From Sandaracinus amylolyticus (GTDB lineage: Bacteria > Myxococcota_A > Polyangia > Polyangiales > Sandaracinaceae), in the NCBI RefSeq assembly GCF_021631985.1, contig NZ_CP070225.1, forward strand, positions 8,122,001 to 8,186,000: a stretch of DNA of 64,000 bases. The letters are read 5' to 3'. This document shows positions 1 through 64,000 of the stretch, piece by piece (the stretch's first letter is position 1; each line of letters starts with the position of its first letter). Position numbers and translations under genes: made by a program. The notes beneath the pieces were generated by a model that saw nothing but the letters and a program-made list of their open reading frames with translations, was not told where the DNA came from and searched no databases.

Positions 1-867
1 GACGCGCGTGATCGTGCCCTGCGCGAGATCGAGGCTCGCGCGCTCGCCGCGCGGTCCGCTCAGCAGCAGCGTCCCCACGCCCTCGAGGCTCGCGCTCGTG
101 GGCCGCCGCATGCCCGGCGGGTACACGATGATCGTCGGCTCGGTCGCCGGCAGCCGCAGCAGGTGCACCTGGATCACGCCGCCGCGCGCCTGCACCGCGC
201 TCACCACGACGCCGCGATCGGCGTAGAGCAGCGTGCCCGGGAGCGACGCGTGATCGCGGAGCTGCACGCTGCGTCCCTCGAGCGCGAGGGTCTCCACCTC
301 GACGCGCTGCAGGCTCATCACGACGTACGTCGCGCCCTCGTGGGTGAACGTCGAGACGCCGTAGTCGAGCAGATCCTCGGGCGCGTCCACGCGCGTCGCG
401 CTCTCCTCGCCGACGCGGCGCCATCCCGCCTGGGTCCGGTAGAGCACGCCGAACGCGGTGTCGACGATGCGCGCGGTGTCGGTCTGCGCGAGCCCGAGGT
501 ACGCGTCGCGCGTCAGGTCCCATCGCCACACCCGCCCCGCGAAGCGCGTCGCGGCGCCGCCCTGGTCGGTCACCGCGAAGAGCACCTCGCCGTCGCGCGC
601 GACCGCGGAGGTGTCGATCCAGTCGCTCGAGAGCGCGATGCGCCGCACCGCGCGCACCAGGCCGGTCGCGCGATCGCGCAGGCAGATGCGCCCGGCGGCG
701 AGCACGATCGTGTCGCCCTCGCGGGTCGTGCACGACTGGGGCACGAGCTCGCGCGTCGGGTAGCGCGCGGCGAGCGCGGTCGCGAGATCCTGCGCGTCCG
801 CGCGCGAGGAGACGCAGCTCGCGATCGTGAGCGCGACGAGCGCGCCGATTCGTGTGCGGTGGTCCAT
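1..867 (-). CDS. Exported hypothetical protein, C-terminus beyond the window
   Basis: Reading leftwards from an ATG at 867, the frame stays open to the window edge (about 289 codons seen), so the 3' end is missing. The start MDHRTRIGALVALTIASC followed by VSSRADAQ looks like a cleavable signal peptide, so the product is probably exported. The visible body is rich in short beta-type segments (repeated VxxxxFGVLYRT, GEVLFAVTDQG style stretches), which suggests a beta-propeller or beta-sandwich, but I recognise no family. It is divergent from the SDR gene that starts at 982, leaving about 114 bp for both promoters. Function unknown. Confidence 0.7.
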   Translation of the reverse strand, partial: MDHRTRIGALVALTIASCVSSRADAQDLATALAARYPTRELVPQSCTTREGDTIVLAAGRICLRDRATGLVRAVRRIALSSDWIDTSAVARDGEVLFAVTDQGGAATRFAGRVWRWDLTRDAYLGLAQTDTARIVDTAFGVLYRTQAGWRRVGEESATRVDAPEDLLDYGVSTFTHEGATYVVMSLQRVEVETLALEGRSVQLRDHASLPGTLLYADRGVVVSAVQARGGVIQVHLLRLPATEPTIIVYPPGMRRPTSASLEGVGTLLLSGPRGERASLDLAQGTITRV

Positions 868-981
868 CGGCCGATGATGCCCGAGCCGCTCGCGACGACG
901 CGAGAGCGCTCCTCCAACACGTTGGCACGACGGACGACGGCTTGGAGCGCGATGCGCAGGCTGCATCTCGTGGAGGCAGCC

Positions 982-1686
982 ATGAGCGAGACGAACGTGT
1001 GGAAGGACCGGCGCGTGATCGTGACCGGTGGGACCTCGGGGCTGGGGCTCGCGACCGCGCGCGCGCTGGTGTCGCGCGGGGCGCGGGTGGGCATCGTGGC
1101 GCGCACGCGCGAGCGGGTGCTCGCGGTGGAGCGCGAGAGCGATCGTGTCGTCGGTGTGGTGGGCGACGTCGCGCGCAAGGAGGACGTGCATCCGATCGCG
1201 GTGCAGCTGATCGGGCGGCTCGGTGGGCTCGACGTGCTGGTGAACAACGCGTCGAGCCTCGGGCCGGTGCCGCTGCGATCGTGGGCCGACACCGAGTGCG
1301 AAGATCTCGAGGCCGCGCTCGCCGCGAACGTGCTCGGGCCGCATCGCCTCACGCGCGCGCTGCTCGGTGCGCTGCTCGAGGCGCCGTCGCGGGGATCGAA
1401 CGCGGTGGTGGTGAACGTGACGAGCGACGCCGCGGTGAACGCGTACGCGGGCTGGGGCGCGTACTCGGCGAGCAAGGCCGCGCTGCTCCACGCGACGAAG
1501 ATCTGGGATGCGGAGCTGGCGTCGCGCGGCGTGCGCTTCGTGTCGTTCGACCCGGGCGACATGGACACTCCGATGCACGCAGCCGCGCTGCCCGATGCCG
1601 ATCCCAGCACGCTGAAGCGCCCCGAGCGCAGCGCCGAGGAGCTGCTCGCGGTGATCGAGACGACGATGCGGCGAGGTGCATCGTGA
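982..1686 (+). CDS. Short-chain dehydrogenase/reductase (SDR)
   Basis: A 234-residue classical SDR, the normal length for the family. It has the NAD(P)-binding TGGTSGLG motif near residues 15-22, the NNAS motif near residue 88, a catalytic Ser in VNVTSDA and the YSASK catalytic Tyr/Lys near residues 163-167. The start is the ATG preceded by a GGAGG ribosome site at 972-976; the open frame continues upstream but without coding character. The substrate cannot be read from sequence. Its TGA overlaps the GTG start of the next gene, so the two are probably translationally coupled. Confidence 0.9.
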   Translation: MSETNVWKDRRVIVTGGTSGLGLATARALVSRGARVGIVARTRERVLAVERESDRVVGVVGDVARKEDVHPIAVQLIGRLGGLDVLVNNASSLGPVPLRSWADTECEDLEAALAANVLGPHRLTRALLGALLEAPSRGSNAVVVNVTSDAAVNAYAGWGAYSASKAALLHATKIWDAELASRGVRFVSFDPGDMDTPMHAAALPDADPSTLKRPERSAEELLAVIETTMRRGAS

Positions 1687-2723
1687 GGGCGGCGACCGAA
1701 GCGGCCCGCGCACGACGCGACGGACGGCTGCTGGTGGTCGACGCGTCGGGACGCATCGCGCACCACGCGCGCGGCGCGCTGCCCGAGGTGCTGCGGGCAG
1801 GCGATCTGCTCGTCGTGAACGACTCGGGCACCCTCCCCGCGTCGCTGCGCGGCACCCATCTGCGCACCGGCGCGACGATCGAGGTGCGCCTCGCGGCGCG
1901 GCTGACCCTCGATGCGCGCGAGATCCGCGCGTGGCGCGCGATCGTCTTCGGGGAAGGCGACTGGCGGGCGCGCACCGAGGATCGCCCGCCGCCGCCGGTG
2001 TTGCGGCCCGGGGATCGCCTCGCGCTCGGCGCGACGCTGCGCGCCGAGATCGCGGACCTCGACGGGCACCCCCGCCTCGTGCTGCTGACGTTCGAGGGCA
2101 CGGCGCGCGACGTGTGGGAAGGGATCGCGCGCGAGGGCGCACCGGTGCAGTACAGCCACCTGCGCGCGCCGCTCGCGCTCTGGGATGCACAGACCGCGAT
2201 CGCCGGTCCACCGGTCTCGGTCGAGCCTCCGTCGGCGGGGTTCGTGCTCGATCACGCGATGCTCGATCGGCTCGCGGCGCGCGGCATCGAGCTCGCGATG
2301 CTGACCCACGCGGCCGGGCTCTCGAGCAGCGGCGATCCCACGCTCGATGCGCGCTTCCCGCTGCCCGAGCCCTACGCGATCCCCGATGCGACGGCGCGCG
2401 CGATCGCCCGCGCGCGGCACGAGGGACGACGCGTCGTCGCGCTGGGCACGACGGTGGTGCGCGCGCTCGAGAGCGCGGCCGCGTACGACGGAGAGGTGCA
2501 CGCCGGGCCGGGCATCGCGACGTTGCGGCTCGGCCCCGCGCGCCCGCCGCGGGTGGTCGACGCGATCGTGTCGGGCATGCACGAGCCCGAGACCAGCCAT
2601 CACGCGCTGCTCGAGGGCTTCGCGCCCCGCGCGCGCCTGCTCGAGGCAGCGCGCGAGGCCGAGGCGCGGGGCTATCTCGCGCACGAGTTCGGAGATGCGT
2701 GCCTCGTCGAGCGCGCCGCGTGA
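1683..2723 (+). CDS. QueA-like S-adenosylmethionine:tRNA ribosyltransferase-isomerase family protein, divergent
   Basis: A 346-residue member of the QueA family, whose canonical members transfer the ribosyl part of SAM to 7-aminomethyl-7-deazaguanine in tRNA during queuosine synthesis. Recognisable blocks are DLLVVNDSGTLPASL (canonical NNTRVIPAR region), the GPP..VEPPSAGFVLD block, GTTVVRALESA and the C-terminal FGDACLV. The usual N-terminal DFxYxLP..LIA segment is absent and NNTR is replaced by NDSG, so this may be a paralogue with altered substrate. GTG start overlaps the SDR stop (GTGA). No other queuosine gene is visible nearby. The family call is good; the exact reaction is uncertain. 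Confidence 0.75.
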   Translation: MRAATEAARARRDGRLLVVDASGRIAHHARGALPEVLRAGDLLVVNDSGTLPASLRGTHLRTGATIEVRLAARLTLDAREIRAWRAIVFGEGDWRARTEDRPPPPVLRPGDRLALGATLRAEIADLDGHPRLVLLTFEGTARDVWEGIAREGAPVQYSHLRAPLALWDAQTAIAGPPVSVEPPSAGFVLDHAMLDRLAARGIELAMLTHAAGLSSSGDPTLDARFPLPEPYAIPDATARAIARARHEGRRVVALGTTVVRALESAAAYDGEVHAGPGIATLRLGPARPPRVVDAIVSGMHEPETSHHALLEGFAPRARLLEAAREAEARGYLAHEFGDACLVERAA

Positions 2724-2767
2724 GCCAGCTGGAGTGCTCGCTCGCGGAGGGCGAGCCGATCTGGACG
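2724..2767 (+). repeat. Short copy of dispersed palindromic element (family II)
   Basis: Immediately after the QueA-like stop codon. It carries CTGGAGTGCTCGCT and GCGAGCCGATCTGGAC, the two ends of the longer elements at 3831-3923 and 62857-62948, but lacks most of the central stem. It sits between two convergent genes. Confidence 0.5.
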
Positions 2768-2772
2768 TTCGC

Positions 2773-3660
2773 TCACGGCAGCACGATGCGGCCCGGGGCG
2801 CCCATCGTGCCTGCAGTGGTGTGGCACGCGTTGCAGTCGCCGTTGATCTGGGGCGTGAGCATCACGCGCTCGCGTCCGTCGTAGAGCACCCGCGCGGTGT
2901 ACGGGTAGGCGAACGCATTCGCGAGCGCGCCGCCGGGCTCGATGTCCTCGTCGGTCGGTCGCATCAGGAAGAAGTTCCCCGCGCGGTTCGCGGTCATCCG
3001 TGAGATCCGGCCCTCGGCGTCGGTGATCTCGACGATCGCGGTGCCACTGGTGTCGGCGCCGCTGCAGTCGTCGGGCTCGTGCGCGCTCGGGTAGAGCGTG
3101 CCCGCGGCCCAGAAGCGCCGCTCCGGTGCCTCGCGATCGTGGCACGACACGCAGGTCCCACCGGGCTTCATCTCCGGCGACTCGTCGGTGCCGCGGGTCC
3201 AGCGGCGCATGCTCGTGCACTGCACCGGGGTGCTCCACGGATCGTCCACGGTGCAGCTGCCCGCGGGCATTCCGTCGGCGATCCACGCCTCGAGCGCGGC
3301 GATCGACACGTCGTCGACCGGCGCGCCGGTGGGTGGCATCGGGAGCGTCGCCGCGCGCATGCGCACCACCGATCGCGCCGCGAGGGTCTGGGTGGGATCG
3401 ATCGTCGAGGCGCGCATCAGATCGGCGCGCGTGATCAGCGACATCGGTGCACCGCCCGCCGGGATCGCGCCGTGGCACGCGCTGCAGTGCGCGACGAGCA
3501 TCTCCGCGACCTCGCACGGCAGATCGGTCTCGAGCGGGGGCGCCGTGGTGATGCCGGCGTCGTCGGGAGATCCGCCGAGCCGAGGGCCCGCGGGTCGCGA
3601 GTCGGCGGCACAGCCGACGAGCGTGGTGAGCGCGAGGACGAGGAGCATTCGGTGCGTCAT
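2773..3660 (-). CDS. Triheme c-type cytochrome-like lipoprotein
   Basis: A 295-residue protein starting MTHRMLLVLALTTLVGCAAD, a lipoprotein signal with lipobox LVGC, so it should be anchored to a membrane facing the periplasm or outside. Three CxxCH heme-attachment motifs are visible: CSACH in the first third, CVSCH in the middle and CNACH near the C-terminus. It probably carries electrons, but no partner oxidase or reductase is adjacent. An in-frame GTG at 3669 is possible; the ATG at 3660 is preferred because an AGGTG site lies about 8 nt upstream. It is convergent with the QueA-like gene. Confidence 0.8.
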   Translation of the reverse strand: MTHRMLLVLALTTLVGCAADSRPAGPRLGGSPDDAGITTAPPLETDLPCEVAEMLVAHCSACHGAIPAGGAPMSLITRADLMRASTIDPTQTLAARSVVRMRAATLPMPPTGAPVDDVSIAALEAWIADGMPAGSCTVDDPWSTPVQCTSMRRWTRGTDESPEMKPGGTCVSCHDREAPERRFWAAGTLYPSAHEPDDCSGADTSGTAIVEITDAEGRISRMTANRAGNFFLMRPTDEDIEPGGALANAFAYPYTARVLYDGRERVMLTPQINGDCNACHTTAGTMGAPGRIVLP

Positions 3661-3775
3661 GGCCCGCACCTGGCAATGGACGCGTGCCGCCCGCGATCAC
3701 GCGGCTTTCACCGCGCTCGCCTGTGCACGCGCTTGCACTCCGCGCACGCAGCGCGCGGAGACTGCCGAAAGATCG

Positions 3776-3831
3776 GCGCGCTTCGCGCGCTCCCGTCCGG
3801 GCCCTGCGGGACGAGCACTCCGGCAGGCGCT
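3776..3831. repeat. Palindromic element family II, partial copy
   Basis: About 55 bp, nearly identical to the right half of the neighbouring full copy (shared run includes CCGTCCGGGCCCTGCGGGAC and GCACTCCGGCAGGCGCT). It lies downstream of the stop of the lipoprotein gene at 3924-4619. Confidence 0.75.
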
Positions 3832-3923
3832 GTCGAAACATCGGCTCGCCCGCAGGGCCCTACCGTCCGCGCGCTTCGCGCGCTCCCGTCCGGGCCCTGC
3901 GGGACGAGCACTCCGGCAGGCGC
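3831..3923. repeat. Palindromic element family II, full copy
   Basis: An inverted repeat with arms built on CCCGCAGGGCCC and GGGCCCTGCGGG around a GCGCGCTTCGCGCGC core, flanked by TGTCGAAACATCGGCTCG and CGAGCACTCCGGCAG. It abuts the stop codon of the minus-strand lipoprotein gene. The copy at 62857-62948 has the same order of blocks with compensating changes in the stem, as expected if a hairpin is being maintained. Confidence 0.75.
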
Positions 3924-4619
3924 TCACCCGTCGTCGCCGTCGTCGTCGTCACCGCAGTCGATCTGCCAGTGCTCGCGCACCCGCGCTTCGACGTCGGCGA
4001 TCACCGCGGGCGCGCTCGTCGCGTCCACCCGCACCACGCCGTCGACCGGCGCGGGCAGCGTTCCCTCGCGCAGCGCTGCGTGGATCTCGCCGAGATCGAG
4101 CGACGCGCGCAGCGCGAGCAGGCCCGCGGGAGGCAGCGCGATCGGCAGATCGCAACGCACGTCGGCGGCGATCGGGCCGGCGGTGATCACCTCGTAGGTC
4201 ACGCCCTCGTCGACGAAGCGCAGCTCGAGCGCCGGTCCCCCCGCGAGCGTCACGCTGACGTGCGAGTACGTCGCGGGCACCGCGCCTTCGAGCTCGACGC
4301 GCGCCCACGCGCTGGTCACGTCGACGACGCCCACGTCGCTGCGCGAGGGATCGAGCGCGCCGCCGCGATCGTTGTGCGCGCGCACCTCACCGACACCGAG
4401 CCGCAGCCGCTCGAGCACCACGTCGTCCTCGAGCGTCTCCGCCGCGCCGCCGAGCTCGACCACCACGCGCCCCAGGATCATCGCGTCGGGAGGCGGCTCC
4501 GCATCGGGATTGGGAGGCGCCGGAGGAGGGCATCCGCAGAGCGTGATCGCGCACGCGACGAACACTGCGCAACGCGTTGCACAGCGTCCGGCCTGCGAGA
4601 TCGAGCGTTCGCGGTCCAT
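3924..4619 (-). CDS. Lipoprotein of unknown function with Asp-rich C-terminus
   Basis: A 231-residue protein. Its N-terminus has a hydrophobic core ending CAITLCGCPPP, a plausible though non-ideal lipobox, followed by a Pro-rich linker. The body alternates short hydrophobic beta strands (VGVVDVTSAWARVELEGAV) and the last residues are an acidic run, CGDDDDGDDG. I recognise no family; a small beta-sandwich with a DUF4382-like pattern is possible but not established. ATG 4619 is used because the longer upstream frame has no signal-like start. A 12-bp palindrome GCAACGCGTTGC lies within the 5' coding region at 4569-4580. Confidence 0.7.
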   Translation of the reverse strand: MDRERSISQAGRCATRCAVFVACAITLCGCPPPAPPNPDAEPPPDAMILGRVVVELGGAAETLEDDVVLERLRLGVGEVRAHNDRGGALDPSRSDVGVVDVTSAWARVELEGAVPATYSHVSVTLAGGPALELRFVDEGVTYEVITAGPIAADVRCDLPIALPPAGLLALRASLDLGEIHAALREGTLPAPVDGVVRVDATSAPAVIADVEARVREHWQIDCGDDDDGDDG

Positions 4620-4657
4620 GCGAAGACGGTCCTTGCCAGGATGAGGCCAGCGCGTCC

Positions 4658-5975
<1,318 letters not shown>

Positions 5976-5983
<8 letters not shown>

Positions 5984-7292
5984 CGCGCGGCGGGAAGTAC
6001 ACACCGAGCCCGCCCTCGCCCGCGACGAGCACCGTCCGATCGTGCAGGGCGCTCGCCCGGGGCAGCGCGTCGGGGAACGGCATCGCACCGGTCGCGACGA
6101 CGTCGCCGGGGAACACCGTCACGTCGACGAGCTCCGCGCTCGCGAGCGGCGCGCCGAGCGCGTCGGTGCCACCCGCGACGAGCAGCAGGCCCTCACCGAA
6201 CGACGCGACCGCGGCATCGGCGCGCGCGCGGAAGAGCGGCGGAGGCGCGGGCGAGACGCGCTCGAGCGCAGGGCTCCGCTCGGGACGCAGCACCCAGAGC
6301 GCGACCTCGTCGGTGACCGCGCCCGCGACATCACGACCCCCCGCGAGGAGCACGAGCCCGGTGCCCACGACCGCGGCGACGCGTCCGGTGCGCGGCACGT
6401 CGAGCGCGACGATCGAGGGCGGCTCGACGCCCTCGGGATCGATCACGATCGCGCGCGCGTCGTCGAGCATGAGCGCGCGCGTGACGTCGCGATCGGCCGA
6501 GCGCGCAGGCACGACGAGCACCCGCGCCGAGGCGGTCGGGGCTCCGACGTTCGCGAGCGTGGTGACGACGTCGCGCGCGTCGATGCGCAGCACGTCGCCG
6601 TCGTCGCGCCACGCGATCACGCCATCGGGCAGCGCCGCCGCCGCGATCACCACGCCCTCGAGCGCGAGCTCCTCGCGCGCGCCGAGCGCGTCGAAGCGAG
6701 TGAGCCCCGACGCTGCGCCGCCGAGGGCCCACGTGTCCTCGCCGAGCGCGATCCACGCCGCGCCGGCGCGCTCGCTCGGCACCTCGGCGATCACCTCGAG
6801 CGCGGCGCCGCCCTGGGGATCGTGCGCGCGGTACGCGAGCAGCGCGTGGTCGGTCGCGATGCGCGCGCCGTCCGCGGTGGGCGCGATTAGGCGCGGCGGT
6901 GCGTCGAGCGTCCCCTCGAGCGGGGTCGCGAAGCGTCCGAGGGTCCCGATCAGGACGTCGGGATCACGCGGCGGCGGCGCGTCGTGGCGCGGATAGTCGA
7001 ACGGGAACGAGCGACCACGCGCGAGCACGATCTCGCCGAGCCGCGCCTCGACGCGGATCGCGAGGTCGGTGCCGAACGGGAGATCGCCGAGCTCGAGCGC
7101 GCTCGCGTCGCGCGGAACGCTGCGCTCGGTGCCCGCGATCACCACGCCACGTTGCTCGAGCGCCACCACCAGCGCGTCGGCCGACGAGAACGGCGCATCG
7201 GGCGGCGCCCCGTGCACCCGGAACGCGAGGGTGGGCGCGTCGGGCGCGCATCCCAGCGCGAGCATCACCAGCGCGGCGAAGATGGGCCTCAT
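5976..7292 (-). CDS. Kelch-like repeat lipoprotein
   Basis: A 438-residue protein starting MRPIFAALVMLALGCAPD, a lipoprotein signal with lipobox ALGC. The body contains several weak beta-propeller-type repeats with kelch character: G-V-LLAGG, A-LLLVAGGTDALG, TVLVAGEGG and GDLPFGTDL segments. It is probably a periplasmic or surface propeller that binds a ligand or reports on the envelope. The ATG overlaps the stop of the upstream TPR/PEGA gene (ATGA), and its own stop overlaps the start of the FHA-sigma54 activator, so the three genes form a tight operon. Function is inferred only from fold. Confidence 0.75.
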
Positions 7293-8347
7293 CGCTCGAT
7301 CGTCCCGCGCGCGTCGAAGCTCGTCGGGGTGCCGCCCCCGACCACGACCCCGATCACGACCGCGATCACCGCGCCCACTGCGAGCGCGCTGCCACCGACG
7401 ATCCACGGCACGGGATCGAAGTCGTCGCCCACGATCACCTCGGGTGCCCGCAGCGACGCGACGATCGCGTCGGCGGCCGCGCTCGGCAGGGCATCGCGCG
7501 AGACCCGCGCGTGCGCGACGCGATCACCCTCGCGCGCATCGAGCCGCAGCGCGTCGCGATCGAGGTGCAGATCGACGATCACCGGCTCGAGCCCCAGCGC
7601 GCGCCCCGCCGCGACGATCAGCTCGTCGCTCGCGTCGTCGGAGGCGAGCACCGCTGCGGGATCGATCTCCAGCGCGAGCTCGATCCGGGTCGGCCCCTCG
7701 ATCTCCACCACCCGCGCCGCGGCGCGATGGTGCGGTGCCCGCGCGCGCACGACGTGCACGCCCGGCGCGACCGTGCTCTCGCGCGACGCAGGTGCTCCGT
7801 CGAGCTCGATCGTCGCGTCGTCGCGCGTCGTGACGATCAGCGGGACCAGCGCGCCCTCACGACGTCGGGCATCGATGCGAGCGAGCAGCGGCGGCGGGTA
7901 CCGCGCGGGATCGGGGGCGAGCGCGGGATCGATCGCCAGCGCGCGATCGACCGCGGCCTCGGCGCCCGCGTCGTCGCCCAGCGCGGCGCGCGCCATCGCG
8001 AGCAGCAGCCATGCGTCGATCCGCGCGTCGCGAGGAAGGCCCGCGCCGGTCGAGTCGACCCGCGCGAGCACGTCCTCGAGCTGCGCCGCCGCGGCGTCGG
8101 GGCGCAGCATCTGGTACTCGCGCTCCGCGGCCTCGAGCGCCTCGTGCTCGTCGGGCTCGGGCGCGATCGGCGGCGGCAGCGTCGCGCGCTCTCCGCGCGA
8201 TCGCAGCGCGTCGGTGACCGCGATCGCGATCGCATCGGCGCGCGGATCGCCGCGCACCACGATCACCCGCTCGCCAGTGCCAGCGCTGGCACTGGACTGC
8301 GCCTCCACGCGCGACGCAGGTGCGATCGCCGCGCAGACCAGGCACAG
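7289..8347 (-). CDS. TPR/PEGA-type membrane protein, start codon unresolved
   Basis: About 350 residues. A signal-peptide-like segment (CLVCAAIAPASRVEAQ) is followed by a TPR-like helical region (AWLLLAMARAALGDDAGAEAAVDRAL), a PEGA-like beta domain (IELDGAPASRESTVAPGVHVVRA) and a C-terminal transmembrane helix (VGGSALAVGAVIAVVIGVVV). No ATG, GTG or TTG is present in frame upstream of the signal; the coordinate given uses a CTG at 8347. The nearest canonical start is GTG 8308, which would remove the signal. It is the first gene of the operon with the kelch-like lipoprotein and FHA activator, and is divergent from the kinase. Confidence 0.65.
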   Translation of the reverse strand: MCLVCAAIAPASRVEAQSSASAGTGERVIVVRGDPRADAIAIAVTDALRSRGERATLPPPIAPEPDEHEALEAAEREYQMLRPDAAAAQLEDVLARVDSTGAGLPRDARIDAWLLLAMARAALGDDAGAEAAVDRALAIDPALAPDPARYPPPLLARIDARRREGALVPLIVTTRDDATIELDGAPASRESTVAPGVHVVRARAPHHRAAARVVEIEGPTRIELALEIDPAAVLASDDASDELIVAAGRALGLEPVIVDLHLDRDALRLDAREGDRVAHARVSRDALPSAAADAIVASLRAPEVIVGDDFDPVPWIVGGSALAVGAVIAVVIGVVVGGGTPTSFDARGTIER

Positions 8348-8359
8348 TGCGAGGGGAGC

Positions 8360-9832
8360 GTGGATCGCGAGCGCACGTCGGGAGCGGTATCGCCGTCGGG
8401 CCCGCGCAGGCTCGGGCGCTACGTGCTGCTCGGCGCCGTCGGTCGCGGCGGCATGGGCGAGGTGGTGCGCGCGCGTGCCTTCGGCGCCGGCGGCGCGACG
8501 AAGGATCTGTGCCTCAAGCGAATCCATGCAGATCGGCTGTCGAGACCGGGCGCGCTCGAGCGGTTCGTCGACGAGGCGCGCCTCTCGCTCCGCCTCGCAC
8601 ACGCGAACATCGTAGCGGTGTTCGACTTCGGCCGCGCCGGGGACGAGCACTACCTCGCGATGGAGTGGGTCGACGGCGCCGATCTGCGCTCGATCCTCGG
8701 TGACGCGAGCGCGCAGCACGAGCCGCTTCCGCCCGCGGTCGCGGCGCACGTCGCGGCGGAGGTCGCGCGCGCCCTCGCCTACGCGCACGGCCTCGGCGTG
8801 GTGCACTGCGACGTGAAGCCGGCGAACGTGCTGGTCGCGCGCACCGGTGACGTGAAGCTCACCGACTTCGGCGTCGCCACCGCGATCGAAGCGGAGCGCA
8901 GCGGCGGCACCCGCGGCTATCTCCCGCCGGAGCGCGGCGTCACGCCCGCGAGCGATCTCTGGGCGCTGGGGCTCGTGCTCGGCGAGATGCTGCTGCTCGA
9001 CGCGATGCCCGAGCGCGCCGACGAGGTCGCAGCACGTGCCCCCGAGGCGCTCGCGCCGATCCTCGCGCGGCTGCTCGATCCCGATCCCACGCGTCGCTTC
9101 CACGACGCATCGGAGGTCGCGCGCGAGCTCGAGTCGTACGTCGCGCGCGCCCGTGCGAGCGACGGGATCGCGCCGCGCGACGTGCTCGCATCACGCGCCG
9201 ACCGCGTCGCGGACTCGCGCCACGAGACCCGCGCCGAGGGCACCTTCGAGGCGAGCGCGAGCTGGGCCCGCGACGGCGAGACCGCGTTCACCGCGCCGAC
9301 CGTCGCGACTGCGAGCACGCGCGCCAGCGACGCCCCGCCCGATCGCCGTCGGGCGCGGGGGATCGCCGCGCTCCTCGGCCTCGTCGTGATCGGCGCGATC
9401 GCGATCGCCAGCTTCGCGCGCGACACGAGCCCCCGCGAGGGTGCCCCCCAGCCCGTCGTCGTGGCCCCGCCGGCGCCCGTGACGATCGCCCCGGCCGCGC
9501 CCGCCGCGATCGAGCCCGCCCCCGAGGCACCGGAGCCCGCGCCCGTCGAGGACACGCCGCCTCCCCGCGCGCGCACGACGCGCCGCGATCGCGAGCCCGC
9601 GCCCGTGCCCGCCGTGGACGCCGAGCCCGCGCACCTGCGCATCAACGCGATCCCGTGGGCCGAGGTCACGCTCGACGGCCGCTCGCTCGGCACCACGCCG
9701 CTGCTCGACGTCTCGATCGCGCCCGGGCACCACACGCTGCGCTTCGTGAACGCACCGCTCGGGGTCGAGCGGGTCCGCGAGATCGACGTCGCGCCCGGCG
9801 AGCGCCGCGATCTCGTGATCGACCTCGAGTAG
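8360..9832 (+). CDS. Transmembrane Ser/Thr protein kinase with C-terminal PEGA domain
   Basis: A 490-residue PknB-type kinase. The kinase domain (about residues 16-280) shows the Gly-rich loop GRGGMGEV, catalytic Lys in CLKRIH, catalytic loop HCDVKPANVL and DFG. The usual HRD Arg is Cys, making it a non-RD kinase that may not need activation-loop phosphorylation. A Pro/Ala-rich linker and one membrane helix (about 333-353, GLVVIGAIAIASF) lead to a PEGA domain (about 422-490, INAIPWAEVTLDGRSLGTTP) probably outside the membrane. GTG 8360 has a GAGGGGAG site just upstream. Divergent from the operon encoding an FHA regulator, a likely phospho-target. Confidence 0.9.
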   Translation: MDRERTSGAVSPSGPRRLGRYVLLGAVGRGGMGEVVRARAFGAGGATKDLCLKRIHADRLSRPGALERFVDEARLSLRLAHANIVAVFDFGRAGDEHYLAMEWVDGADLRSILGDASAQHEPLPPAVAAHVAAEVARALAYAHGLGVVHCDVKPANVLVARTGDVKLTDFGVATAIEAERSGGTRGYLPPERGVTPASDLWALGLVLGEMLLLDAMPERADEVAARAPEALAPILARLLDPDPTRRFHDASEVARELESYVARARASDGIAPRDVLASRADRVADSRHETRAEGTFEASASWARDGETAFTAPTVATASTRASDAPPDRRRARGIAALLGLVVIGAIAIASFARDTSPREGAPQPVVVAPPAPVTIAPAAPAAIEPAPEAPEPAPVEDTPPPRARTTRRDREPAPVPAVDAEPAHLRINAIPWAEVTLDGRSLGTTPLLDVSIAPGHHTLRFVNAPLGVERVREIDVAPGERRDLVIDLE

Positions 9833-9940
9833 CGCGTACGCGCGTTGCGCCCTGTGCAATCCGTTGCGCAGTCGCGCTCCCGATTTCCCGGGAGAACGCG
9901 CAGGCACGCGACGTTTGCCAGGGACGCGCCAGGAGGCTCG

Positions 9941-10654
9941 ATGCGACGAACGTTCTGCGCGTGGATCGTGGCGACGATGGCCCTCGCGGCATGCGGGGAA
10001 GACGGTGGAGGCGGCGCGCTCGCGTGCCCGGCCGACGACTGCATGTGCGCCGATGGAGCGTGCCGGTGCAGCGACGGCACTGCGTGCGACTGGACCGGCG
10101 TGACCGGGTGCGGCGCGGCAGGTGACGGATGCGTGCTCTCGTGCGAGGCGAGCGCGAGCTGCGCCGCGACGTGCGGCGCGAACTGCAGCGCGACGTGCGC
10201 GCCGGGCGCCGAGTGCGGCGTGATCGCGGGCGCGAACGGCGACGCCCAGTGCATGGGCTCGACCTGCGACGTGGTGCTCGGTGACAGCAGCGCCGCGACC
10301 TGCACCGACGCGACCTGCGAGATCGTCGCCCAGGGCAGCCACGACGCGGACTGCACGCGCTCCGAGTGCACGATCACCGCGGAGGAGAGCGCGTCGATCG
10401 AGTGCCGCGATCAGTCGACCTGCACCGCGACCGTGAGCGAGAGCGGCAGCGTCTCGTGCGTCGAGGGCTCGAGCTGCGACGTCACGTGCACCGGTGGCTC
10501 GTGCTCGGTGAGCTGCCGCGGCGAGGGCACGACGTGTCGCCTCGCGTGCGCCGACGAGTCGTGCTCGGTCTCCTGCAGCGAGGGCGCGACGTGCGCGATC
10601 CGCTGCGACGGCGAGAGCGCGTATCGCGACGTCGAGGGCGGTGGATCGTGCTGA
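9941..10654 (+). CDS. Cysteine-rich repeat lipoprotein
   Basis: A 237-residue lipoprotein (MRRTFCAWIVATMALAAC, lipobox LAAC) with a strong AGGAGG site at 9931-9936. After a Cys-dense segment, roughly 20-residue units recur in which pairs of Cys flank a beta strand and a Ser/Asp-rich turn (for example CTDATCEIVAQGSHDADC then CTRSECTITAEESASIEC). This pattern suggests a disulphide-stabilised beta-solenoid exposed on the cell surface. I do not recognise a named family. Its stop overlaps the GTG of the next lipoprotein gene, so the two are probably made together. Confidence 0.8.
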   Translation: MRRTFCAWIVATMALAACGEDGGGGALACPADDCMCADGACRCSDGTACDWTGVTGCGAAGDGCVLSCEASASCAATCGANCSATCAPGAECGVIAGANGDAQCMGSTCDVVLGDSSAATCTDATCEIVAQGSHDADCTRSECTITAEESASIECRDQSTCTATVSESGSVSCVEGSSCDVTCTGGSCSVSCRGEGTTCRLACADESCSVSCSEGATCAIRCDGESAYRDVEGGGSC

Positions 10655-10992
10655 TACGGACGATCGCGGCGACGCTGGTGCTGCTCGCTGCCGTGGGCTG
10701 CGGTGATGGCGGTGTCGGTCCCGAGGGCGACGTCGTGGGCGGCAGCTGCACCGCCGACGGCGCGTGCGCCGGCGGATCGCGATGCCTCGTCGAGAGCGAC
10801 TTCCCGGACGGCACCTGCACCGTCGACTGCACGTCGCAGGACGACTGCCCGGGCGGCAGCATCTGCGTGCAGGAGAACGGCGGCACCTGCCTGCTCGCGT
10901 GCGAGGCCGCGGACGACTGCCGCGACGGCTACGCCTGCGTGGAGAAGAGCCGCCTCGGCGCCCCCGACGGCGCGCTCGTCTGCATGAGCTAG
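10648..10992 (+). CDS. Small Cys-rich lipoprotein
   Basis: A 114-residue protein. GTG 10648 gives MLIRTIAATLVLLAAVGCGDGG, a clear lipoprotein signal (lipobox AVGC). The mature part has regularly spaced Cys (CTADGACAGGSRC, CTSQDDCPGGSICV, CEAADDCRDGYAC), a pattern of small Cys-rich modules common in myxobacterial surface lipoproteins. The start overlaps the stop of the preceding Cys-rich lipoprotein. Function unknown. Confidence 0.75.
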   Translation: MLIRTIAATLVLLAAVGCGDGGVGPEGDVVGGSCTADGACAGGSRCLVESDFPDGTCTVDCTSQDDCPGGSICVQENGGTCLLACEAADDCRDGYACVEKSRLGAPDGALVCMS

Positions 10993-11078
10993 GGCCGCCA
11001 CCACCGAAGCCGACACGCGCGAATCCGATCGCGTCACCCGCGGCAGCGTCGTCGTGCGGGTCCGTAGACTCGCCTCGC

Positions 11079-11441
11079 ATGAAACAGCTCGTCGCGTTCG
11101 TCCTCGCCGGTGGCGTGGTCTTCGGCATCGCCACGTCGTTGTCGGTCGGCCTCTATTGGCTCGCGCCGATCGTCCCCTGCTACGTCACCGAGAGCAGCCC
11201 CTACGGCGGCTACGGCGGTCAGCGCGAGGATCTGTGCACCGGAGAGCAGGTGCACTCGTACTCGTACGGACCGGTGCAGTACAGCGAGCGCCACGAAGCG
11301 CGACGCGTGCACATCGTGCTCGCGCTCGGCACCCTCGGCGCGAGCGCGTTCGCGGGGCTGCTCGCGGTGTCGCTCGTCCAGCGCATGGAGCGTCGTCGCA
11401 AGGCGGCGAGCCCGGCGCCAGACGCGCGACGCGCCGCGTGA
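11079..11441 (+). CDS. Small two-helix membrane protein
   Basis: A 120-residue protein with an N-terminal membrane helix or signal (MKQLVAFVLAGGVVFGIATSL), a Tyr/Gly-rich middle with two Cys (PCYVTE and DLCTGEQ) likely outside the membrane, a second helix (IVLALGTLGASAFAGLLAVSLV) and a basic tail (RMERRRKAA). No family recognised. It is convergent with the next gene with only 4 bp between stop codons. Confidence 0.65.
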   Translation: MKQLVAFVLAGGVVFGIATSLSVGLYWLAPIVPCYVTESSPYGGYGGQREDLCTGEQVHSYSYGPVQYSERHEARRVHIVLALGTLGASAFAGLLAVSLVQRMERRRKAASPAPDARRAA

Positions 11442-11445
11442 TCGT

Positions 11446-11994
11446 TCACTCGACGACGCGCTGGAGCCGCTCGGTGAGCGACGACTCGGGGAAGTCCTCG
11501 CGGAACTCGAGGTAGCGCCGCTCGACCTCGTCGGTGCGTCCGAGCGCGGCGAGCGCCTCGATCGCGTAGACCTCGCGCTCTTCGCGCAGCGCGCCTTCGG
11601 GGAACCGCGCGCGGTGCTGATCGAGCAGCGAGAGCGCCACCGCGGGCTCGGTCGCGATCATCCCGCGCGCCTCCTGCACCAAGCGCATCTCGGCGGCGAG
11701 ATCGCTCAGCCGTCCCTCGCCCTCCGCGCTGGCGCGCTCGGGACGCGCGCCCGGCGCCAGCGTCGGCACCGCGGGCAGGTTCGGCACGAAGCCCTCGGGC
11801 AGCGGAGGCTCGCCCGGAGGCGGCTCGCCCGACGGACCGAACGGCATCCCCGGCTGATCGAGCGCGAGCGGCTCGGGCGCGGGATCGGCGTCGCCGCTCG
11901 AGAGCCAGTCGACCAGCCCCACGACCGCCGTCGCCAGCGAAGCCACGAGCAGCCCGCCCCAGATCCAACCCTGCCTGTCGCGCCGCTCGCTCAC
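11446..11994 (-). CDS. Single-pass membrane protein with TPR-like C-terminus
   Basis: A 182-residue protein: short cytoplasmic N-terminus (MSERRDRQG), one membrane helix (WGGLLVASLATAVVGLVDWL), a Pro/Gly-rich spacer and a C-terminal helical region (about residues 95-182) that reads like two TPR-type hairpins (AVALSLLDQHRARFPEGAL, EAL..LGRTDEVERRYLEF). BamD-like or anti-sigma-partner scaffolds have such layouts, but nothing shows a specific role. Convergent with the small membrane protein at 11079-11441. Confidence 0.65.
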   Translation of the reverse strand: MSERRDRQGWIWGGLLVASLATAVVGLVDWLSSGDADPAPEPLALDQPGMPFGPSGEPPPGEPPLPEGFVPNLPAVPTLAPGARPERASAEGEGRLSDLAAEMRLVQEARGMIATEPAVALSLLDQHRARFPEGALREEREVYAIEALAALGRTDEVERRYLEFREDFPESSLTERLQRVVE

Positions 11995-12043
11995 TCGCGC
12001 CGTCTACCCCAGGTTCTTTCGGCGCGCGAACCAGAAAAGAAAT

Positions 12044-12092
12044 CCCCTGGCCCGCCGCGACAGGAGGGGGGGAGGGAGCGGCGGGCCAGGGG
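12044..12092. other. Strong stem-loop in intergenic region
   Basis: A perfect 15-bp inverted repeat, CCCCTGGCCCGCCGC (12044-12058) and GCGGCGGGCCAGGGG (12078-12092), with a purine-rich 19-nt loop. The 345-bp gap 11995-12339 holds this, the aceA terminator and a smaller hairpin, and no convincing gene. Confidence 0.6.
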
Positions 12093-12240
12093 CGCGCAGA
12101 GCAGGGGGCTCCGCGCCGTTCGGTTGGGAGGCGACTTGGGAACCCGCGCGGCGTTTCCAGTCTTCCCGTTCGCGGAGCCCGTGCGCCTGCTCAAACGGGT
12201 AGGCCATTCGAGCACACGGAATTCGCGTGATTTCCGGCCA

Positions 12241-12290
12241 AAGAGAAAACCCCCGGTCGATCGCAGTCGCGATCGACACGAGGGCTTCTC
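12241..12290 (-). terminator. Probable intrinsic terminator of the aceBA operon
   Basis: On the minus strand an 8-bp perfect stem TCGATCGC/GCGATCGA (12257-12276, 4-nt loop) is followed by GGGGGTTTTCTCTTT, the stem-plus-T-tract layout of a rho-independent terminator. It lies about 65 nt beyond the isocitrate lyase stop. Confidence 0.55.
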
Positions 12291-12307
12291 TCACACTCGA
12301 CGACTCA

Positions 12308-12327
12308 CACCCTCGCTCACGAGGGTG
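12308..12327. terminator. Small hairpin just after the isocitrate lyase gene
   Basis: CACCCTCG-CTCA-CGAGGGTG, an 8-bp perfect stem with a 4-nt loop, 12 nt beyond the stop codon of the lyase gene. No T-tract follows, so it may protect the mRNA end or pause transcription ahead of the terminator at 12257-12276. Confidence 0.45.
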
Positions 12328-12339
12328 CCAGTCCGTCGC

Positions 12340-13608
12340 TCAGTGGAACTGATCTTCCTCGGTCGAGCCCTTGAGCGCCTTCGTCGAGCTCTGGCCCTGC
12401 GACACGATCTCGCTGATCACGTCGAAGTAGCCGGTGCCGACCTCGTGCTGGTGCTTCGTCGAGGTGTAGCCCACCGACTCGGCCGCGAACTCCTTCTGCT
12501 GGAGCTCCGAGTAGGCCGCCATGCCGCGCTCGTTGTAGTCGGCGCTGAGCATGAACGTCGAGTAGTTCTGGACGTGGAAGCCCGCGAGCGTGACGAACTG
12601 GAACTTGTAGCCCATCGCGCCGAGCTCCTTCTGGAACTTCGCGATGGTCGCCTCGTCGAGGTTCTTCTTCCAGTTGAACGACGGCGAGCAGTTGTACGCG
12701 AGCATCTTGTCGGGGTTGTCCTTGAGGACCGCCTCCGAGAACTGCTTCGCGAGCTTCAGATCCGGAGTCGAGGTCTCCATCCAGATCAGGTCCGCGATCT
12801 TCGCGTACGCCTTCGCGCGCGCGATGCAGGGCTCGATGCCCTGCTTGACGTAGTAGTAGCCCTCGGCCGAGCGCTCACCCGTGCAGAAGGGCTTGTCGCG
12901 ATCGTCGATGTCGCTGGTGAGGAGCTTCGCGCTCTCGGCGTCGGTGCGCGCGATGAGCACCGTCGGGACGCCCGCGACGTCCGCCGCGAGACGCGCCGCG
13001 AGCAGCGAGCGCTCGAACTGCGCCGTCGGCACGAGCACCTTGCCGCCGAGGTGGCCGCACTTCTTCTCGCTGGCGAGCTGATCCTCGAAGTGGACGCCCG
13101 CGGCGCCCGCCTTGATCATGTTCTTCATCAGCTCGTACGCGTTGAGCGGGCCGCCGAAGCCGGCCTCCGCGTCCGCGACGATCGGAAGGAAGTAGTCGCG
13201 GCCGGTCTTGCCCTCCGACCAGTCGATCTGGTCGGCGCGCGAGAGCGCGTTGTTGATGCGCTCGACGAGCTTCGGCACCGAGTCGGCGGGATAGAGCGAC
13301 TGGTCGGGATAGGTGTGGCCCGACGTGTTCGCGTCCGCCGCGACCTGCCAGCCCGAGCAGTAGATCCCGTCGAGGCCCGCGCGCGCCATCTGCACCGCCT
13401 GGCCGCCGGTGAGCGCGCCGAGCGTGCGGACGAAGGGCTTCTCCTTCATCGACTTCCAGAGGCGACGCGCGCCCTTGTCGGCGAGCGTGTACTCGACGCG
13501 AACGGAGCCGCGGAGCTTGAGGACCTGCTCCTCGGAGTAAGGGCGGACGACGCCCTTCCAACGAGGATCGCTGAACGAATCGGTGTCCTTCTGGATCGGA
13601 TTGCTCAC
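12340..13608 (-). CDS. aceA: Isocitrate lyase
   Basis: A 422-residue isocitrate lyase, which splits isocitrate to glyoxylate and succinate in the cytoplasm, first step of the glyoxylate shunt. The catalytic signature KKCGHLGGK is present with its Cys near residue 184, as are [10 protein letters not shown], the metal-binding DAEAGFGG region and SPSFNW near the C-terminus. GTG 13608 is chosen because AGGAGAAC lies 4-5 nt upstream and the family begins with this MSNPIQKD-like stretch. It follows the malate synthase gene by 13 bp, so both shunt enzymes are one transcript, in the order synthase then lyase. Confidence 0.97.
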
Positions 13609-13621
13609 GTCGGTTCTCCTC

Positions 13622-15271
<1,650 letters not shown>

Positions 15272-15316
15272 CGACCTCTCCTGCTCGCGAGCCGGTGCGG
15301 CGTTCTGCTTCACACG

Positions 15317-15362
15317 TTGACGCTGGTCAAGCTGTAAAGTGCGTCAATCTTGTAAATGACGC
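15317..15362. promoter_or_regulatory. Palindrome cluster upstream of aceBA
   Basis: Two inverted repeats lie 45-90 nt upstream of aceB: TTGAC-GCTG-GTCAA (15317-15330) and GCGTCA-N10-TGACGC (15341-15362). GCTGTAAAG (15331-15339) and TTGTAAATG are interleaved, and a third similar box GTTGTAAACG sits at 15476-15485. Position and symmetry suggest operators for a glyoxylate-shunt regulator; the regulator is not identified. Confidence 0.5.
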
Positions 15363-15555
15363 GTTGCGCTAGGTTTTTCGCCACAATTTTCTCAGCTTGT
15401 TGAGTCGTCGAGCCCGGAAAACGCACGGCCCACGGCATCGACCTGCGCCCCGTGCCGCGTCCCGCAAGCGGTGAAGTTGTAAACGACTTGTTGATCGCGT
15501 TTGATGCGGGGCGACGGGCCTTGTGGAGCGTGGCCGCGCGCGCCAGGTTCGCGGC

Positions 15556-16281
15556 ATGACGGGGGCGAGCGGGTTCGTGGTGGGCGCGACCGGGCTGACG
15601 GGACGCCACGTAGTCACGCGATTGGTGGCACGAGGGCACGGAGCGATCGCGCACGTGCGTCCCGACTCCCCATCGCTCGAGACGTGGCGCACGCGCTACG
15701 CGGAGCTCGGCGCGAGCGTCGACGCCACGCCCTGGGACGAGGCCGCGATGCGCACGACGCTGATCGCACGAAAGCCGACGTGGGTGTTCGGGTGCCTCGG
15801 CACCACGCGCGCGAGGGCACGCGAGGCAGCGCGCGCCGGCCGCGACGCGAGCAAGGAGAGCTACGACGCAGTCGACGTCGCGCTCACCGAGATGACGATC
15901 CGCGCCGCGAAGGACGCGGGGGTGCAGCGCTTCGTGTACCTGTCGTCGATCGGCGCGGGGGACGGCGCGCAGAACGCGTACCTCGCGGCGCGCACGAAGG
16001 TGGAGAAGACGCTGCGGGAGAGCGGCCTGCCGTACACGATCGTGCGGCCCTCGTTCATCGTCGGGGATCGCGACGCGCCGCGCGCGGGCGAGAACGTGTT
16101 CGGCGCGATCGCCGACGCGGGGCTGGGCCTCGTGGGCGCGCTCGGCGGCGCGAAGGTGCGCGATCGGTATCGCTCGATCACCGGCGAGCAGCTCGCGCAG
16201 GCGATGGTCGCGATCGCCGAGGACCCGAGCTGGCGCGATCGAGTCGCGGACGGCGTCGACCTGCAGCGCCTCGTGAGGTGA
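15556..16281 (+). CDS. Atypical SDR / NAD(P)H-binding protein
   Basis: A 241-residue Rossmann protein of the NmrA/atypical SDR type. The nucleotide-binding motif is VVGATGLTGRHVV near the N-terminus; FVYLSSIGAG and the YTIVRPSFIVGDR block are typical of this group. A YxxxK-type pair occurs as AYLAARTKVEK. Such proteins act as reductases, epimerases or redox sensors; nothing here decides which. ATG 15556 is preferred to a TTG at 15523. Its stop codon directly abuts that of the convergent regulator gene (TGA|TCA), leaving no intergenic base. Confidence 0.8.
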   Translation: MTGASGFVVGATGLTGRHVVTRLVARGHGAIAHVRPDSPSLETWRTRYAELGASVDATPWDEAAMRTTLIARKPTWVFGCLGTTRARAREAARAGRDASKESYDAVDVALTEMTIRAAKDAGVQRFVYLSSIGAGDGAQNAYLAARTKVEKTLRESGLPYTIVRPSFIVGDRDAPRAGENVFGAIADAGLGLVGALGGAKVRDRYRSITGEQLAQAMVAIAEDPSWRDRVADGVDLQRLVR

Positions 16282-17586
16282 TCACTCGTCGCCGTCGGCA
16301 TCGCCGCGGGTGGGCGTCACCTTGCGCTTGGAGAAGCGCTTGATCTCGACCTTGCCTGCGGGCGCGCCCTTCGGCTTCGAGACGTCCGACACCCGGCACA
16401 CGTGCACCTCGACGCGCGGCGCGCCGCGCGCCTTCGAGTACCAGGCCGCGAGCTGAGCCGCGCGCTCGACGACCGCGTCGGGCGGATCGCCCCGCTCGGG
16501 GCTGCGCACGACGACGTGACTGCCCGGCGTTCCTCCGCCGACGTGCAGCCAGAGATCGCGCTTCTTCGCGACGTGGAACGTGAGGTGATCGTTGTCCTCG
16601 TCGGCGCGCCCGACGAGCACCTCGATGCCGTCGATCACGAAGGTTCGGTACGGCTTGCCGCGGCTGCCCATGATCGGCGCGAGCATGACGCGCGGCGACG
16701 CGCGGAGCATCGCATCGATTCCGTCGAGCAGGCGCGCGAGGCCGAGCTCGAAGACCGAGTCGAGCTCGACGTCGAGGCGCGGCGCCGCGATCAGGCGGGC
16801 GAGCGTCGGGTACGAGCCGCCCTCGAGCGCTGCGTCGAACGAGGGCTCGCGCTGCGCGATCCACTCGTCGTTCGTCAGGCCGCTCGTCGCCTCGGCCTCG
16901 AGCTCGGCGTCCACGCCGATCGCGACGCCGCGCACGAAGCTCATGAGCACGAGGTACGTGCGCATCATCTCTCCGGGATCGAGCCCGAGCCCGTCGATCG
17001 CGCGCAGCACCGACTCCGCGAAGCGCATGCCGTTCGGGAGCATCTGGGGCCGGGTGATCGAGAGCGCGCGCACGAGCCACGGATGCGCGCGATGGAGCTT
17101 CCACTGCGCGCGCAGCGCGAGCTCGAGATCGGCGCGCCACGCGCCGGACGGTGCGCGCTCGGGGAGCTCGGCGAACGCGGTGTCGATCATCGCGAGCAAG
17201 AGCTCGTCCTTGCTGGGCACGTGGCGGTAGAGCGACATCGCGGGCGCGCCGAGCGCACCGGCGACGCTGCGCATCGAGACCGCATCGAGGCCCTCGACGT
17301 CGGCGATCCGGATCGCCACGCGCACGATGCTCTCGAGCGCGAGCTCGGTATCGACGCGCGATGCCCGAGGTCGTGATCGACCGGCGACGATGGTCCCGAC
17401 GCGCGGCTCGGCGCGGACGAGCCCCTCGTGCTCGAGCGTCGCGATCGCGCGGGTCGCGGTCGCGAGCGCGACGTCCCACCGGCGCGCGAGCTCGCGCATC
17501 GAGGGCAGGCGCTCCCCGGGACGCAGGGCGCCCGAGGTGATCTTCTTGCGGAGGTCGGCCGCGATGCGGGCGTAGGGCGGAGTCAC
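16282..17586 (-). CDS. GntR-TetR transcription factor fused to an NFACT-R (DUF814) RNA-binding domain
   Basis: A 434-residue protein with three parts in one open frame. Residues about 1-67 are a GntR winged helix (YARIAADLRKKITSGALRPGERLPS, shown in part: LPSMRELARRWDV). Residues about 80-285 are a TetR unit: helix-turn-helix AVSMRSVAGALGAPAMSLYRHV and an all-helical ligand domain. Residues 306-434, beginning at an internal Met (codon at 16671), match the NFACT-R domain of RqcH/NEMF: NDHLTFHVAKKRDLWLHV, PGSHVVVRS, AAQLAAWYSKARG and VSKPKGAPAGKV. A stand-alone NFACT-R gene would normally start at that Met. GTG start at 17586; a palindrome overlaps its upstream edge. Confidence 0.85.
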   Translation of the reverse strand: MTPPYARIAADLRKKITSGALRPGERLPSMRELARRWDVALATATRAIATLEHEGLVRAEPRVGTIVAGRSRPRASRVDTELALESIVRVAIRIADVEGLDAVSMRSVAGALGAPAMSLYRHVPSKDELLLAMIDTAFAELPERAPSGAWRADLELALRAQWKLHRAHPWLVRALSITRPQMLPNGMRFAESVLRAIDGLGLDPGEMMRTYLVLMSFVRGVAIGVDAELEAEATSGLTNDEWIAQREPSFDAALEGGSYPTLARLIAAPRLDVELDSVFELGLARLLDGIDAMLRASPRVMLAPIMGSRGKPYRTFVIDGIEVLVGRADEDNDHLTFHVAKKRDLWLHVGGGTPGSHVVVRSPERGDPPDAVVERAAQLAAWYSKARGAPRVEVHVCRVSDVSKPKGAPAGKVEIKRFSKRKVTPTRGDADGDE

Positions 17587-17587
17587 T

Positions 17588-17601
17588 CTGTCCTAGTACA
17601 G
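17588..17601. promoter_or_regulatory. Palindrome at the start of the GntR-TetR gene
   Basis: CTGTCCTAGTACAG, with CTGT/ACAG arms, begins 2 nt from the regulator's GTG start. A second inverted repeat ATCAC-N9-GTGAT (17666-17684) lies between it and the divergent hydrolase start. Both are candidate autoregulatory operators; this is positional inference. Confidence 0.35.
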
Positions 17602-17722
17602 CTCGGGACGTGGCGCCGAGGCGCCGGAGGGCATGGAGAACCACGATCCGTGCGGGATCTGTTCTATCACAAGGATCCGGTGATGCGTTGACCTCGCGCG
17701 GGCGGAGCGCATCCTCGGCGCG

Positions 17723-18730
17723 ATGCGTACGTCGTACGAGCTTTCCATCCGCGATCTGTTCACCCGTCGCGCCCCGGTGCGGATCGACGCGCCCGACGGG
17801 ATCGACTTCGCGGGATTCGTGTCGCTGGGAGGGATCGAGCAGTGGATCTCGGTGCGCGGCGACGACGTGCGCAATCCGGTGCTGGTCATCGTGCACGGCG
17901 GGCCGGGCGCGGTGACGTCGATCTTCACGCCGCGGCTGCGGGCGTGGGAGCAGCGCTTCACCGTGGTGCAGTGGGATCAGCGCGGCGCGGGCAAGACGTT
18001 CGGGCGTCACGGCGCGCAGGGCGAGCTCTCGCTCGCGCGGCTCGCCGAGGACGGCATCGACCTCGCGCTCCACCTGCGGGCGCGGCTCGGGCACGAGAAG
18101 GTGATCGTGCTCGGCAGCTCGGCGGGGAGCGCGATCGCGCTGCAGATGGTGCGGCGGCGGCCCGAGCTCTTCCTCGCGTACGTGGGCGTCGATCAGAACG
18201 TCGGTGACCCCGACGGGCTCGGGCAGCGGCTCGCGATCGACGCGCTGCGAGCGAGCGGGAACGTGCGCGGGGTGCGCGAGCTCGAGCGCATCGGCGCCGA
18301 TCCTTCGCGGTGGAGCCGGGACGACTTCGATCGTCGCAACCGCATCGTCGCGGGCGCGCGCACCGGGGGGCCCGACATGATCACCCAGGTGACGCTGCCC
18401 GCGATGTTGTCGTCGCCGCAGCACGGCTGGGGCGATCTGCTCGACGTCACGCGCGGCCTGCGGTTCTCGCTCGATCGGCTGCACGCGGAGGTCGCGACGT
18501 TCGACGCGCGCGCGGGTGGGACGCGCTTCGAGCTGCCGGTGATCGTGCTGCAGGGAGCGCACGACATCGTGACCCCGCACGCCCTCGCGGAGCGCTTCGT
18601 CGCGGAGATCGACGCGCCGTACAAGGCGTTCGCGACGATCGAGGGCGCGGGGCACCTCGCCGCGTTCGCGTTCCCCGAGCGCTTCCTCGATCAGCTCACT
18701 CGCGCGTGGCGCGGATCAGACGCTCGGTGA
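17723..18730 (+). CDS. Alpha/beta hydrolase, proline iminopeptidase-like
   Basis: A 335-residue alpha/beta hydrolase. The oxyanion motif HGGPG is near residue 58, a WDQRGAGKT block follows, the nucleophile elbow is GSSAGS near residue 133, an acidic residue is in QGAHDIVTP and the catalytic His in GAGHLAAF near residue 310. HGGPG plus WDQRGAGKS-like blocks are typical of proline iminopeptidases and related peptidase S33 enzymes. It is divergent from the GntR-TetR-NFACT-R regulator, a likely controller. Its last 35 bp overlap the 3' end of the convergent methyltransferase gene. Confidence 0.85.
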   Translation: MRTSYELSIRDLFTRRAPVRIDAPDGIDFAGFVSLGGIEQWISVRGDDVRNPVLVIVHGGPGAVTSIFTPRLRAWEQRFTVVQWDQRGAGKTFGRHGAQGELSLARLAEDGIDLALHLRARLGHEKVIVLGSSAGSAIALQMVRRRPELFLAYVGVDQNVGDPDGLGQRLAIDALRASGNVRGVRELERIGADPSRWSRDDFDRRNRIVAGARTGGPDMITQVTLPAMLSSPQHGWGDLLDVTRGLRFSLDRLHAEVATFDARAGGTRFELPVIVLQGAHDIVTPHALAERFVAEIDAPYKAFATIEGAGHLAAFAFPERFLDQLTRAWRGSDAR

Positions 18731-19544
18731 TCTCGAGCACCGGCTTCTTCGAGCGTGTCTCGCGCGCCCAGTCGTACGAGCCGGTGTCGTCGTCGATCGC
18801 GAAGCCATGGGCGCGCAGCAGCGAGTGCATCTCGGGCGTGCGCATCGCGCCGACGAGCGGCTCGCCGAGGAACGCGAACGCGCGCTTCACCGCGGGCAGG
18901 AGCAGCGCGGGGACCCGCACGTGCTCGGACGTGAGATAGGTGACGAGGAGCACCGAGCCCGGCGCGGAGCGCGCGGCGATGGTGCGCAGCGTCGCGTCGA
19001 TGGCGTCGCGATCGAGGTAGGGCGTGACGCCCTCCCAGAGCCACACCGTGGGCGCGCTCGTGTCGTGGCGATGATCGTCGAGCTCGCCCTCGAGCTCGCC
19101 CCGCGCGAAGTCGACCTCGACGAAGCGAACCTCGCGCGCGAGGGGCTTCACGTGCTGGAGCTTCCGCGTCTTGATGCGCTGGCTCGCGACCACGTCGACC
19201 TCGAAGACCACGGCGCGCGAGAGCTCGGACAGGCGCCACGCGCGCGCGTCGAGGCCGGCACCGAGGATCACGAGCTGGCTCTTCGCGGGCTCCTGCGTGA
19301 AGAGGTCACGCAGCGCGCGATCGATCGCTGCGGTGCGCAGCGCGACGTGATCGAGGAGGCCGCCCGAGAGCACGCGCGCGACGGTCGGCGCGCGAGCGAG
19401 CACGTGCGGCGCGAGCGCGAGCGAAGGCGGGAGCAGCGACTCCGCGATCGGATCGCGCACGTCGTGCAGGGCATCGGCGCTGGTCGCGATCGCGCGCAGC
19501 AGGGCGACGCCCAGGGCGGTTCGGCTCGCTTCGCCTTCTCGCAT
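18696..19544 (-). CDS. Class I SAM methyltransferase, leucine carboxyl methyltransferase family
   Basis: A 282-residue protein of the bacterial LCM (YktD/PPM1-like) family. It begins MREGEASRTALGVALLRA, shows HVALRTAAIDRAL, the SAM-binding VILGAGLDARAWRL and the acidic FEVDVVASQRIKTRKL, then WLWEGVTPYLDRDAI. These enzymes methylate carboxylates or small molecules; the substrate is unknown. ATG 19544 is used; a GTG at 19574 overlaps the stop of the upstream exporter gene and could give a 10-residue longer, translationally coupled product. It is probably co-transcribed with that exporter. Confidence 0.85.
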   Translation of the reverse strand: MREGEASRTALGVALLRAIATSADALHDVRDPIAESLLPPSLALAPHVLARAPTVARVLSGGLLDHVALRTAAIDRALRDLFTQEPAKSQLVILGAGLDARAWRLSELSRAVVFEVDVVASQRIKTRKLQHVKPLAREVRFVEVDFARGELEGELDDHRHDTSAPTVWLWEGVTPYLDRDAIDATLRTIAARSAPGSVLLVTYLTSEHVRVPALLLPAVKRAFAFLGEPLVGAMRTPEMHSLLRAHGFAIDDDTGSYDWARETRSKKPVLEITERLIRATRE

Positions 19545-19570
19545 GCGCCGCGATTGTGGCGCTTCGGGAT

Positions 19571-21025
19571 TCACTCCGCGAGCGCCGGCGCGTCGACCGC
19601 GGCCTCGGGGGGAGGCTGCTCGTCGCGCGGATGCGCGAGCACCGCGACCAGCGCGAGCCCGGCCGCGATCGCGCCGCCCCAGAACAGCGGATCGAGCGCC
19701 TCGCCGAGCGCGTCGATCACGCCCGGCTGCGCGAGGACCACGTCGCGGCCGTCGGGATCGAGCAGGCCGCTCACCACCTCGGGCGAGAGCGCACGACCGA
19801 GCCGCGCCGCGAGCACCGCGCCGAGCGCGCCGACGCCGAGCGCGCCGCCCATCGTGCGCGCGAACATCGTCGCGGCCGTGACCACGCCGCGCTGCTCCCA
19901 GCCCACGCTCGCCTGCACACCGATGAGGATCGCGGTGTTCGCGAGGCCCATGCCGAACCCGAACACGAACATCGAGGCCGCGAGCGCGAGCGGATGCGCG
20001 CGCATCGTGACCAGCGGCGCGAGCGCGACGAGACCGACCGCGGAGAGCAACGCGCCGAGCCACACCGGCTTGCGATAGCCGGTGCGCACGAGCATGCGGC
20101 TCGTCATCGCCGACGCGATCGGCCAGCCCACGAGCATCGGCGCGATCACGAGGCCCGCCTCGGTGGGCACGCCCAGCAGCACGCCCTGCACGTGGAGCGG
20201 CAGGTACGTGAGCACGCCCATCATCGCGACGCCGAGCAGGAACGACGCGATGGTCGTCACCGCGATCAGCCGGCGGGTCATGAGCGGGATCGGGAGCACG
20301 GGATCGCTCGCGCGGCGCTCGATCACGACGAAGAGCGCGATCAGCGCGACGCCCGCGATCGTCATGAGAACCGGCGCGACGCGCGACGCCGCGAGGAGCA
20401 GCGCGAGCGAGGCGAAGAGAATGGTCCCGGCGCCCGCCAGGTCGAGGGGCGCGCCCGCGCGCTCGCGCGGCGCTTCGCGATACGCGAAGGCGAGCACCAG
20501 CGCGGCGGCGATGCCGAACGGGAGGTTGATCAGGAAGATCCAGCGCCACGTGGTGGTCGCGACGATCGCGCCGCCGATCAGCGGGCCGCTGATCCCCGCG
20601 ATGCCCCACACCGCGCCGAAGAAGCCCTGCACCTTGCCGCGCTCGGCCGGCGTGTAGAGATCGCCGATCACGGTGAGCACGATCGGCTGCACCGCGCCCG
20701 CGCCGAGCCCTTGGAGGCCGCGGAACACGATGAGCTGCTCGATCGACGTCGCGAGGCCGCTCGCGAGCGAGCCCGCGAGGAAGAGCGCGATGCCGAGCAG
20801 GAGCACGGGCTTGCGGCCACGACGGTCCGCGAGCTTTCCGTAGAGCGGGACGGTGACCGTCGACGCGAGGAGGTACGCCGCGCCGACCCAGCCGTAGAGG
20901 CGGATGCCGCCGAGCTCGCTGATCACCGTCGGCATCGCGGTGGCGACCACCGTCGCCTCCATCGCCGCCATGAACATCGAGAGGAGGAGCGCAGCGACGG
21001 TGAGCGGACGATTCGACGGTTTCAC
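19571..21025 (-). CDS. MFS drug/solute exporter, EmrB/QacA (DHA2) type
   Basis: A 484-residue transporter with about 14 predicted membrane helices. N-terminal signature LLSMFMAAMEATVVATAMPTV, the loop GKLADRRGRKPVLL (motif A) and GLGAGAVQPIVLTVIGD (motif C-like) mark the DHA2 proton-antiporter family, which usually exports drugs or amphiphiles from the inner membrane. GTG 21025 is chosen as the first start before the hydrophobic region; the ribosome site is weak. The downstream methyltransferase gene begins at its stop codon, suggesting that the two handle the same compound. Confidence 0.88.
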   Translation of the reverse strand: MKPSNRPLTVAALLLSMFMAAMEATVVATAMPTVISELGGIRLYGWVGAAYLLASTVTVPLYGKLADRRGRKPVLLLGIALFLAGSLASGLATSIEQLIVFRGLQGLGAGAVQPIVLTVIGDLYTPAERGKVQGFFGAVWGIAGISGPLIGGAIVATTTWRWIFLINLPFGIAAALVLAFAYREAPRERAGAPLDLAGAGTILFASLALLLAASRVAPVLMTIAGVALIALFVVIERRASDPVLPIPLMTRRLIAVTTIASFLLGVAMMGVLTYLPLHVQGVLLGVPTEAGLVIAPMLVGWPIASAMTSRMLVRTGYRKPVWLGALLSAVGLVALAPLVTMRAHPLALAASMFVFGFGMGLANTAILIGVQASVGWEQRGVVTAATMFARTMGGALGVGALGAVLAARLGRALSPEVVSGLLDPDGRDVVLAQPGVIDALGEALDPLFWGGAIAAGLALVAVLAHPRDEQPPPEAAVDAPALAE

Positions 21026-21089
21026 GGCGAGAGCCGTTATGGAGCACGGCGGCCGGAATGACAGGGAGAAAACGGCCGTGCTGGTGTGG

Positions 21090-21380
21090 TCAGTGCGAGC
21101 GACGCAGCTCGGCGCACTGCGCGAAGCCGCCGCCACTCGCGGTCGGCGCGCCGCGGACCCACACGCACGAGAACATCACGCCGCGGCACCGCGCGATCCA
21201 GGTCTCGACACCGTTGTCGCGCTCGAGGCTGGCGAGCTCCACCTCGGCGGGCATGCAGCCCATGAATCCCGCGGAGATGCGCTGGTGATGATTGGCGCCG
21301 CTCGCCTGCCCGTGCGCGTCCGTGCTCACGAGCGCGAGCGCGAGGCCCACGATCGCGAGGCCGAGCCTTCGCTTGGTCAT
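21090..21380 (-). CDS. Small exported Cys-containing protein
   Basis: A 96-residue protein with signal peptide MTKRRLGLAIVGLALALVSTDAHG then a mature part with four Cys (GFMGCMPAEVE, IARCRG, FSCVWVRG, FAQCAEL), likely two disulphides in the periplasm or outside. ATG 21380 overlaps the SerC stop codon (ATGA), so it is coupled to serC, although a functional link is not obvious. No family recognised. Confidence 0.65.
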   Translation of the reverse strand: MTKRRLGLAIVGLALALVSTDAHGQASGANHHQRISAGFMGCMPAEVELASLERDNGVETWIARCRGVMFSCVWVRGAPTASGGGFAQCAELRRSH

Positions 21381-22480
21381 CCGCTCTTCTTCTCGAACTC
21401 GCGCATGAACGCGACGAGCTTCTCGACGTCGCCGAGGCTCACCGCGTTGTAGATCGACGCGCGCACGCCGCCGACCGAGCGATGGCCCTTGAGGCCCACC
21501 AGCGATTCGGCCTTCGCCTCGCTGAGGAACTTCTTCTCGAGCTCCTCGGTCGGCAGTCGCCACACCACGTTCATGATCGAGCGCGACGCCTTCTCGACCG
21601 GCGCGCGCCAGAAGTCGGGCGATGCGTCGATCGTGTCGTAGAGCAGCTTCGCCTTCGCCGCGTTCTCCCTCGTGAGCGCCTCGATGCCGCCCTGCTGCTC
21701 GAGCACGCGCAGCGTGTTGCGCATCACGTAGACCGAGAACGTCGGCGGCGTGTTGAAGAGCGACTCGCTGTCCGCGAACGACTTGTAGCGGAAGATCTGC
21801 GGGATGTCGGTGCGCCCGCCCGCGATCAGATCCTTGCGCGCGATCACGACCGTCACGCCCGAGGGCCCGACGTTCTTCTGCGCGCCCGCGTAGATCAGCC
21901 CGAACTTCGACACGTCGATCGGGCGCGAGAGCAGATCGCTCGTCATGTCGGCGACGAGCGGCACGTCGCCGACGTCCGGATAGCTCTGCCACTGCGTCCC
22001 GAAGAGCGTGTTGTTCGACGTGATGTGCACGTACGCCGCGCTCGGATCGAACGCGAGCTCGTCCTTCGTCGGGATGCGGGTGAACTTCTTGTCCTTCTCG
22101 GTGCTCACCACGACGCGCGCCTTCGCGCCCGCCATGTTCCCGAAGAGCACGGCCTCCTCGTGGGCCTGCTTCGCCCAGGTGCCGGTCACGACGTAGTCCG
22201 CGCTCTTGCCCGCGTGCAGCAGGTTCATCGGCACGATCGCGAACTGCCCGCGCGCGCCGCCCTGCATCAGCAGGATGTCGTGGGACTCGGGCACGCTCAG
22301 CATCCGTCGGAGCAGCTCGATCGCCTCGCGATGCACCTTCTCGTAAGGCGGCTCGCGGTGCGAGTGCTCGAGGAGCGACATGCCCGTGCCCTCGAAGTCG
22401 ATCAGCTCGTCGCGCGCCTGCTCGAGGGCGGCGAGCGGGAGCGCTGCGGGTCCGGCGTTGAAATTGACGACGCGAGCCAT
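21377..22480 (-). CDS. serC: Phosphoserine aminotransferase
   Basis: A 367-residue class V aminotransferase that makes 3-phosphoserine from 3-phosphohydroxypyruvate in serine synthesis and also serves pyridoxal phosphate synthesis. The start MARVVNFNAGPAALP, the GTGMSLLEHSHR block, PLP Lys in YAGAQKNVGPSG (about residue 201), and the C-terminal GGVRASIYNAV are characteristic. Length is normal. It lies divergent from the TRAP transporter with about 114 bp between, and overlaps a small exported-protein gene downstream. Confidence 0.96.
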   Translation of the reverse strand: MARVVNFNAGPAALPLAALEQARDELIDFEGTGMSLLEHSHREPPYEKVHREAIELLRRMLSVPESHDILLMQGGARGQFAIVPMNLLHAGKSADYVVTGTWAKQAHEEAVLFGNMAGAKARVVVSTEKDKKFTRIPTKDELAFDPSAAYVHITSNNTLFGTQWQSYPDVGDVPLVADMTSDLLSRPIDVSKFGLIYAGAQKNVGPSGVTVVIARKDLIAGGRTDIPQIFRYKSFADSESLFNTPPTFSVYVMRNTLRVLEQQGGIEALTRENAAKAKLLYDTIDASPDFWRAPVEKASRSIMNVVWRLPTEELEKKFLSEAKAESLVGLKGHRSVGGVRASIYNAVSLGDVEKLVAFMREFEKKSG

Positions 22481-22594
22481 GATGCGCGCAGCGTAGCGTC
22501 GGGCCCGGCACCGAGGAAGGGCCGCGCGTCACGGCACCGCTGGCCAGCCAGGGCGTTGCTCGTTCCTCGAAGGGCGGGTGAGAATCGCGCCCAT

Positions 22595-25285
22595 ATGTCC
22601 GCAGAGGCTCGCGCCGCCACGTCTCCCGTTCGCCGCGCCGACGACGCGGTGTTCGCGATCGAGCAGGGCCTCGTGGCGCTGATGCTCGTCGTGATGACGG
22701 TGATCGTCTTCCTCGACGTCATCTACCGCCAGCTGATCGCGCCCGAGAGCGAGATCTCGCAGTGGCTCACACCGTTCGTCGCGGACGCGAGCACGCGCGC
22801 GGCGATCGCGCCGTGGGTCGGCGGAGCGCTCGGGATCGCGATCCTCTACGCGGGTGTCGCCGCGTCGGAGAAGAGCCGGGGCGCGCCGATCCTCGCGGTG
22901 AAGGGCAGCGCGTTCGTCGTGGCCCTGGTGATCGCGGCGGTGGTCGCGGGCATCGGCGTGCTGATGGTCACGACGAGCTCGCAGCTCGTCTATCTCGTGC
23001 TGGTGGTGCTGGGGCTCTCGCTCTTCGCGAGCGGGCAGCTGCGGGCGCGCGCGCCGGGATGGCAGATGCGGCTCGGGATCGCAGCGGCGGTCGCGACGCC
23101 GCTGATCGCGCTCGTCGCATCCTCGCTCTTCCCCACCGCGTACACGTGGTCGAAGGAGATCGCGATGACCGTGACCCTCTGGGTCGGGTTCTTCGGCGCG
23201 TCTCTCTGCGTGCACGAGGGCAAGCACATCCGGCTCGAGGCGCTCGAGAAGTCGCACCCCGAGAAGGCCAGGCACCTCATCGCGGGCGTCTCGAACCTGA
23301 TCGCCGCGCTCTTCAGCCTGTTCCTCGCGTACCTCGGCTATCTCTACGTGTTCGCGCCCGAGACCGGCGCGTTCTTCATCGGCGGCAACCTCGATCTCTC
23401 GGGGATGCCGATGTGGATCCGCACCGCGGCGATCCCGATCCTCTTCGTGGTCAGCGGACTGCGCTTCCTCGGCGCGGCGGTGAGCGCGGTGCTCGGCGGC
23501 AACTACGGCGCGCCCGCGAAGGCCGAGGGCATGGAGGACGCGGAGAAGCTCGCCGCCGAGGCCGACGCGATGACCGCGGACCAAGCGCCGAAGAACGCGA
23601 GCATCGAAGGAAAGCCCGCGAAGAAGCCGGTCGCGTTCCTCGTGGTGCTCGGGCTCGTCGTGCTGCTCCCGCTGCTCGGCAAGGGCGGCGTGCTCGCGGC
23701 GGTGATCCTCGCGGGCGTGCTGCTCGCGGAGCCGCTCTTCGTGGTGCTCGGCGCGATGACGGTCGTCGCGTTCCTCCTGTGGGGCGGGCGCACCGAGGCG
23801 TCGCAGTTCTCGATCCTCATCGAGCGCATCGTGTCGATCGCCGACAACGAGGCGCTGCTCGCGATCCCGTTCTTCATCCTCTCGGGCGCGATCATGGCGC
23901 GCGGTCAGATCAGCGCGCGCCTCATCGGGTTCGCGCGTGCGCTGGTCGGATGGCTCCCCGGCGGCATGGCGATCAGCGCGGTCATCGCGTGCATGATCTT
24001 CGCGGCGATCAGCGGCTCGAGCCCCGCGACCGTCGTCGCGATCGGCGGGATGATGGCGCCCGCGCTGATCAAGCAGGGCTACAAGCCCTCGTTCGCGCAC
24101 GGCCTGGTCACGAGCGCGGGCTCGCTCGGCATCCTGATCCCGCCCTCGATCCCGATGATCGTCTACGCGATCGTCAACACGCAGGCGTCGATCCGCGTCG
24201 AGGAGCTCTTCGCCGCGGGCTTCGGCCCCGGCATCGTGATCGGCGGGATCCTGATGGGCTATTCGCTGTTCCGCGGCATCGTCGACAAGACGCCGCGCGA
24301 CGCGTTCTCGATCCCGCAGCTCGTCGCCGCGACGCGCGACGGCATCTGGTCGTTGATGTTCCCCGGGCTGATCCTCGGCGGGATCTACGCGGGCATCTTC
24401 AACGCGATCGAGTCCGCGTGCATCAGCGTCGTGTACGCGGTGATCGTCGAGGTCTACATCCACCGCGCGCTGAAGCTCGACGAGCTGCCGAAGATCTTCG
24501 GCGAGACCGCGATCATGCTCGGGAGCTTCCTCGTGATCCTCGTGGTCGCGATGAGCTTCGTGGAGTTCCTCGAGGACCAGTCGATCCCCGCGAGCGCGGG
24601 CGAGTGGATCCGCTCGATGAACCTCGACCGTGTGATGTTCCTGCTGGTGCTGAACCTCGCGCTGCTCGTGGTCGGATGTCTGATGGACATCATGAGCGCG
24701 ATCTTCGTGTGCGTGCCGCTGATCGCACCGATGGCCGCGGCGCTCGGGATCGACCCGCTGCACATGGGGATCATCTTCATCGTCAACCTGGAGATCGGCT
24801 ATCTCACGCCGCCGGTCGGGCTGAACCTCTTCGTCGCGAGCACGCTCTTCAACAAGCCGCTGACGTACCTGATCCGCGCGGTGCTGCCGTTCATCGCGAT
24901 GATGTGCGTGGGCCTCTTGATCATCACGTACTACCCGCCGATCAGCGCGGACTTCGGGCGCTGGATCGCGGGCGCGCCGCCGGCATCGCAGGCACCGGCG
25001 CCGGTCGAGACCGGCGAGATCGGCGAAGAGGAAGAGGAAGAAGAAGCGGCCCCGACGCGCTTCGTCCCGCAGTGCCAGCCGCCCGAGGACCTGAACTGCG
25101 ACGGCAACGTCACGATCGAAGAGATGACGCGCTACGGCGACATCCTCGCGGAGCAGGAAGCGGCCGAGGAGGCGCCCACGCCGCGATGTGAGCCGCCCGA
25201 GGACCTGAACTGCGATGGCAACGTCACGATGGACGAGATGATGCGTTACACGGAGACGCTCGGAGAGCAGGAAGCAGCGCCCTGA
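22595..25285 (+). CDS. TRAP transporter fused DctQ-DctM subunit with C-terminal EF-hand-like repeats
   Basis: An 896-residue inner-membrane protein. The N-terminal part (about 1-330) is a DctQ-type small permease with extra membrane helices; a charged linker (about 310-345) leads to a DctM-type large permease (about 350-800; AAISGSSPATVVAIGGMM and GILIPPSIPMIVYAIV are typical). TRAP systems import carboxylates with sodium. The last ~75 residues carry two near-identical units, each Cys-x-PPEDLNCDGNVT..EM, whose DxNxDGxVxxxE spacing fits an EF-hand calcium loop. No DctP binding protein is adjacent. ATG 22595; divergent from serC. Confidence 0.88.
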   Translation: MSAEARAATSPVRRADDAVFAIEQGLVALMLVVMTVIVFLDVIYRQLIAPESEISQWLTPFVADASTRAAIAPWVGGALGIAILYAGVAASEKSRGAPILAVKGSAFVVALVIAAVVAGIGVLMVTTSSQLVYLVLVVLGLSLFASGQLRARAPGWQMRLGIAAAVATPLIALVASSLFPTAYTWSKEIAMTVTLWVGFFGASLCVHEGKHIRLEALEKSHPEKARHLIAGVSNLIAALFSLFLAYLGYLYVFAPETGAFFIGGNLDLSGMPMWIRTAAIPILFVVSGLRFLGAAVSAVLGGNYGAPAKAEGMEDAEKLAAEADAMTADQAPKNASIEGKPAKKPVAFLVVLGLVVLLPLLGKGGVLAAVILAGVLLAEPLFVVLGAMTVVAFLLWGGRTEASQFSILIERIVSIADNEALLAIPFFILSGAIMARGQISARLIGFARALVGWLPGGMAISAVIACMIFAAISGSSPATVVAIGGMMAPALIKQGYKPSFAHGLVTSAGSLGILIPPSIPMIVYAIVNTQASIRVEELFAAGFGPGIVIGGILMGYSLFRGIVDKTPRDAFSIPQLVAATRDGIWSLMFPGLILGGIYAGIFNAIESACISVVYAVIVEVYIHRALKLDELPKIFGETAIMLGSFLVILVVAMSFVEFLEDQSIPASAGEWIRSMNLDRVMFLLVLNLALLVVGCLMDIMSAIFVCVPLIAPMAAALGIDPLHMGIIFIVNLEIGYLTPPVGLNLFVASTLFNKPLTYLIRAVLPFIAMMCVGLLIITYYPPISADFGRWIAGAPPASQAPAPVETGEIGEEEEEEEAAPTRFVPQCQPPEDLNCDGNVTIEEMTRYGDILAEQEAAEEAPTPRCEPPEDLNCDGNVTMDEMMRYTETLGEQEAAP

Positions 25286-25289
25286 TCGA

Positions 25290-26141
25290 ATGGCCGCGTT
25301 CCTTCCGTATGCCTACCTGGTGCGGCCGCGCGAGGCGCTCTTCGAGCGCATCTCGCGCGACGCGTGGTTCGCACGACCGCACGTCTGGACGATCACGAGC
25401 CCCGGCGATCACGACTTCGAGGGTCAGCAGCGCATCTGGGAGGCGCAGCTGAAACTCGGGTTCCTCGCGCGCATCCACGAGGACGCGACCGTCGTCCGCC
25501 CGACCGAGTGGGAGATGGATCGGATCTGCAGGGACAACGCGCAGGCCCTGCTCGATTGGCTGCCGCTCACGATCGAGACGTTCGATCGTCTCTTCGCGCT
25601 CGAGCCCGTCGGCGTGGGGCAGGCTCGGTACGATCCCGATCGCATCGCGGAGAAGAGCCTGCGGGCCGTGGTGCCCGGAGACTCGATGATCACGACGGGT
25701 CGCGGGCCGATCGCGGTGAACGGGGTCTGGGAGCGCGTGATCGCGCACCGCGCGTCGATGCGCGCGTGTGCGCTCGCCGGCCTGCGCTTCCTCGTGCCGC
25801 GGCTCTTCGAGGCGTTCTCGGAGCTGGTCACGCCGCCCGAATGCGTCGTGCACGCCGGCGAGGTCGTGGGTCAGGACGAGCTCGCCGACGCGCTCGCGCG
25901 CGACGGTTGGGTGCTCACGCCGCGGGCACGCCTCCACATCGTGGTGAGGGACCTGCGCGACATGGGCGACATGGAGCTGACCTGCGAATGCAGCGTCCGC
26001 GAGTGGCGCGACGGGCCGCGAGCGCGCGGCCGCGTGCTGACGCGTGCCGCGGTCCTGCTCGGCCTCGAGCGGACGGAGACCGACTGGACCGTCCGCGATG
26101 CGACGATGTCGGTGTCCCGCGCTCGGAGGCTCGTGAAGTGA
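25290..26141 (+). CDS. Hypothetical cytoplasmic protein
   Basis: A 283-residue protein without signal or membrane segments, starting 4 bp after the TRAP transporter stop and so probably co-transcribed. Visible features are MAAFLPYAYLVRPREALFERI, a Trp-rich N-terminal half (WFARPHVWTIT, RIWEAQLKLGF) and a Cys pair in LTCECSVREW. The first residues could make a weak beta/alpha start but I recognise no family. Linkage to the transporter is the only functional hint. Confidence 0.65.
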   Translation: MAAFLPYAYLVRPREALFERISRDAWFARPHVWTITSPGDHDFEGQQRIWEAQLKLGFLARIHEDATVVRPTEWEMDRICRDNAQALLDWLPLTIETFDRLFALEPVGVGQARYDPDRIAEKSLRAVVPGDSMITTGRGPIAVNGVWERVIAHRASMRACALAGLRFLVPRLFEAFSELVTPPECVVHAGEVVGQDELADALARDGWVLTPRARLHIVVRDLRDMGDMELTCECSVREWRDGPRARGRVLTRAAVLLGLERTETDWTVRDATMSVSRARRLVK

Positions 26142-26231
26142 GGCGTCCGGCCTCGTGAGAAAGCCCCCGTTGGCCCTGCGCTTCCGCGGACTTTCGTGTC
26201 ATCGTGGCCGCGCCTCATCATCCGGGAAGAC

Positions 26232-27542
26232 ATGGCCACGACCGACCTGACCTCGATCGCACGCACGGCTCCCACCTCGAGCGCCCCGCGCGTCTCCACG
26301 ATGGCCGAGGGCCTCGTCGGCTCGGAGATCCTCAAGATCGCCGCCGAGATCCGCGCGCTGATCAAGGGCGGTCGCACCGTCTGCAACCTGACGGTCGGCG
26401 ACTTCGATCCGAAGCAGTTCCCGATCCCCGACGCGCTCAAGAAGGCGATCGTCGACGCCTACGACGCGAACGAGACGAACTATCCGCCGAGCAACGGCAT
26501 GCCCGAGCTGCGCGACGCGCTGCCGCGCTTCTACGAGCGCGAGCTCGGTCTGCGTTATCCGCTCGAGTCGTTCCTCGTCGCGAGCGGCGCGCGCCCCGTC
26601 ATCTACGGCATCTATCGCGCAGTCGTCGATCCCGGCGACACCGTCGTCTATCCGGTGCCGTCGTGGAACAACAACCACTACGTGCACATGCTCGGCGCAA
26701 AGGGCGTGACCGTGCCCTGCGGCCCCGAGTCGCGCTTCCTGCCGAGCAAGAGCGAGCTCCTCGCGACGCTGCCCACCGCGCGCCTCGTGTGCCTCAACTC
26801 GCCGCTCAACCCGACCGGCACCGCGATGGCGCGCGATCAGCTCCTCGGCGTGTGCGAGGCGATCGTCGCGGAGAACGAGAAGCGCGCGTCGCGCGGCGAG
26901 AAGCCGGTCTACCTGATGTACGACCACATCTACTGGATGCTCACGGCGAAGGGCACCGAGCACTACACGCCGCCGCAGCTCGTCCCGGAGATGGCGAAGT
27001 ACACGATCTTCGTCGACGGCATCAGCAAGGCGTTCGCCGCGACCGGCGTGCGCGTGGGCTGGGCGGTCGGTCCGACCGACGTGATCGATCGGATGAGCGC
27101 GATCATCGGGCACGTCGGTGCGTGGGCGCCGCGCGCCGAGCAGATCGCGACCGCGCGCCTGCTCGACGACACCAGCGCGATCAAGACCTACGTCGACACG
27201 ATGCACGCGGGCCTCGGCGCGCGCCTGAACGCGCTCCACGAGGCGTTCCAGTCGATGAAGTCGTCGGGCCTCCCGGTGGACTCGCTCTCTCCCGAGGGCG
27301 CGATCTACCTGACGGTGCGCATCGCGCCGTTCGGCAAGAAGACCTCGAGCGGCGCCGAGCTCAAGACGAACGAGGACGTGCGCCGCTACGTGCTCGAGGC
27401 CGCGGGCGTCGGCATCGTGCCGTTCCAGGCGTTCGGCGTGCCGGGCGACGACGGATGGTTCCGGCTCAGCGTCGGCGCGGTGAGCGAGCGCGAGATCCGC
27501 GACGCGATGCCGCGCCTCGCCGAAGCGCTCAAGGCGCTCTGA
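26232..27542 (+). CDS. Class I/II pyridoxal phosphate aminotransferase
   Basis: A 436-residue fold-type I aminotransferase. It shows NYPPSNGMPELRDAL, VVYPVPSWNNNHYVHM, LNSPLNPTGTAM, the aspartate-bearing LMYDHIYWML, and the PLP-binding GISKAFAATGVRVGW with Lys266. The C-terminal WFRLSVGAVSEREI provides the usual Arg. Such enzymes act on aspartate, aromatic or branched amino acids; the precise substrate is not decided. ATG 26232 follows GGAAGA; a GTG at 26196 is less likely. Ten bp after its stop begins the 17-bp repeat array. Confidence 0.88.
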   Translation: MATTDLTSIARTAPTSSAPRVSTMAEGLVGSEILKIAAEIRALIKGGRTVCNLTVGDFDPKQFPIPDALKKAIVDAYDANETNYPPSNGMPELRDALPRFYERELGLRYPLESFLVASGARPVIYGIYRAVVDPGDTVVYPVPSWNNNHYVHMLGAKGVTVPCGPESRFLPSKSELLATLPTARLVCLNSPLNPTGTAMARDQLLGVCEAIVAENEKRASRGEKPVYLMYDHIYWMLTAKGTEHYTPPQLVPEMAKYTIFVDGISKAFAATGVRVGWAVGPTDVIDRMSAIIGHVGAWAPRAEQIATARLLDDTSAIKTYVDTMHAGLGARLNALHEAFQSMKSSGLPVDSLSPEGAIYLTVRIAPFGKKTSSGAELKTNEDVRRYVLEAAGVGIVPFQAFGVPGDDGWFRLSVGAVSEREIRDAMPRLAEALKAL

Positions 27543-27552
27543 GCTCCGTCGC

Positions 27553-27654
27553 GCTACGGATTCGGTAGCGCTACGGATTCGGTAGCGCTACGGATTCGGT
27601 AGCGCTACGGATTCGGTAGCGCTACGGATTCGGTAGCGCTACGGATTCGGTAGC
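27553..27654. repeat. Six tandem copies of a 17-bp palindrome
   Basis: Six exact head-to-tail copies of GCTACGGATTCGGTAGC, each with GCTAC/GTAGC arms able to form a small hairpin. The array fills the space between two convergent genes (stops at 27542 and 27657). A single near-copy, GCTACGGATTTCGTAGC, lies at 52076-52092, also between convergent genes. Confidence 0.95.
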
Positions 27655-27656
27655 GC

Positions 27657-28583
27657 TCAGCGGAACGGGCCGATGGTCGCGTCGCGCAGGCGCGCGGCGA
27701 TCGGCCCTTCGGGGTGCGCGTGCTCGAGCGCCCTGGCGCGCGCGGTGCGCGCGAGCTCGTGCTCGCCGCGCGCGTGGTGGATGTCGAAGAGCAGCGCCCA
27801 CACCTCGGCGTCCTTCTCGTGCGCGAGCAGGTGCTCGCGCAGCATCGCCTCGGCGCGTGTGAGCTCGCCCGCGAGCACGACCGCACGCGCCTGCACGAGG
27901 AGGGCTTCGCGCTCGAGCGCGCGCCGATAGCCGTCGTCGAGCGCGAGCGAGGGCAGCACGTGCTGCACGAAGTCGATCCCGAAGCGCTCGAGCCCGCGCG
28001 CGTCCTCGGGCTTCACGAGCCCTCCGGCGAGCTGCATCACCGCACGATGGAGCGGCACGATCTCGCGTGCGCTCGGCGAGAGCGTCGCAGGATCGAGCGC
28101 GTCGAGCAGCGCGATCCCGACCGCGTACGCGCCCATCGTGTCGTGGTGCACGGCCTCCGCGATCACGTCGTCGGCCGTGCGATCCGCCTCCGGGATGCGC
28201 CGCAGCGCGAGCACGCCGCCCTCGGGATCGTTCGCCGACCACGCTGCCGACGCGAGCTGGCGCAGCGCAGCCGGGTCGTCCTCGCACAGCGCGATCGCCG
28301 CGAGCACGAGCTTGCGCACCATCGCGCGAGGAGTCCTCGGAGGCAGCGACGCGAGCTCGCTCAGCACCACCCACCGCACGCCTCCGACACGATCCTCGAT
28401 GCTGCCCTCGCGATCGATGATCTCCTTCGAGAGGCGCACGCAGGCGTCGCAGATGAACGCCTTCGGTCCTGCGATCAGCTTCGCGACCTGGCGGCGGTCG
28501 AGCCCGCAGAACGAGCACGCCATCGGGGGCTCCGCGGGGGGCGGGCCACTCTTCGCGAACACTCGACTCCACCACGACGTCAC
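27657..28583 (-). CDS. ClpX-type zinc finger protein with TPR-like region
   Basis: A 308-residue protein. Residues about 20-60 match the C4 zinc finger of Clp[19 protein letters not shown] then [14 protein letters not shown]. ClpX's AAA+ ATPase does not follow. Instead the rest is all-helical with TPR character ([51 protein letters not shown]). In ClpX the finger dimerises and binds adaptors and substrates, so this may recognise such partners without unfolding activity, or simply be a scaffold. GTG 28583. Convergent with the aminotransferase across the palindrome array. Confidence 0.82.
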
Positions 28584-28683
28584 GAGGGTCGCTCGATGCT
28601 ACGCGCGAGGCGTACGCGACACACCTCGCGACGATGCGCCGCAAGGGATCTCGGTGGCCCCTCGATTGCTGTGCATTCGCGAC

Positions 28684-29025
28684 ATGCAGGGCCTCGCCGC
28701 ACTGCTCCTCGCCACGATGCTCACGCAAGGCCCACCCGCCGCGCTCGAGGAGCGCGAGCGGGATCGCGCGCCTCGTCCTTCGCTGGCGATCGAGCTCGAG
28801 CTCGAGGTGCCGACGCTCGAGGAGACGCTGCGGCAGACGCTCCCGCTGGCCGAGCTGCTCTATCTGCGCAACGGCTTGGTCGGCATCTCGCTGACCGAGG
28901 ATCTCGCGCTGCTCGTCGACGTGCGCACCGAGGGCGTCCCCTCGAGCCCCGATCCCGCGCGCCCGATGACGCGCGGCTCGGTGAGCGCGACCCTCGGGAT
29001 CGCACTGTCGTCGTGGGACGGGTGA
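28684..29025 (+). CDS. Small protein with possible signal peptide
   Basis: A 113-residue open frame starting MQGLAALLLATMLTQGPPA, a short hydrophobic segment that could be a weak signal, then charged (LEERERDRAPRPS) and strand-like parts (LAIELELEVPTLEETL; GLVGISLTEDLALLVDV). Codon composition fits the neighbours, but there is no good ribosome site and no family match, so this is a tentative gene. Confidence 0.45.
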   Translation: MQGLAALLLATMLTQGPPAALEERERDRAPRPSLAIELELEVPTLEETLRQTLPLAELLYLRNGLVGISLTEDLALLVDVRTEGVPSSPDPARPMTRGSVSATLGIALSSWDG

Positions 29026-29052
29026 CCCGGATGGTCGCTCCCGGCGGAGATG

Positions 29053-29592
29053 CTAGCGCCCGTTCGGGCGTCGCCAGGTCTCGAGCCCCGCGTCCACGCG
29101 CTCCGCGAACCCGATCTCGTCGCGCAGCGAGTCGACCGCGCGCGTCGAGGACGCCGCGGGATCGAGGCATGCGAGCTCGGTCCACTCTTCGTTCGCGACG
29201 CCGTGCTGGCGCACGAACCAGCGATCGTGATCGTCGCGATCGAGCGGGAACGTGATGCAGGTCGCGGGCTTGTACTTGTTCTTGTCGCCCTCGCTCGCGC
29301 CGAGCACGTGGAGGGCGCAGCCCTCGGCGTAGAACACGCAGTATCGCTCGGCGATCGCGAGCATCGGGCGGCCGTGCTTCACGCGCTTGGTGATCCACGC
29401 GCCGCGCTCGACGACGCGACGCGCGGCGGGCCGCAGCTTCGCGACCACGTGCGGGATCGCCTCGGCGATGCGCGCTGCCTCGCCTTCGCTCACGGGCGGA
29501 CGGCTCTCCTTGCAGCACGCGCCGCCGCATCCCGGCCACACGCACTCGAAGCGCGCTTGCTCTTCGTTGACGATCGGCAGCGCCTTCTTCAC
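29053..29592 (-). CDS. YkgJ-family Cys-cluster protein
   Basis: A 179-residue protein of the YkgJ/YcgN type (putative zinc- or iron-chelating domain). It has CVWPGCGGACCKESRPPVS near the N-terminus, then CVFYAEGCALHVLG and CITFPLDRDDHDRW, the conserved Cys positions of the family. The metal and role are not established for the family. GTG 29592 overlaps the stop of the upstream GNAT gene (GTGA), so it is translationally coupled to the acetyltransferase and ATP-grasp genes. Confidence 0.82.
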   Translation of the reverse strand: MKKALPIVNEEQARFECVWPGCGGACCKESRPPVSEGEAARIAEAIPHVVAKLRPAARRVVERGAWITKRVKHGRPMLAIAERYCVFYAEGCALHVLGASEGDKNKYKPATCITFPLDRDDHDRWFVRQHGVANEEWTELACLDPAASSTRAVDSLRDEIGFAERVDAGLETWRRPNGR

Positions 29593-30068
29593 GAGGTCAG
29601 GCTCCGTCCGTAGACGATCTTGTCCGCGCCCACGCGGTAATAGTCGCGCACTCGCGCGATCTCGGGATAGCCGGCGCGCAGATAGAAGCGACGCGTGGGC
29701 TCGTAGTCGGGCGTGCCCTCGGTCTCGATCAACAAGAGGCGTCCGCCCCGCGCGCGCACGTCGTCCTCGCACGCCGCGAGGAGCTTCTGCCCGATGCCGC
29801 CGCCGTGTCGCGTGGGGTCGACGGCGATCCAGTAGAGGTCGTAGGTCGCGTCGGTCATCGGCGCGTGGCCCCAGCACGCGTACCCGAGCACGGTGCCGTG
29901 ATCGTCCTCCGCGACCGCGAAGAAGTACTCGTCGTCGTTGGTGGAGAGCCCCTCGTCGACGAGCTCCATCGCGACGTCGACCTCCTCGGGGCGGAAGACA
30001 CCGACGGCCCGCACGATGCGATCGATCGCCTCGCGGTCGCTGGGGCGCAGATCAGTCCGTACGCGCAC
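29589..30068 (-). CDS. GNAT-family N-acetyltransferase
   Basis: A 159-residue GNAT enzyme. The acetyl-CoA pyrophosphate loop is RHGGGIGQKLL following the strand YWIAVDP, and the C-terminal FYLRAGYPEIARVRDYY is typical. It would transfer acetyl to an amine on a small molecule or peptide. GTG 30068 lies inside the end of the upstream ATP-grasp gene (17-bp overlap), and its stop overlaps the YkgJ gene start, so the three are an operon. Its substrate may be the product of the ligases. Confidence 0.88.
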   Translation of the reverse strand: MRVRTDLRPSDREAIDRIVRAVGVFRPEEVDVAMELVDEGLSTNDDEYFFAVAEDDHGTVLGYACWGHAPMTDATYDLYWIAVDPTRHGGGIGQKLLAACEDDVRARGGRLLLIETEGTPDYEPTRRFYLRAGYPEIARVRDYYRVGADKIVYGRSLTS

Positions 30069-31089
30069 GACGTGCTGCTCCTCGAAGGAGGCCCGCGATC
30101 AGGCCCTCGTATCCGATCCCGGCTCGCTCCGCGGCGAGGCAGAGCCCGGCGCCGCGCGAGAGATCGGGGTTGGGGTTCACGTCGATCACGAAGGGCGCAC
30201 CATCGCGATCGAGACGGAGATCGACACGCCCGTAGTCGCGCAGCCCGAGGGCGCGCCACGCCGCGAGCGCGACCTGCTCGATGCGCGCGCGGAGCTCCGC
30301 GTCGAGGTCGCGCGCTTCGACGCTCGCGCTGCCGCGGTACTCGTCGCTCTCTTCGTCCCACTTCGCCGAGAACGTGAGAATTCGCGGCAAATTCGCGGGA
30401 AATCGCGAGTAATCGATCTCGGCGACCGGCAGCGCGCGGGGGGGCGCGCCGTCGAGCTCGACGATCGACACGTTGAGCTCGCGTCCGTCGACGTAGCGCT
30501 CGATCAGCGCGGGGCCGAGGCCGCGGGCGATCAGGTGCTCGACGCGGGCGCGGGCGGGGGGCTCGTCGTGCACCACGCTCGCGGCGTCGATGCCGTGGCT
30601 CGCGTCCTGGGCCGCAGGCTTCACGATCCACGGGCCGCGCGCGCCGAGTGGCCAGGGCGCGCGCGAGTCGCTCATCGTCGCGCCCTCGGGCACCGGCACG
30701 CCGGCGCTCGCGAGCAGCGCGCGGGTGAGCGGTTTCTCGAGACAGAGCGCGAGCGCGCGCGGGGTCGCGCCGGTGTACGCGCAGCCGCGCAGCTCGAGCG
30801 TCCACGCGACGCCGGCTTCGTTGCGCACGCGTCCGGCCCAGCTCTCGGCGAGATTGACCACGACGTCGGCATCGATGGCCGCGACCTGCGCGAGCATCGT
30901 GCGCGGATCGCTCGAGAGCGGGACACGATCGACCCGCAGTCCGAGCGACGACGCGACCTGCGCGACCTCGTCGATCACTCCGCCGATCGAGGCCACGGCC
31001 GCGGCCTCGGCGGCACCGGTCTCGGCGGAAGAGGCGGAGGTGGTGGAGAGGGAGTCCCAGAGGATCGCGATGGAGCGGAGCGGAGTCAT
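30052..31089 (-). CDS. ATP-grasp ligase, D-Ala-D-Ala ligase-like
   Basis: A 345-residue ATP-grasp enzyme. It shows the N-terminal Rossmann half (IAILWD, VVVNLAESWAG), the central PWIVKPAAQDASHGI ATP-binding loop, GRELNVSIVEL and the metal-binding VDLRLDRDGAPFVIDVNPNPDLS. Ddl-like ligases join two amino acids through an acyl phosphate. The low match to true Ddl around the substrate site suggests another peptide. It lies downstream of a second ATP-grasp gene and overlaps a GNAT gene, the layout of a small biosynthetic operon. Confidence 0.85.
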   Translation of the reverse strand: MTPLRSIAILWDSLSTTSASSAETGAAEAAAVASIGGVIDEVAQVASSLGLRVDRVPLSSDPRTMLAQVAAIDADVVVNLAESWAGRVRNEAGVAWTLELRGCAYTGATPRALALCLEKPLTRALLASAGVPVPEGATMSDSRAPWPLGARGPWIVKPAAQDASHGIDAASVVHDEPPARARVEHLIARGLGPALIERYVDGRELNVSIVELDGAPPRALPVAEIDYSRFPANLPRILTFSAKWDEESDEYRGSASVEARDLDAELRARIEQVALAAWRALGLRDYGRVDLRLDRDGAPFVIDVNPNPDLSRGAGLCLAAERAGIGYEGLIAGLLRGAARRARTD

Positions 31090-31394
31090 GGGTACAGCCG
31101 AGGCGACGGAGGCATCATCTCAGATCACGCGGGCAGCGCGGGTTCTCGAGCCGCGAGCGCTGGAACAGCCGTGCACGAGCACGTGTACGAGTCACGACGT
31201 GGTTCGATCGATCGTGATCGTTCGTACTCCGCATCACGAATCGAGGCGCATCGAGGTCACTTCATTCTCGCGCGGAGCGCGCACACGCGCGCAGCGCGGT
31301 GCTACCCGCGAGCGCCCGGGCCGCGCGAACAGCGCGGACCGGTCGCGAGCCATCCGCCACCTCACCCAACGAGACGGCAGAACCGCGGTACCGG

Positions 31395-31578
31395 GCGCGG
31401 GGTGGAGGGTCCGACGCCCTCGTGCGACGGGGGCTCGCAGAGGCCGACCACAGACTGATCGAAGCATCGCGGCAAACGCGCGAAGCGCGCGCCGCGATGC
31501 GCCCACCGACTCCCGACGCTCGCGGCCTTCCGTTCAGCAGCCCGCGAGCACCCGGGCGGCGGACCCTCCACCCCGCGC
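31395..31578. repeat. Long imperfect inverted repeat between two ATP-grasp genes
   Basis: Perfect 19-bp ends GCGCGGGGTGGAGGGTCCG (31395-31413) and CGGACCCTCCACCCCGCGC (31560-31578) enclose 146 bp, with a second perfect 10-bp pair nested inside, GCATCGCGGC (31464-31473) and GCCGCGATGC (31491-31500). The whole could fold as one ~184-nt hairpin. The rest of the 503-bp gap 31090-31592 shows no gene. Confidence 0.8.
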
Positions 31579-31592
31579 CGCTCGCCGAAGCC

Positions 31593-32894
31593 TCACAGGC
31601 CTTGTCTCTCGCGCGCCGCTTCGACGATCCGCCCGATCAGATCCGCATACCCGAGCCCATTCGCCCGCGCGAGGATCACCAGATCGCCCGTCACCGGGTT
31701 CAACCCCGGCAGCGGGTTCACCTCGAGGAACTTCGGCTCGCCGTCGTCACCGAGGCGCACGTCCACGCGGCCGACGTCGCGACACGCGAGCGCACGGTAC
31801 GCCGCGAGCGCGACGTCCTCGACCGCGCGCACCAGCTCGTCCGGGCGGCGCGGCGGGACGTGGTACTCGACCTCTTCGAGGTAATTTCGTTTGACCTCCA
31901 ACGAATACACGAACTCGTCGACCGCACACCTGCGGGGCACGATCTCCATCGCGCCGATCACCTGCGCGCTCGCCCCGGTGCCGAGGATGCCCACGGTGAA
32001 CTCGGGGCCCGAGCAGAACTCCTCGACCAGCACCGGCTCGCGGTAGTCCGCGAGGAGCTGCCCGCAGAGCTCGCGCAGATCGTAGAGATCGACCACGCGG
32101 CTGTGCTTGCGCACGCCCATGCTCGAGCCCTCGAAGAGCGGCTTCGCAATCAGCGGGAACACGAGCGGCACGTCGTGCAGCTGCTCGACGTTCTCGACGA
32201 CGATGAAGCGCGGCGTGGGCACGCCCGCCGACGCGACGACTCGCTTGGCCATCGCCTTGTCGAGCGTGAGCGCGAGCGTCAGCGGATCCGAGTGCGTGTA
32301 GGGCACTCCGAGCATCTCGAGCGCGCTCGGCACGTGCGCCTCGCGCGAGCGCGTGCCGTAGCCCTCGGCGATGTTGAAGACGAGATCCCCCGGCTCCTGC
32401 ATCGCGCGCGCGAGGAACGAGCGACCGCTGCCGAGCCGGCGGGTGCGATAGCCGTTCGCGCCGAGCGCCTCTTCGATCGCCGAGACGGTCGCGTCGGAGT
32501 CGTACTCCTCGAACGCGTCCTCGGGCATCTCGACGTCTCCGAGCGTGCGGCGCGCGACGCGCTCGAAGTCGGCCTTGAGGTCGTACGCGATGCCGACGGT
32601 GCGCACCTCGGTGGTGCGCGGGCCCTCGCCGAGGCTCTTCATGTGCGTGCGCAGCGCGCCGCCGAACGACGAGGACATCGGGAGCCGTGCCGGCGCGCCG
32701 GGCGCGCCGCCGCGCATCGACGGACCGACCTCGGCGGCGTCGAAGCGACCGGGAACGTTGGTGCCGAGCGCGCGCACGATGCGCGGCGCGAGACCGTAGC
32801 GGTGAGAGTGCGGATACGAAGGACCACCGAGCGAGACGATGCTGGGCGCGCGAGTCGCGCCGCGCCGCGAAGGAGAATTGCGATGCGTGTCCAT
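31593..32894 (-). CDS. ATP-grasp ligase, D-Ala-D-Ala ligase-like, with N-terminal extension
   Basis: A 433-residue protein. The ATP-grasp core (about residues 95-433) shows LVFNIAEGYGTRSREAHVP, DKAMAKRVVASAGVPTPRF, PLIAKPLFEGSSMGVRKHSRV, LVEEFCSGPEFTVGIL and the metal-binding DVRLGDDGEPKFLEVNPLPGL. EGxGxxxREAxVP and NPLPGL are typical of Ddl relatives. About 90 residues precede the core, without recognised domain (SLGGPSYPHSHRYGLAPR); internal ATGs at MSSSFGG or MKSLGEG are alternative starts. It heads a minus-strand set with a second ligase, GNAT and YkgJ proteins. Confidence 0.85.
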   Translation of the reverse strand: MDTHRNSPSRRGATRAPSIVSLGGPSYPHSHRYGLAPRIVRALGTNVPGRFDAAEVGPSMRGGAPGAPARLPMSSSFGGALRTHMKSLGEGPRTTEVRTVGIAYDLKADFERVARRTLGDVEMPEDAFEEYDSDATVSAIEEALGANGYRTRRLGSGRSFLARAMQEPGDLVFNIAEGYGTRSREAHVPSALEMLGVPYTHSDPLTLALTLDKAMAKRVVASAGVPTPRFIVVENVEQLHDVPLVFPLIAKPLFEGSSMGVRKHSRVVDLYDLRELCGQLLADYREPVLVEEFCSGPEFTVGILGTGASAQVIGAMEIVPRRCAVDEFVYSLEVKRNYLEEVEYHVPPRRPDELVRAVEDVALAAYRALACRDVGRVDVRLGDDGEPKFLEVNPLPGLNPVTGDLVILARANGLGYADLIGRIVEAARERQGL

Positions 32895-33316
32895 CAGTGC
32901 TCGTAGGAGCGCGCTCGTCCGAGCGCAGGGCAGGGATCGCCGTCAACGGCAGGGCACGCGAGGAACGCGCGCCGAGACCGTCCGACCCGGGCGAGGCGGG
33001 CCGGAGCGAGCGAACGAAGCGAATGCCGCGCGGAGCGAGCACGAGTCGCGTCGGATGCGATGGCGTGCTGCCCCCGCGAGGTGTGGGGACCGAGAGGAAC
33101 GTGGGAGCGAGAGGAGCCGAGGGCCGCGATCGCCGGCGCAGCGTCGTGTCCGACGCGGATCGCCGTCGACCGCGAAGGTCTTGGGACGGGTCCTGGCGGC
33201 TCCGTTTTCGCGTGGTCGGAAGCAGTAGCGCTCCGCCGTGCGCGCTCGTCCATGAGCCCGGAGACTGACGAGGTCGATCTCGGGTGTCAATCGGGTGGCA
33301 GGTATTTTTCGGATGC
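32895..33316. other. Intergenic region without recognised gene
   Basis: About 420 bp between the divergent-reading ATP-grasp start and the UbiA gene end. I see no gene with signal, motif or ribosome site. It contains purine-rich short repeats of GGAGCGAGC type (around 33000-33045) of unknown meaning. Confidence 0.5.
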
Positions 33317-33355
33317 GATCGCGGCGTGGGATCGAGATCGATCCCGACCGCGATC
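33317..33355. terminator. Stem-loop just beyond the UbiA-like gene
   Basis: Nested arms GATCGCGG/CCGCGATC (33317-33324, 33348-33355) and GGGATCG/CGATCCC (33328-33334, 33339-33345) with a 4-nt loop, starting 2 nt after the stop codon. No T-tract follows on the minus strand, so it is a structural mRNA end rather than a classic terminator. Confidence 0.5.
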
Positions 33356-33357
33356 GA

Positions 33358-34305
33358 TCACGGCGATTCGACGCCGCAGGCAGGCGTCGCGGGACGGCCG
33401 GAGGCGGTCGCGATCCCGCCCGCGGGCTCGCCGTGCAGCTGGCTCCAGCCGTAGTCGGCGGAGACCGCGGTGATGCAGACGAGGCCCGCGATCATCATCC
33501 GCACGAAGAACCCCGCGGCCCACGATCCGTCGCCCCCGCCCGGCACGTCGCGCCATCGCGCGAGGTAGCGATCGGCCACGAGGAACGCCGGCGCCGCGAG
33601 GAGCACGAGCCGCGGGTACCAGCCGATCGCCGCGAGCACGAGCGTGAGGATCACCGAGAGCGCGAGGAACGCGCGGGTGACGTCGAGCGTGAAGCGCGCA
33701 CCGCGCAGCGCGACGAGGGTGCGATAGCCGCGCGCGCGATCCTCGTCCTCCTGGAACGCCTGCGCCGCGAGGTACGCCGCGACGATGTACGTGACGCTGA
33801 GCGCGAGCGTCGCCGCGCCGCGCGGGGTCGGCGGGAGATCGGAGAGCAGGAACCCGCCGAGCGGAGAGAGCACGCCGTAGCCGATCGCGTTCGCGAGCGG
33901 TCCGAGGATCGCGTGGCCCTTCCACGCAGTGCGCGGGTGCGAGTAGAGCACCGAGAGGATCGCGCAGCCGAGCACGCAGAGCCCGAGCCCGAGACCGGTC
34001 ACGAACGCGGCGGTGAGCGAGAACGCGAGCGTCGCGTAGGCGAACTTCTCGATGCCGCGCGGCACCGGGACGCTCTTGCCGAAGAGGACCTGTCCTTCGT
34101 CGCGATCGAGCGCGGCGTTCAGCCACATCGTGCCCATGTGCGGCACGGCCCACATCGTCGCGAGGAGCCCGAGCGGAACGAGCGCGCCGAAGCCCGGGAT
34201 GCGACAGCCGTGATCCCAATACGCGAACCCGAAGCCGATCATCGGCAGGAACGCGATCAGCACCATCCCCTTGGGGCGCGCGAGGGTCCAGAGAGCGCGG
34301 AGCAC
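33358..34305 (-). CDS. UbiA-family prenyltransferase
   Basis: A 315-residue membrane protein with about eight or nine predicted helices. UbiA enzymes attach prenyl chains to acceptors using two Asp-rich motifs; here the first is [18 protein letters not shown] (a variant of NDxxDxxxD) and the second [28 protein letters not shown] between them resembles the usual KxRP/PL.G region only loosely, so the acceptor could be a quinone, lipid or other molecule. GTG 34305 starts ahead of the first helix. Divergent from the acyl-CoA dehydrogenase. Confidence 0.75.
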
Positions 34306-34370
34306 GAGCGGGCCGCGATGGTAACGCGAGGCGGGTCGGGGGCGCTCCGGCGAAGTACGCTCCCCGCGCC

Positions 34371-36143
34371 ATGAACCCTCTCGTCTCCGATCGCTTCGTC
34401 GACTTCCTGCTCTACGACGTCCTCGACGCGCCCTCGCTCACGACGCTGCCGGCGTTCGCCGATCACGAGCGCGAGACGTTCGATCTGTGGCTCGGTGCGT
34501 GTCGCAGGCTCGCGCGCGAGGTGCTCTTCCCGACCTATCGCGTGATGGACGAAGCGCCGCCGCGCCTCGAGCACGGCCAGGTGCACGTGCACCCCGCGAT
34601 GCGCGCGATCTGGAAGGAGCTCGCGGAGCTCGGCGTGATCGCGTCGACGCGCCCCGCGTCGGTCGGTGGTCAGCAGCTGCCGCTCACCGTGTCGACGCTC
34701 GCGAGCGCGTACCTGATGGCCGGCAATCTCTCGGCGTACGGCTACGCCGGGCTCACCACCGGCGCCGCGCACCTGATCGAGGCGTTCGGCGACGCGTGGA
34801 CGAAGGAGACGTTCATGGCGCCGCTCTACGAGGGGCGCTGGACCGGCACGATGACGCTCACCGAGCCCCAGGCGGGCTCGTCGCTCGCCGACGTGCAGAC
34901 GCGCGCGACCCGTACTGACCAGGGTCATTTTCTGCTGCGCGGCGCGAAGGTCTTCATCTCGGGCGGTGATCACGACGTGACCGACAACGTCGTGCACCTC
35001 GTGCTCGCGCGCATCGACGGAGCGCCCGCGGGCACCAAGGGCATCTCGCTCTTCGCGGTGCCCAAGCGTCGTCGCGAGGGCGATGCGTGGGTCGACAACG
35101 ACGTGTCGATCAGCGGCGTGATCCACAAGATCGGGTGGAAGGGTCTGCCGAGCGTCGCGCTCGCGCTCGGTGATCGCAACGACTGCCACGGATGGCTGAT
35201 CGGTGCGGAGAATTCGGGGCTCCGCTGCATGTTCCAGATGATGAACGAGGCGCGCCTGATGGTCGGGGTGAACGCCACCGCGACCGCGTCGGTCGCGTTC
35301 CACGAGTCGCTCGCCTACGCGCGCGAGCGCACGCAAGGAAGGCCGCTCGGCGTGGTCGACGCGACGACGCCTCCGGTGCCGCTGATCGAGCACCCCGACG
35401 TGCGGCGCATGCTCCTTCGTCAGAAGGCGATCGTCGAAGGCGCGCTCTGTCTGCTCGCGACCAGCGCGAAGTACGCGGACCTCGCGGAGCACGCGACCGA
35501 TCCCGCGGTGCGCGAGCGGAGCCGCTTGCTGCTCGATCTGCTGACGCCGATGGCGAAGAGCTTCCCCGCCGAGTACGGCTTCGAGTCGAACGCGCTCGCG
35601 GTGCAGATCCACGGCGGCTACGGCTACTCGTCGGAGTACCTGCCCGAGTCGTGGCTGCGCGATCAGAAGCTCAACTCGATCCACGAGGGCACGACCGGGA
35701 TCCAGAGCCTCGATCTGCTGGGGCGCAAGGTCGTCGCGGGCGGTGGCGCGGCGATGATGGCGTGGCGCGAGGAGATCCTCTCCGACTGCGCGCGCGCCGA
35801 CGAAGCGGGCGTCGATCGTGCGCGCACCCAGTCGGTGCGCGATGCGCTCGAGCGCGTGGTCGCGCTCACCGGCGCGCTCGGCGCGCGCGGCATGAAGGGC
35901 GACGTGAACGGCATGCTCGCGCACAGCGCCGACTACCTGCAGCTCGCGTCGATCCTCGCGGTCGCGTGGATGTGGACGCGCATGCGCGCGGCGGTCGCGG
36001 GGCGCGACGAGGCATTCGCGCGCGCCATCGATCGCGCCGCGATGTACTGGATCGCGACCGAGGTGCCGCGCATCGAGGTGCTCGCGCGTCTCTGCGAGAG
36101 CGCGGAGCCGAGCTACCTCGGGCTCGATCCCGCGGATCTCTGA
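34371..36143 (+). CDS. Acyl-CoA dehydrogenase, long (AcdA/DmdC-like) type
   Basis: A 590-residue flavoprotein, about 200 residues longer than classical acyl-CoA dehydrogenases, as in the FadE/DmdC-like subfamily. It has the FAD-binding [16 protein letters not shown] block (about residues 160-175), [32 protein letters not shown] and the catalytic Glu in [13 protein letters not shown] (about residue 439). The C-terminal ~130 residues are the extra helical domain of this subfamily. It oxidises an acyl-CoA to the 2-enoyl form. Starts with an ATG about 65 bp from the divergent UbiA gene. Confidence 0.93.
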
Positions 36144-36179
36144 TCGCGCGCCGGCACGCGCGGTGCTGAGCGTCGGCGC

Positions 36180-36443
36180 ATGACGCGCTTCGCTTCGGTT
36201 CTTCGCGCTTCGATCGTGGCCGGCATGCTCTGGCACGCCGGCGCAACTTCGGTTCACGCCCAGGACGGGGGCGTCGACGGCGACGCTGCAGCGTCGAGCG
36301 ACGCGGGCCCGCCGGCGCGAAGCTCGGACGACGGATTGCCGCCGTTCGGGTGCTCGGTCGCGGGCAGCGCGGTGTCGCTCGGGCCCGCGCTCGCGCTGGT
36401 GCCTCTGCTCGCGATCGCGCGCCGTCGTCGCCGGCGCGCGTGA
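36180..36443 (+). CDS. Miniature MYXO-CTERM protein
   Basis: An 87-residue protein with an N-terminal signal peptide (ending HAQDGG), an Asp/Ala/Ser-rich mature part of only ~35 residues and a MYXO-CTERM-type tail: GCS, a hydrophobic helix (GPALALVPLLAIA) and RRRRRRA. The tail is expected to be removed by a sorting enzyme that anchors the processed Cys at the cell surface. What remains after both cleavages is a short acidic peptide, which is odd. It lies between an acyl-CoA dehydrogenase and a convergent monooxygenase gene. Confidence 0.75.
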   Translation: MTRFASVLRASIVAGMLWHAGATSVHAQDGGVDGDAAASSDAGPPARSSDDGLPPFGCSVAGSAVSLGPALALVPLLAIARRRRRRA

Positions 36444-36446
36444 TCG

Positions 36447-38126
36447 TCAGCGCAGGATCGAGCGGAGGTATGCGTCGAGCTTCGCCTCGTCGATCGGCTG
36501 GCCGCGATAGCCGACGTAGAGATCGGGCCGGATCAGGTACGCGCACTCGCTCGTCGCGCCGTAGCGCTTCTCGAGATCGCCGTCGGGATCGAGGAGCACC
36601 GGCACGCTCTCCGGCAGCTTCGCCGGGCGCGTCGCGCGCGGGGTGACGACGAACGCGCGCACGCTCGCGCCCCAGCGCGACGCCACACGATCGCAGAGTT
36701 TCGTGTAGCGCTCGTAGCCGGCATCGCTCTCGTGGCGACCATCGAAGAGCAGCAGCGTCCACGCGCGTCCGTCGAGGATCTCCGCGAGCCGCTTGGTGCC
36801 GCTGCTGCCCGCGACGGTGACCCGCCCGTCGGGCGCGCGCGATCCCGCGTGCGGTCCGTGCTCGAACTCGCGCATCGTGCCGAGCGTCGGGGTCTCGCCG
36901 CCCGCTGCGCTGCCGATGCGTGCTTGGAGCATCGACATCTTGTCCTCGCGCACGATCGGGCTCGACTGATAGCCGACCGCGAGCTCCGAGACCTCGCGCG
37001 CGATGCGCTGCTGCACGACCTCGAGGCCCACGAGGTGCCGCGCGACCTCGTTGCGCAGCGCGCGCGCGACGCTGTTCTTCAGCGTGCCGACCTTCGTCGC
37101 GAGATCGGTCCCCTTGAGCACGCTGCGCGCGATCGCGTGGCGCTCCTGCTCGTAGCTGTCGAGCAAGAGCCCGCGCGCCTCGCCGCGATGAACCATGGCG
37201 AGCTTCCACGCGAGGTTGTGGGCGTCCTGGATGCCGGTGTTCATCCCCTGCCCGCCCACCGGGCTGTGCACGTGCGCGGCGTCGCCCGCGAGGAAGACGC
37301 GATCGTCGCGATAATGCGCGACCTGACGGCAGTGGATGCGGAAGCGCGCGAGCCACGTCGCGTCGCCGAGCACGCCGCCGGTCGCGGTGCGTCGATCGAA
37401 GATCGCCTGCACTTCCTCGAGCGTCGGATCGGCCTCGGTCTCGTCGCTCGCGGGCGCGCTCGCGATCACGCGCCAGCGCCCGCCGGGCAGGGGAAAACAC
37501 GCGACCACGCCGTCCTCGGCGAACCACGTCGAGATGCGATCGTCGCGGGTGTCCCAGCGGATCGTCACGTCGGCGAGCACGAAGCGCTCGTCGTACGTCG
37601 TGCCCTCGAGGGGCAGCTCGAGCTTCTCGCGCACCGTGCTGTGCGCGCCGTCGCATCCGACGAGCCAGGCCGCGCGCAGCGTCGACTCCGCGTCGTTCGC
37701 GCGCAGCGTCGCGGTGACGCCGGTCCCGTCCTGACGGAACGAGACGAGCGACGTGCCGCGCTCGACCTTCACCCCGAGCGACTCGAGCTTCGCCGCGAGC
37801 ACGGCCTCGGTCTCGGCCTGCGACACCGAGAGCAGGTACGAGAAGCGCGTGTCGAGCTCCTCGAACCCCGCGCTCACGATCACCTCGCTGCCCGCCCACA
37901 TCGTGATGCCGCGCAGCACCAGCCCGCGCGCGATCAGATCCTCGACGATCCCGACGTCCTCGAAGATCTCGAGCGTGCGCGCGTGCACCGCGATCGCCTT
38001 CGAGTGTGTGCTCGCCGCCGCCGCGCGATCGATCACCCGCACCGCGAGCCCGCGCCGCGCGAGCTCGCACGCCATCGTCAGCCCGGTCGGCCCGGCGCCG
38101 ACGACCAGCACGTCCGTCTTGTCCAT
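36447..38126 (-). CDS. FAD-dependent aromatic monooxygenase (PheA/TfdB type)
   Basis: A 559-residue flavoprotein hydroxylase. It has the dinucleotide-binding VVGAGPTGLTMACEL at the N-terminus, the DG motif VGCDGAHSTVRE (about residue 160), the second FAD motif FLAGDAAHVHSPVGGQGMN (about residue 290) and a C-terminal thioredoxin-like domain (about 420-559) as in phenol hydroxylases. Such enzymes hydroxylate aromatic rings with NAD(P)H and oxygen, in catabolism or in antibiotic tailoring. ATG 38126 begins directly before the FAD motif. No catabolic cluster is adjacent, so the substrate is unknown. Confidence 0.92.
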   Translation of the reverse strand: MDKTDVLVVGAGPTGLTMACELARRGLAVRVIDRAAAASTHSKAIAVHARTLEIFEDVGIVEDLIARGLVLRGITMWAGSEVIVSAGFEELDTRFSYLLSVSQAETEAVLAAKLESLGVKVERGTSLVSFRQDGTGVTATLRANDAESTLRAAWLVGCDGAHSTVREKLELPLEGTTYDERFVLADVTIRWDTRDDRISTWFAEDGVVACFPLPGGRWRVIASAPASDETEADPTLEEVQAIFDRRTATGGVLGDATWLARFRIHCRQVAHYRDDRVFLAGDAAHVHSPVGGQGMNTGIQDAHNLAWKLAMVHRGEARGLLLDSYEQERHAIARSVLKGTDLATKVGTLKNSVARALRNEVARHLVGLEVVQQRIAREVSELAVGYQSSPIVREDKMSMLQARIGSAAGGETPTLGTMREFEHGPHAGSRAPDGRVTVAGSSGTKRLAEILDGRAWTLLLFDGRHESDAGYERYTKLCDRVASRWGASVRAFVVTPRATRPAKLPESVPVLLDPDGDLEKRYGATSECAYLIRPDLYVGYRGQPIDEAKLDAYLRSILR

Positions 38127-38160
38127 GCGCGCGATGCTGCCACGATCGCGCGCATCGCCG

Positions 38161-38757
38161 TCACTCGTGGCTGCCGAAGAGCTCGGTCGCGTAGTGGCCG
38201 AACGGCGATCCGTCGATGAACGCGTAGCCGATGCCCGTGTCGTTCGGGCCATCCGCCATGATGTTGTTGCAGTGCCCCGGCGAGTCCATCCAGCCGGCGA
38301 CGGCTTCGGCGCCCGTCGAATGGCCCGCGATGATGTTCTCGCCCGACGCGAACCCGGCGTAGCTCGCCTCCATGGCGCGGTCCCACGGGCTGCGTCCGTC
38401 CGCGCTGTCGTGGGAGAAATAGCCGTTGGCCGCCATGTCGAGGCTGTGGCAGCGCGCGGCCTCGCGCAGCGCGGCGTCCATCGCCAGCGGCGGCACCGGC
38501 GGCTTGTCCTCGCCGCCGCAGGTCGCGCCCGCCGCGCGGCGCGCGTTGACCTCCGCGAGGATCTCGTCTTCGAACGCGACCCACGACGCGGGCCAGCTCT
38601 CGGGATCGCGGCAGTCGAGCGTGACCGCGGGCTCCGGGCCTTCACCGTCGGGGTCGTACGAGACGCGCTCGTCGTCGCCGCCGCACGCGGTGAGGAGCAG
38701 AAGGAATGGCAACACGCGAAGGGAGTGGCTCGGCACCTGTCTCTCCGGTCGGGGCAT
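38161..38757 (-). CDS. CAP-superfamily (SCP-like) lipoprotein
   Basis: A 198-residue lipoprotein (MPRPERQ...LLLLTACGGDD, lipobox LTAC) with a CAP domain over most of its length: ILAEVNARRAAGATC, ALREAARCHSLDMAANGYFSHDS, GENIIAG and GWMDSPGHCNNIM. The His/Glu pattern (CHS..., GHCNN, GEN) is that of the CAP cavity residues. Bacterial members are secreted; roles are poorly known but include binding lipids or peptidoglycan-related ligands. ATG 38757. Located 34 bp upstream of the monooxygenase gene on the same strand. Confidence 0.9.
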   Translation of the reverse strand: MPRPERQVPSHSLRVLPFLLLLTACGGDDERVSYDPDGEGPEPAVTLDCRDPESWPASWVAFEDEILAEVNARRAAGATCGGEDKPPVPPLAMDAALREAARCHSLDMAANGYFSHDSADGRSPWDRAMEASYAGFASGENIIAGHSTGAEAVAGWMDSPGHCNNIMADGPNDTGIGYAFIDGSPFGHYATELFGSHE

Positions 38758-38947
38758 CGATCCGGCGTCGAGCACGGATTGCGCCACGTCGCTCGATCTC
38801 GCGAATCCCCGGCTCCGGCGCGATCGGAGCGAGACTGCATGCGCGCGCGAGCGTGGGCGCGGCCCCCCGCGTGGGGGCTGCGAGCCTCTCGATGCGATGC
38901 GCGCTCGCGGAGCGCCCGAGCCTCGCGGCCCGGGCGCCCTCCTCGGC

Positions 38948-45991
<7,044 letters not shown>

Positions 45992-46192
45992 AAGCCTCCG
46001 GCAGGCGTCATCGCCGCGGCCCGGGGGGACGGGCGGCCGCAGCGGACTCGTCCAGAATCGCTGTGATCAGCGCGCGAAGTAAATAGGGATCATCCCCGAT
46101 CCCGGGAATAGATGATCCGCGGCCGAATTTCCGAGGGAAGCGGGAGGAGAAGGCAGACCGCCCACCCCCTCCTCGGGACGGGAAGGCTCTCC

Positions 46193-46420
46193 TCAGAGCA
46201 ACTTGTGCGAGCGCACCCGGCCCGCCGCGCCGGTCATCCCGATCGTGACGTCCGCGCCTTCGCGGTCGAGCTCGACCTCGGCGCGTCGTCCGTTCTGGCA
46301 GAGCTCGGCCGGGGCCTCGATCAGCTCGATCGTGTCGCCCTCGTCGGTCACGAGCGCCCACACGCCGCCCTCGATGCCCAGCTTGCGGATCGTGCCCTTC
46401 ACTCGTCGTGTCGCGCCCAC
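46193..46420 (-). CDS. Small beta-rich cytoplasmic protein
   Basis: A 75-residue protein: MGATRRVKGTIRKLGIEGG, WALVTDEGDTIELIEAP and AEVELDREGADVTIGM, an alternating strand pattern suggesting a small beta barrel, perhaps OB-like. GTG 46420 has an excellent AGGAGG site upstream, which fixes the start. It is divergent from the gene at 46521. No family name can be given with confidence. Confidence 0.75.
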   Translation of the reverse strand: MGATRRVKGTIRKLGIEGGVWALVTDEGDTIELIEAPAELCQNGRRAEVELDREGADVTIGMTGAAGRVRSHKLL

Positions 46421-46520
46421 GCTCGCCTCCTGCTGCTCTTCCCGTGCGTGAGCCCGGGACGTGCTCCATCAAGAGCGGCGCGGCTTGACACCCCCGAGCG
46501 CGCGCGGGTTGATCGGAGCG

Positions 46521-46928
46521 ATGAGGCAGATCCATAGGCTGACCGAGCCGCGCGCGCTAGCCCTGCAGCTCGACGAGCTGGGTTGGAGCGCCGCGCGCCA
46601 CGACGACCGCACCTTCCGCTGCGTGCACGACACCAGCGAGGGCGAGCTCGTGGTGTTCGTGCGGCTCGATCAGAACTGGCTCATCGCGTCGGTCGTCCCG
46701 TTCCTCCGCACCCGCGGCGACAACTCGTTCGAGCTCTCGCGGTGGCTGCTGCGGATGAACCGCGACATGTACCAGACGAAGTTCGCGTACGACGAGGACG
46801 GCGACGTCGTGCTCACCGTCGAGCTGCCCACCGAGTCCCTCGACGCGAGCGAGATCCGCACCGCGCTCTCCGATCTGTTGCAGCACGCGATCCGTCACCG
46901 TCGAACGCTGCGCGAGGCGAGCACCTGA
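46521..46928 (+). CDS. Hypothetical protein, YbjN / secretion-chaperone-like fold
   Basis: A 135-residue soluble protein whose pattern of strands and helices (FRCVHDTSEGELVVFVRL; WLIASVVPFLRT; ELSRWLLRMNRDMYQTKFAYDEDGDVVLTVELP; helical C-terminus) resembles YbjN-type and type III chaperone-like proteins. This is a fold impression, not a family match. ATG 46521 follows GGAGCG. Followed by the SRPBCC gene after 46 bp, probably in one transcript. Confidence 0.7.
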   Translation: MRQIHRLTEPRALALQLDELGWSAARHDDRTFRCVHDTSEGELVVFVRLDQNWLIASVVPFLRTRGDNSFELSRWLLRMNRDMYQTKFAYDEDGDVVLTVELPTESLDASEIRTALSDLLQHAIRHRRTLREAST

Positions 46929-46974
46929 GCTACATCTCGCCGCCTCGTCCACCACGACGACGGCGGAGGTGGCG

Positions 46975-47502
46975 GTGAGGATCGAAGCCGACAGCGTCCT
47001 GCCCTTCTCGCGCGAGCGTGTGTTCCGCGCCTATCGAGACGAGCTCCCCGACTTCACGGCGTACCTGCCGAACGTGCGCGCGATCGAGGTGAAGTCGCGC
47101 AAGGACGAAGGCGCGATCGCGACGCTGCACAACGTGTGGCACGGCGGCGGTGACATCCCCGCGCCCATCGTGAAGGTGATCGGCGGCGAGAGCCTCTCGT
47201 GGGACGACTTCGCGAAGTGGGATCAGGGCGCGTGGACGTGCGAGTGGAACATCCGCACCAGCGTGTTCACCGAGGCCGTGAGCTGCAGCGGCAAGAACAC
47301 GTTCATCGAGCTCGGCGGAGATCGCACGCGCCTCGAGATCGCCGGTGACATCTCGATCGACGTGAAGAAGGTGAAGGGCATCCCGTCGTTCCTCGCGGGC
47401 TCGATCGGCAAGACGGTCGAGAACTTCCTCGTGAAGCAGATCACCGCGAACCTGACGAGCGTGAGCGACGCCCTCACGAAGTACCTGCAGAGCAAGGGCT
47501 GA
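46975..47502 (+). CDS. SRPBCC / DUF2505-like protein
   Basis: A 175-residue protein of the START-like fold: it begins MRIEADSVLPFSRERVFRAYRDELPDF, typical of SRPBCC proteins, which bind hydrophobic ligands in a cavity. The end (GKTVENFLVKQITANLTSVSDAL) is the long C-terminal helix. GTG 46975 is chosen because GGAGG (46965-46969) is correctly spaced from it; the GTG at 46969 overlaps that site. Ligand unknown. A strong hairpin follows the stop. Confidence 0.82.
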   Translation: MRIEADSVLPFSRERVFRAYRDELPDFTAYLPNVRAIEVKSRKDEGAIATLHNVWHGGGDIPAPIVKVIGGESLSWDDFAKWDQGAWTCEWNIRTSVFTEAVSCSGKNTFIELGGDRTRLEIAGDISIDVKKVKGIPSFLAGSIGKTVENFLVKQITANLTSVSDALTKYLQSKG

Positions 47503-47504
47503 CG

Positions 47505-47536
47505 GACGCGCGCGAGCGGGGGGAGCGCTCGCGCGT
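47505..47536. terminator. GC-rich hairpin after the SRPBCC gene
   Basis: ACGCGCGCGAGCG and CGCTCGCGCGT arms around a G-rich loop, starting 3 nt after the stop codon. A T-tract is weak (TTTCG follows), so termination is likely but not certain. Confidence 0.45.
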
Positions 47537-47603
47537 GACGTTTCGTATCAGGGGTCGGGCGGAGACTGGACAGACTGTTAGAATCGCGGCTGGGGGGAGT
47601 ACA

Positions 47604-48215
47604 TTGCTGGCACGTCAACCGTTCGTCGCGGTGGCGGTCGCCGACGAGCCGCGCATTGCGTCCGCGGTGGTCTCGGGCGTCCGTCGAACGCTGATCGACC
47701 TCGGGCAGTGGCCTCGCGTCCGCGCGCGTGCGATCGCGCGCATGCCGAAGGTCCGTGCGTGGATCGACAGCGCGCTCTCCGACGCGTGGTGCCCGGTCGA
47801 GTACCACCTCGTGATCCTCGAGGCGGTCGCCGCGGAGTACGGCGACGACGGGATCGCGGCGTTCGGTCGCGCGCGCTTGCTCGACAACATGAGCGGCGGC
47901 GTGCTCTCGCCGATCCTTCGGAGCTGGATGCGCTCGTACGGCAGCGCGCCCGGTCATCTGCTGCGCGTGGCGCCGCACGTCTGGCGCGCGGTGACGCGTG
48001 ATCTCGGTCGTCTGATGGTGGTCGAGATGGGCGAGCGCGCGGCGCGGTTCCGGATGGAGGACATGCCCGACGAAGCGCGGCGCTGCATCGCGTGGCATCG
48101 CTTCCTCGAGGGCTACGGGGTCGCGCTGCTCGAAGCGGGCTCGTACCAGGGCGCGCACGTCGAGATCGCGCTCGGTGAGGTGCCGAGACAGCTCGACGGA
48201 CTGGTCCGCTGGTAG
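47604..48215 (+). CDS. Hypothetical protein, DUF2378-like in layout
   Basis: A 203-residue, mainly helical soluble protein with an N-terminal half rich in Arg and Ala (VVSGVRRTLIDLGQWPRVRARAIARMP) and a C-terminal half with conserved-looking WRAVTRDLGRLMVVEMG and IAWHRFLEGYGVALLEAG. Helical DUF2378-type proteins of myxobacteria are similar in size and composition, but I cannot confirm membership. TTG 47604 preceded by GGGGGGAG is preferred to a GTG at 47535. Directly followed by repeat family I. Confidence 0.65.
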   Translation: MLARQPFVAVAVADEPRIASAVVSGVRRTLIDLGQWPRVRARAIARMPKVRAWIDSALSDAWCPVEYHLVILEAVAAEYGDDGIAAFGRARLLDNMSGGVLSPILRSWMRSYGSAPGHLLRVAPHVWRAVTRDLGRLMVVEMGERAARFRMEDMPDEARRCIAWHRFLEGYGVALLEAGSYQGAHVEIALGEVPRQLDGLVRW

Positions 48216-48221
48216 TCGGCT

Positions 48222-48360
48222 CGCGTTCGACTCGTCTCGAGATCCCTGCGCGGGCTCTGACCCCCTCCGCCCCACCCTTTCGGGGCTCGAGAGTCCGTCG
48301 GGTGGTCGTCGGGCACGAGCGCGGCCGGTGGGCATGCTCGATCGTGTCGGTCCCCCGCTG
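48222..48360 (+). repeat. Dispersed element family I, copy A
   Basis: Shares TCTCGAGATCCCTGCG and CGGGGCTCGAGAGTCCGTCG with copies B and C, has lost the central ~45 bp, and then shares GTCGTCGGGCACGAGCGCGG with C and CTCGATCGTGTCGGTCCCCC with B. It lies between convergent genes. Confidence 0.75.
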
Positions 48361-48374
48361 TACTGGCCTCGGGG

Positions 48375-49766
48375 TCAGGGCTTCTCGGCGTCGGGCTCGT
48401 GCTCGGGCGATCGGGCGGCGCGGCGCGGCGCGTCGTCGGCGCGGCGGGTGTCTTCGGCGGGCTCGGCGCGCAGGCGGGTCAGGCGCTGCTTGATGCGGGC
48501 TTCGATGCCGATGTCCTTGGGCTCGTAGAAGCGCGCGCCGATCAGGGCTTCGGGCAGATAGGTCTCGCCCTCCGCGTGGCCGCCTTCGGCGTGCGGATAG
48601 CGGTAGCCCTGACCGTAGCCCCACGCCTTCATGTGCTTGGTCGCCGCGTTGCGCAGCTTCATGGGCACCGGCAGCGGGCCGTGCTGCTTCACCGCGTCCT
48701 GCGCGCGCTGCCACGCTTCGTAGCTCGCGTTGCTCTTCACCGTGCTCGCGAGGTACGTGCAGCACTGTGCGAGCGGATGGAGGCCCTCGGGCATGCCGAG
48801 ACGACGGAACGCCGCGTCCGCGGCGACCGCGATCTGAAGCGCGTTGGGGTCCGCGTTGCCGACGTCCTCGCTCGCGAAGATGATCAGGCGACGCATCACG
48901 AAGAGCGGATCTTCGCCCGCCTCGAGCATGCGCATCATCCAGTAGATCGCAGCGTCGGGATCGCTGCCGCGCATCGACTTGATGAACGCCGAGACGACGT
49001 TGTAGTGCTCCTCGCCGCTCTTGTCGTAGAGCAGCGTGCGCGACGCGAGCGCTTGCTCCACGGCCTCGCGATCGAGCGCGACGCTCCGCGCGATCGCGTC
49101 GTTCGCCGCGAGCTCGAGCACGTCGAGCGCGCGACGCGCATCGCCCTGCGCCATCTCCGCGATCATGCCGAGCGCCTCGGTGTCCACGGTGAGCGCGAGC
49201 TTGCCGAGGCCGTGCTCGCGATCGCTCATCGCGCGCTCGAGCAGCGCGCGCAGATCGCTCGGCTCGTGGGGCTCGAGGCGGAACACACGCGCACGTGAGA
49301 GCAGCGCGGCGTTCACCGCGAAGCTCGGGTTCTCGGTGGTCGCGCCGATCAGCACGACCGCGCCGCGCTCGACGTGGGGCAGCAGCGCGTCCTGCTGCGC
49401 CTTGTTCCAGCGGTGGATCTCGTCGACGAAGAGGATCGTGCGCGTGCCGTGCAGGCGCTTCCGCTCCGCGGCCTCCGCGAGGATCTTCCGCAGCTCGGGC
49501 ACGCCGCTCATCACCGCGCTGAACGGGACGAACACCGCCTTCGTCTCCGCGGCGACGGCGCGCGCGAGCGTGGTCTTCCCGGTGCCGGGCGGGCCCCAGA
49601 CGATCATCGACGGGATCCGGTCCTGCTGGATCGCGCGACGGAGCAGCGAGCCCTCGGCCACGAGATGGCGCTGTCCGACCATGTCGGTGAGACGACGCGG
49701 CCGCATGCGATCGGAGAGCGGTGCGCCCTCGCGGTCGCGATCTTCCTTGTGGTCGAACAGGTCCAT
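48375..49766 (-). CDS. rarA: Replication-associated recombination protein A (RarA/MgsA)
   Basis: A 463-residue AAA+ ATPase related to clamp loaders, acting at stalled replication forks. It shows LSDRMRPRRLTDMVGQRHL, Walker A GPPGTGKTTLARA (about residues 54-62), Walker B ILFVDEIHRWNKAQQDALLP, sensor ATTENPSFAVNAALLSRARV, and the RarA-specific DKSGEEHYNVVSAFIKSMRGSD, EDVGNADP and KHMKAWGYGQGYRYPH blocks. Length fits. ATG 49766 begins at the usual MDLFD. Its 5' region contains a 16-bp perfect palindrome (49818-49833). Convergent with the gene at 47604-48215. Confidence 0.95.
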   Translation of the reverse strand: MDLFDHKEDRDREGAPLSDRMRPRRLTDMVGQRHLVAEGSLLRRAIQQDRIPSMIVWGPPGTGKTTLARAVAAETKAVFVPFSAVMSGVPELRKILAEAAERKRLHGTRTILFVDEIHRWNKAQQDALLPHVERGAVVLIGATTENPSFAVNAALLSRARVFRLEPHEPSDLRALLERAMSDREHGLGKLALTVDTEALGMIAEMAQGDARRALDVLELAANDAIARSVALDREAVEQALASRTLLYDKSGEEHYNVVSAFIKSMRGSDPDAAIYWMMRMLEAGEDPLFVMRRLIIFASEDVGNADPNALQIAVAADAAFRRLGMPEGLHPLAQCCTYLASTVKSNASYEAWQRAQDAVKQHGPLPVPMKLRNAATKHMKAWGYGQGYRYPHAEGGHAEGETYLPEALIGARFYEPKDIGIEARIKQRLTRLRAEPAEDTRRADDAPRRAARSPEHEPDAEKP

Positions 49767-49817
49767 CGACTGCGCTGCTTCTACTACGCAAGGGATGCAG
49801 AGCGCGGGACGCAGAGT

Positions 49818-49833
49818 GCGTACCCGGGTACGC
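49818..49833. promoter_or_regulatory. 16-bp perfect palindrome upstream of rarA
   Basis: GCGTACCCGGGTACGC, fully self-complementary, 52 bp upstream of the rarA start and about 170 bp upstream of the divergent PilZ gene. Such symmetry in the shared promoter region suggests a regulator binding site; identity unknown. Confidence 0.4.
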
Positions 49834-50002
49834 GGATCCAACGCGAACCATGACACGGCTGTCGGACCGTCGCGCCCCACCCGTGCGCGCAGGTCGCGAG
49901 CGAGATCGAGAACTTTCGCGTGGGGCGTGCGTCGGAAGCGATCGATTCGTGGCTCGTGGCACCTCGGTTGCAGAAAACCGGTGCAACACAAGGGAGGCGT
50001 CG

Positions 50003-50500
50003 ATGACGACCCGCAACGTCCTCGAGATGATCTTCGAGTATCAGCTCCTCCGGGCGAAGCAGGATCGTCTGGAGGTCCCGCTCGACGACGACGAGCGCGC
50101 GCGCCTCTTCGGGCTCGGGCGCTTGCTGACCGGCGACGGCACGCCGAGCCCGCGCACGATGCCGCGGCTGCCGTTCCCGAAGACGGTGAGCTTCACGATG
50201 CCGGGCGGCTTCGAGTCCGGCGAGGTGAAGAACCTGAGCGGCACCGGTCTCGCGATCGCGACGGCGCGCCCGCCGGTGATCGGTGCGCGCGTGATCGTGC
50301 GTCTGCTCGATGAAGCGGCGGGCTGCGAGTACTTCTTCCCGTGCCGCGTGATCTGGGCGCGACGCGCGAACCTCCCGGGCATGGGCCTGGTGTTCGACGG
50401 AGTGCCGACGCGCAACGAGTACCTCGCCGAGGAGAGCACGGGCGTGTGGCGACGCGCGATGCGCATGGGTGACCCGCCCCGCGAAGCGAACGTCGCGTAG
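50003..50500 (+). CDS. PilZ-domain protein
   Basis: A 165-residue protein. After a ~50-residue helical N-terminus, a PilZ barrel shows VKNLSGTGLAI (the NxSxxG c-di-GMP motif) and FFPCRVIWARRANLPGMGLVF. The upstream RxxxR half of the c-di-GMP motif is not obvious (a basic RLPFPK lies there), so ligand binding is uncertain. TPILZ-type proteins of this kind control motility and adhesion in myxobacteria. ATG 50003 follows GGGAGG. Repeat copy B starts immediately after its stop. Confidence 0.82.
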   Translation: MTTRNVLEMIFEYQLLRAKQDRLEVPLDDDERARLFGLGRLLTGDGTPSPRTMPRLPFPKTVSFTMPGGFESGEVKNLSGTGLAIATARPPVIGARVIVRLLDEAAGCEYFFPCRVIWARRANLPGMGLVFDGVPTRNEYLAEESTGVWRRAMRMGDPPREANVA

Positions 50501-50669
50501 CGCTCGGGCCGCTCGGCCTTCTGCGCTGCGCGCACGAGGGCTGCTCGGCCTGCGTTCGACGTTTGTCTCGAGATCCCTGCGCCGGCGGCGGGCTTCACGG
50601 CGGTGCATGCGAAGGGGGCTCTGCCCCCTCCGCCCCACCCCCTTCGGGGCTCGAGTGTCCGTCGCGTGG
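50501..50669 (+). repeat. Dispersed element family I, copy B
   Basis: Starts on the base after the PilZ stop. It shares nearly all of ~170 bp with copy C in inverted orientation, including GGGCTTCACGGCGGTGCATG and the GGGGGCTCTGCCCCC hairpin followed by a CCGCCCCACCCCC tract. The remaining gap up to 50830 (with the tail CTCGATCGTGTCGGTCCCCC shared with copy A) holds no gene I can support. Confidence 0.85.
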
Positions 50670-50830
50670 GCTCGATCGTGTCGGTCCCCCGCGGTGCGGG
50701 GGCCCCTAGCCGACACTTCGGTGGTTGCCGAGGACGGTGTCGGCGCGCCTCGACGCGCGGGCTGGTACGGGAAGTACGGCTTGGCGTGCGCGGCTCCGAT
50801 GGAGCACCCCGCGAGCGGTAGGATCACGCG

Positions 50831-51337
50831 ATGGACGATGCGAGGTTTTGGGCGATCATCGATGCATCGCGACGCGGTTGCGACCATCGCAGCGCTGACG
50901 AAGCTCGGTGGCAGCCAGCGGTGCTCGAGAGATTGCTCCGCGCGCTGACGCCCGACGACATCGAGGCGTTCGCGCTCATCTTCGAGGCGCTCCACGCGCG
51001 CGCGTATCGATGGGACCTCTGGCACGCGGCCTACGTCATCGCGGGCGGGTGCAGCGATGATGGGTTCGCCGACTTCCGGTCGGGCCTGATCGGGCTCGGG
51101 CGCGAGGTCTTCGAGGACGCACTGCGCGATCCGCTCACGCTCGCGCGGTTGCCCCGCGACACGGAGCTCTCGCAGGAGGGGATGCGCTACGCGGCGAGGA
51201 GAGCTTACGAGGGACTCACCGGCAGGCATCTCGCGGTGGATGTCGTGCACGCCATCGAGCCCGCAGGCGGGCAGCTGGACGAGGAGGTGTTCCTCCGGAA
51301 GTACGCGGAGCTCGAGCGCCGGCTCGACCCGCGGTGA
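50831..51337 (+). CDS. DUF4240 protein
   Basis: A 168-residue cytoplasmic protein beginning MDDARFWAIIDASRR and showing LWHAAYVIAGGCSDDGFADFRSGLIGLGREVFEDAL, the diagnostic block of DUF4240. The family is related to WGR-linked and molybdate-metabolism-regulator-like proteins, but its role is unknown. ATG 50831. It precedes a membrane protein gene by 52 bp. Confidence 0.88.
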   Translation: MDDARFWAIIDASRRGCDHRSADEARWQPAVLERLLRALTPDDIEAFALIFEALHARAYRWDLWHAAYVIAGGCSDDGFADFRSGLIGLGREVFEDALRDPLTLARLPRDTELSQEGMRYAARRAYEGLTGRHLAVDVVHAIEPAGGQLDEEVFLRKYAELERRLDPR

Positions 51338-51389
51338 TGCGTGCGAAACGGCGGGGCGACGGGCGCGCCCGTCCTGCTATTTCTCGGGC

Positions 51390-52073
51390 GTGTCCAAACC
51401 AGCTCGGTTCGTTGGGTTGCTCTTGGTGGTTCTCTCGTCGTTCGCGGCGAATGCTCGCGCGCAAGAGTGCGCCGAGGGTCGGGTGGCCAGCGAGCAGACC
51501 GCCGGGCGCTGTTGCTGGCCGGGGCAGGCGTGGGACGCGGCGAATGCGCGATGCTCCGGGCCGCCGTCGTGTCCCCATGGGCTCGTCGCCGAAGGCGACG
51601 CGTGCGTGGCGGCGATGCGGCGCCGCGGAGGTGTCTACGAGCTCGACGCACCCGCTGCGAACGCACCGAGCGCCTGGGGCGAGGAGCCCGGCGGACGAAC
51701 TCCGGATGACGCTTCCCTGCGCCGCCTCTCCGTGCATCGCAGCGACGGCGGGCTCATCGCCGGCGGCGCGATCACGTTCGGGCTCGCCTATCTCGTGACC
51801 GGGGTCATCGGCACGATCGACGCCACCGCCGGCCGGAGCGTCGGGCTGTTCACGTGGCTGCCGCTCGCCGGACCCGTCCTCTGGGCCGCCGGCATGGGCG
51901 ATGCCGTCGAGTGGGTCCTCGGATCGACCAGCGCGGCGCTCCAGACGCTCGGTCTCGTGCTGCTGATCGCCGGCGCCGCCGGGCACGACGTCGAGATCGA
52001 TGCGTCGGAGGCGCTGGTCCTGCCTGGCGCACCGGGCGCCGACGTCGGCGCGACGCTGCACGTGCGCTTCTGA
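51390..52073 (+). CDS. Exported protein with Cys-rich N-terminal module and membrane helices
   Basis: A 227-residue protein: signal peptide (LLLVVLSSFAANARAQ), a Cys-rich segment (CAEGRVASEQTAGRCCWPGQAW and CPHGLVAEGDAC) and then at least two hydrophobic segments (GGAITFGLAYLVTGVIGTI, LQTLGLVLLIAGAAG). The CCWPGQ module recurs in myxobacterial exported proteins. Start GTG 51390 (or nearby). Its stop codon touches the palindrome at 52076 and it is convergent with the RDD gene. Function unknown. Confidence 0.7.
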   Translation: MSKPARFVGLLLVVLSSFAANARAQECAEGRVASEQTAGRCCWPGQAWDAANARCSGPPSCPHGLVAEGDACVAAMRRRGGVYELDAPAANAPSAWGEEPGGRTPDDASLRRLSVHRSDGGLIAGGAITFGLAYLVTGVIGTIDATAGRSVGLFTWLPLAGPVLWAAGMGDAVEWVLGSTSAALQTLGLVLLIAGAAGHDVEIDASEALVLPGAPGADVGATLHVRF

Positions 52074-52075
52074 GC

Positions 52076-52092
52076 GCTACGGATTTCGTAGC
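52076..52092. repeat. Single copy of the 17-bp palindrome
   Basis: GCTACGGATTTCGTAGC, differing by one base swap from the unit repeated six times at 27553-27654. It lies 2 bp after the stop of one gene and contains the last codons of the convergent RDD gene. Confidence 0.8.
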
Positions 52093-52517
52093 GCTGCTGC
52101 GCGCACCACGCGGGTGCCGCCTGCGAGCACGTCGTGTCGGCCCTGGCGCAGCGGGCTCTTTCGGATCGTCACGACGATCGCGATCCACGCCGCGAGCGCG
52201 AGGATCGGGCCGAGGAACGGGATCGCGCCGAGCACGGTGAAGGCTTCGCGCGTGAGCGCCTGCTTCATCGTGACGCGTTCGCCCTCGGGGCCGACGACGC
52301 GCAGGCCGAGCGCGAGCTTGCCGAGGGTCGCGCCCACCAGCGCGTCGAGCAGCGCGAAGTACGCGAGCACGAGCAGCGCGCCCGCGATCAGCCAGTCGAA
52401 GCCGAACCCCATGAGCTGACCGAGCCCGACGTTCATCGCGACCACGATCGCGACGTCGATCGCGCGCGCAGCGAGACGAACGGGGAGCTCGGCGGGAACG
52501 AGCGAGTCGGCAGCCAC
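52077..52517 (-). CDS. RDD-family membrane protein
   Basis: A 146-residue protein with the RDD pattern: VPAELPVRLAARAIDVAIVV (Arg-Asp in the first helix), a second helix ALLVLAYFALLDALVGATLGKLALGLRVV containing GKLALGLRVVG, and a third helix GAIPFLGPILALAAWIAIVV. RDD proteins are small, possibly transport-linked inner-membrane proteins. GTG 52517 has GGAGG upstream, favouring it over GTG/ATG 52568. The product ends inside the 17-bp palindrome. Confidence 0.85.
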   Translation of the reverse strand: MAADSLVPAELPVRLAARAIDVAIVVAMNVGLGQLMGFGFDWLIAGALLVLAYFALLDALVGATLGKLALGLRVVGPEGERVTMKQALTREAFTVLGAIPFLGPILALAAWIAIVVTIRKSPLRQGRHDVLAGGTRVVRAAALRNP

Positions 52518-52577
52518 GTGAACCTCCGGGTCGTTTCTCCTTCGACGCCCGGAGCGCGGCGATCTCATCGGTCGACG

Positions 52578-53909
52578 TCAGCGGGTAGGCAGGCCGCTCG
52601 CGAGGGCCGTGCACGCGAGCCCCGCTACGACCACCAGCCCGAAGGTCCCCTCGAACGCGATGCCGGTCGTCGAGAGCACGATCGCCGCCGCGACCCCGAG
52701 CACCGAGCCGAGCTGGCGGAGCGCTTGATGGATGGCGCTCCCGACGCCGAGACGATGCGCCGGCAGGTGTCGCACCGCCGCGCCGCTGAGCGTCGGAAGG
52801 AGAAGGCCCACGCCGGTGCCGGTCACCAGCACCGCGGGGAGCCAGATCGTCAGGAAGCTCGGCGGCGATCCGAGCGCGCGCAGGATCAGCAGACCGCCGA
52901 GCGCGTAGACGAGCCCGCCCACGCGGACGAGCGCGCGATGGCCGAAGCGCGCGCCCACGCGCCCCGCGACGATCGCCACCGGCACGACGACGAGCGGCCC
53001 CGGCGAGATCGCGAGGCCCGCGCGCACGAGGCCGTAGCCCCACGCGTTCGTCAGGAAGAACACGAACCCGAGGAACATCGCGGCGAACGCGATGCTGAAG
53101 ATCGTCACCGCGACGTTCGCGGTCGCGAAGCCGCGATCGCGGAAGAGCCGCAGGTCGAACGAAGGCGCGGGGGCGCGCAGCTCGTGCACGACGAATCCCG
53201 CGAGCGCGAGCACGCCCACCAGGCCGGCCGCGAGCGACGTCGCGGGCTCGAACGCGCGCGCATCGAGGACCGCGAGACCGATCGCCGTCGCGCCCGCGAT
53301 CAACAAGAACGTCGGCGCCGCGCGGGGGAGATCGGTCGCGCTCGCATCGCGCGACTCGGACAGCAGGCGCATCGAGAGCACGGCCGCGACGACGCCGATC
53401 GGCAGGTTGATCGCGAAGACCGATCGCCACCCGAGCGAGTCGACGAGCAGCGCGCCGAGCGAGGGCCCGATCGCCGCGGCCAACGCGCCGACCGCGCCCC
53501 AGAGCCCCGCGACGAGCGCGCGCTCTCGGACCTCGCTCGCCGCGAGCACGAGCGCGAGCGACGCCGGCAGCAGCGCGGCCGCGCCGGCACCTTGGAGCGC
53601 ACGCGCCGCGACGAGGAACCCAGCGCTCGGGGCGAGCGCACACGCGACCGACGCCGCGACGAAGACACCGAGCCCCACGACGTACACGCGCCGCCGCCCG
53701 AGCTGATCTGCGAGCCGTCCTGCGGGCACCAGGAGCGCGCCGAACACGACCGTGTACGCGTTGAGCACCCACGAGATCGTCTCGAGCCGCACGTCCGCGA
53801 AGTCGGCGCGGATCGCGGGGAACGCGACGAAGAGCACGGTCGCATCGAGCGAGACCGCGAACACCGCGATCGAACAGATCGCGAGCACCAGGCGCGCCGC
53901 GGGGCTCAC
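52578..53909 (-). CDS. MFS exporter under MarR control
   Basis: A 443-residue major facilitator with about 14 helices, DHA2/EmrB type: SLDATVLFVAFPAIRADF in the first helix, GRLADQLGRRRVYVVG (motif A) and GAAALLPASLALVLAA (motif C-like). It would export a drug-like compound using the proton gradient. GTG 53909. A perfect operator-like palindrome lies at 53945-53958, between it and the upstream MarR gene on the same strand. Confidence 0.87.
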   Translation of the reverse strand: MSPAARLVLAICSIAVFAVSLDATVLFVAFPAIRADFADVRLETISWVLNAYTVVFGALLVPAGRLADQLGRRRVYVVGLGVFVAASVACALAPSAGFLVAARALQGAGAAALLPASLALVLAASEVRERALVAGLWGAVGALAAAIGPSLGALLVDSLGWRSVFAINLPIGVVAAVLSMRLLSESRDASATDLPRAAPTFLLIAGATAIGLAVLDARAFEPATSLAAGLVGVLALAGFVVHELRAPAPSFDLRLFRDRGFATANVAVTIFSIAFAAMFLGFVFFLTNAWGYGLVRAGLAISPGPLVVVPVAIVAGRVGARFGHRALVRVGGLVYALGGLLILRALGSPPSFLTIWLPAVLVTGTGVGLLLPTLSGAAVRHLPAHRLGVGSAIHQALRQLGSVLGVAAAIVLSTTGIAFEGTFGLVVVAGLACTALASGLPTR

Positions 53910-53944
53910 GTGATCACCACTTCCGTCTGCATCGTCTCTCCGAT

Positions 53945-53958
53945 GTTGTATCTACAAC
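53945..53958. promoter_or_regulatory. Probable MarR operator upstream of the exporter
   Basis: GTTGTA-TC-TACAAC, a perfect 6+6 inverted repeat 36 bp ahead of the exporter start. A degenerate copy, GTTGTATATGCAC on the minus strand (54463-54476), overlaps the MarR start region. Two matching boxes at the two genes fit autoregulation plus control of the exporter. Confidence 0.6.
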
Positions 53959-53998
53959 CATCATCGCGTGCCGAAGGCCCGCGCTGGGCCGCGCGCCA

Positions 53999-54460
53999 TC
54001 AGTCGCACTCGGGCCGGGCGCGACGCACCGGCTCTTCTTCACGCAGCGTGCGCGCGAGGAGCGGGAGCGAAGGCAGCGCCGCTGCGGCGCGCGCCTGGGC
54101 GCGCTCCCACGCCGGCACCGCCGCCTCGAGGAGCTTCGCGCCGCGCGCGGTGAGCTCGAGGCGCTTCTCGCGCCCGCCTTCACGACGCCGCACCAGCCCA
54201 CCGGCCTCGAGCCGCGCGAGATCCCGGCTCAGCGTCGACTTCTCGATCTCGAGCGCGCGCGCGATCCGCGCCGCGGTCGCGTCCTCGTCGAGCCCCGCGA
54301 TCGCAGCGAGCAGGTTGAGCTGCGCGACGGTGAGCCCGATCGGCCGCAGCGCCTCGTCGTAGATCGCGTTCACGACCCGCGAGAGCCGACGCAGCGGCGA
54401 CGCGAGGCACTCGTCGCGAATACGCCGAGCGATCGGCGCGACCGAGGGCTTCGCGGACAT
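53999..54460 (-). CDS. MarR-family transcriptional regulator
   Basis: A 153-residue winged-helix regulator: LTVAQLNLLAAIAGLDEDATAARIARALEIEKSTLSRDLARLEAGGLVRR is the helix-turn-helix and wing (shown in part: IEKSTLSRDLARLEAGG), RREGGREKRLELTARG the wing, and the ends are dimerisation helices. MarR repressors sense phenolic or drug-like ligands. It sits upstream of an exporter on the same strand with operator-like palindromes at both. Start among ATG 54460, ATG 54469 or TTG 54475; the operator overlaps this area, so a leaderless or very short leader mRNA is possible. Confidence 0.88.
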   Translation of the reverse strand: MSAKPSVAPIARRIRDECLASPLRRLSRVVNAIYDEALRPIGLTVAQLNLLAAIAGLDEDATAARIARALEIEKSTLSRDLARLEAGGLVRRREGGREKRLELTARGAKLLEAAVPAWERAQARAAAALPSLPLLARTLREEEPVRRARPECD

Positions 54461-54536
54461 CTGGTGCATATACAACCGTCACTCCACGACGTCGAGCCCG
54501 CCCTCCGCACCCACCGGCCGCGCTCGTGCCCGACGA

Positions 54537-54713
54537 CCACGCGACGGACTCTCGAGCCCCGAAGGGGGTGGGGCGGAGGGGGCAGAGCCCCCTTCGCATG
54601 CACCGCCGTGAAGCCCGCCGCCCGCGCAGGGATCTCGAGACGAACGTCGAAAGCAGGCCGAGCAGCCCTCGCAGAGCGCCGCGCGCAGCGAAGAGGCCGA
54701 GCGGCCCGAGCGA
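54537..54713 (-). repeat. Dispersed element family I, copy C
   Basis: Reads leftwards from the base after the Mrp stop. Nearly collinear with copy B (CGCTCGGGCCGCTCGGCC to GTCCGTCGCGTGG), with the GGGGGCTCTGCCCCC hairpin intact; it continues to about 54505 with a tail shared with copy A (GTCGTCGGGCACGAGCGCGG). It separates Mrp from MarR. Confidence 0.85.
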
Positions 54714-55823
54714 TCAGCGGACGATGCGCAGTCGGGTCGGGCCCTTGGCCGCAGGGATGCGAGTCCCGCCGGTGCGCTCGAAGTGCAGGTTCGCGACCTT
54801 CGCGATCAGCGCATCGCCCACCGCGGTGAACGCCTTCGCGCTCTCGCTCTCGGGCACGCTCTGCACGATCGGCATGCCCTTGTCGCCCCACTCGCGCACC
54901 GGGGGCTCGAGCGGGATCTGACCGAGCAGCGGCGCCTTCGCGAACTCCGCGATCTTCTCGCCGCCGCCGCGCCCGAAGAGCTCCTGTCGCACGCCCGCGC
55001 TGTCGACGAAGTAGCTCATGTTCTCGATCACGCCGAGGATCGGGAGGCTCAGCTTGCTGCACATCGAGACGCACTTGTAGACGTCCTGCAGCGCGACCTC
55101 TTGCGGCGTGGTCACCATCACGACGCCGCTCACCTTGAGCTTCTGCGCCATCGTCAGCGCGACGTCGCCGGTGCCCGGCGGAAGATCGAGCACGAGGTAG
55201 TCGAGCTCGCCCCACTCGACGTCCTTGAGGAACTGCTGCAGCGCGCTGTGCAGCATCGGTCCGCGCCAGATCACCGCCTGCTTGTCGTCCTCGAGCAGGA
55301 AGCCGATCGACATCATCTTCACGCCGAAGCGCTCGAGCGGGAGGATCTTCTTGTCCTCGCGCGTCGGCGGGTGGCCGTGCACGCCCATCATCGTCGGGAT
55401 CGACGGGCCGTAGATGTCGGCGTCGAGGATGCCGACGCGAAGCCCCGCGCGCTTGAGCGCGAGCGTCAGGTTCACCGCGGTCGTGCTCTTCCCGACGCCG
55501 CCCTTGCCGCTCATCACGAGCACGACGTTCTTCACGCCGGGGATCGGATCGTCGCCCATCACCTCGCGCGTCGGGACCTGCACGTCGATCGCGATCTCGA
55601 CCGCGCTCGCGCCCGCCTCGCGCGCCGCGTGCTCGATCGACTCGCGCACCTTGGCGTGCACGGCGCTCGAAGGGGTCGCGAGGTGCGCGCGCACCTTCAC
55701 CTTGCCACCGGGCTCCACCGCGAGATCGGTCAGGGCACCGATGTCGAGCATCGGCTTGTCGAACACCGGATCGACGACCTTCGACAGCGCGGTGCGGAGC
55801 GACTCGGTGGTGAGCTCGGCCAT
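54714..55823 (-). CDS. mrp: Mrp/ApbC-type iron-sulphur cluster carrier
   Basis: A 369-residue Mrp/NBP35 P-loop protein that holds and transfers Fe-S clusters. An N-terminal DUF59/MIP18 domain (about 1-90) precedes the ATPase with VLVMSGKGGVGKSTTAVN (about 104-114), DADIYGPSIPTMMG, DYLVLDLPPGTGD and the VVTTPQEVALQDVYK block. The usual C-terminal CxxC is not seen: the late region has YKCVSMCSKL (C-x3-C), so cluster ligation may differ. ATG 55823 has AGGA at correct distance; ATG 55829 is too close. Confidence 0.9.
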   Translation of the reverse strand: MAELTTESLRTALSKVVDPVFDKPMLDIGALTDLAVEPGGKVKVRAHLATPSSAVHAKVRESIEHAAREAGASAVEIAIDVQVPTREVMGDDPIPGVKNVVLVMSGKGGVGKSTTAVNLTLALKRAGLRVGILDADIYGPSIPTMMGVHGHPPTREDKKILPLERFGVKMMSIGFLLEDDKQAVIWRGPMLHSALQQFLKDVEWGELDYLVLDLPPGTGDVALTMAQKLKVSGVVMVTTPQEVALQDVYKCVSMCSKLSLPILGVIENMSYFVDSAGVRQELFGRGGGEKIAEFAKAPLLGQIPLEPPVREWGDKGMPIVQSVPESESAKAFTAVGDALIAKVANLHFERTGGTRIPAAKGPTRLRIVR

Positions 55824-55929
55824 GTTCATTTCCTCAGGAGACAACCCAGGTGGCGCGGTGTGTGTCTGCGCAGCGCGCACGTCAAGCGCGATCACGAGCG
55901 CGATGTTTCGCCCGTGTATCATGCCGCGC

Positions 55930-58737
55930 ATGACGTACCGGTTCCGCTTGCTCCTGCTCTCGCTCGCATCGTTGCCCTTGCTCGCTGCGTGCGGCGACGA
56001 CGACGCCCCGCCCGCGACCGACGGCGGCACCGACTCGGGGACGCCGACGACCGATCTGTCGCTCCCCGGTCTCGATGGCGAGGTCGAGGTCGTCTACGAC
56101 GATCGCGGCGTCCCACACATCTACGGGACCACGCGTCACGACGTGCTCGTGGTGCAGGGCTATCTGATGAGCCGCGATCGCTTCGCGCAGATGGAGTTCA
56201 TCCGTCGCAGCGTGCTCGGTCGCATCGCGGAGATCGGCGGCGAGAGCTCGCTCGAGGACGACGTGATCTCGCGCTGGGAGGGATACCGGCGCATGGGCGT
56301 CGAGATCTACGAGGGCCTCGCGACCGACGATCCGTCGCGCTTGTCGGCGGAGGCGTTCGTCGAGGGCATCAACCTCTACATCGATGCCGTGATGCGCCGC
56401 GAGGAGGATCCCGCGGTGATGGGCGCGGAGATCGTGAACGTGGTGCTCGCGAGCCCGAGCTTCGGGCACTGGGAGCCCGCCGACATCTTCGCGCTCGCGC
56501 GCTTCCAGTCGGCGAACCTGAGCTTCGATCCGCGCGACGATCTGAACCGCTCGGCGCGCCTCGCGGCGATCGAAGCGGCGTTCCCCGCGGACGACGCCGA
56601 CCCGCGCATCGCGGCGCGCTCGGGCCTCTTCGAGGATCTCTTCACGCAGCGCCCGGCGCGCGAGGCGTTCACCGACGACGGCTTCCCCGACGGCACGACG
56701 ATGGCGCTGCTGCCGGTGATCGATCCGCGCCCCTTCGGCGCGCGCTTCACGCCGAACGTGCGCGCGATCCGCGGCGCGATGCCGTTCCTCGATCGCATCG
56801 AGGAGCGCCAGTCGCGCATCTTCGGTGACCTCGTCACGCGCGGCTCGAACAACTGGACGGTCTCGGGCGAGCACACCGCGAGCGGCAATCCGATCCTCTC
56901 GAACGATCCGCACCTCTCGCTGATCTCGCCCGCAGTGTGGTGGTACGTGCACCTCAACACCGCGCGCATGGGCGGCGAGGACATGATCGACGCGCAGGGC
57001 ACGGCGTTCGCCGGCCTTCCCGGCGTGGTCATCGGCTTCAACCGCGACATCGCGTGGGGCGTGACGACGACCGGCTACGACGTGACCGACGGCTACCAGG
57101 AGCAGATCACCGGCGCGTGCGACGCGGACGGCAACGTCACCAGCGGCACTGTGCTGTGGATGGGCGGGCAGAGCCCGATCGCGTTCCACGAGGAGACGAT
57201 CGACATCACGGGCGCGGATCCCGTGACGATGCGCTTCCCCTACGCGTCGCATCGTCCGGGCAGCCAGTTCCTGCCGGGCAGCTGCGTGCCGGTCGAGGGC
57301 ACGACCGATCGCTTCGTCGCGATCAGCGTGCGCTACACGGGGTGGGAGCCGAGCAACGAGCTCGCGACGTTCACCGGGCTGATGACCGCGACCGACGTGG
57401 AGTCGGCGCGCGCGGCGCTCGATGCGTTCGAGGTCGGCTCGCAGAACTTCATGATCATCGACGCCGACGACATCATGTGGTCGACGCAGGCGCGCATCCC
57501 GGTGCGCTCGGCGATGGCGACGAGCCTCGAGATCGACGCGGAGACCGGCGCGCACACCGGACACTGCCCGCACATGCTCGTGCCGGGCACCGGCGAGTAC
57601 GAGTGGACCGGCGATCTCGCGGACACCGCGATCCCGCACGATCTCGATCCCGCGCGCGGTTGGATCGCGACGGCGAACCAGGACAACGTCGGCGTCACGC
57701 AGGACGGCAATCCCTGCAACGACCCGCACTACGTGGGCGCGGGCTTCGACTACGGCTGGCGCGAGGGGCGCATCCAGGAGCGCCTCGCGGAGCTCGTCGA
57801 GCGCGGCGACATCACGACCGACGACATGATCGCGCTGCAGGCGGAGACGCAGTCGCCGCTCGGCCGCACGCTGCGTGATCCGATCGTCACGATCCTCGGC
57901 GACACCGCGGCGATCGACGCGCTCGGGCTCACCGAGGACCAGGAGACCGATCTCGCGGCGGCGCGCACCCAGCTGATGGAGTGGACGCTCGCGACGCCGC
58001 ACGGCGTGGGCGCGACCGACGTCGGTGAGATCGCGGACAGCGTGGCGACGACGATCTTCAACGCGTCGATCACGCGCATCATCCCGCTCGCGCTCGGCGA
58101 CGAGACCGAGCGCGCGATGGTCGGTGGGCCGACGAGCGAGTCGGCGCGCCTGCTCGAGTGGATGATGACCTCGCCGTCCCGTCTGCTCAGCTACGACGAG
58201 ACCGCGATGGAGTCGGTGCTCTGGGACGACATCCGCACCGAGGCCGTCGAGACCAAGGCGGAGATCGTGATCCGCGGCGTCCTCGCGGGGCTCGAGTTCC
58301 TCGAGGGTCGTCTCGAAGCGGACTGGAACGGATGGCGCTGGGGCCGGCTGCACACGGTGCGCTTCAGCAGCGTCGTGCCGCGCCTCGGCTCGCTCGACCT
58401 GATCTCGATCCCCGCGAGCAACGACGAGACGTACCCCGACGGGTTCCCGCGCCACGGCGACTGGGGGAACGTCGATCCCGGCAACTTCGGGCTCTGGAAC
58501 ACCGAGAGCTTCTCGTTCGGCAGCGGCGCGTCGCAGCGCCTGATCGTCGAGATGACCGCCGAGGGGCCCCGCGCGTTCAACGCGATCCCCGGCGGGCAGA
58601 GCATCGATCCGCAGAGCCCGCACAAGCAGGACGAGGCGCTGCTGTGGATCCGCAACGAGCAGCCGCCGCTCTACTTCACGGAGCAGGACGTGAACGCGCA
58701 CGTGGAGCGCTCGTTCACGGTGCGCCCGATGAACTGA
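55930..58737 (+). CDS. Penicillin-acylase-family Ntn hydrolase, lipoprotein
   Basis: A 935-residue precursor. A lipoprotein signal (RLLLLSLASLPLLAAC) leads to a Pro/Asp/Gly linker and the penicillin G acylase fold (S45 peptidase). The alpha-chain region begins VYDDRGVPHIYGTTRHDVLVVQGY; the autoprocessing site and beta-chain nucleophile is Ser306 in TRGSNNWTVSG; SNDPHLSLISPAVWWYVHL and the late HGDWGNVDPGNFG are typical. Members cleave acyl groups from beta-lactams or from homoserine-lactone signals. The precursor is processed in the periplasm into two chains. It is divergent from mrp and its 3' end overlaps the convergent OmpA-like gene. Confidence 0.93.
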   Translation: MTYRFRLLLLSLASLPLLAACGDDDAPPATDGGTDSGTPTTDLSLPGLDGEVEVVYDDRGVPHIYGTTRHDVLVVQGYLMSRDRFAQMEFIRRSVLGRIAEIGGESSLEDDVISRWEGYRRMGVEIYEGLATDDPSRLSAEAFVEGINLYIDAVMRREEDPAVMGAEIVNVVLASPSFGHWEPADIFALARFQSANLSFDPRDDLNRSARLAAIEAAFPADDADPRIAARSGLFEDLFTQRPAREAFTDDGFPDGTTMALLPVIDPRPFGARFTPNVRAIRGAMPFLDRIEERQSRIFGDLVTRGSNNWTVSGEHTASGNPILSNDPHLSLISPAVWWYVHLNTARMGGEDMIDAQGTAFAGLPGVVIGFNRDIAWGVTTTGYDVTDGYQEQITGACDADGNVTSGTVLWMGGQSPIAFHEETIDITGADPVTMRFPYASHRPGSQFLPGSCVPVEGTTDRFVAISVRYTGWEPSNELATFTGLMTATDVESARAALDAFEVGSQNFMIIDADDIMWSTQARIPVRSAMATSLEIDAETGAHTGHCPHMLVPGTGEYEWTGDLADTAIPHDLDPARGWIATANQDNVGVTQDGNPCNDPHYVGAGFDYGWREGRIQERLAELVERGDITTDDMIALQAETQSPLGRTLRDPIVTILGDTAAIDALGLTEDQETDLAAARTQLMEWTLATPHGVGATDVGEIADSVATTIFNASITRIIPLALGDETERAMVGGPTSESARLLEWMMTSPSRLLSYDETAMESVLWDDIRTEAVETKAEIVIRGVLAGLEFLEGRLEADWNGWRWGRLHTVRFSSVVPRLGSLDLISIPASNDETYPDGFPRHGDWGNVDPGNFGLWNTESFSFGSGASQRLIVEMTAEGPRAFNAIPGGQSIDPQSPHKQDEALLWIRNEQPPLYFTEQDVNAHVERSFTVRPMN

Positions 58738-59689
58738 GCGAAGAGAACGCTGGGTGAGACGAGGCCCTCGGTGCGCGAGCACCGGGGGCTTCGTCGTCTC
58801 GGGGCTCGGCGCACACGTCGCGCGGCGGAGCCGGCGGCTGGTCGAAGCAGGGCGAGCGCCACGAGGTGCTGCACCCACCGCTGTGGAGAGAGCGGGGAGG
58901 CGCACGACCCGCGTCGACCTCGAGCACCTCGAGCTGCACGCGACGGTTCGCGTCGCGCGCGCTCGCGGTCGCGCTGCGGGGAACGAGCGGTCGTGCATCG
59001 GCGGCGCCGTCGACCTCGAGGCGCTCGGGCGCGATGCCTTGCTCGACGAGCCAGTCGCGCACCGCGGTCGCGCGAGCGCGGGAGAGGCGATCGGGGCGCG
59101 GCTCGCCGAAGTCGGCGTGGCCGGTGATGCGGACCCGGACGAGCTGCGGGTTGTCGCGGAGCGCGGCAGCGATCGCGGCGAGCCGAGAGTGCTCGCTCGG
59201 TGCGATCGCCCTCGAGCCGCGCGCGAATCGGAGCTGGTCGAAGAGCACGATGCGCGTGTCGTCGACGACGATGTGCGCCTGATCGGGACAGCCGTCCTCG
59301 TCGGCGCAGCCGTCGTACACCTCGGCGTGCTCCGGGCACGCGTCGCACGCGTCGAGGATCTCGTCGCGATCGTTGTCGAGGTCGGGACAGCCGTCGTCGT
59401 CCTCGAAGCCGTCGCGATCTTCGGCGATGCATCGACAGCGATCGTCGGCGTCGGGGATCGCGTCCTCGTCGTCGTCGGGATCGGGACAGCCATCCTCGTC
59501 GCGGAAGCCGTCGACGTCCTCGGGCGCATCGGCGCAGCGATCGTCGTCGCCCGCGAGACCATCGCCGTCGCGATCGGGAACCGGAGCGGCCGCAGACACC
59601 GGCTCGTCCCGCGTGGTCAGCAGCGAGCTGCAGCCGCCGAGGGCGATCACGACGAGGAGGACGATCCGCGCGGGCACGTCGCCGAACAT
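58715..59689 (-). CDS. Lipoprotein with thrombospondin type 3 repeats and OmpA-like domain
   Basis: A 324-residue outer-membrane-type protein. The signal (IVLLVVIALGGC) is lipidated; residues about 38-140 are TSP3-like calcium-binding repeats (DRDGDGLAGDDDRC, DPDDDEDAIPDADDRC, DNDRDEILDACDACP); about 150-265 an OmpA-like peptidoglycan-binding domain (ITGHADFGEPRPDRLSRARA, ANRRVQLEV). About 60 further residues, rich in Pro, Arg and Ser with three Cys (SGGCSTSW, CFDQPP, VCAEP), follow; they overlap 23 bp of the convergent acylase gene. Start ATG 59689. It likely links the outer membrane to peptidoglycan. Confidence 0.85.
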   Translation of the reverse strand: MFGDVPARIVLLVVIALGGCSSLLTTRDEPVSAAAPVPDRDGDGLAGDDDRCADAPEDVDGFRDEDGCPDPDDDEDAIPDADDRCRCIAEDRDGFEDDDGCPDLDNDRDEILDACDACPEHAEVYDGCADEDGCPDQAHIVVDDTRIVLFDQLRFARGSRAIAPSEHSRLAAIAAALRDNPQLVRVRITGHADFGEPRPDRLSRARATAVRDWLVEQGIAPERLEVDGAADARPLVPRSATASARDANRRVQLEVLEVDAGRAPPRSLHSGGCSTSWRSPCFDQPPAPPRDVCAEPRDDEAPGARAPRASSHPAFSSLSSSGAP

Positions 59690-59844
59690 ATACGCGCGAG
59701 CGTGTGATCCGTGCTGCGACGTTGTCGGATGAACGTGGCGCACGGAGCGCGCCGTGCTCCGCGCCCACTGCTCCGGCGCCGCGGATCGACAGAGGATTCC
59801 CGACCCCACCCGCTGGTTCGCCACGTGCTGATTGCGCGGGCCGC

Positions 59845-61479
59845 ATGGGGAGGTCGAGGACGGTCTTCTACGCGCTCGTGCTCGCGCTCGCGGGGTGCGA
59901 GGGCTCGCTGCTCGACGGGCCGACCGGTCCGCGCGGGCTCGGGGATCGTGGATCGAGCGGGCCGAGCTCCTGCGCGCAGCCCTCGGTCGCGCCCTCGGTG
60001 ATCAGCCGGCTCACGCGGACCGAGTACGACTACGCGATCGAAGATCTGCTCGGCGACACGTCGCGCCCGGCGCGCACGTTCGCGCCCGACGACATCACGA
60101 CGGGCTTCGAAGTGGGCGGCGCGGTGTCGCCCCTGCTCGTCGAGCAGTACCTCGACACCGCGACGGCGATCGCGGAGCGCGCGACCGCGGATCTCGATGC
60201 GCTCACCGGATGCGAGACCGGCGAGGCGTGCGCGTCGCAGTTCGTCGAGCGCTTCGGGCGTCGCGCCTATCGACGGCCGCTGACGAGCGAGGAGACGACG
60301 TCGCTGCTCGCGCTCTATCGCGAGGGTGTCGAGCTCGTCGATCACCGCACCGGGATCCAGCTCGCGCTCGAGGCGATGCTGGTCTCGCCGAGCTTCCTCT
60401 ATCACGTCGAAGCGGCCGAGCCCGACGCGGCGCCGGGCGCGGTGATGCCGCTCTCGGGGCACGAGATCGCGAGCCGTCTCGCGTTCTTCCTCTGGCGCTC
60501 GGTGCCCGACGACGAGCTGCTCGACGCAGCGGATGCAGGCGAGCTCGACGACGCTGCGAACGTCGGGATGCAGGCGCGAAGGATGCTCGAGGACGCGCGC
60601 GCCGCGCGCGGATTGCACGACTTCACGCGGCAGTGGCTCGACCTCGATCGGCTCGGCACCGTCGAGAAGGACGCGGCGATCCACCCCGAGTTCGATCGCG
60701 CGCTCGCGAGCGACATGCGCGCCTCGATCGAGATGTACGTCGACGCGATGCTCGACGAGGGCGGCGACTTCGACGCGCTGCTCGTGGGCGACGGCACCGC
60801 CTACGTGAACGAGCGTCTCGCGCCGATCTACGGGCTCGGCGGGATCACCGGCGAGGAGCTGCGCGCGGTCGAGATCGATCCGACCCAGCGCGGAGGATTG
60901 CTCACCCAGCCGGGCTTGCTCGCGCTGCTCGCGAAGTCGAACCAGAGCGATCCCATCCATCGCGGCGTGTTCGTGCGGCAGCGCTTGCTGTGTCAGCAGC
61001 TGCCGCCCCCGCCGCCCGACGTCGACACCACGCCGCCCGATCTGATGCCCGGGCTCACGACGCGCGAGCGCTTCGGCGAGCACCGCGAGAATCCGTCGTG
61101 CGCGGGGTGTCACTCGCTGATCGATCCGATCGGGTTCGGCTTCGAGGGCTACGACGCGATCGGTCGGTTCCGCGCGACCGAAGAGGGCCAGGCGATCGAC
61201 GCGAGCGGCGAGATCGTCTCGGGCGGCGACGCGAGCGGCACGTTCGACGGGGTGATCGAGCTGAGCGAGCGGCTCGCGGCGAGCGAGAGCGTGCACGAGT
61301 GCATCGCGCGGCAGTGGTTCCGCTACGCGATCGGGCGCATCGAGACCGCGCAGGATCGCTGCTCGACCGACGCGATCGACGAGGCGTTCTCCGAGTCGGG
61401 CCACGACGTGCGCGAGCTCGTCGTCGCGCTGGTGACCTCCGACGCGTTCATGCATCGCCGCATCCCGGAGGCCCGCTGA
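59845..61479 (+). CDS. DUF1592/DUF1588/DUF1585 cytochrome-like lipoprotein
   Basis: A 544-residue lipoprotein (YALVLALAGC) carrying the domain set known from planctomycetes and myxobacteria: an N-terminal DUF1587-type segment (SRLTRTEYDYAIEDLLG), DUF1595 (FVERFGRRAYRRPLTSEE), DUF1592 (SPSFLYHVE...SRLAFFLWRSVPDDELL), DUF1588 with a CxxCH heme motif (PSCAGCHSLIDPIGFGFEGYDAIG) and DUF1585 (CIARQWFRYAIGR). Its enzymatic role is unproved; links to surface polymer degradation are proposed for the families. The stop overlaps the start of the DUF1552 gene (TGATG), its usual partner. Confidence 0.93.
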   Translation: MGRSRTVFYALVLALAGCEGSLLDGPTGPRGLGDRGSSGPSSCAQPSVAPSVISRLTRTEYDYAIEDLLGDTSRPARTFAPDDITTGFEVGGAVSPLLVEQYLDTATAIAERATADLDALTGCETGEACASQFVERFGRRAYRRPLTSEETTSLLALYREGVELVDHRTGIQLALEAMLVSPSFLYHVEAAEPDAAPGAVMPLSGHEIASRLAFFLWRSVPDDELLDAADAGELDDAANVGMQARRMLEDARAARGLHDFTRQWLDLDRLGTVEKDAAIHPEFDRALASDMRASIEMYVDAMLDEGGDFDALLVGDGTAYVNERLAPIYGLGGITGEELRAVEIDPTQRGGLLTQPGLLALLAKSNQSDPIHRGVFVRQRLLCQQLPPPPPDVDTTPPDLMPGLTTRERFGEHRENPSCAGCHSLIDPIGFGFEGYDAIGRFRATEEGQAIDASGEIVSGGDASGTFDGVIELSERLAASESVHECIARQWFRYAIGRIETAQDRCSTDAIDEAFSESGHDVRELVVALVTSDAFMHRRIPEAR

Positions 61480-62852
61480 TGCTGCCGATCTTCCAGCAGA
61501 AGAAGCTGCGCCGCCGCGCGTTCGTGGGCGCGCTCGGGTTCGGCGCGATCGCCCTGCCCTTCTTGCGCCTGCTGAACGGCGCGGGCGCGCAGGACGGTGC
61601 GCGACCGAGACGTCTGCTCGTCGTGTTCTCGCCGAACGGCACCTGGCCCGACGAGTGGCGGCCCGAAGGCGGCGAGACCGACTTCCGGTTCAAGCGCATC
61701 CTCGCGCCGCTCGAGCCCCATCGCGATCGCGTGCTGGTGCTCGGTGGCGTCTCGATGCTCTCGACCGATCGCGGGCCGGGCGACGGACACCAGAAGGGCA
61801 TGGGCCACGTGCTCACCGGCGTGCCGCTCCTGCCCGGCGACGTGGTCGGTGGATGCGACTCGTGCCCGCCGGTGAGCTGGGCGAGCGATCTCTCGGTCGA
61901 TCAGGCGATCGCGAACGAGATCGGCGGGTCGACGCGCTTCCGCTCGCTCGAGCTCGGCGCGATGAGCCCCGAGTACGCCAACGTCTGGACGCGCATGAGC
62001 TATCGCGCGCGGAGCGAGCCGCTGCCGCCCGAGGCGAGCCCGTGGCGCGCGTTCGAGCGCGTGTTCGGCGATGCGTCGGTCGACCCCGACGCGGCGCGTC
62101 GTCGCCTCGCGCTGCGGCAGAGCGTGCTCGATCACAACGTCGCGGAGTACGAGCGCTTGAGCGCGCGCCTCGCGACGCCGGATCGCCAGCGTCTCGAGCT
62201 GCACCTCGAGACGATCCGCGACATCGAGCGCCGGATCGGCGCGCCGGGCGCGCTCGGCGCGGAGTGCCGCATCCCCGAGATCGGCGCCGCGATCGATCAC
62301 CGGAGCGCCGAGAACTTCCCGGAGATCGTGCGCCTGCAGAGCGACATCATGTGCATGGCGTTCGCGTGCGGGCTCACGAACGTGGGCTCGATCCAGTGGA
62401 CGAATTCGGTCGGCAACATCCCGTTCCCGCACCTCGGGGTGACCGAGAACCATCACGATCTCTCGCACGAGGGCGACAGCAACACCGACGCGGTGGAGAA
62501 GCTCGTCCGGATCAACACCTGGTACGCCGAGCAGTACGCGTACTTGCTCGAGCGCCTCGCGAGCACGCCCGAGGGCGAGGGCTCGATGCTCGACAACACC
62601 GTCGTGCTCTGGGTGAACGAGCTCGGGAAGGGCAACAGCCACACGCTGCGCGACATCCCGTTCGTGCTCGCGGGCAACGTCGCGAACGACGACGGGACGC
62701 CGCACTTCCGGACCGGGCGCTACCTGCAGCTCGATGGCGACGAGACCCCGCACAACGATCTCCTGGTGTCGCTGTGCCAGGCGTTCGGCATCGAGACCGA
62801 CGTGTTCGGCGATCGCGACTTCTGCAACGGACCGCTGCCCGGGCTGACGTGA
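61479..62852 (+). CDS. DUF1552 protein with Tat-like signal
   Basis: A 457-residue protein. Its N-terminus KKLRRRAFVGALGFGAIALPFL resembles a twin-arginine signal, suggesting export after folding, perhaps with a metal or cofactor. The body follows DUF1552: LLVVFSPNGTWPDEW, GHQKGMGHVLTG, SIDQAIA-like SVDQAIANEIGG, LTNVGSIQWTNSVG, NHHDLSHEGDS and NTVVLWVNELGKGNSH, the last typical of alkaline-phosphatase-superfamily-like DUF1501 relatives. It is translationally coupled to the DUF1592 gene. Substrate unknown. Confidence 0.92.
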   Translation: MLPIFQQKKLRRRAFVGALGFGAIALPFLRLLNGAGAQDGARPRRLLVVFSPNGTWPDEWRPEGGETDFRFKRILAPLEPHRDRVLVLGGVSMLSTDRGPGDGHQKGMGHVLTGVPLLPGDVVGGCDSCPPVSWASDLSVDQAIANEIGGSTRFRSLELGAMSPEYANVWTRMSYRARSEPLPPEASPWRAFERVFGDASVDPDAARRRLALRQSVLDHNVAEYERLSARLATPDRQRLELHLETIRDIERRIGAPGALGAECRIPEIGAAIDHRSAENFPEIVRLQSDIMCMAFACGLTNVGSIQWTNSVGNIPFPHLGVTENHHDLSHEGDSNTDAVEKLVRINTWYAEQYAYLLERLASTPEGEGSMLDNTVVLWVNELGKGNSHTLRDIPFVLAGNVANDDGTPHFRTGRYLQLDGDETPHNDLLVSLCQAFGIETDVFGDRDFCNGPLPGLT

Positions 62853-62856
62853 GGGA

Positions 62857-62948
62857 GTGTCCAAAATCGGCTCGCCGGCGGAGACCCTCCCGTCCGCGTG
62901 CGCCGCACGCTCCCGTGCGGGCCCTCCGCCAGCGAGCACTCCAGCTCG
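62857..62948. repeat. Palindromic element family II, full copy
   Basis: Starts 5 nt after the DUF1552 stop. Blocks TGTCCAAAATCGGCTCG, GGCGGAG...CTCCGCC arms around CGTGCGCCGCACG, and CGAGCACTCCAG occur in the same order as at 3831-3923. Stem sequences differ but stay complementary. Confidence 0.75.
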
Positions 62949-63044
62949 ACTGAGGACTGCCGACCTCAGCGTGGTCTGGCACGACGCGCGCTAACCGGAC
63001 CGGGCGGCAGCACGCGCCGTTCGCGCGTGGTCAGGGGAACGTAC

Positions 63045-63725
63045 GTGGGGAGCTGGGGAGCACGGCGCACACGAGTGCGCGTTTCGGCGGTCGTCGTCGC
63101 GGTCGCGATCGGCGGGTGCGGGCGCATCGGGTTCGACCCGATCCAGCCCGACGCGCCCATCATGCTCGCGGATGCGGGGAGCGCGGAGGATGCGTCGATC
63201 GAGATCGATGCGGCGAGTCAGGAGGACGACGCAGGCGCGATCGAAGAGGTCGATGCGGGCAGCGACGCGAGCGTGCCGGTGATCGACGGCGGGAGCTGCA
63301 CGGTCGTGATGCTGCGCGCGAGCGAGTGCACCGATCCGCCGCGCACCAGCGTCGCCAGCCACGCGTTCTCGCCGGCGCGCTCGGTGACGATCCCGCTGTG
63401 GCTCGACGTGAGCGACGGGAACGCGGGCGATCACTGGACCCGGCTCGAGCTCGAGCGCGTGGATGGGACGTGGATCTCGTGCTGCTACCAGGGCGGCTCG
63501 AGCGAGCCCGATCCCCAGAGCACGGTCGAGATCGCGCGCGGGCAGCGCTACGTGTTCGAGCGATGCGTCGAGGGCGAGCGTGCGTCGTGCCCGTCGACGC
63601 GGTCGCGGCTCGCGATCGTGCCGACCTCGAGCATCGAGGTCACGAGCGCGCGGCTCCGGGTGATCGACGGCGCGCCTTCGTTCGGGGTGACCGAGGTGGA
63701 GTGGCCGCTCGAGGCGTGCCCCTGA
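63045..63725 (+). CDS. GRIGFDP-type lipoprotein
   Basis: A 226-residue lipoprotein. GTG 63045, preceded by AGGGGA, gives a basic n-region (RRTRVR), a hydrophobic core (SAVVVAVAIGGC) and the mature start CGRIGFDP, a sequence that recurs at the start of many myxobacterial lipoproteins. An Asp/Ala/Glu-rich spacer (about residues 45-85) leads to a beta-sandwich-like domain with four Cys (CTVVMLRASEC, ISCCYQGG, FERCVEGERASC). GTG 63075 is an alternative start. Function unknown. Confidence 0.75.
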   Translation: MGSWGARRTRVRVSAVVVAVAIGGCGRIGFDPIQPDAPIMLADAGSAEDASIEIDAASQEDDAGAIEEVDAGSDASVPVIDGGSCTVVMLRASECTDPPRTSVASHAFSPARSVTIPLWLDVSDGNAGDHWTRLELERVDGTWISCCYQGGSSEPDPQSTVEIARGQRYVFERCVEGERASCPSTRSRLAIVPTSSIEVTSARLRVIDGAPSFGVTEVEWPLEACP

Positions 63726-63770
63726 GCGCCGACTGGCCCGCGGACGCGGGGCGTCGTATCAGCGGCGCCC

Positions 63771-64000
63771 ATGCGGAACCTCCTCGTCTTCCTCTCGATC
63801 GCGCTCGCCGGGTGTGGCGGCGCGATGCACGTCGCGTCCTCGGGCTCGCTGGGCGCCGAGCGCTCGCAACCAGCGGCTCAGTTCCCGTCGCGCGATCAGC
63901 TCGATCACATCGTGGCCTCGACGCCGGCCTCCACGCGCCCAGCCGCGCCGACCGCGTTGTGGCCCGACGCCTGGACGCTCGCCGGCCCCTTCCCCGACGA
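63771..64000 (+). CDS. Lipoprotein, C-terminus beyond the window
   Basis: An open frame from ATG 63771 that runs past the window end (about 76 codons seen). MRNLLVFLSIALAGCGG is a clear lipoprotein signal (lipobox LAGC). The visible mature part is Ser/Ala/Pro-rich and ends LWPDAWTLAGPFPD. Too little is present to name a family. Confidence 0.7.
   Translation, partial: MRNLLVFLSIALAGCGGAMHVASSGSLGAERSQPAAQFPSRDQLDHIVASTPASTRPAAPTALWPDAWTLAGPFPD

What the first reader, a model, noticed from the sequence alone, without database searches (positions are those of the whole stretch)
16282..17586. Transcription factor fused to a ribosome-quality-control RNA-binding domain
Seen directly: one open frame encodes a GntR helix-turn-helix, a TetR unit and, from an internal Met at residue 306, an NFACT-R (DUF814) domain with NDHLTFHVAKKRDLWLHV, PGSHVVVRS and AAQLAAWYSKARG. 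Known: NFACT-R belongs to RqcH/NEMF, which bind tRNA/ribosome at stalled nascent chains, and also occurs as short stand-alone proteins. Inference: a regulator that could couple a small-molecule or RNA/ribosome signal to DNA binding, perhaps of the divergent peptidase-like hydrolase gene. I know of no described regulator of this layout.
Basis: partly seen in the sequence, partly recalled or inferred. Interest (0 to 1): 0.75.

Follow-up and report, generated by a model that had tools for sequence, protein, structure and literature searches.

The report
Two-switch regulator fused to NFACT-R domain
A soil myxobacterium and its closest sequenced relative each carry one gene in which a complete DNA-binding regulator has been joined end to end with a complete small protein of the ribosome-rescue family; the join is real and kept by selection, but it is confined to this genus and nothing yet shows that the two halves work together.

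Summary
One 434-codon frame (16282-17586, minus strand) encodes GntR, TetR_N, TetR_C_1 and NFACT-R_1 domains, all above Pfam cut-offs. The same fusion, 91% identical and with no gap in the linker, occurs in the second finished genome of the genus. Purifying selection acts on both halves (dN/dS 0.12-0.37 for the regulator, 0.02 for NFACT-R), so it is not a sequencing or chance artefact.

Elsewhere the two halves are separate, complete genes. GntR-TetR regulators of about 300 residues are a known actinobacterial and myxobacterial type, usually divergent from an FAD monooxygenase. The NFACT-R half is a 120-130 residue single-domain protein in 55 genomes of the order, starting exactly where Met306 lies here. 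The fusion is therefore one lineage-restricted, end-to-end joining of two genes.

The best reading is a ligand-responsive repressor, probably of the divergent alpha/beta-hydrolase gene, with an independently folding NFACT-R domain keeping its old, unknown nucleic-acid role. Coupling to ribosome stalling is not supported: NFACT-N, which reads tRNA in RqcH, is absent. Internal translation from Met306 lacks any Shine-Dalgarno or -10 signal, but is not excluded. This is a new domain combination made of known parts.

The parts
16282..17586 (-). fusion gene, 434 aa, GTG start, TGA stop
   Evidence: open frame; conserved at 91% aa in G001; dN/dS 0.24 over all codons
17386..17577 (-). GntR winged helix-turn-helix (residues 4-67)
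   Evidence: Pfam PF00392 E 2.4e-16; dN/dS 0.36
17188..17328 (-). TetR_N helix-turn-helix (residues 87-133)
   Evidence: Pfam PF00440 E 6.3e-8; dN/dS 0.12
16708..17154 (-). TetR_C_1 ligand/dimer domain (residues 145-293)
   Evidence: Pfam PF02909 E 2.1e-22; nearest solved relatives SimReg2 2y2z and ActR 2opt; most unfused homologues end near residue 298
16666..16701 (-). linker, residues 296-307, with in-frame Met301 and Met306
   Evidence: pLDDT under 50 in the model; no indel between the two species
16285..16671 (-). complete former stand-alone NFACT-R protein, residues 306-434 (Pfam domain 318-416)
   Evidence: Pfam PF05670 E 3.2e-10; aligns end to end with 120-130 aa stand-alone proteins; pLDDT 93-98 over about 311-420; dN/dS 0.017 for 307-417
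17588..17601 (.). imperfect palindrome CTGTcCTAGtACAG just upstream of the start, candidate operator (weak)
   Evidence: read from the sequence; only the half CTGTACTAGG is kept in G001
17723..18730 (+). divergent alpha/beta hydrolase, presumed target
   Evidence: Pfam Abhydrolase_1 E 5e-17; kept divergent in G001 at 84% aa
15523..16281 (+). convergent NmrA/NAD(P)-binding protein, abutting tail to tail; probably unrelated
   Evidence: Pfam NAD_binding_10 E 1.6e-19; kept in G001 at 93%

Best explanation
SHOWN: the gene is a genuine, selectively maintained end-to-end fusion of two complete proteins, a GntR-TetR dual-HTH regulator (residues 1 to about 298) and a myxobacterial stand-alone NFACT-R protein (306-434), made once in the ancestor of two species of this genus. 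INFERRED: a small hydrophobic ligand binds the TetR_C domain, whose nearest solved relatives are SimReg2 and ActR, and releases the dimer from an operator in the 136-bp gap, derepressing the divergent alpha/beta hydrolase and the gene itself. INFERRED: the NFACT-R domain is tethered by a short flexible linker, folds on its own and keeps its ancestral nucleic-acid or ribosome-binding job; the fusion merely makes it co-expressed with, and dimerised by, the regulator. Its ancestral job is not known.
For: Domains. Fusion conserved in G001 with synteny. Selection: dN/dS 0.36, 0.12, 0.37 and 0.017 for GntR, TetR_N, TetR_C and NFACT-R, each with dS>dN at P<0.01. Unfused GntR-TetR homologues, 40-50% identical, stop near residue 298 in Actinomycetota and Polyangiaceae and mostly face an FAD_binding_3 monooxygenase, so regulation of the divergent gene is the likely rule for this class. 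Stand-alone NFACT-R in 55 of 184 genomes of the order, starting at M[AS]S[KR]G[KR]PYRT or close to it, which is Met306. Both genes present but unlinked in G458, G482 and G474. Fused NFACT-R nests inside the stand-alone clade, apart from RqcH. G000 has no other stand-alone NFACT-R, so the fused copy must carry that function; its dN/dS (0.04) is no higher than that of free copies (0.08-0.17). NFACT-R is confidently folded, linker of low confidence.
Against: No expression, binding or ligand data. The hydrolase replaces the usual monooxygenase partner, so target and ligand are guesses by analogy. The candidate operator palindrome is only half kept in G001. The regulator half of the model is unreliable (pLDDT about 50) because no homologues could be supplied for it.
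Confidence: 0.6

Rival explanations
1. Coupling sensor: NFACT-R binds tRNA, rRNA or a stalled 50S subunit and this changes DNA binding by the GntR-TetR half, linking ribosome quality control to transcription.
For: NFACT-R of RqcH lies on the 50S near the A-site finger (PMC8012679); the fused copy is extremely conserved; one polypeptide holds both activities.
Against: NFACT-N and HhH, which contact tRNA in RqcH (PMC8373112, PMC8012679), are absent; the same NFACT-R protein is free-standing and unlinked in 55 related genomes; no recurrent neighbour ties stand-alone NFACT-R to regulation.
Confidence: 0.12
2. Two products from one gene: the long frame is a regulator with a C-terminal tail, while an internal start (Met293, 301 or 306) still makes the free NFACT-R protein.
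For: Met306 is exactly the start of the stand-alone relatives and both Met301 and Met306 are kept in G001; NFACT-R is far more constrained than the regulator (P 0.0006).
Against: No Shine-Dalgarno pairing at 301 or 306 in either species (+1.2 kcal/mol; Met293 about -3.5, ordinary background) and no CAGACT-like box 6-8 bases upstream as many free copies have; only dS 0.25 separates the species, so keeping ATG is weak evidence.
Confidence: 0.18
3. NFACT-R serves as an extra DNA-binding or dimerising module of the regulator, as in human CCDC25, a stand-alone NFACT-R protein solved as a homodimer and with double-stranded DNA.
For: The predicted domain matches CCDC25 (7eoe, 7eof, 8woh) with Z about 16 at 1.9-2.4 A and by sequence profile, E 3e-11.
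Against: Only 19-21% identity, and RqcH/FBPS structures are closer (Z about 21, 37% identity); a shared fold does not show shared DNA binding.
Confidence: 0.08
4. Artefact: a base error or missing stop joins two adjacent genes.
For: Stops are rare at this GC (1.8% per codon), so one error could join two frames.
Against: Same fusion, frame and linker length in an independent finished genome, with 126 nucleotide changes across the gene that leave the frame intact.
Confidence: 0.02

Closest known systems
GntR-TetR_C_1 hybrid regulators (annotated 'TetR/AcrR family transcriptional regulator C-terminal domain-containing protein') of Actinomycetota and Polyangiaceae
   Same: Same order of GntR, TetR_N and TetR_C_1, 40-50% identity over residues 3-298, same divergent placement
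   Different: They end at about 300 residues and mostly face an FAD_binding_3 monooxygenase; here there is a C-terminal NFACT-R and an alpha/beta hydrolase partner
Stand-alone NFACT-R (DUF814) proteins of Polyangiales
   Same: 58-73% identical over the whole 120-130 residues, same start motif
   Different: They are separate genes at unrelated places with no N-terminal regulator
RqcH / NEMF / Rqc2
   Same: NFACT-R fold, Z about 21, up to about 50% identity to myxobacterial RqcH
   Different: No NFACT-N, HhH or coiled coil; a separate RqcH-like gene exists in this genome
Human CCDC25
   Same: NFACT-R fold used outside ribosome rescue, solved with DNA
   Different: About 20% identical; no transcription-factor domains

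Membership tests
GntR-TetR_C_1 hybrid regulators | GntR wHTH, TetR_N HTH and TetR_C_1 in that order | tested here: met
   compared
GntR-TetR_C_1 hybrid regulators | Protein ends just after TetR_C_1 (about 300 aa) | tested here: not met
   134 further residues here and in G001
GntR-TetR_C_1 hybrid regulators | Divergent gene is an FAD_binding_3 monooxygenase (common, not strictly defining) | tested here: not met
   Abhydrolase here, FAD_binding_3 in most relatives; L170 also has a hydrolase nearby
GntR-TetR_C_1 hybrid regulators | Binds an operator and is released by a ligand | not testable with these tools
   palindrome at 17588-17601 is only half conserved
Stand-alone NFACT-R family | NFACT-R domain with conserved core and start motif like M[AS]S[KR]G[KR]PYRT | tested here: met
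   (MGSRGKPYRT at residue 306)
Stand-alone NFACT-R family | Single-domain 120-130 aa gene | tested here: not met
   fused in frame to the regulator
RqcH / NEMF | NFACT-N, HhH and coiled coil before NFACT-R | tested here: not met
   no PF05833 match in the 434 aa
RqcH / NEMF | NFACT-R domain | tested here: met
CCDC25-like DNA sensors | NFACT-R that binds double-stranded DNA | not testable with these tools
   fold match only

The most novel reading that the evidence does not exclude
The NFACT-R domain acts within the regulator, by binding RNA, the 50S subunit or DNA, and changes operator occupancy, giving a one-protein link between translation state (or nucleic-acid binding) and transcription of a hydrolase gene.
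Probability: 0.15. Interest if true: 0.7.

Novelty: new variant of a known kind. Interest (0 to 1): 0.4.

Why it matters
It is a natural, selectively maintained fusion of a transcription factor with the nucleic-acid-binding domain of the ribosome-rescue family, in an organism where that domain has no other free copy. It shows that the stand-alone NFACT-R protein, widespread in myxobacteria and of unknown role, tolerates being tied to a dimeric DNA-binding protein, which limits what its job can be and offers a handle for finding it. If the halves do communicate it would be a new way to wire translation to transcription, but the evidence for that is thin.

Tried and rejected
Search for other fusions: in 379 Myxococcota genomes and 184 genomes of the order only G000 and G001 are fused. 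Ten stand-alone copies, most with long open frames upstream, were checked: in none does the upstream frame show the codon-position GC pattern of a coding frame, so those frames are chance. A conserved neighbour of stand-alone NFACT-R that might tell its function: none convincing. Shared neighbours between this locus and stand-alone NFACT-R loci: none outside G001. Viral contigs for the regulator half: none. Plasmid NFACT-R hits were RqcH/FbpA-like or unannotated. One phylum search was run in the wrong reading frame by mistake and is not used; it was repeated. Structure prediction was informative only for NFACT-R, since homologues of the regulator half could not be supplied; the VIA rows for residues 72-144 are helical noise. 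Literature searches found no described HTH-NFACT-R regulator; the library is open-access only, and the main NFACT survey (Burroughs and Aravind 2014, known to me from citations) was not found in it.

Full report
WHAT IS THERE. The minus-strand frame 16282-17586 is open for 434 codons. Pfam finds, in order, GntR (4-67), TetR_N (87-133), TetR_C_1 (145-293) and NFACT-R_1 (318-416), all above curated cut-offs. The divergent neighbour (17723-18730 +) is an alpha/beta hydrolase, and an NmrA-like gene (15523-16281 +) abuts the 3' end tail to tail. The window lies in a 10.96-Mb genome of 2 contigs. The second finished genome of the genus, G001 (10,327,335 bases), is probably Sandaracinus amylolyticus DSM 53668, reported at 10.33 Mb (PMC5010890, abstract; this identification is inference).

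IS IT REAL. At 71% GC an open frame proves little: a random codon is a stop with probability 0.018, and 20 codons stay open with probability about 0.70. Three facts make the fusion real. First, G001 has the same fusion at 91% identity over residues 6-434, no indel after residue 76, and a syntenic locus. Second, selection: dN/dS is 0.36 (GntR), 0.12 (TetR_N), 0.37 (TetR_C) and 0.017 (NFACT-R), with dS above dN at P<0.01 in each. Third, codon-position GC is of coding type on both sides of the junction, whereas stand-alone NFACT-R genes that happen to have long upstream open frames show no such pattern upstream.

WHERE THE HALVES COME FROM. The regulator half is a known type. tblastn against plasmids gives 40-50% identity over about residues 3-298 in Nonomuraea, Kitasatospora, Streptomyces, Tsukamurella and Corynebacterium, annotated as 'TetR/AcrR family transcriptional regulator C-terminal domain-containing' or 'GntR' proteins. 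Pfam confirms GntR and TetR_C_1, and in two of the three tested also TetR_N. Seven genomes of the order have the same regulator unfused. Most of these proteins stop near residue 298. The NFACT-R half is a 120-130 residue stand-alone protein in 55 of 184 genomes of the order, beginning at the residue equal to Met306. In a 48-row tree the two fused domains are sisters, nested in the stand-alone clade and away from RqcH. Both genes exist separately and unlinked in G458, G482 and G474. So the fusion joined two whole proteins with a linker of roughly ten residues, once, in this genus. The genome holds one other NFACT-R gene, an RqcH-like protein with NFACT_N; the fused copy is the only member of the stand-alone family.

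HOW IT PROBABLY WORKS. Most unfused GntR-TetR regulators examined are divergent from an FAD_binding_3 monooxygenase (L167, L169 and L172 judged by eye only). The nearest solved relatives of the TetR part are SimReg2, PamR2 and ActR, which by established knowledge are regulators from antibiotic gene clusters, ActR binding actinorhodin-type aromatic polyketides. By analogy the protein here is a dimeric repressor that controls the divergent hydrolase and itself and is released by a small, probably hydrophobic ligand; this is inference. An imperfect palindrome at 17588-17601 is only half kept in G001, so the operator is not identified. NFACT-R is predicted with pLDDT 93-98 and the linker under 50; the closest folds are RqcH and FBPS (Z about 21), then CCDC25 (Z about 16), a stand-alone NFACT-R protein solved as a homodimer and with DNA. 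In RqcH, tRNA recognition belongs to NFACT-N and HhH, and NFACT-R is a poorly resolved domain near the A-site finger (PMC8012679, PMC8373112). The simplest reading is a passenger that keeps its own job. Its constraint matches or exceeds that of free copies: 0.04 against 0.08-0.17.

INTERNAL START. Met306 is the ancestral start, and Met301 and Met306 are kept in both species. Neither has Shine-Dalgarno pairing (+1.2 kcal/mol in both), and Met293 is at background level. Several stand-alone relatives have a CAGACT or GAGACT box 6-8 bases before the start, suggesting leaderless transcripts; the fusion has no such box. This favours a single fused product without proving it.

VERDICT. Observation confirmed; interpretation partly supported. 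It is a new domain combination built from two known families, limited so far to two species.

Noticed in passing
L166, L168, L171, L137 (also L138, L140-L142; by eye L167, L169, L172): Unfused GntR-TetR_C_1 regulators are repeatedly divergent from FAD_binding_3 monooxygenases in both Actinomycetota and Polyangiaceae, which suggests a widely shared module for sensing and oxidising an aromatic compound.
   Followed up: partly
L145, L146, L148, L153, L154, L045 upstream of the NFACT-R start: Stand-alone NFACT-R genes of Polyangiales often carry CAGACT or GAGACT 6-8 bases before an ATG/GTG start with no clear Shine-Dalgarno, as if transcribed leaderless.
   Followed up: partly
G000:C1:4328052-4328333 (L003): The genome's RqcH-like protein is short (466 aa from the GTG) and its NFACT_N match is best only in the later part of the profile (297-453), so its N-terminal tRNA-reading part may be divergent.
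   Followed up: no
window 13622-15313 (-): ORF of 563 aa that looks like a malate synthase (judged by eye), kept at 96% in G001 next to the fusion locus.
   Followed up: no
window 17588-17601: Imperfect palindrome CTGTcCTAGtACAG one base upstream of the fusion's start codon; half of it is conserved in G001.
   Followed up: partly
NFACT-R domain, window 16339-16635; PDB 7eoe, 7eof, 8woh: Human CCDC25, a DNA sensor, has the same NFACT-R fold as the fused domain, so DNA binding should be tested for bacterial stand-alone NFACT-R proteins.
   Followed up: partly
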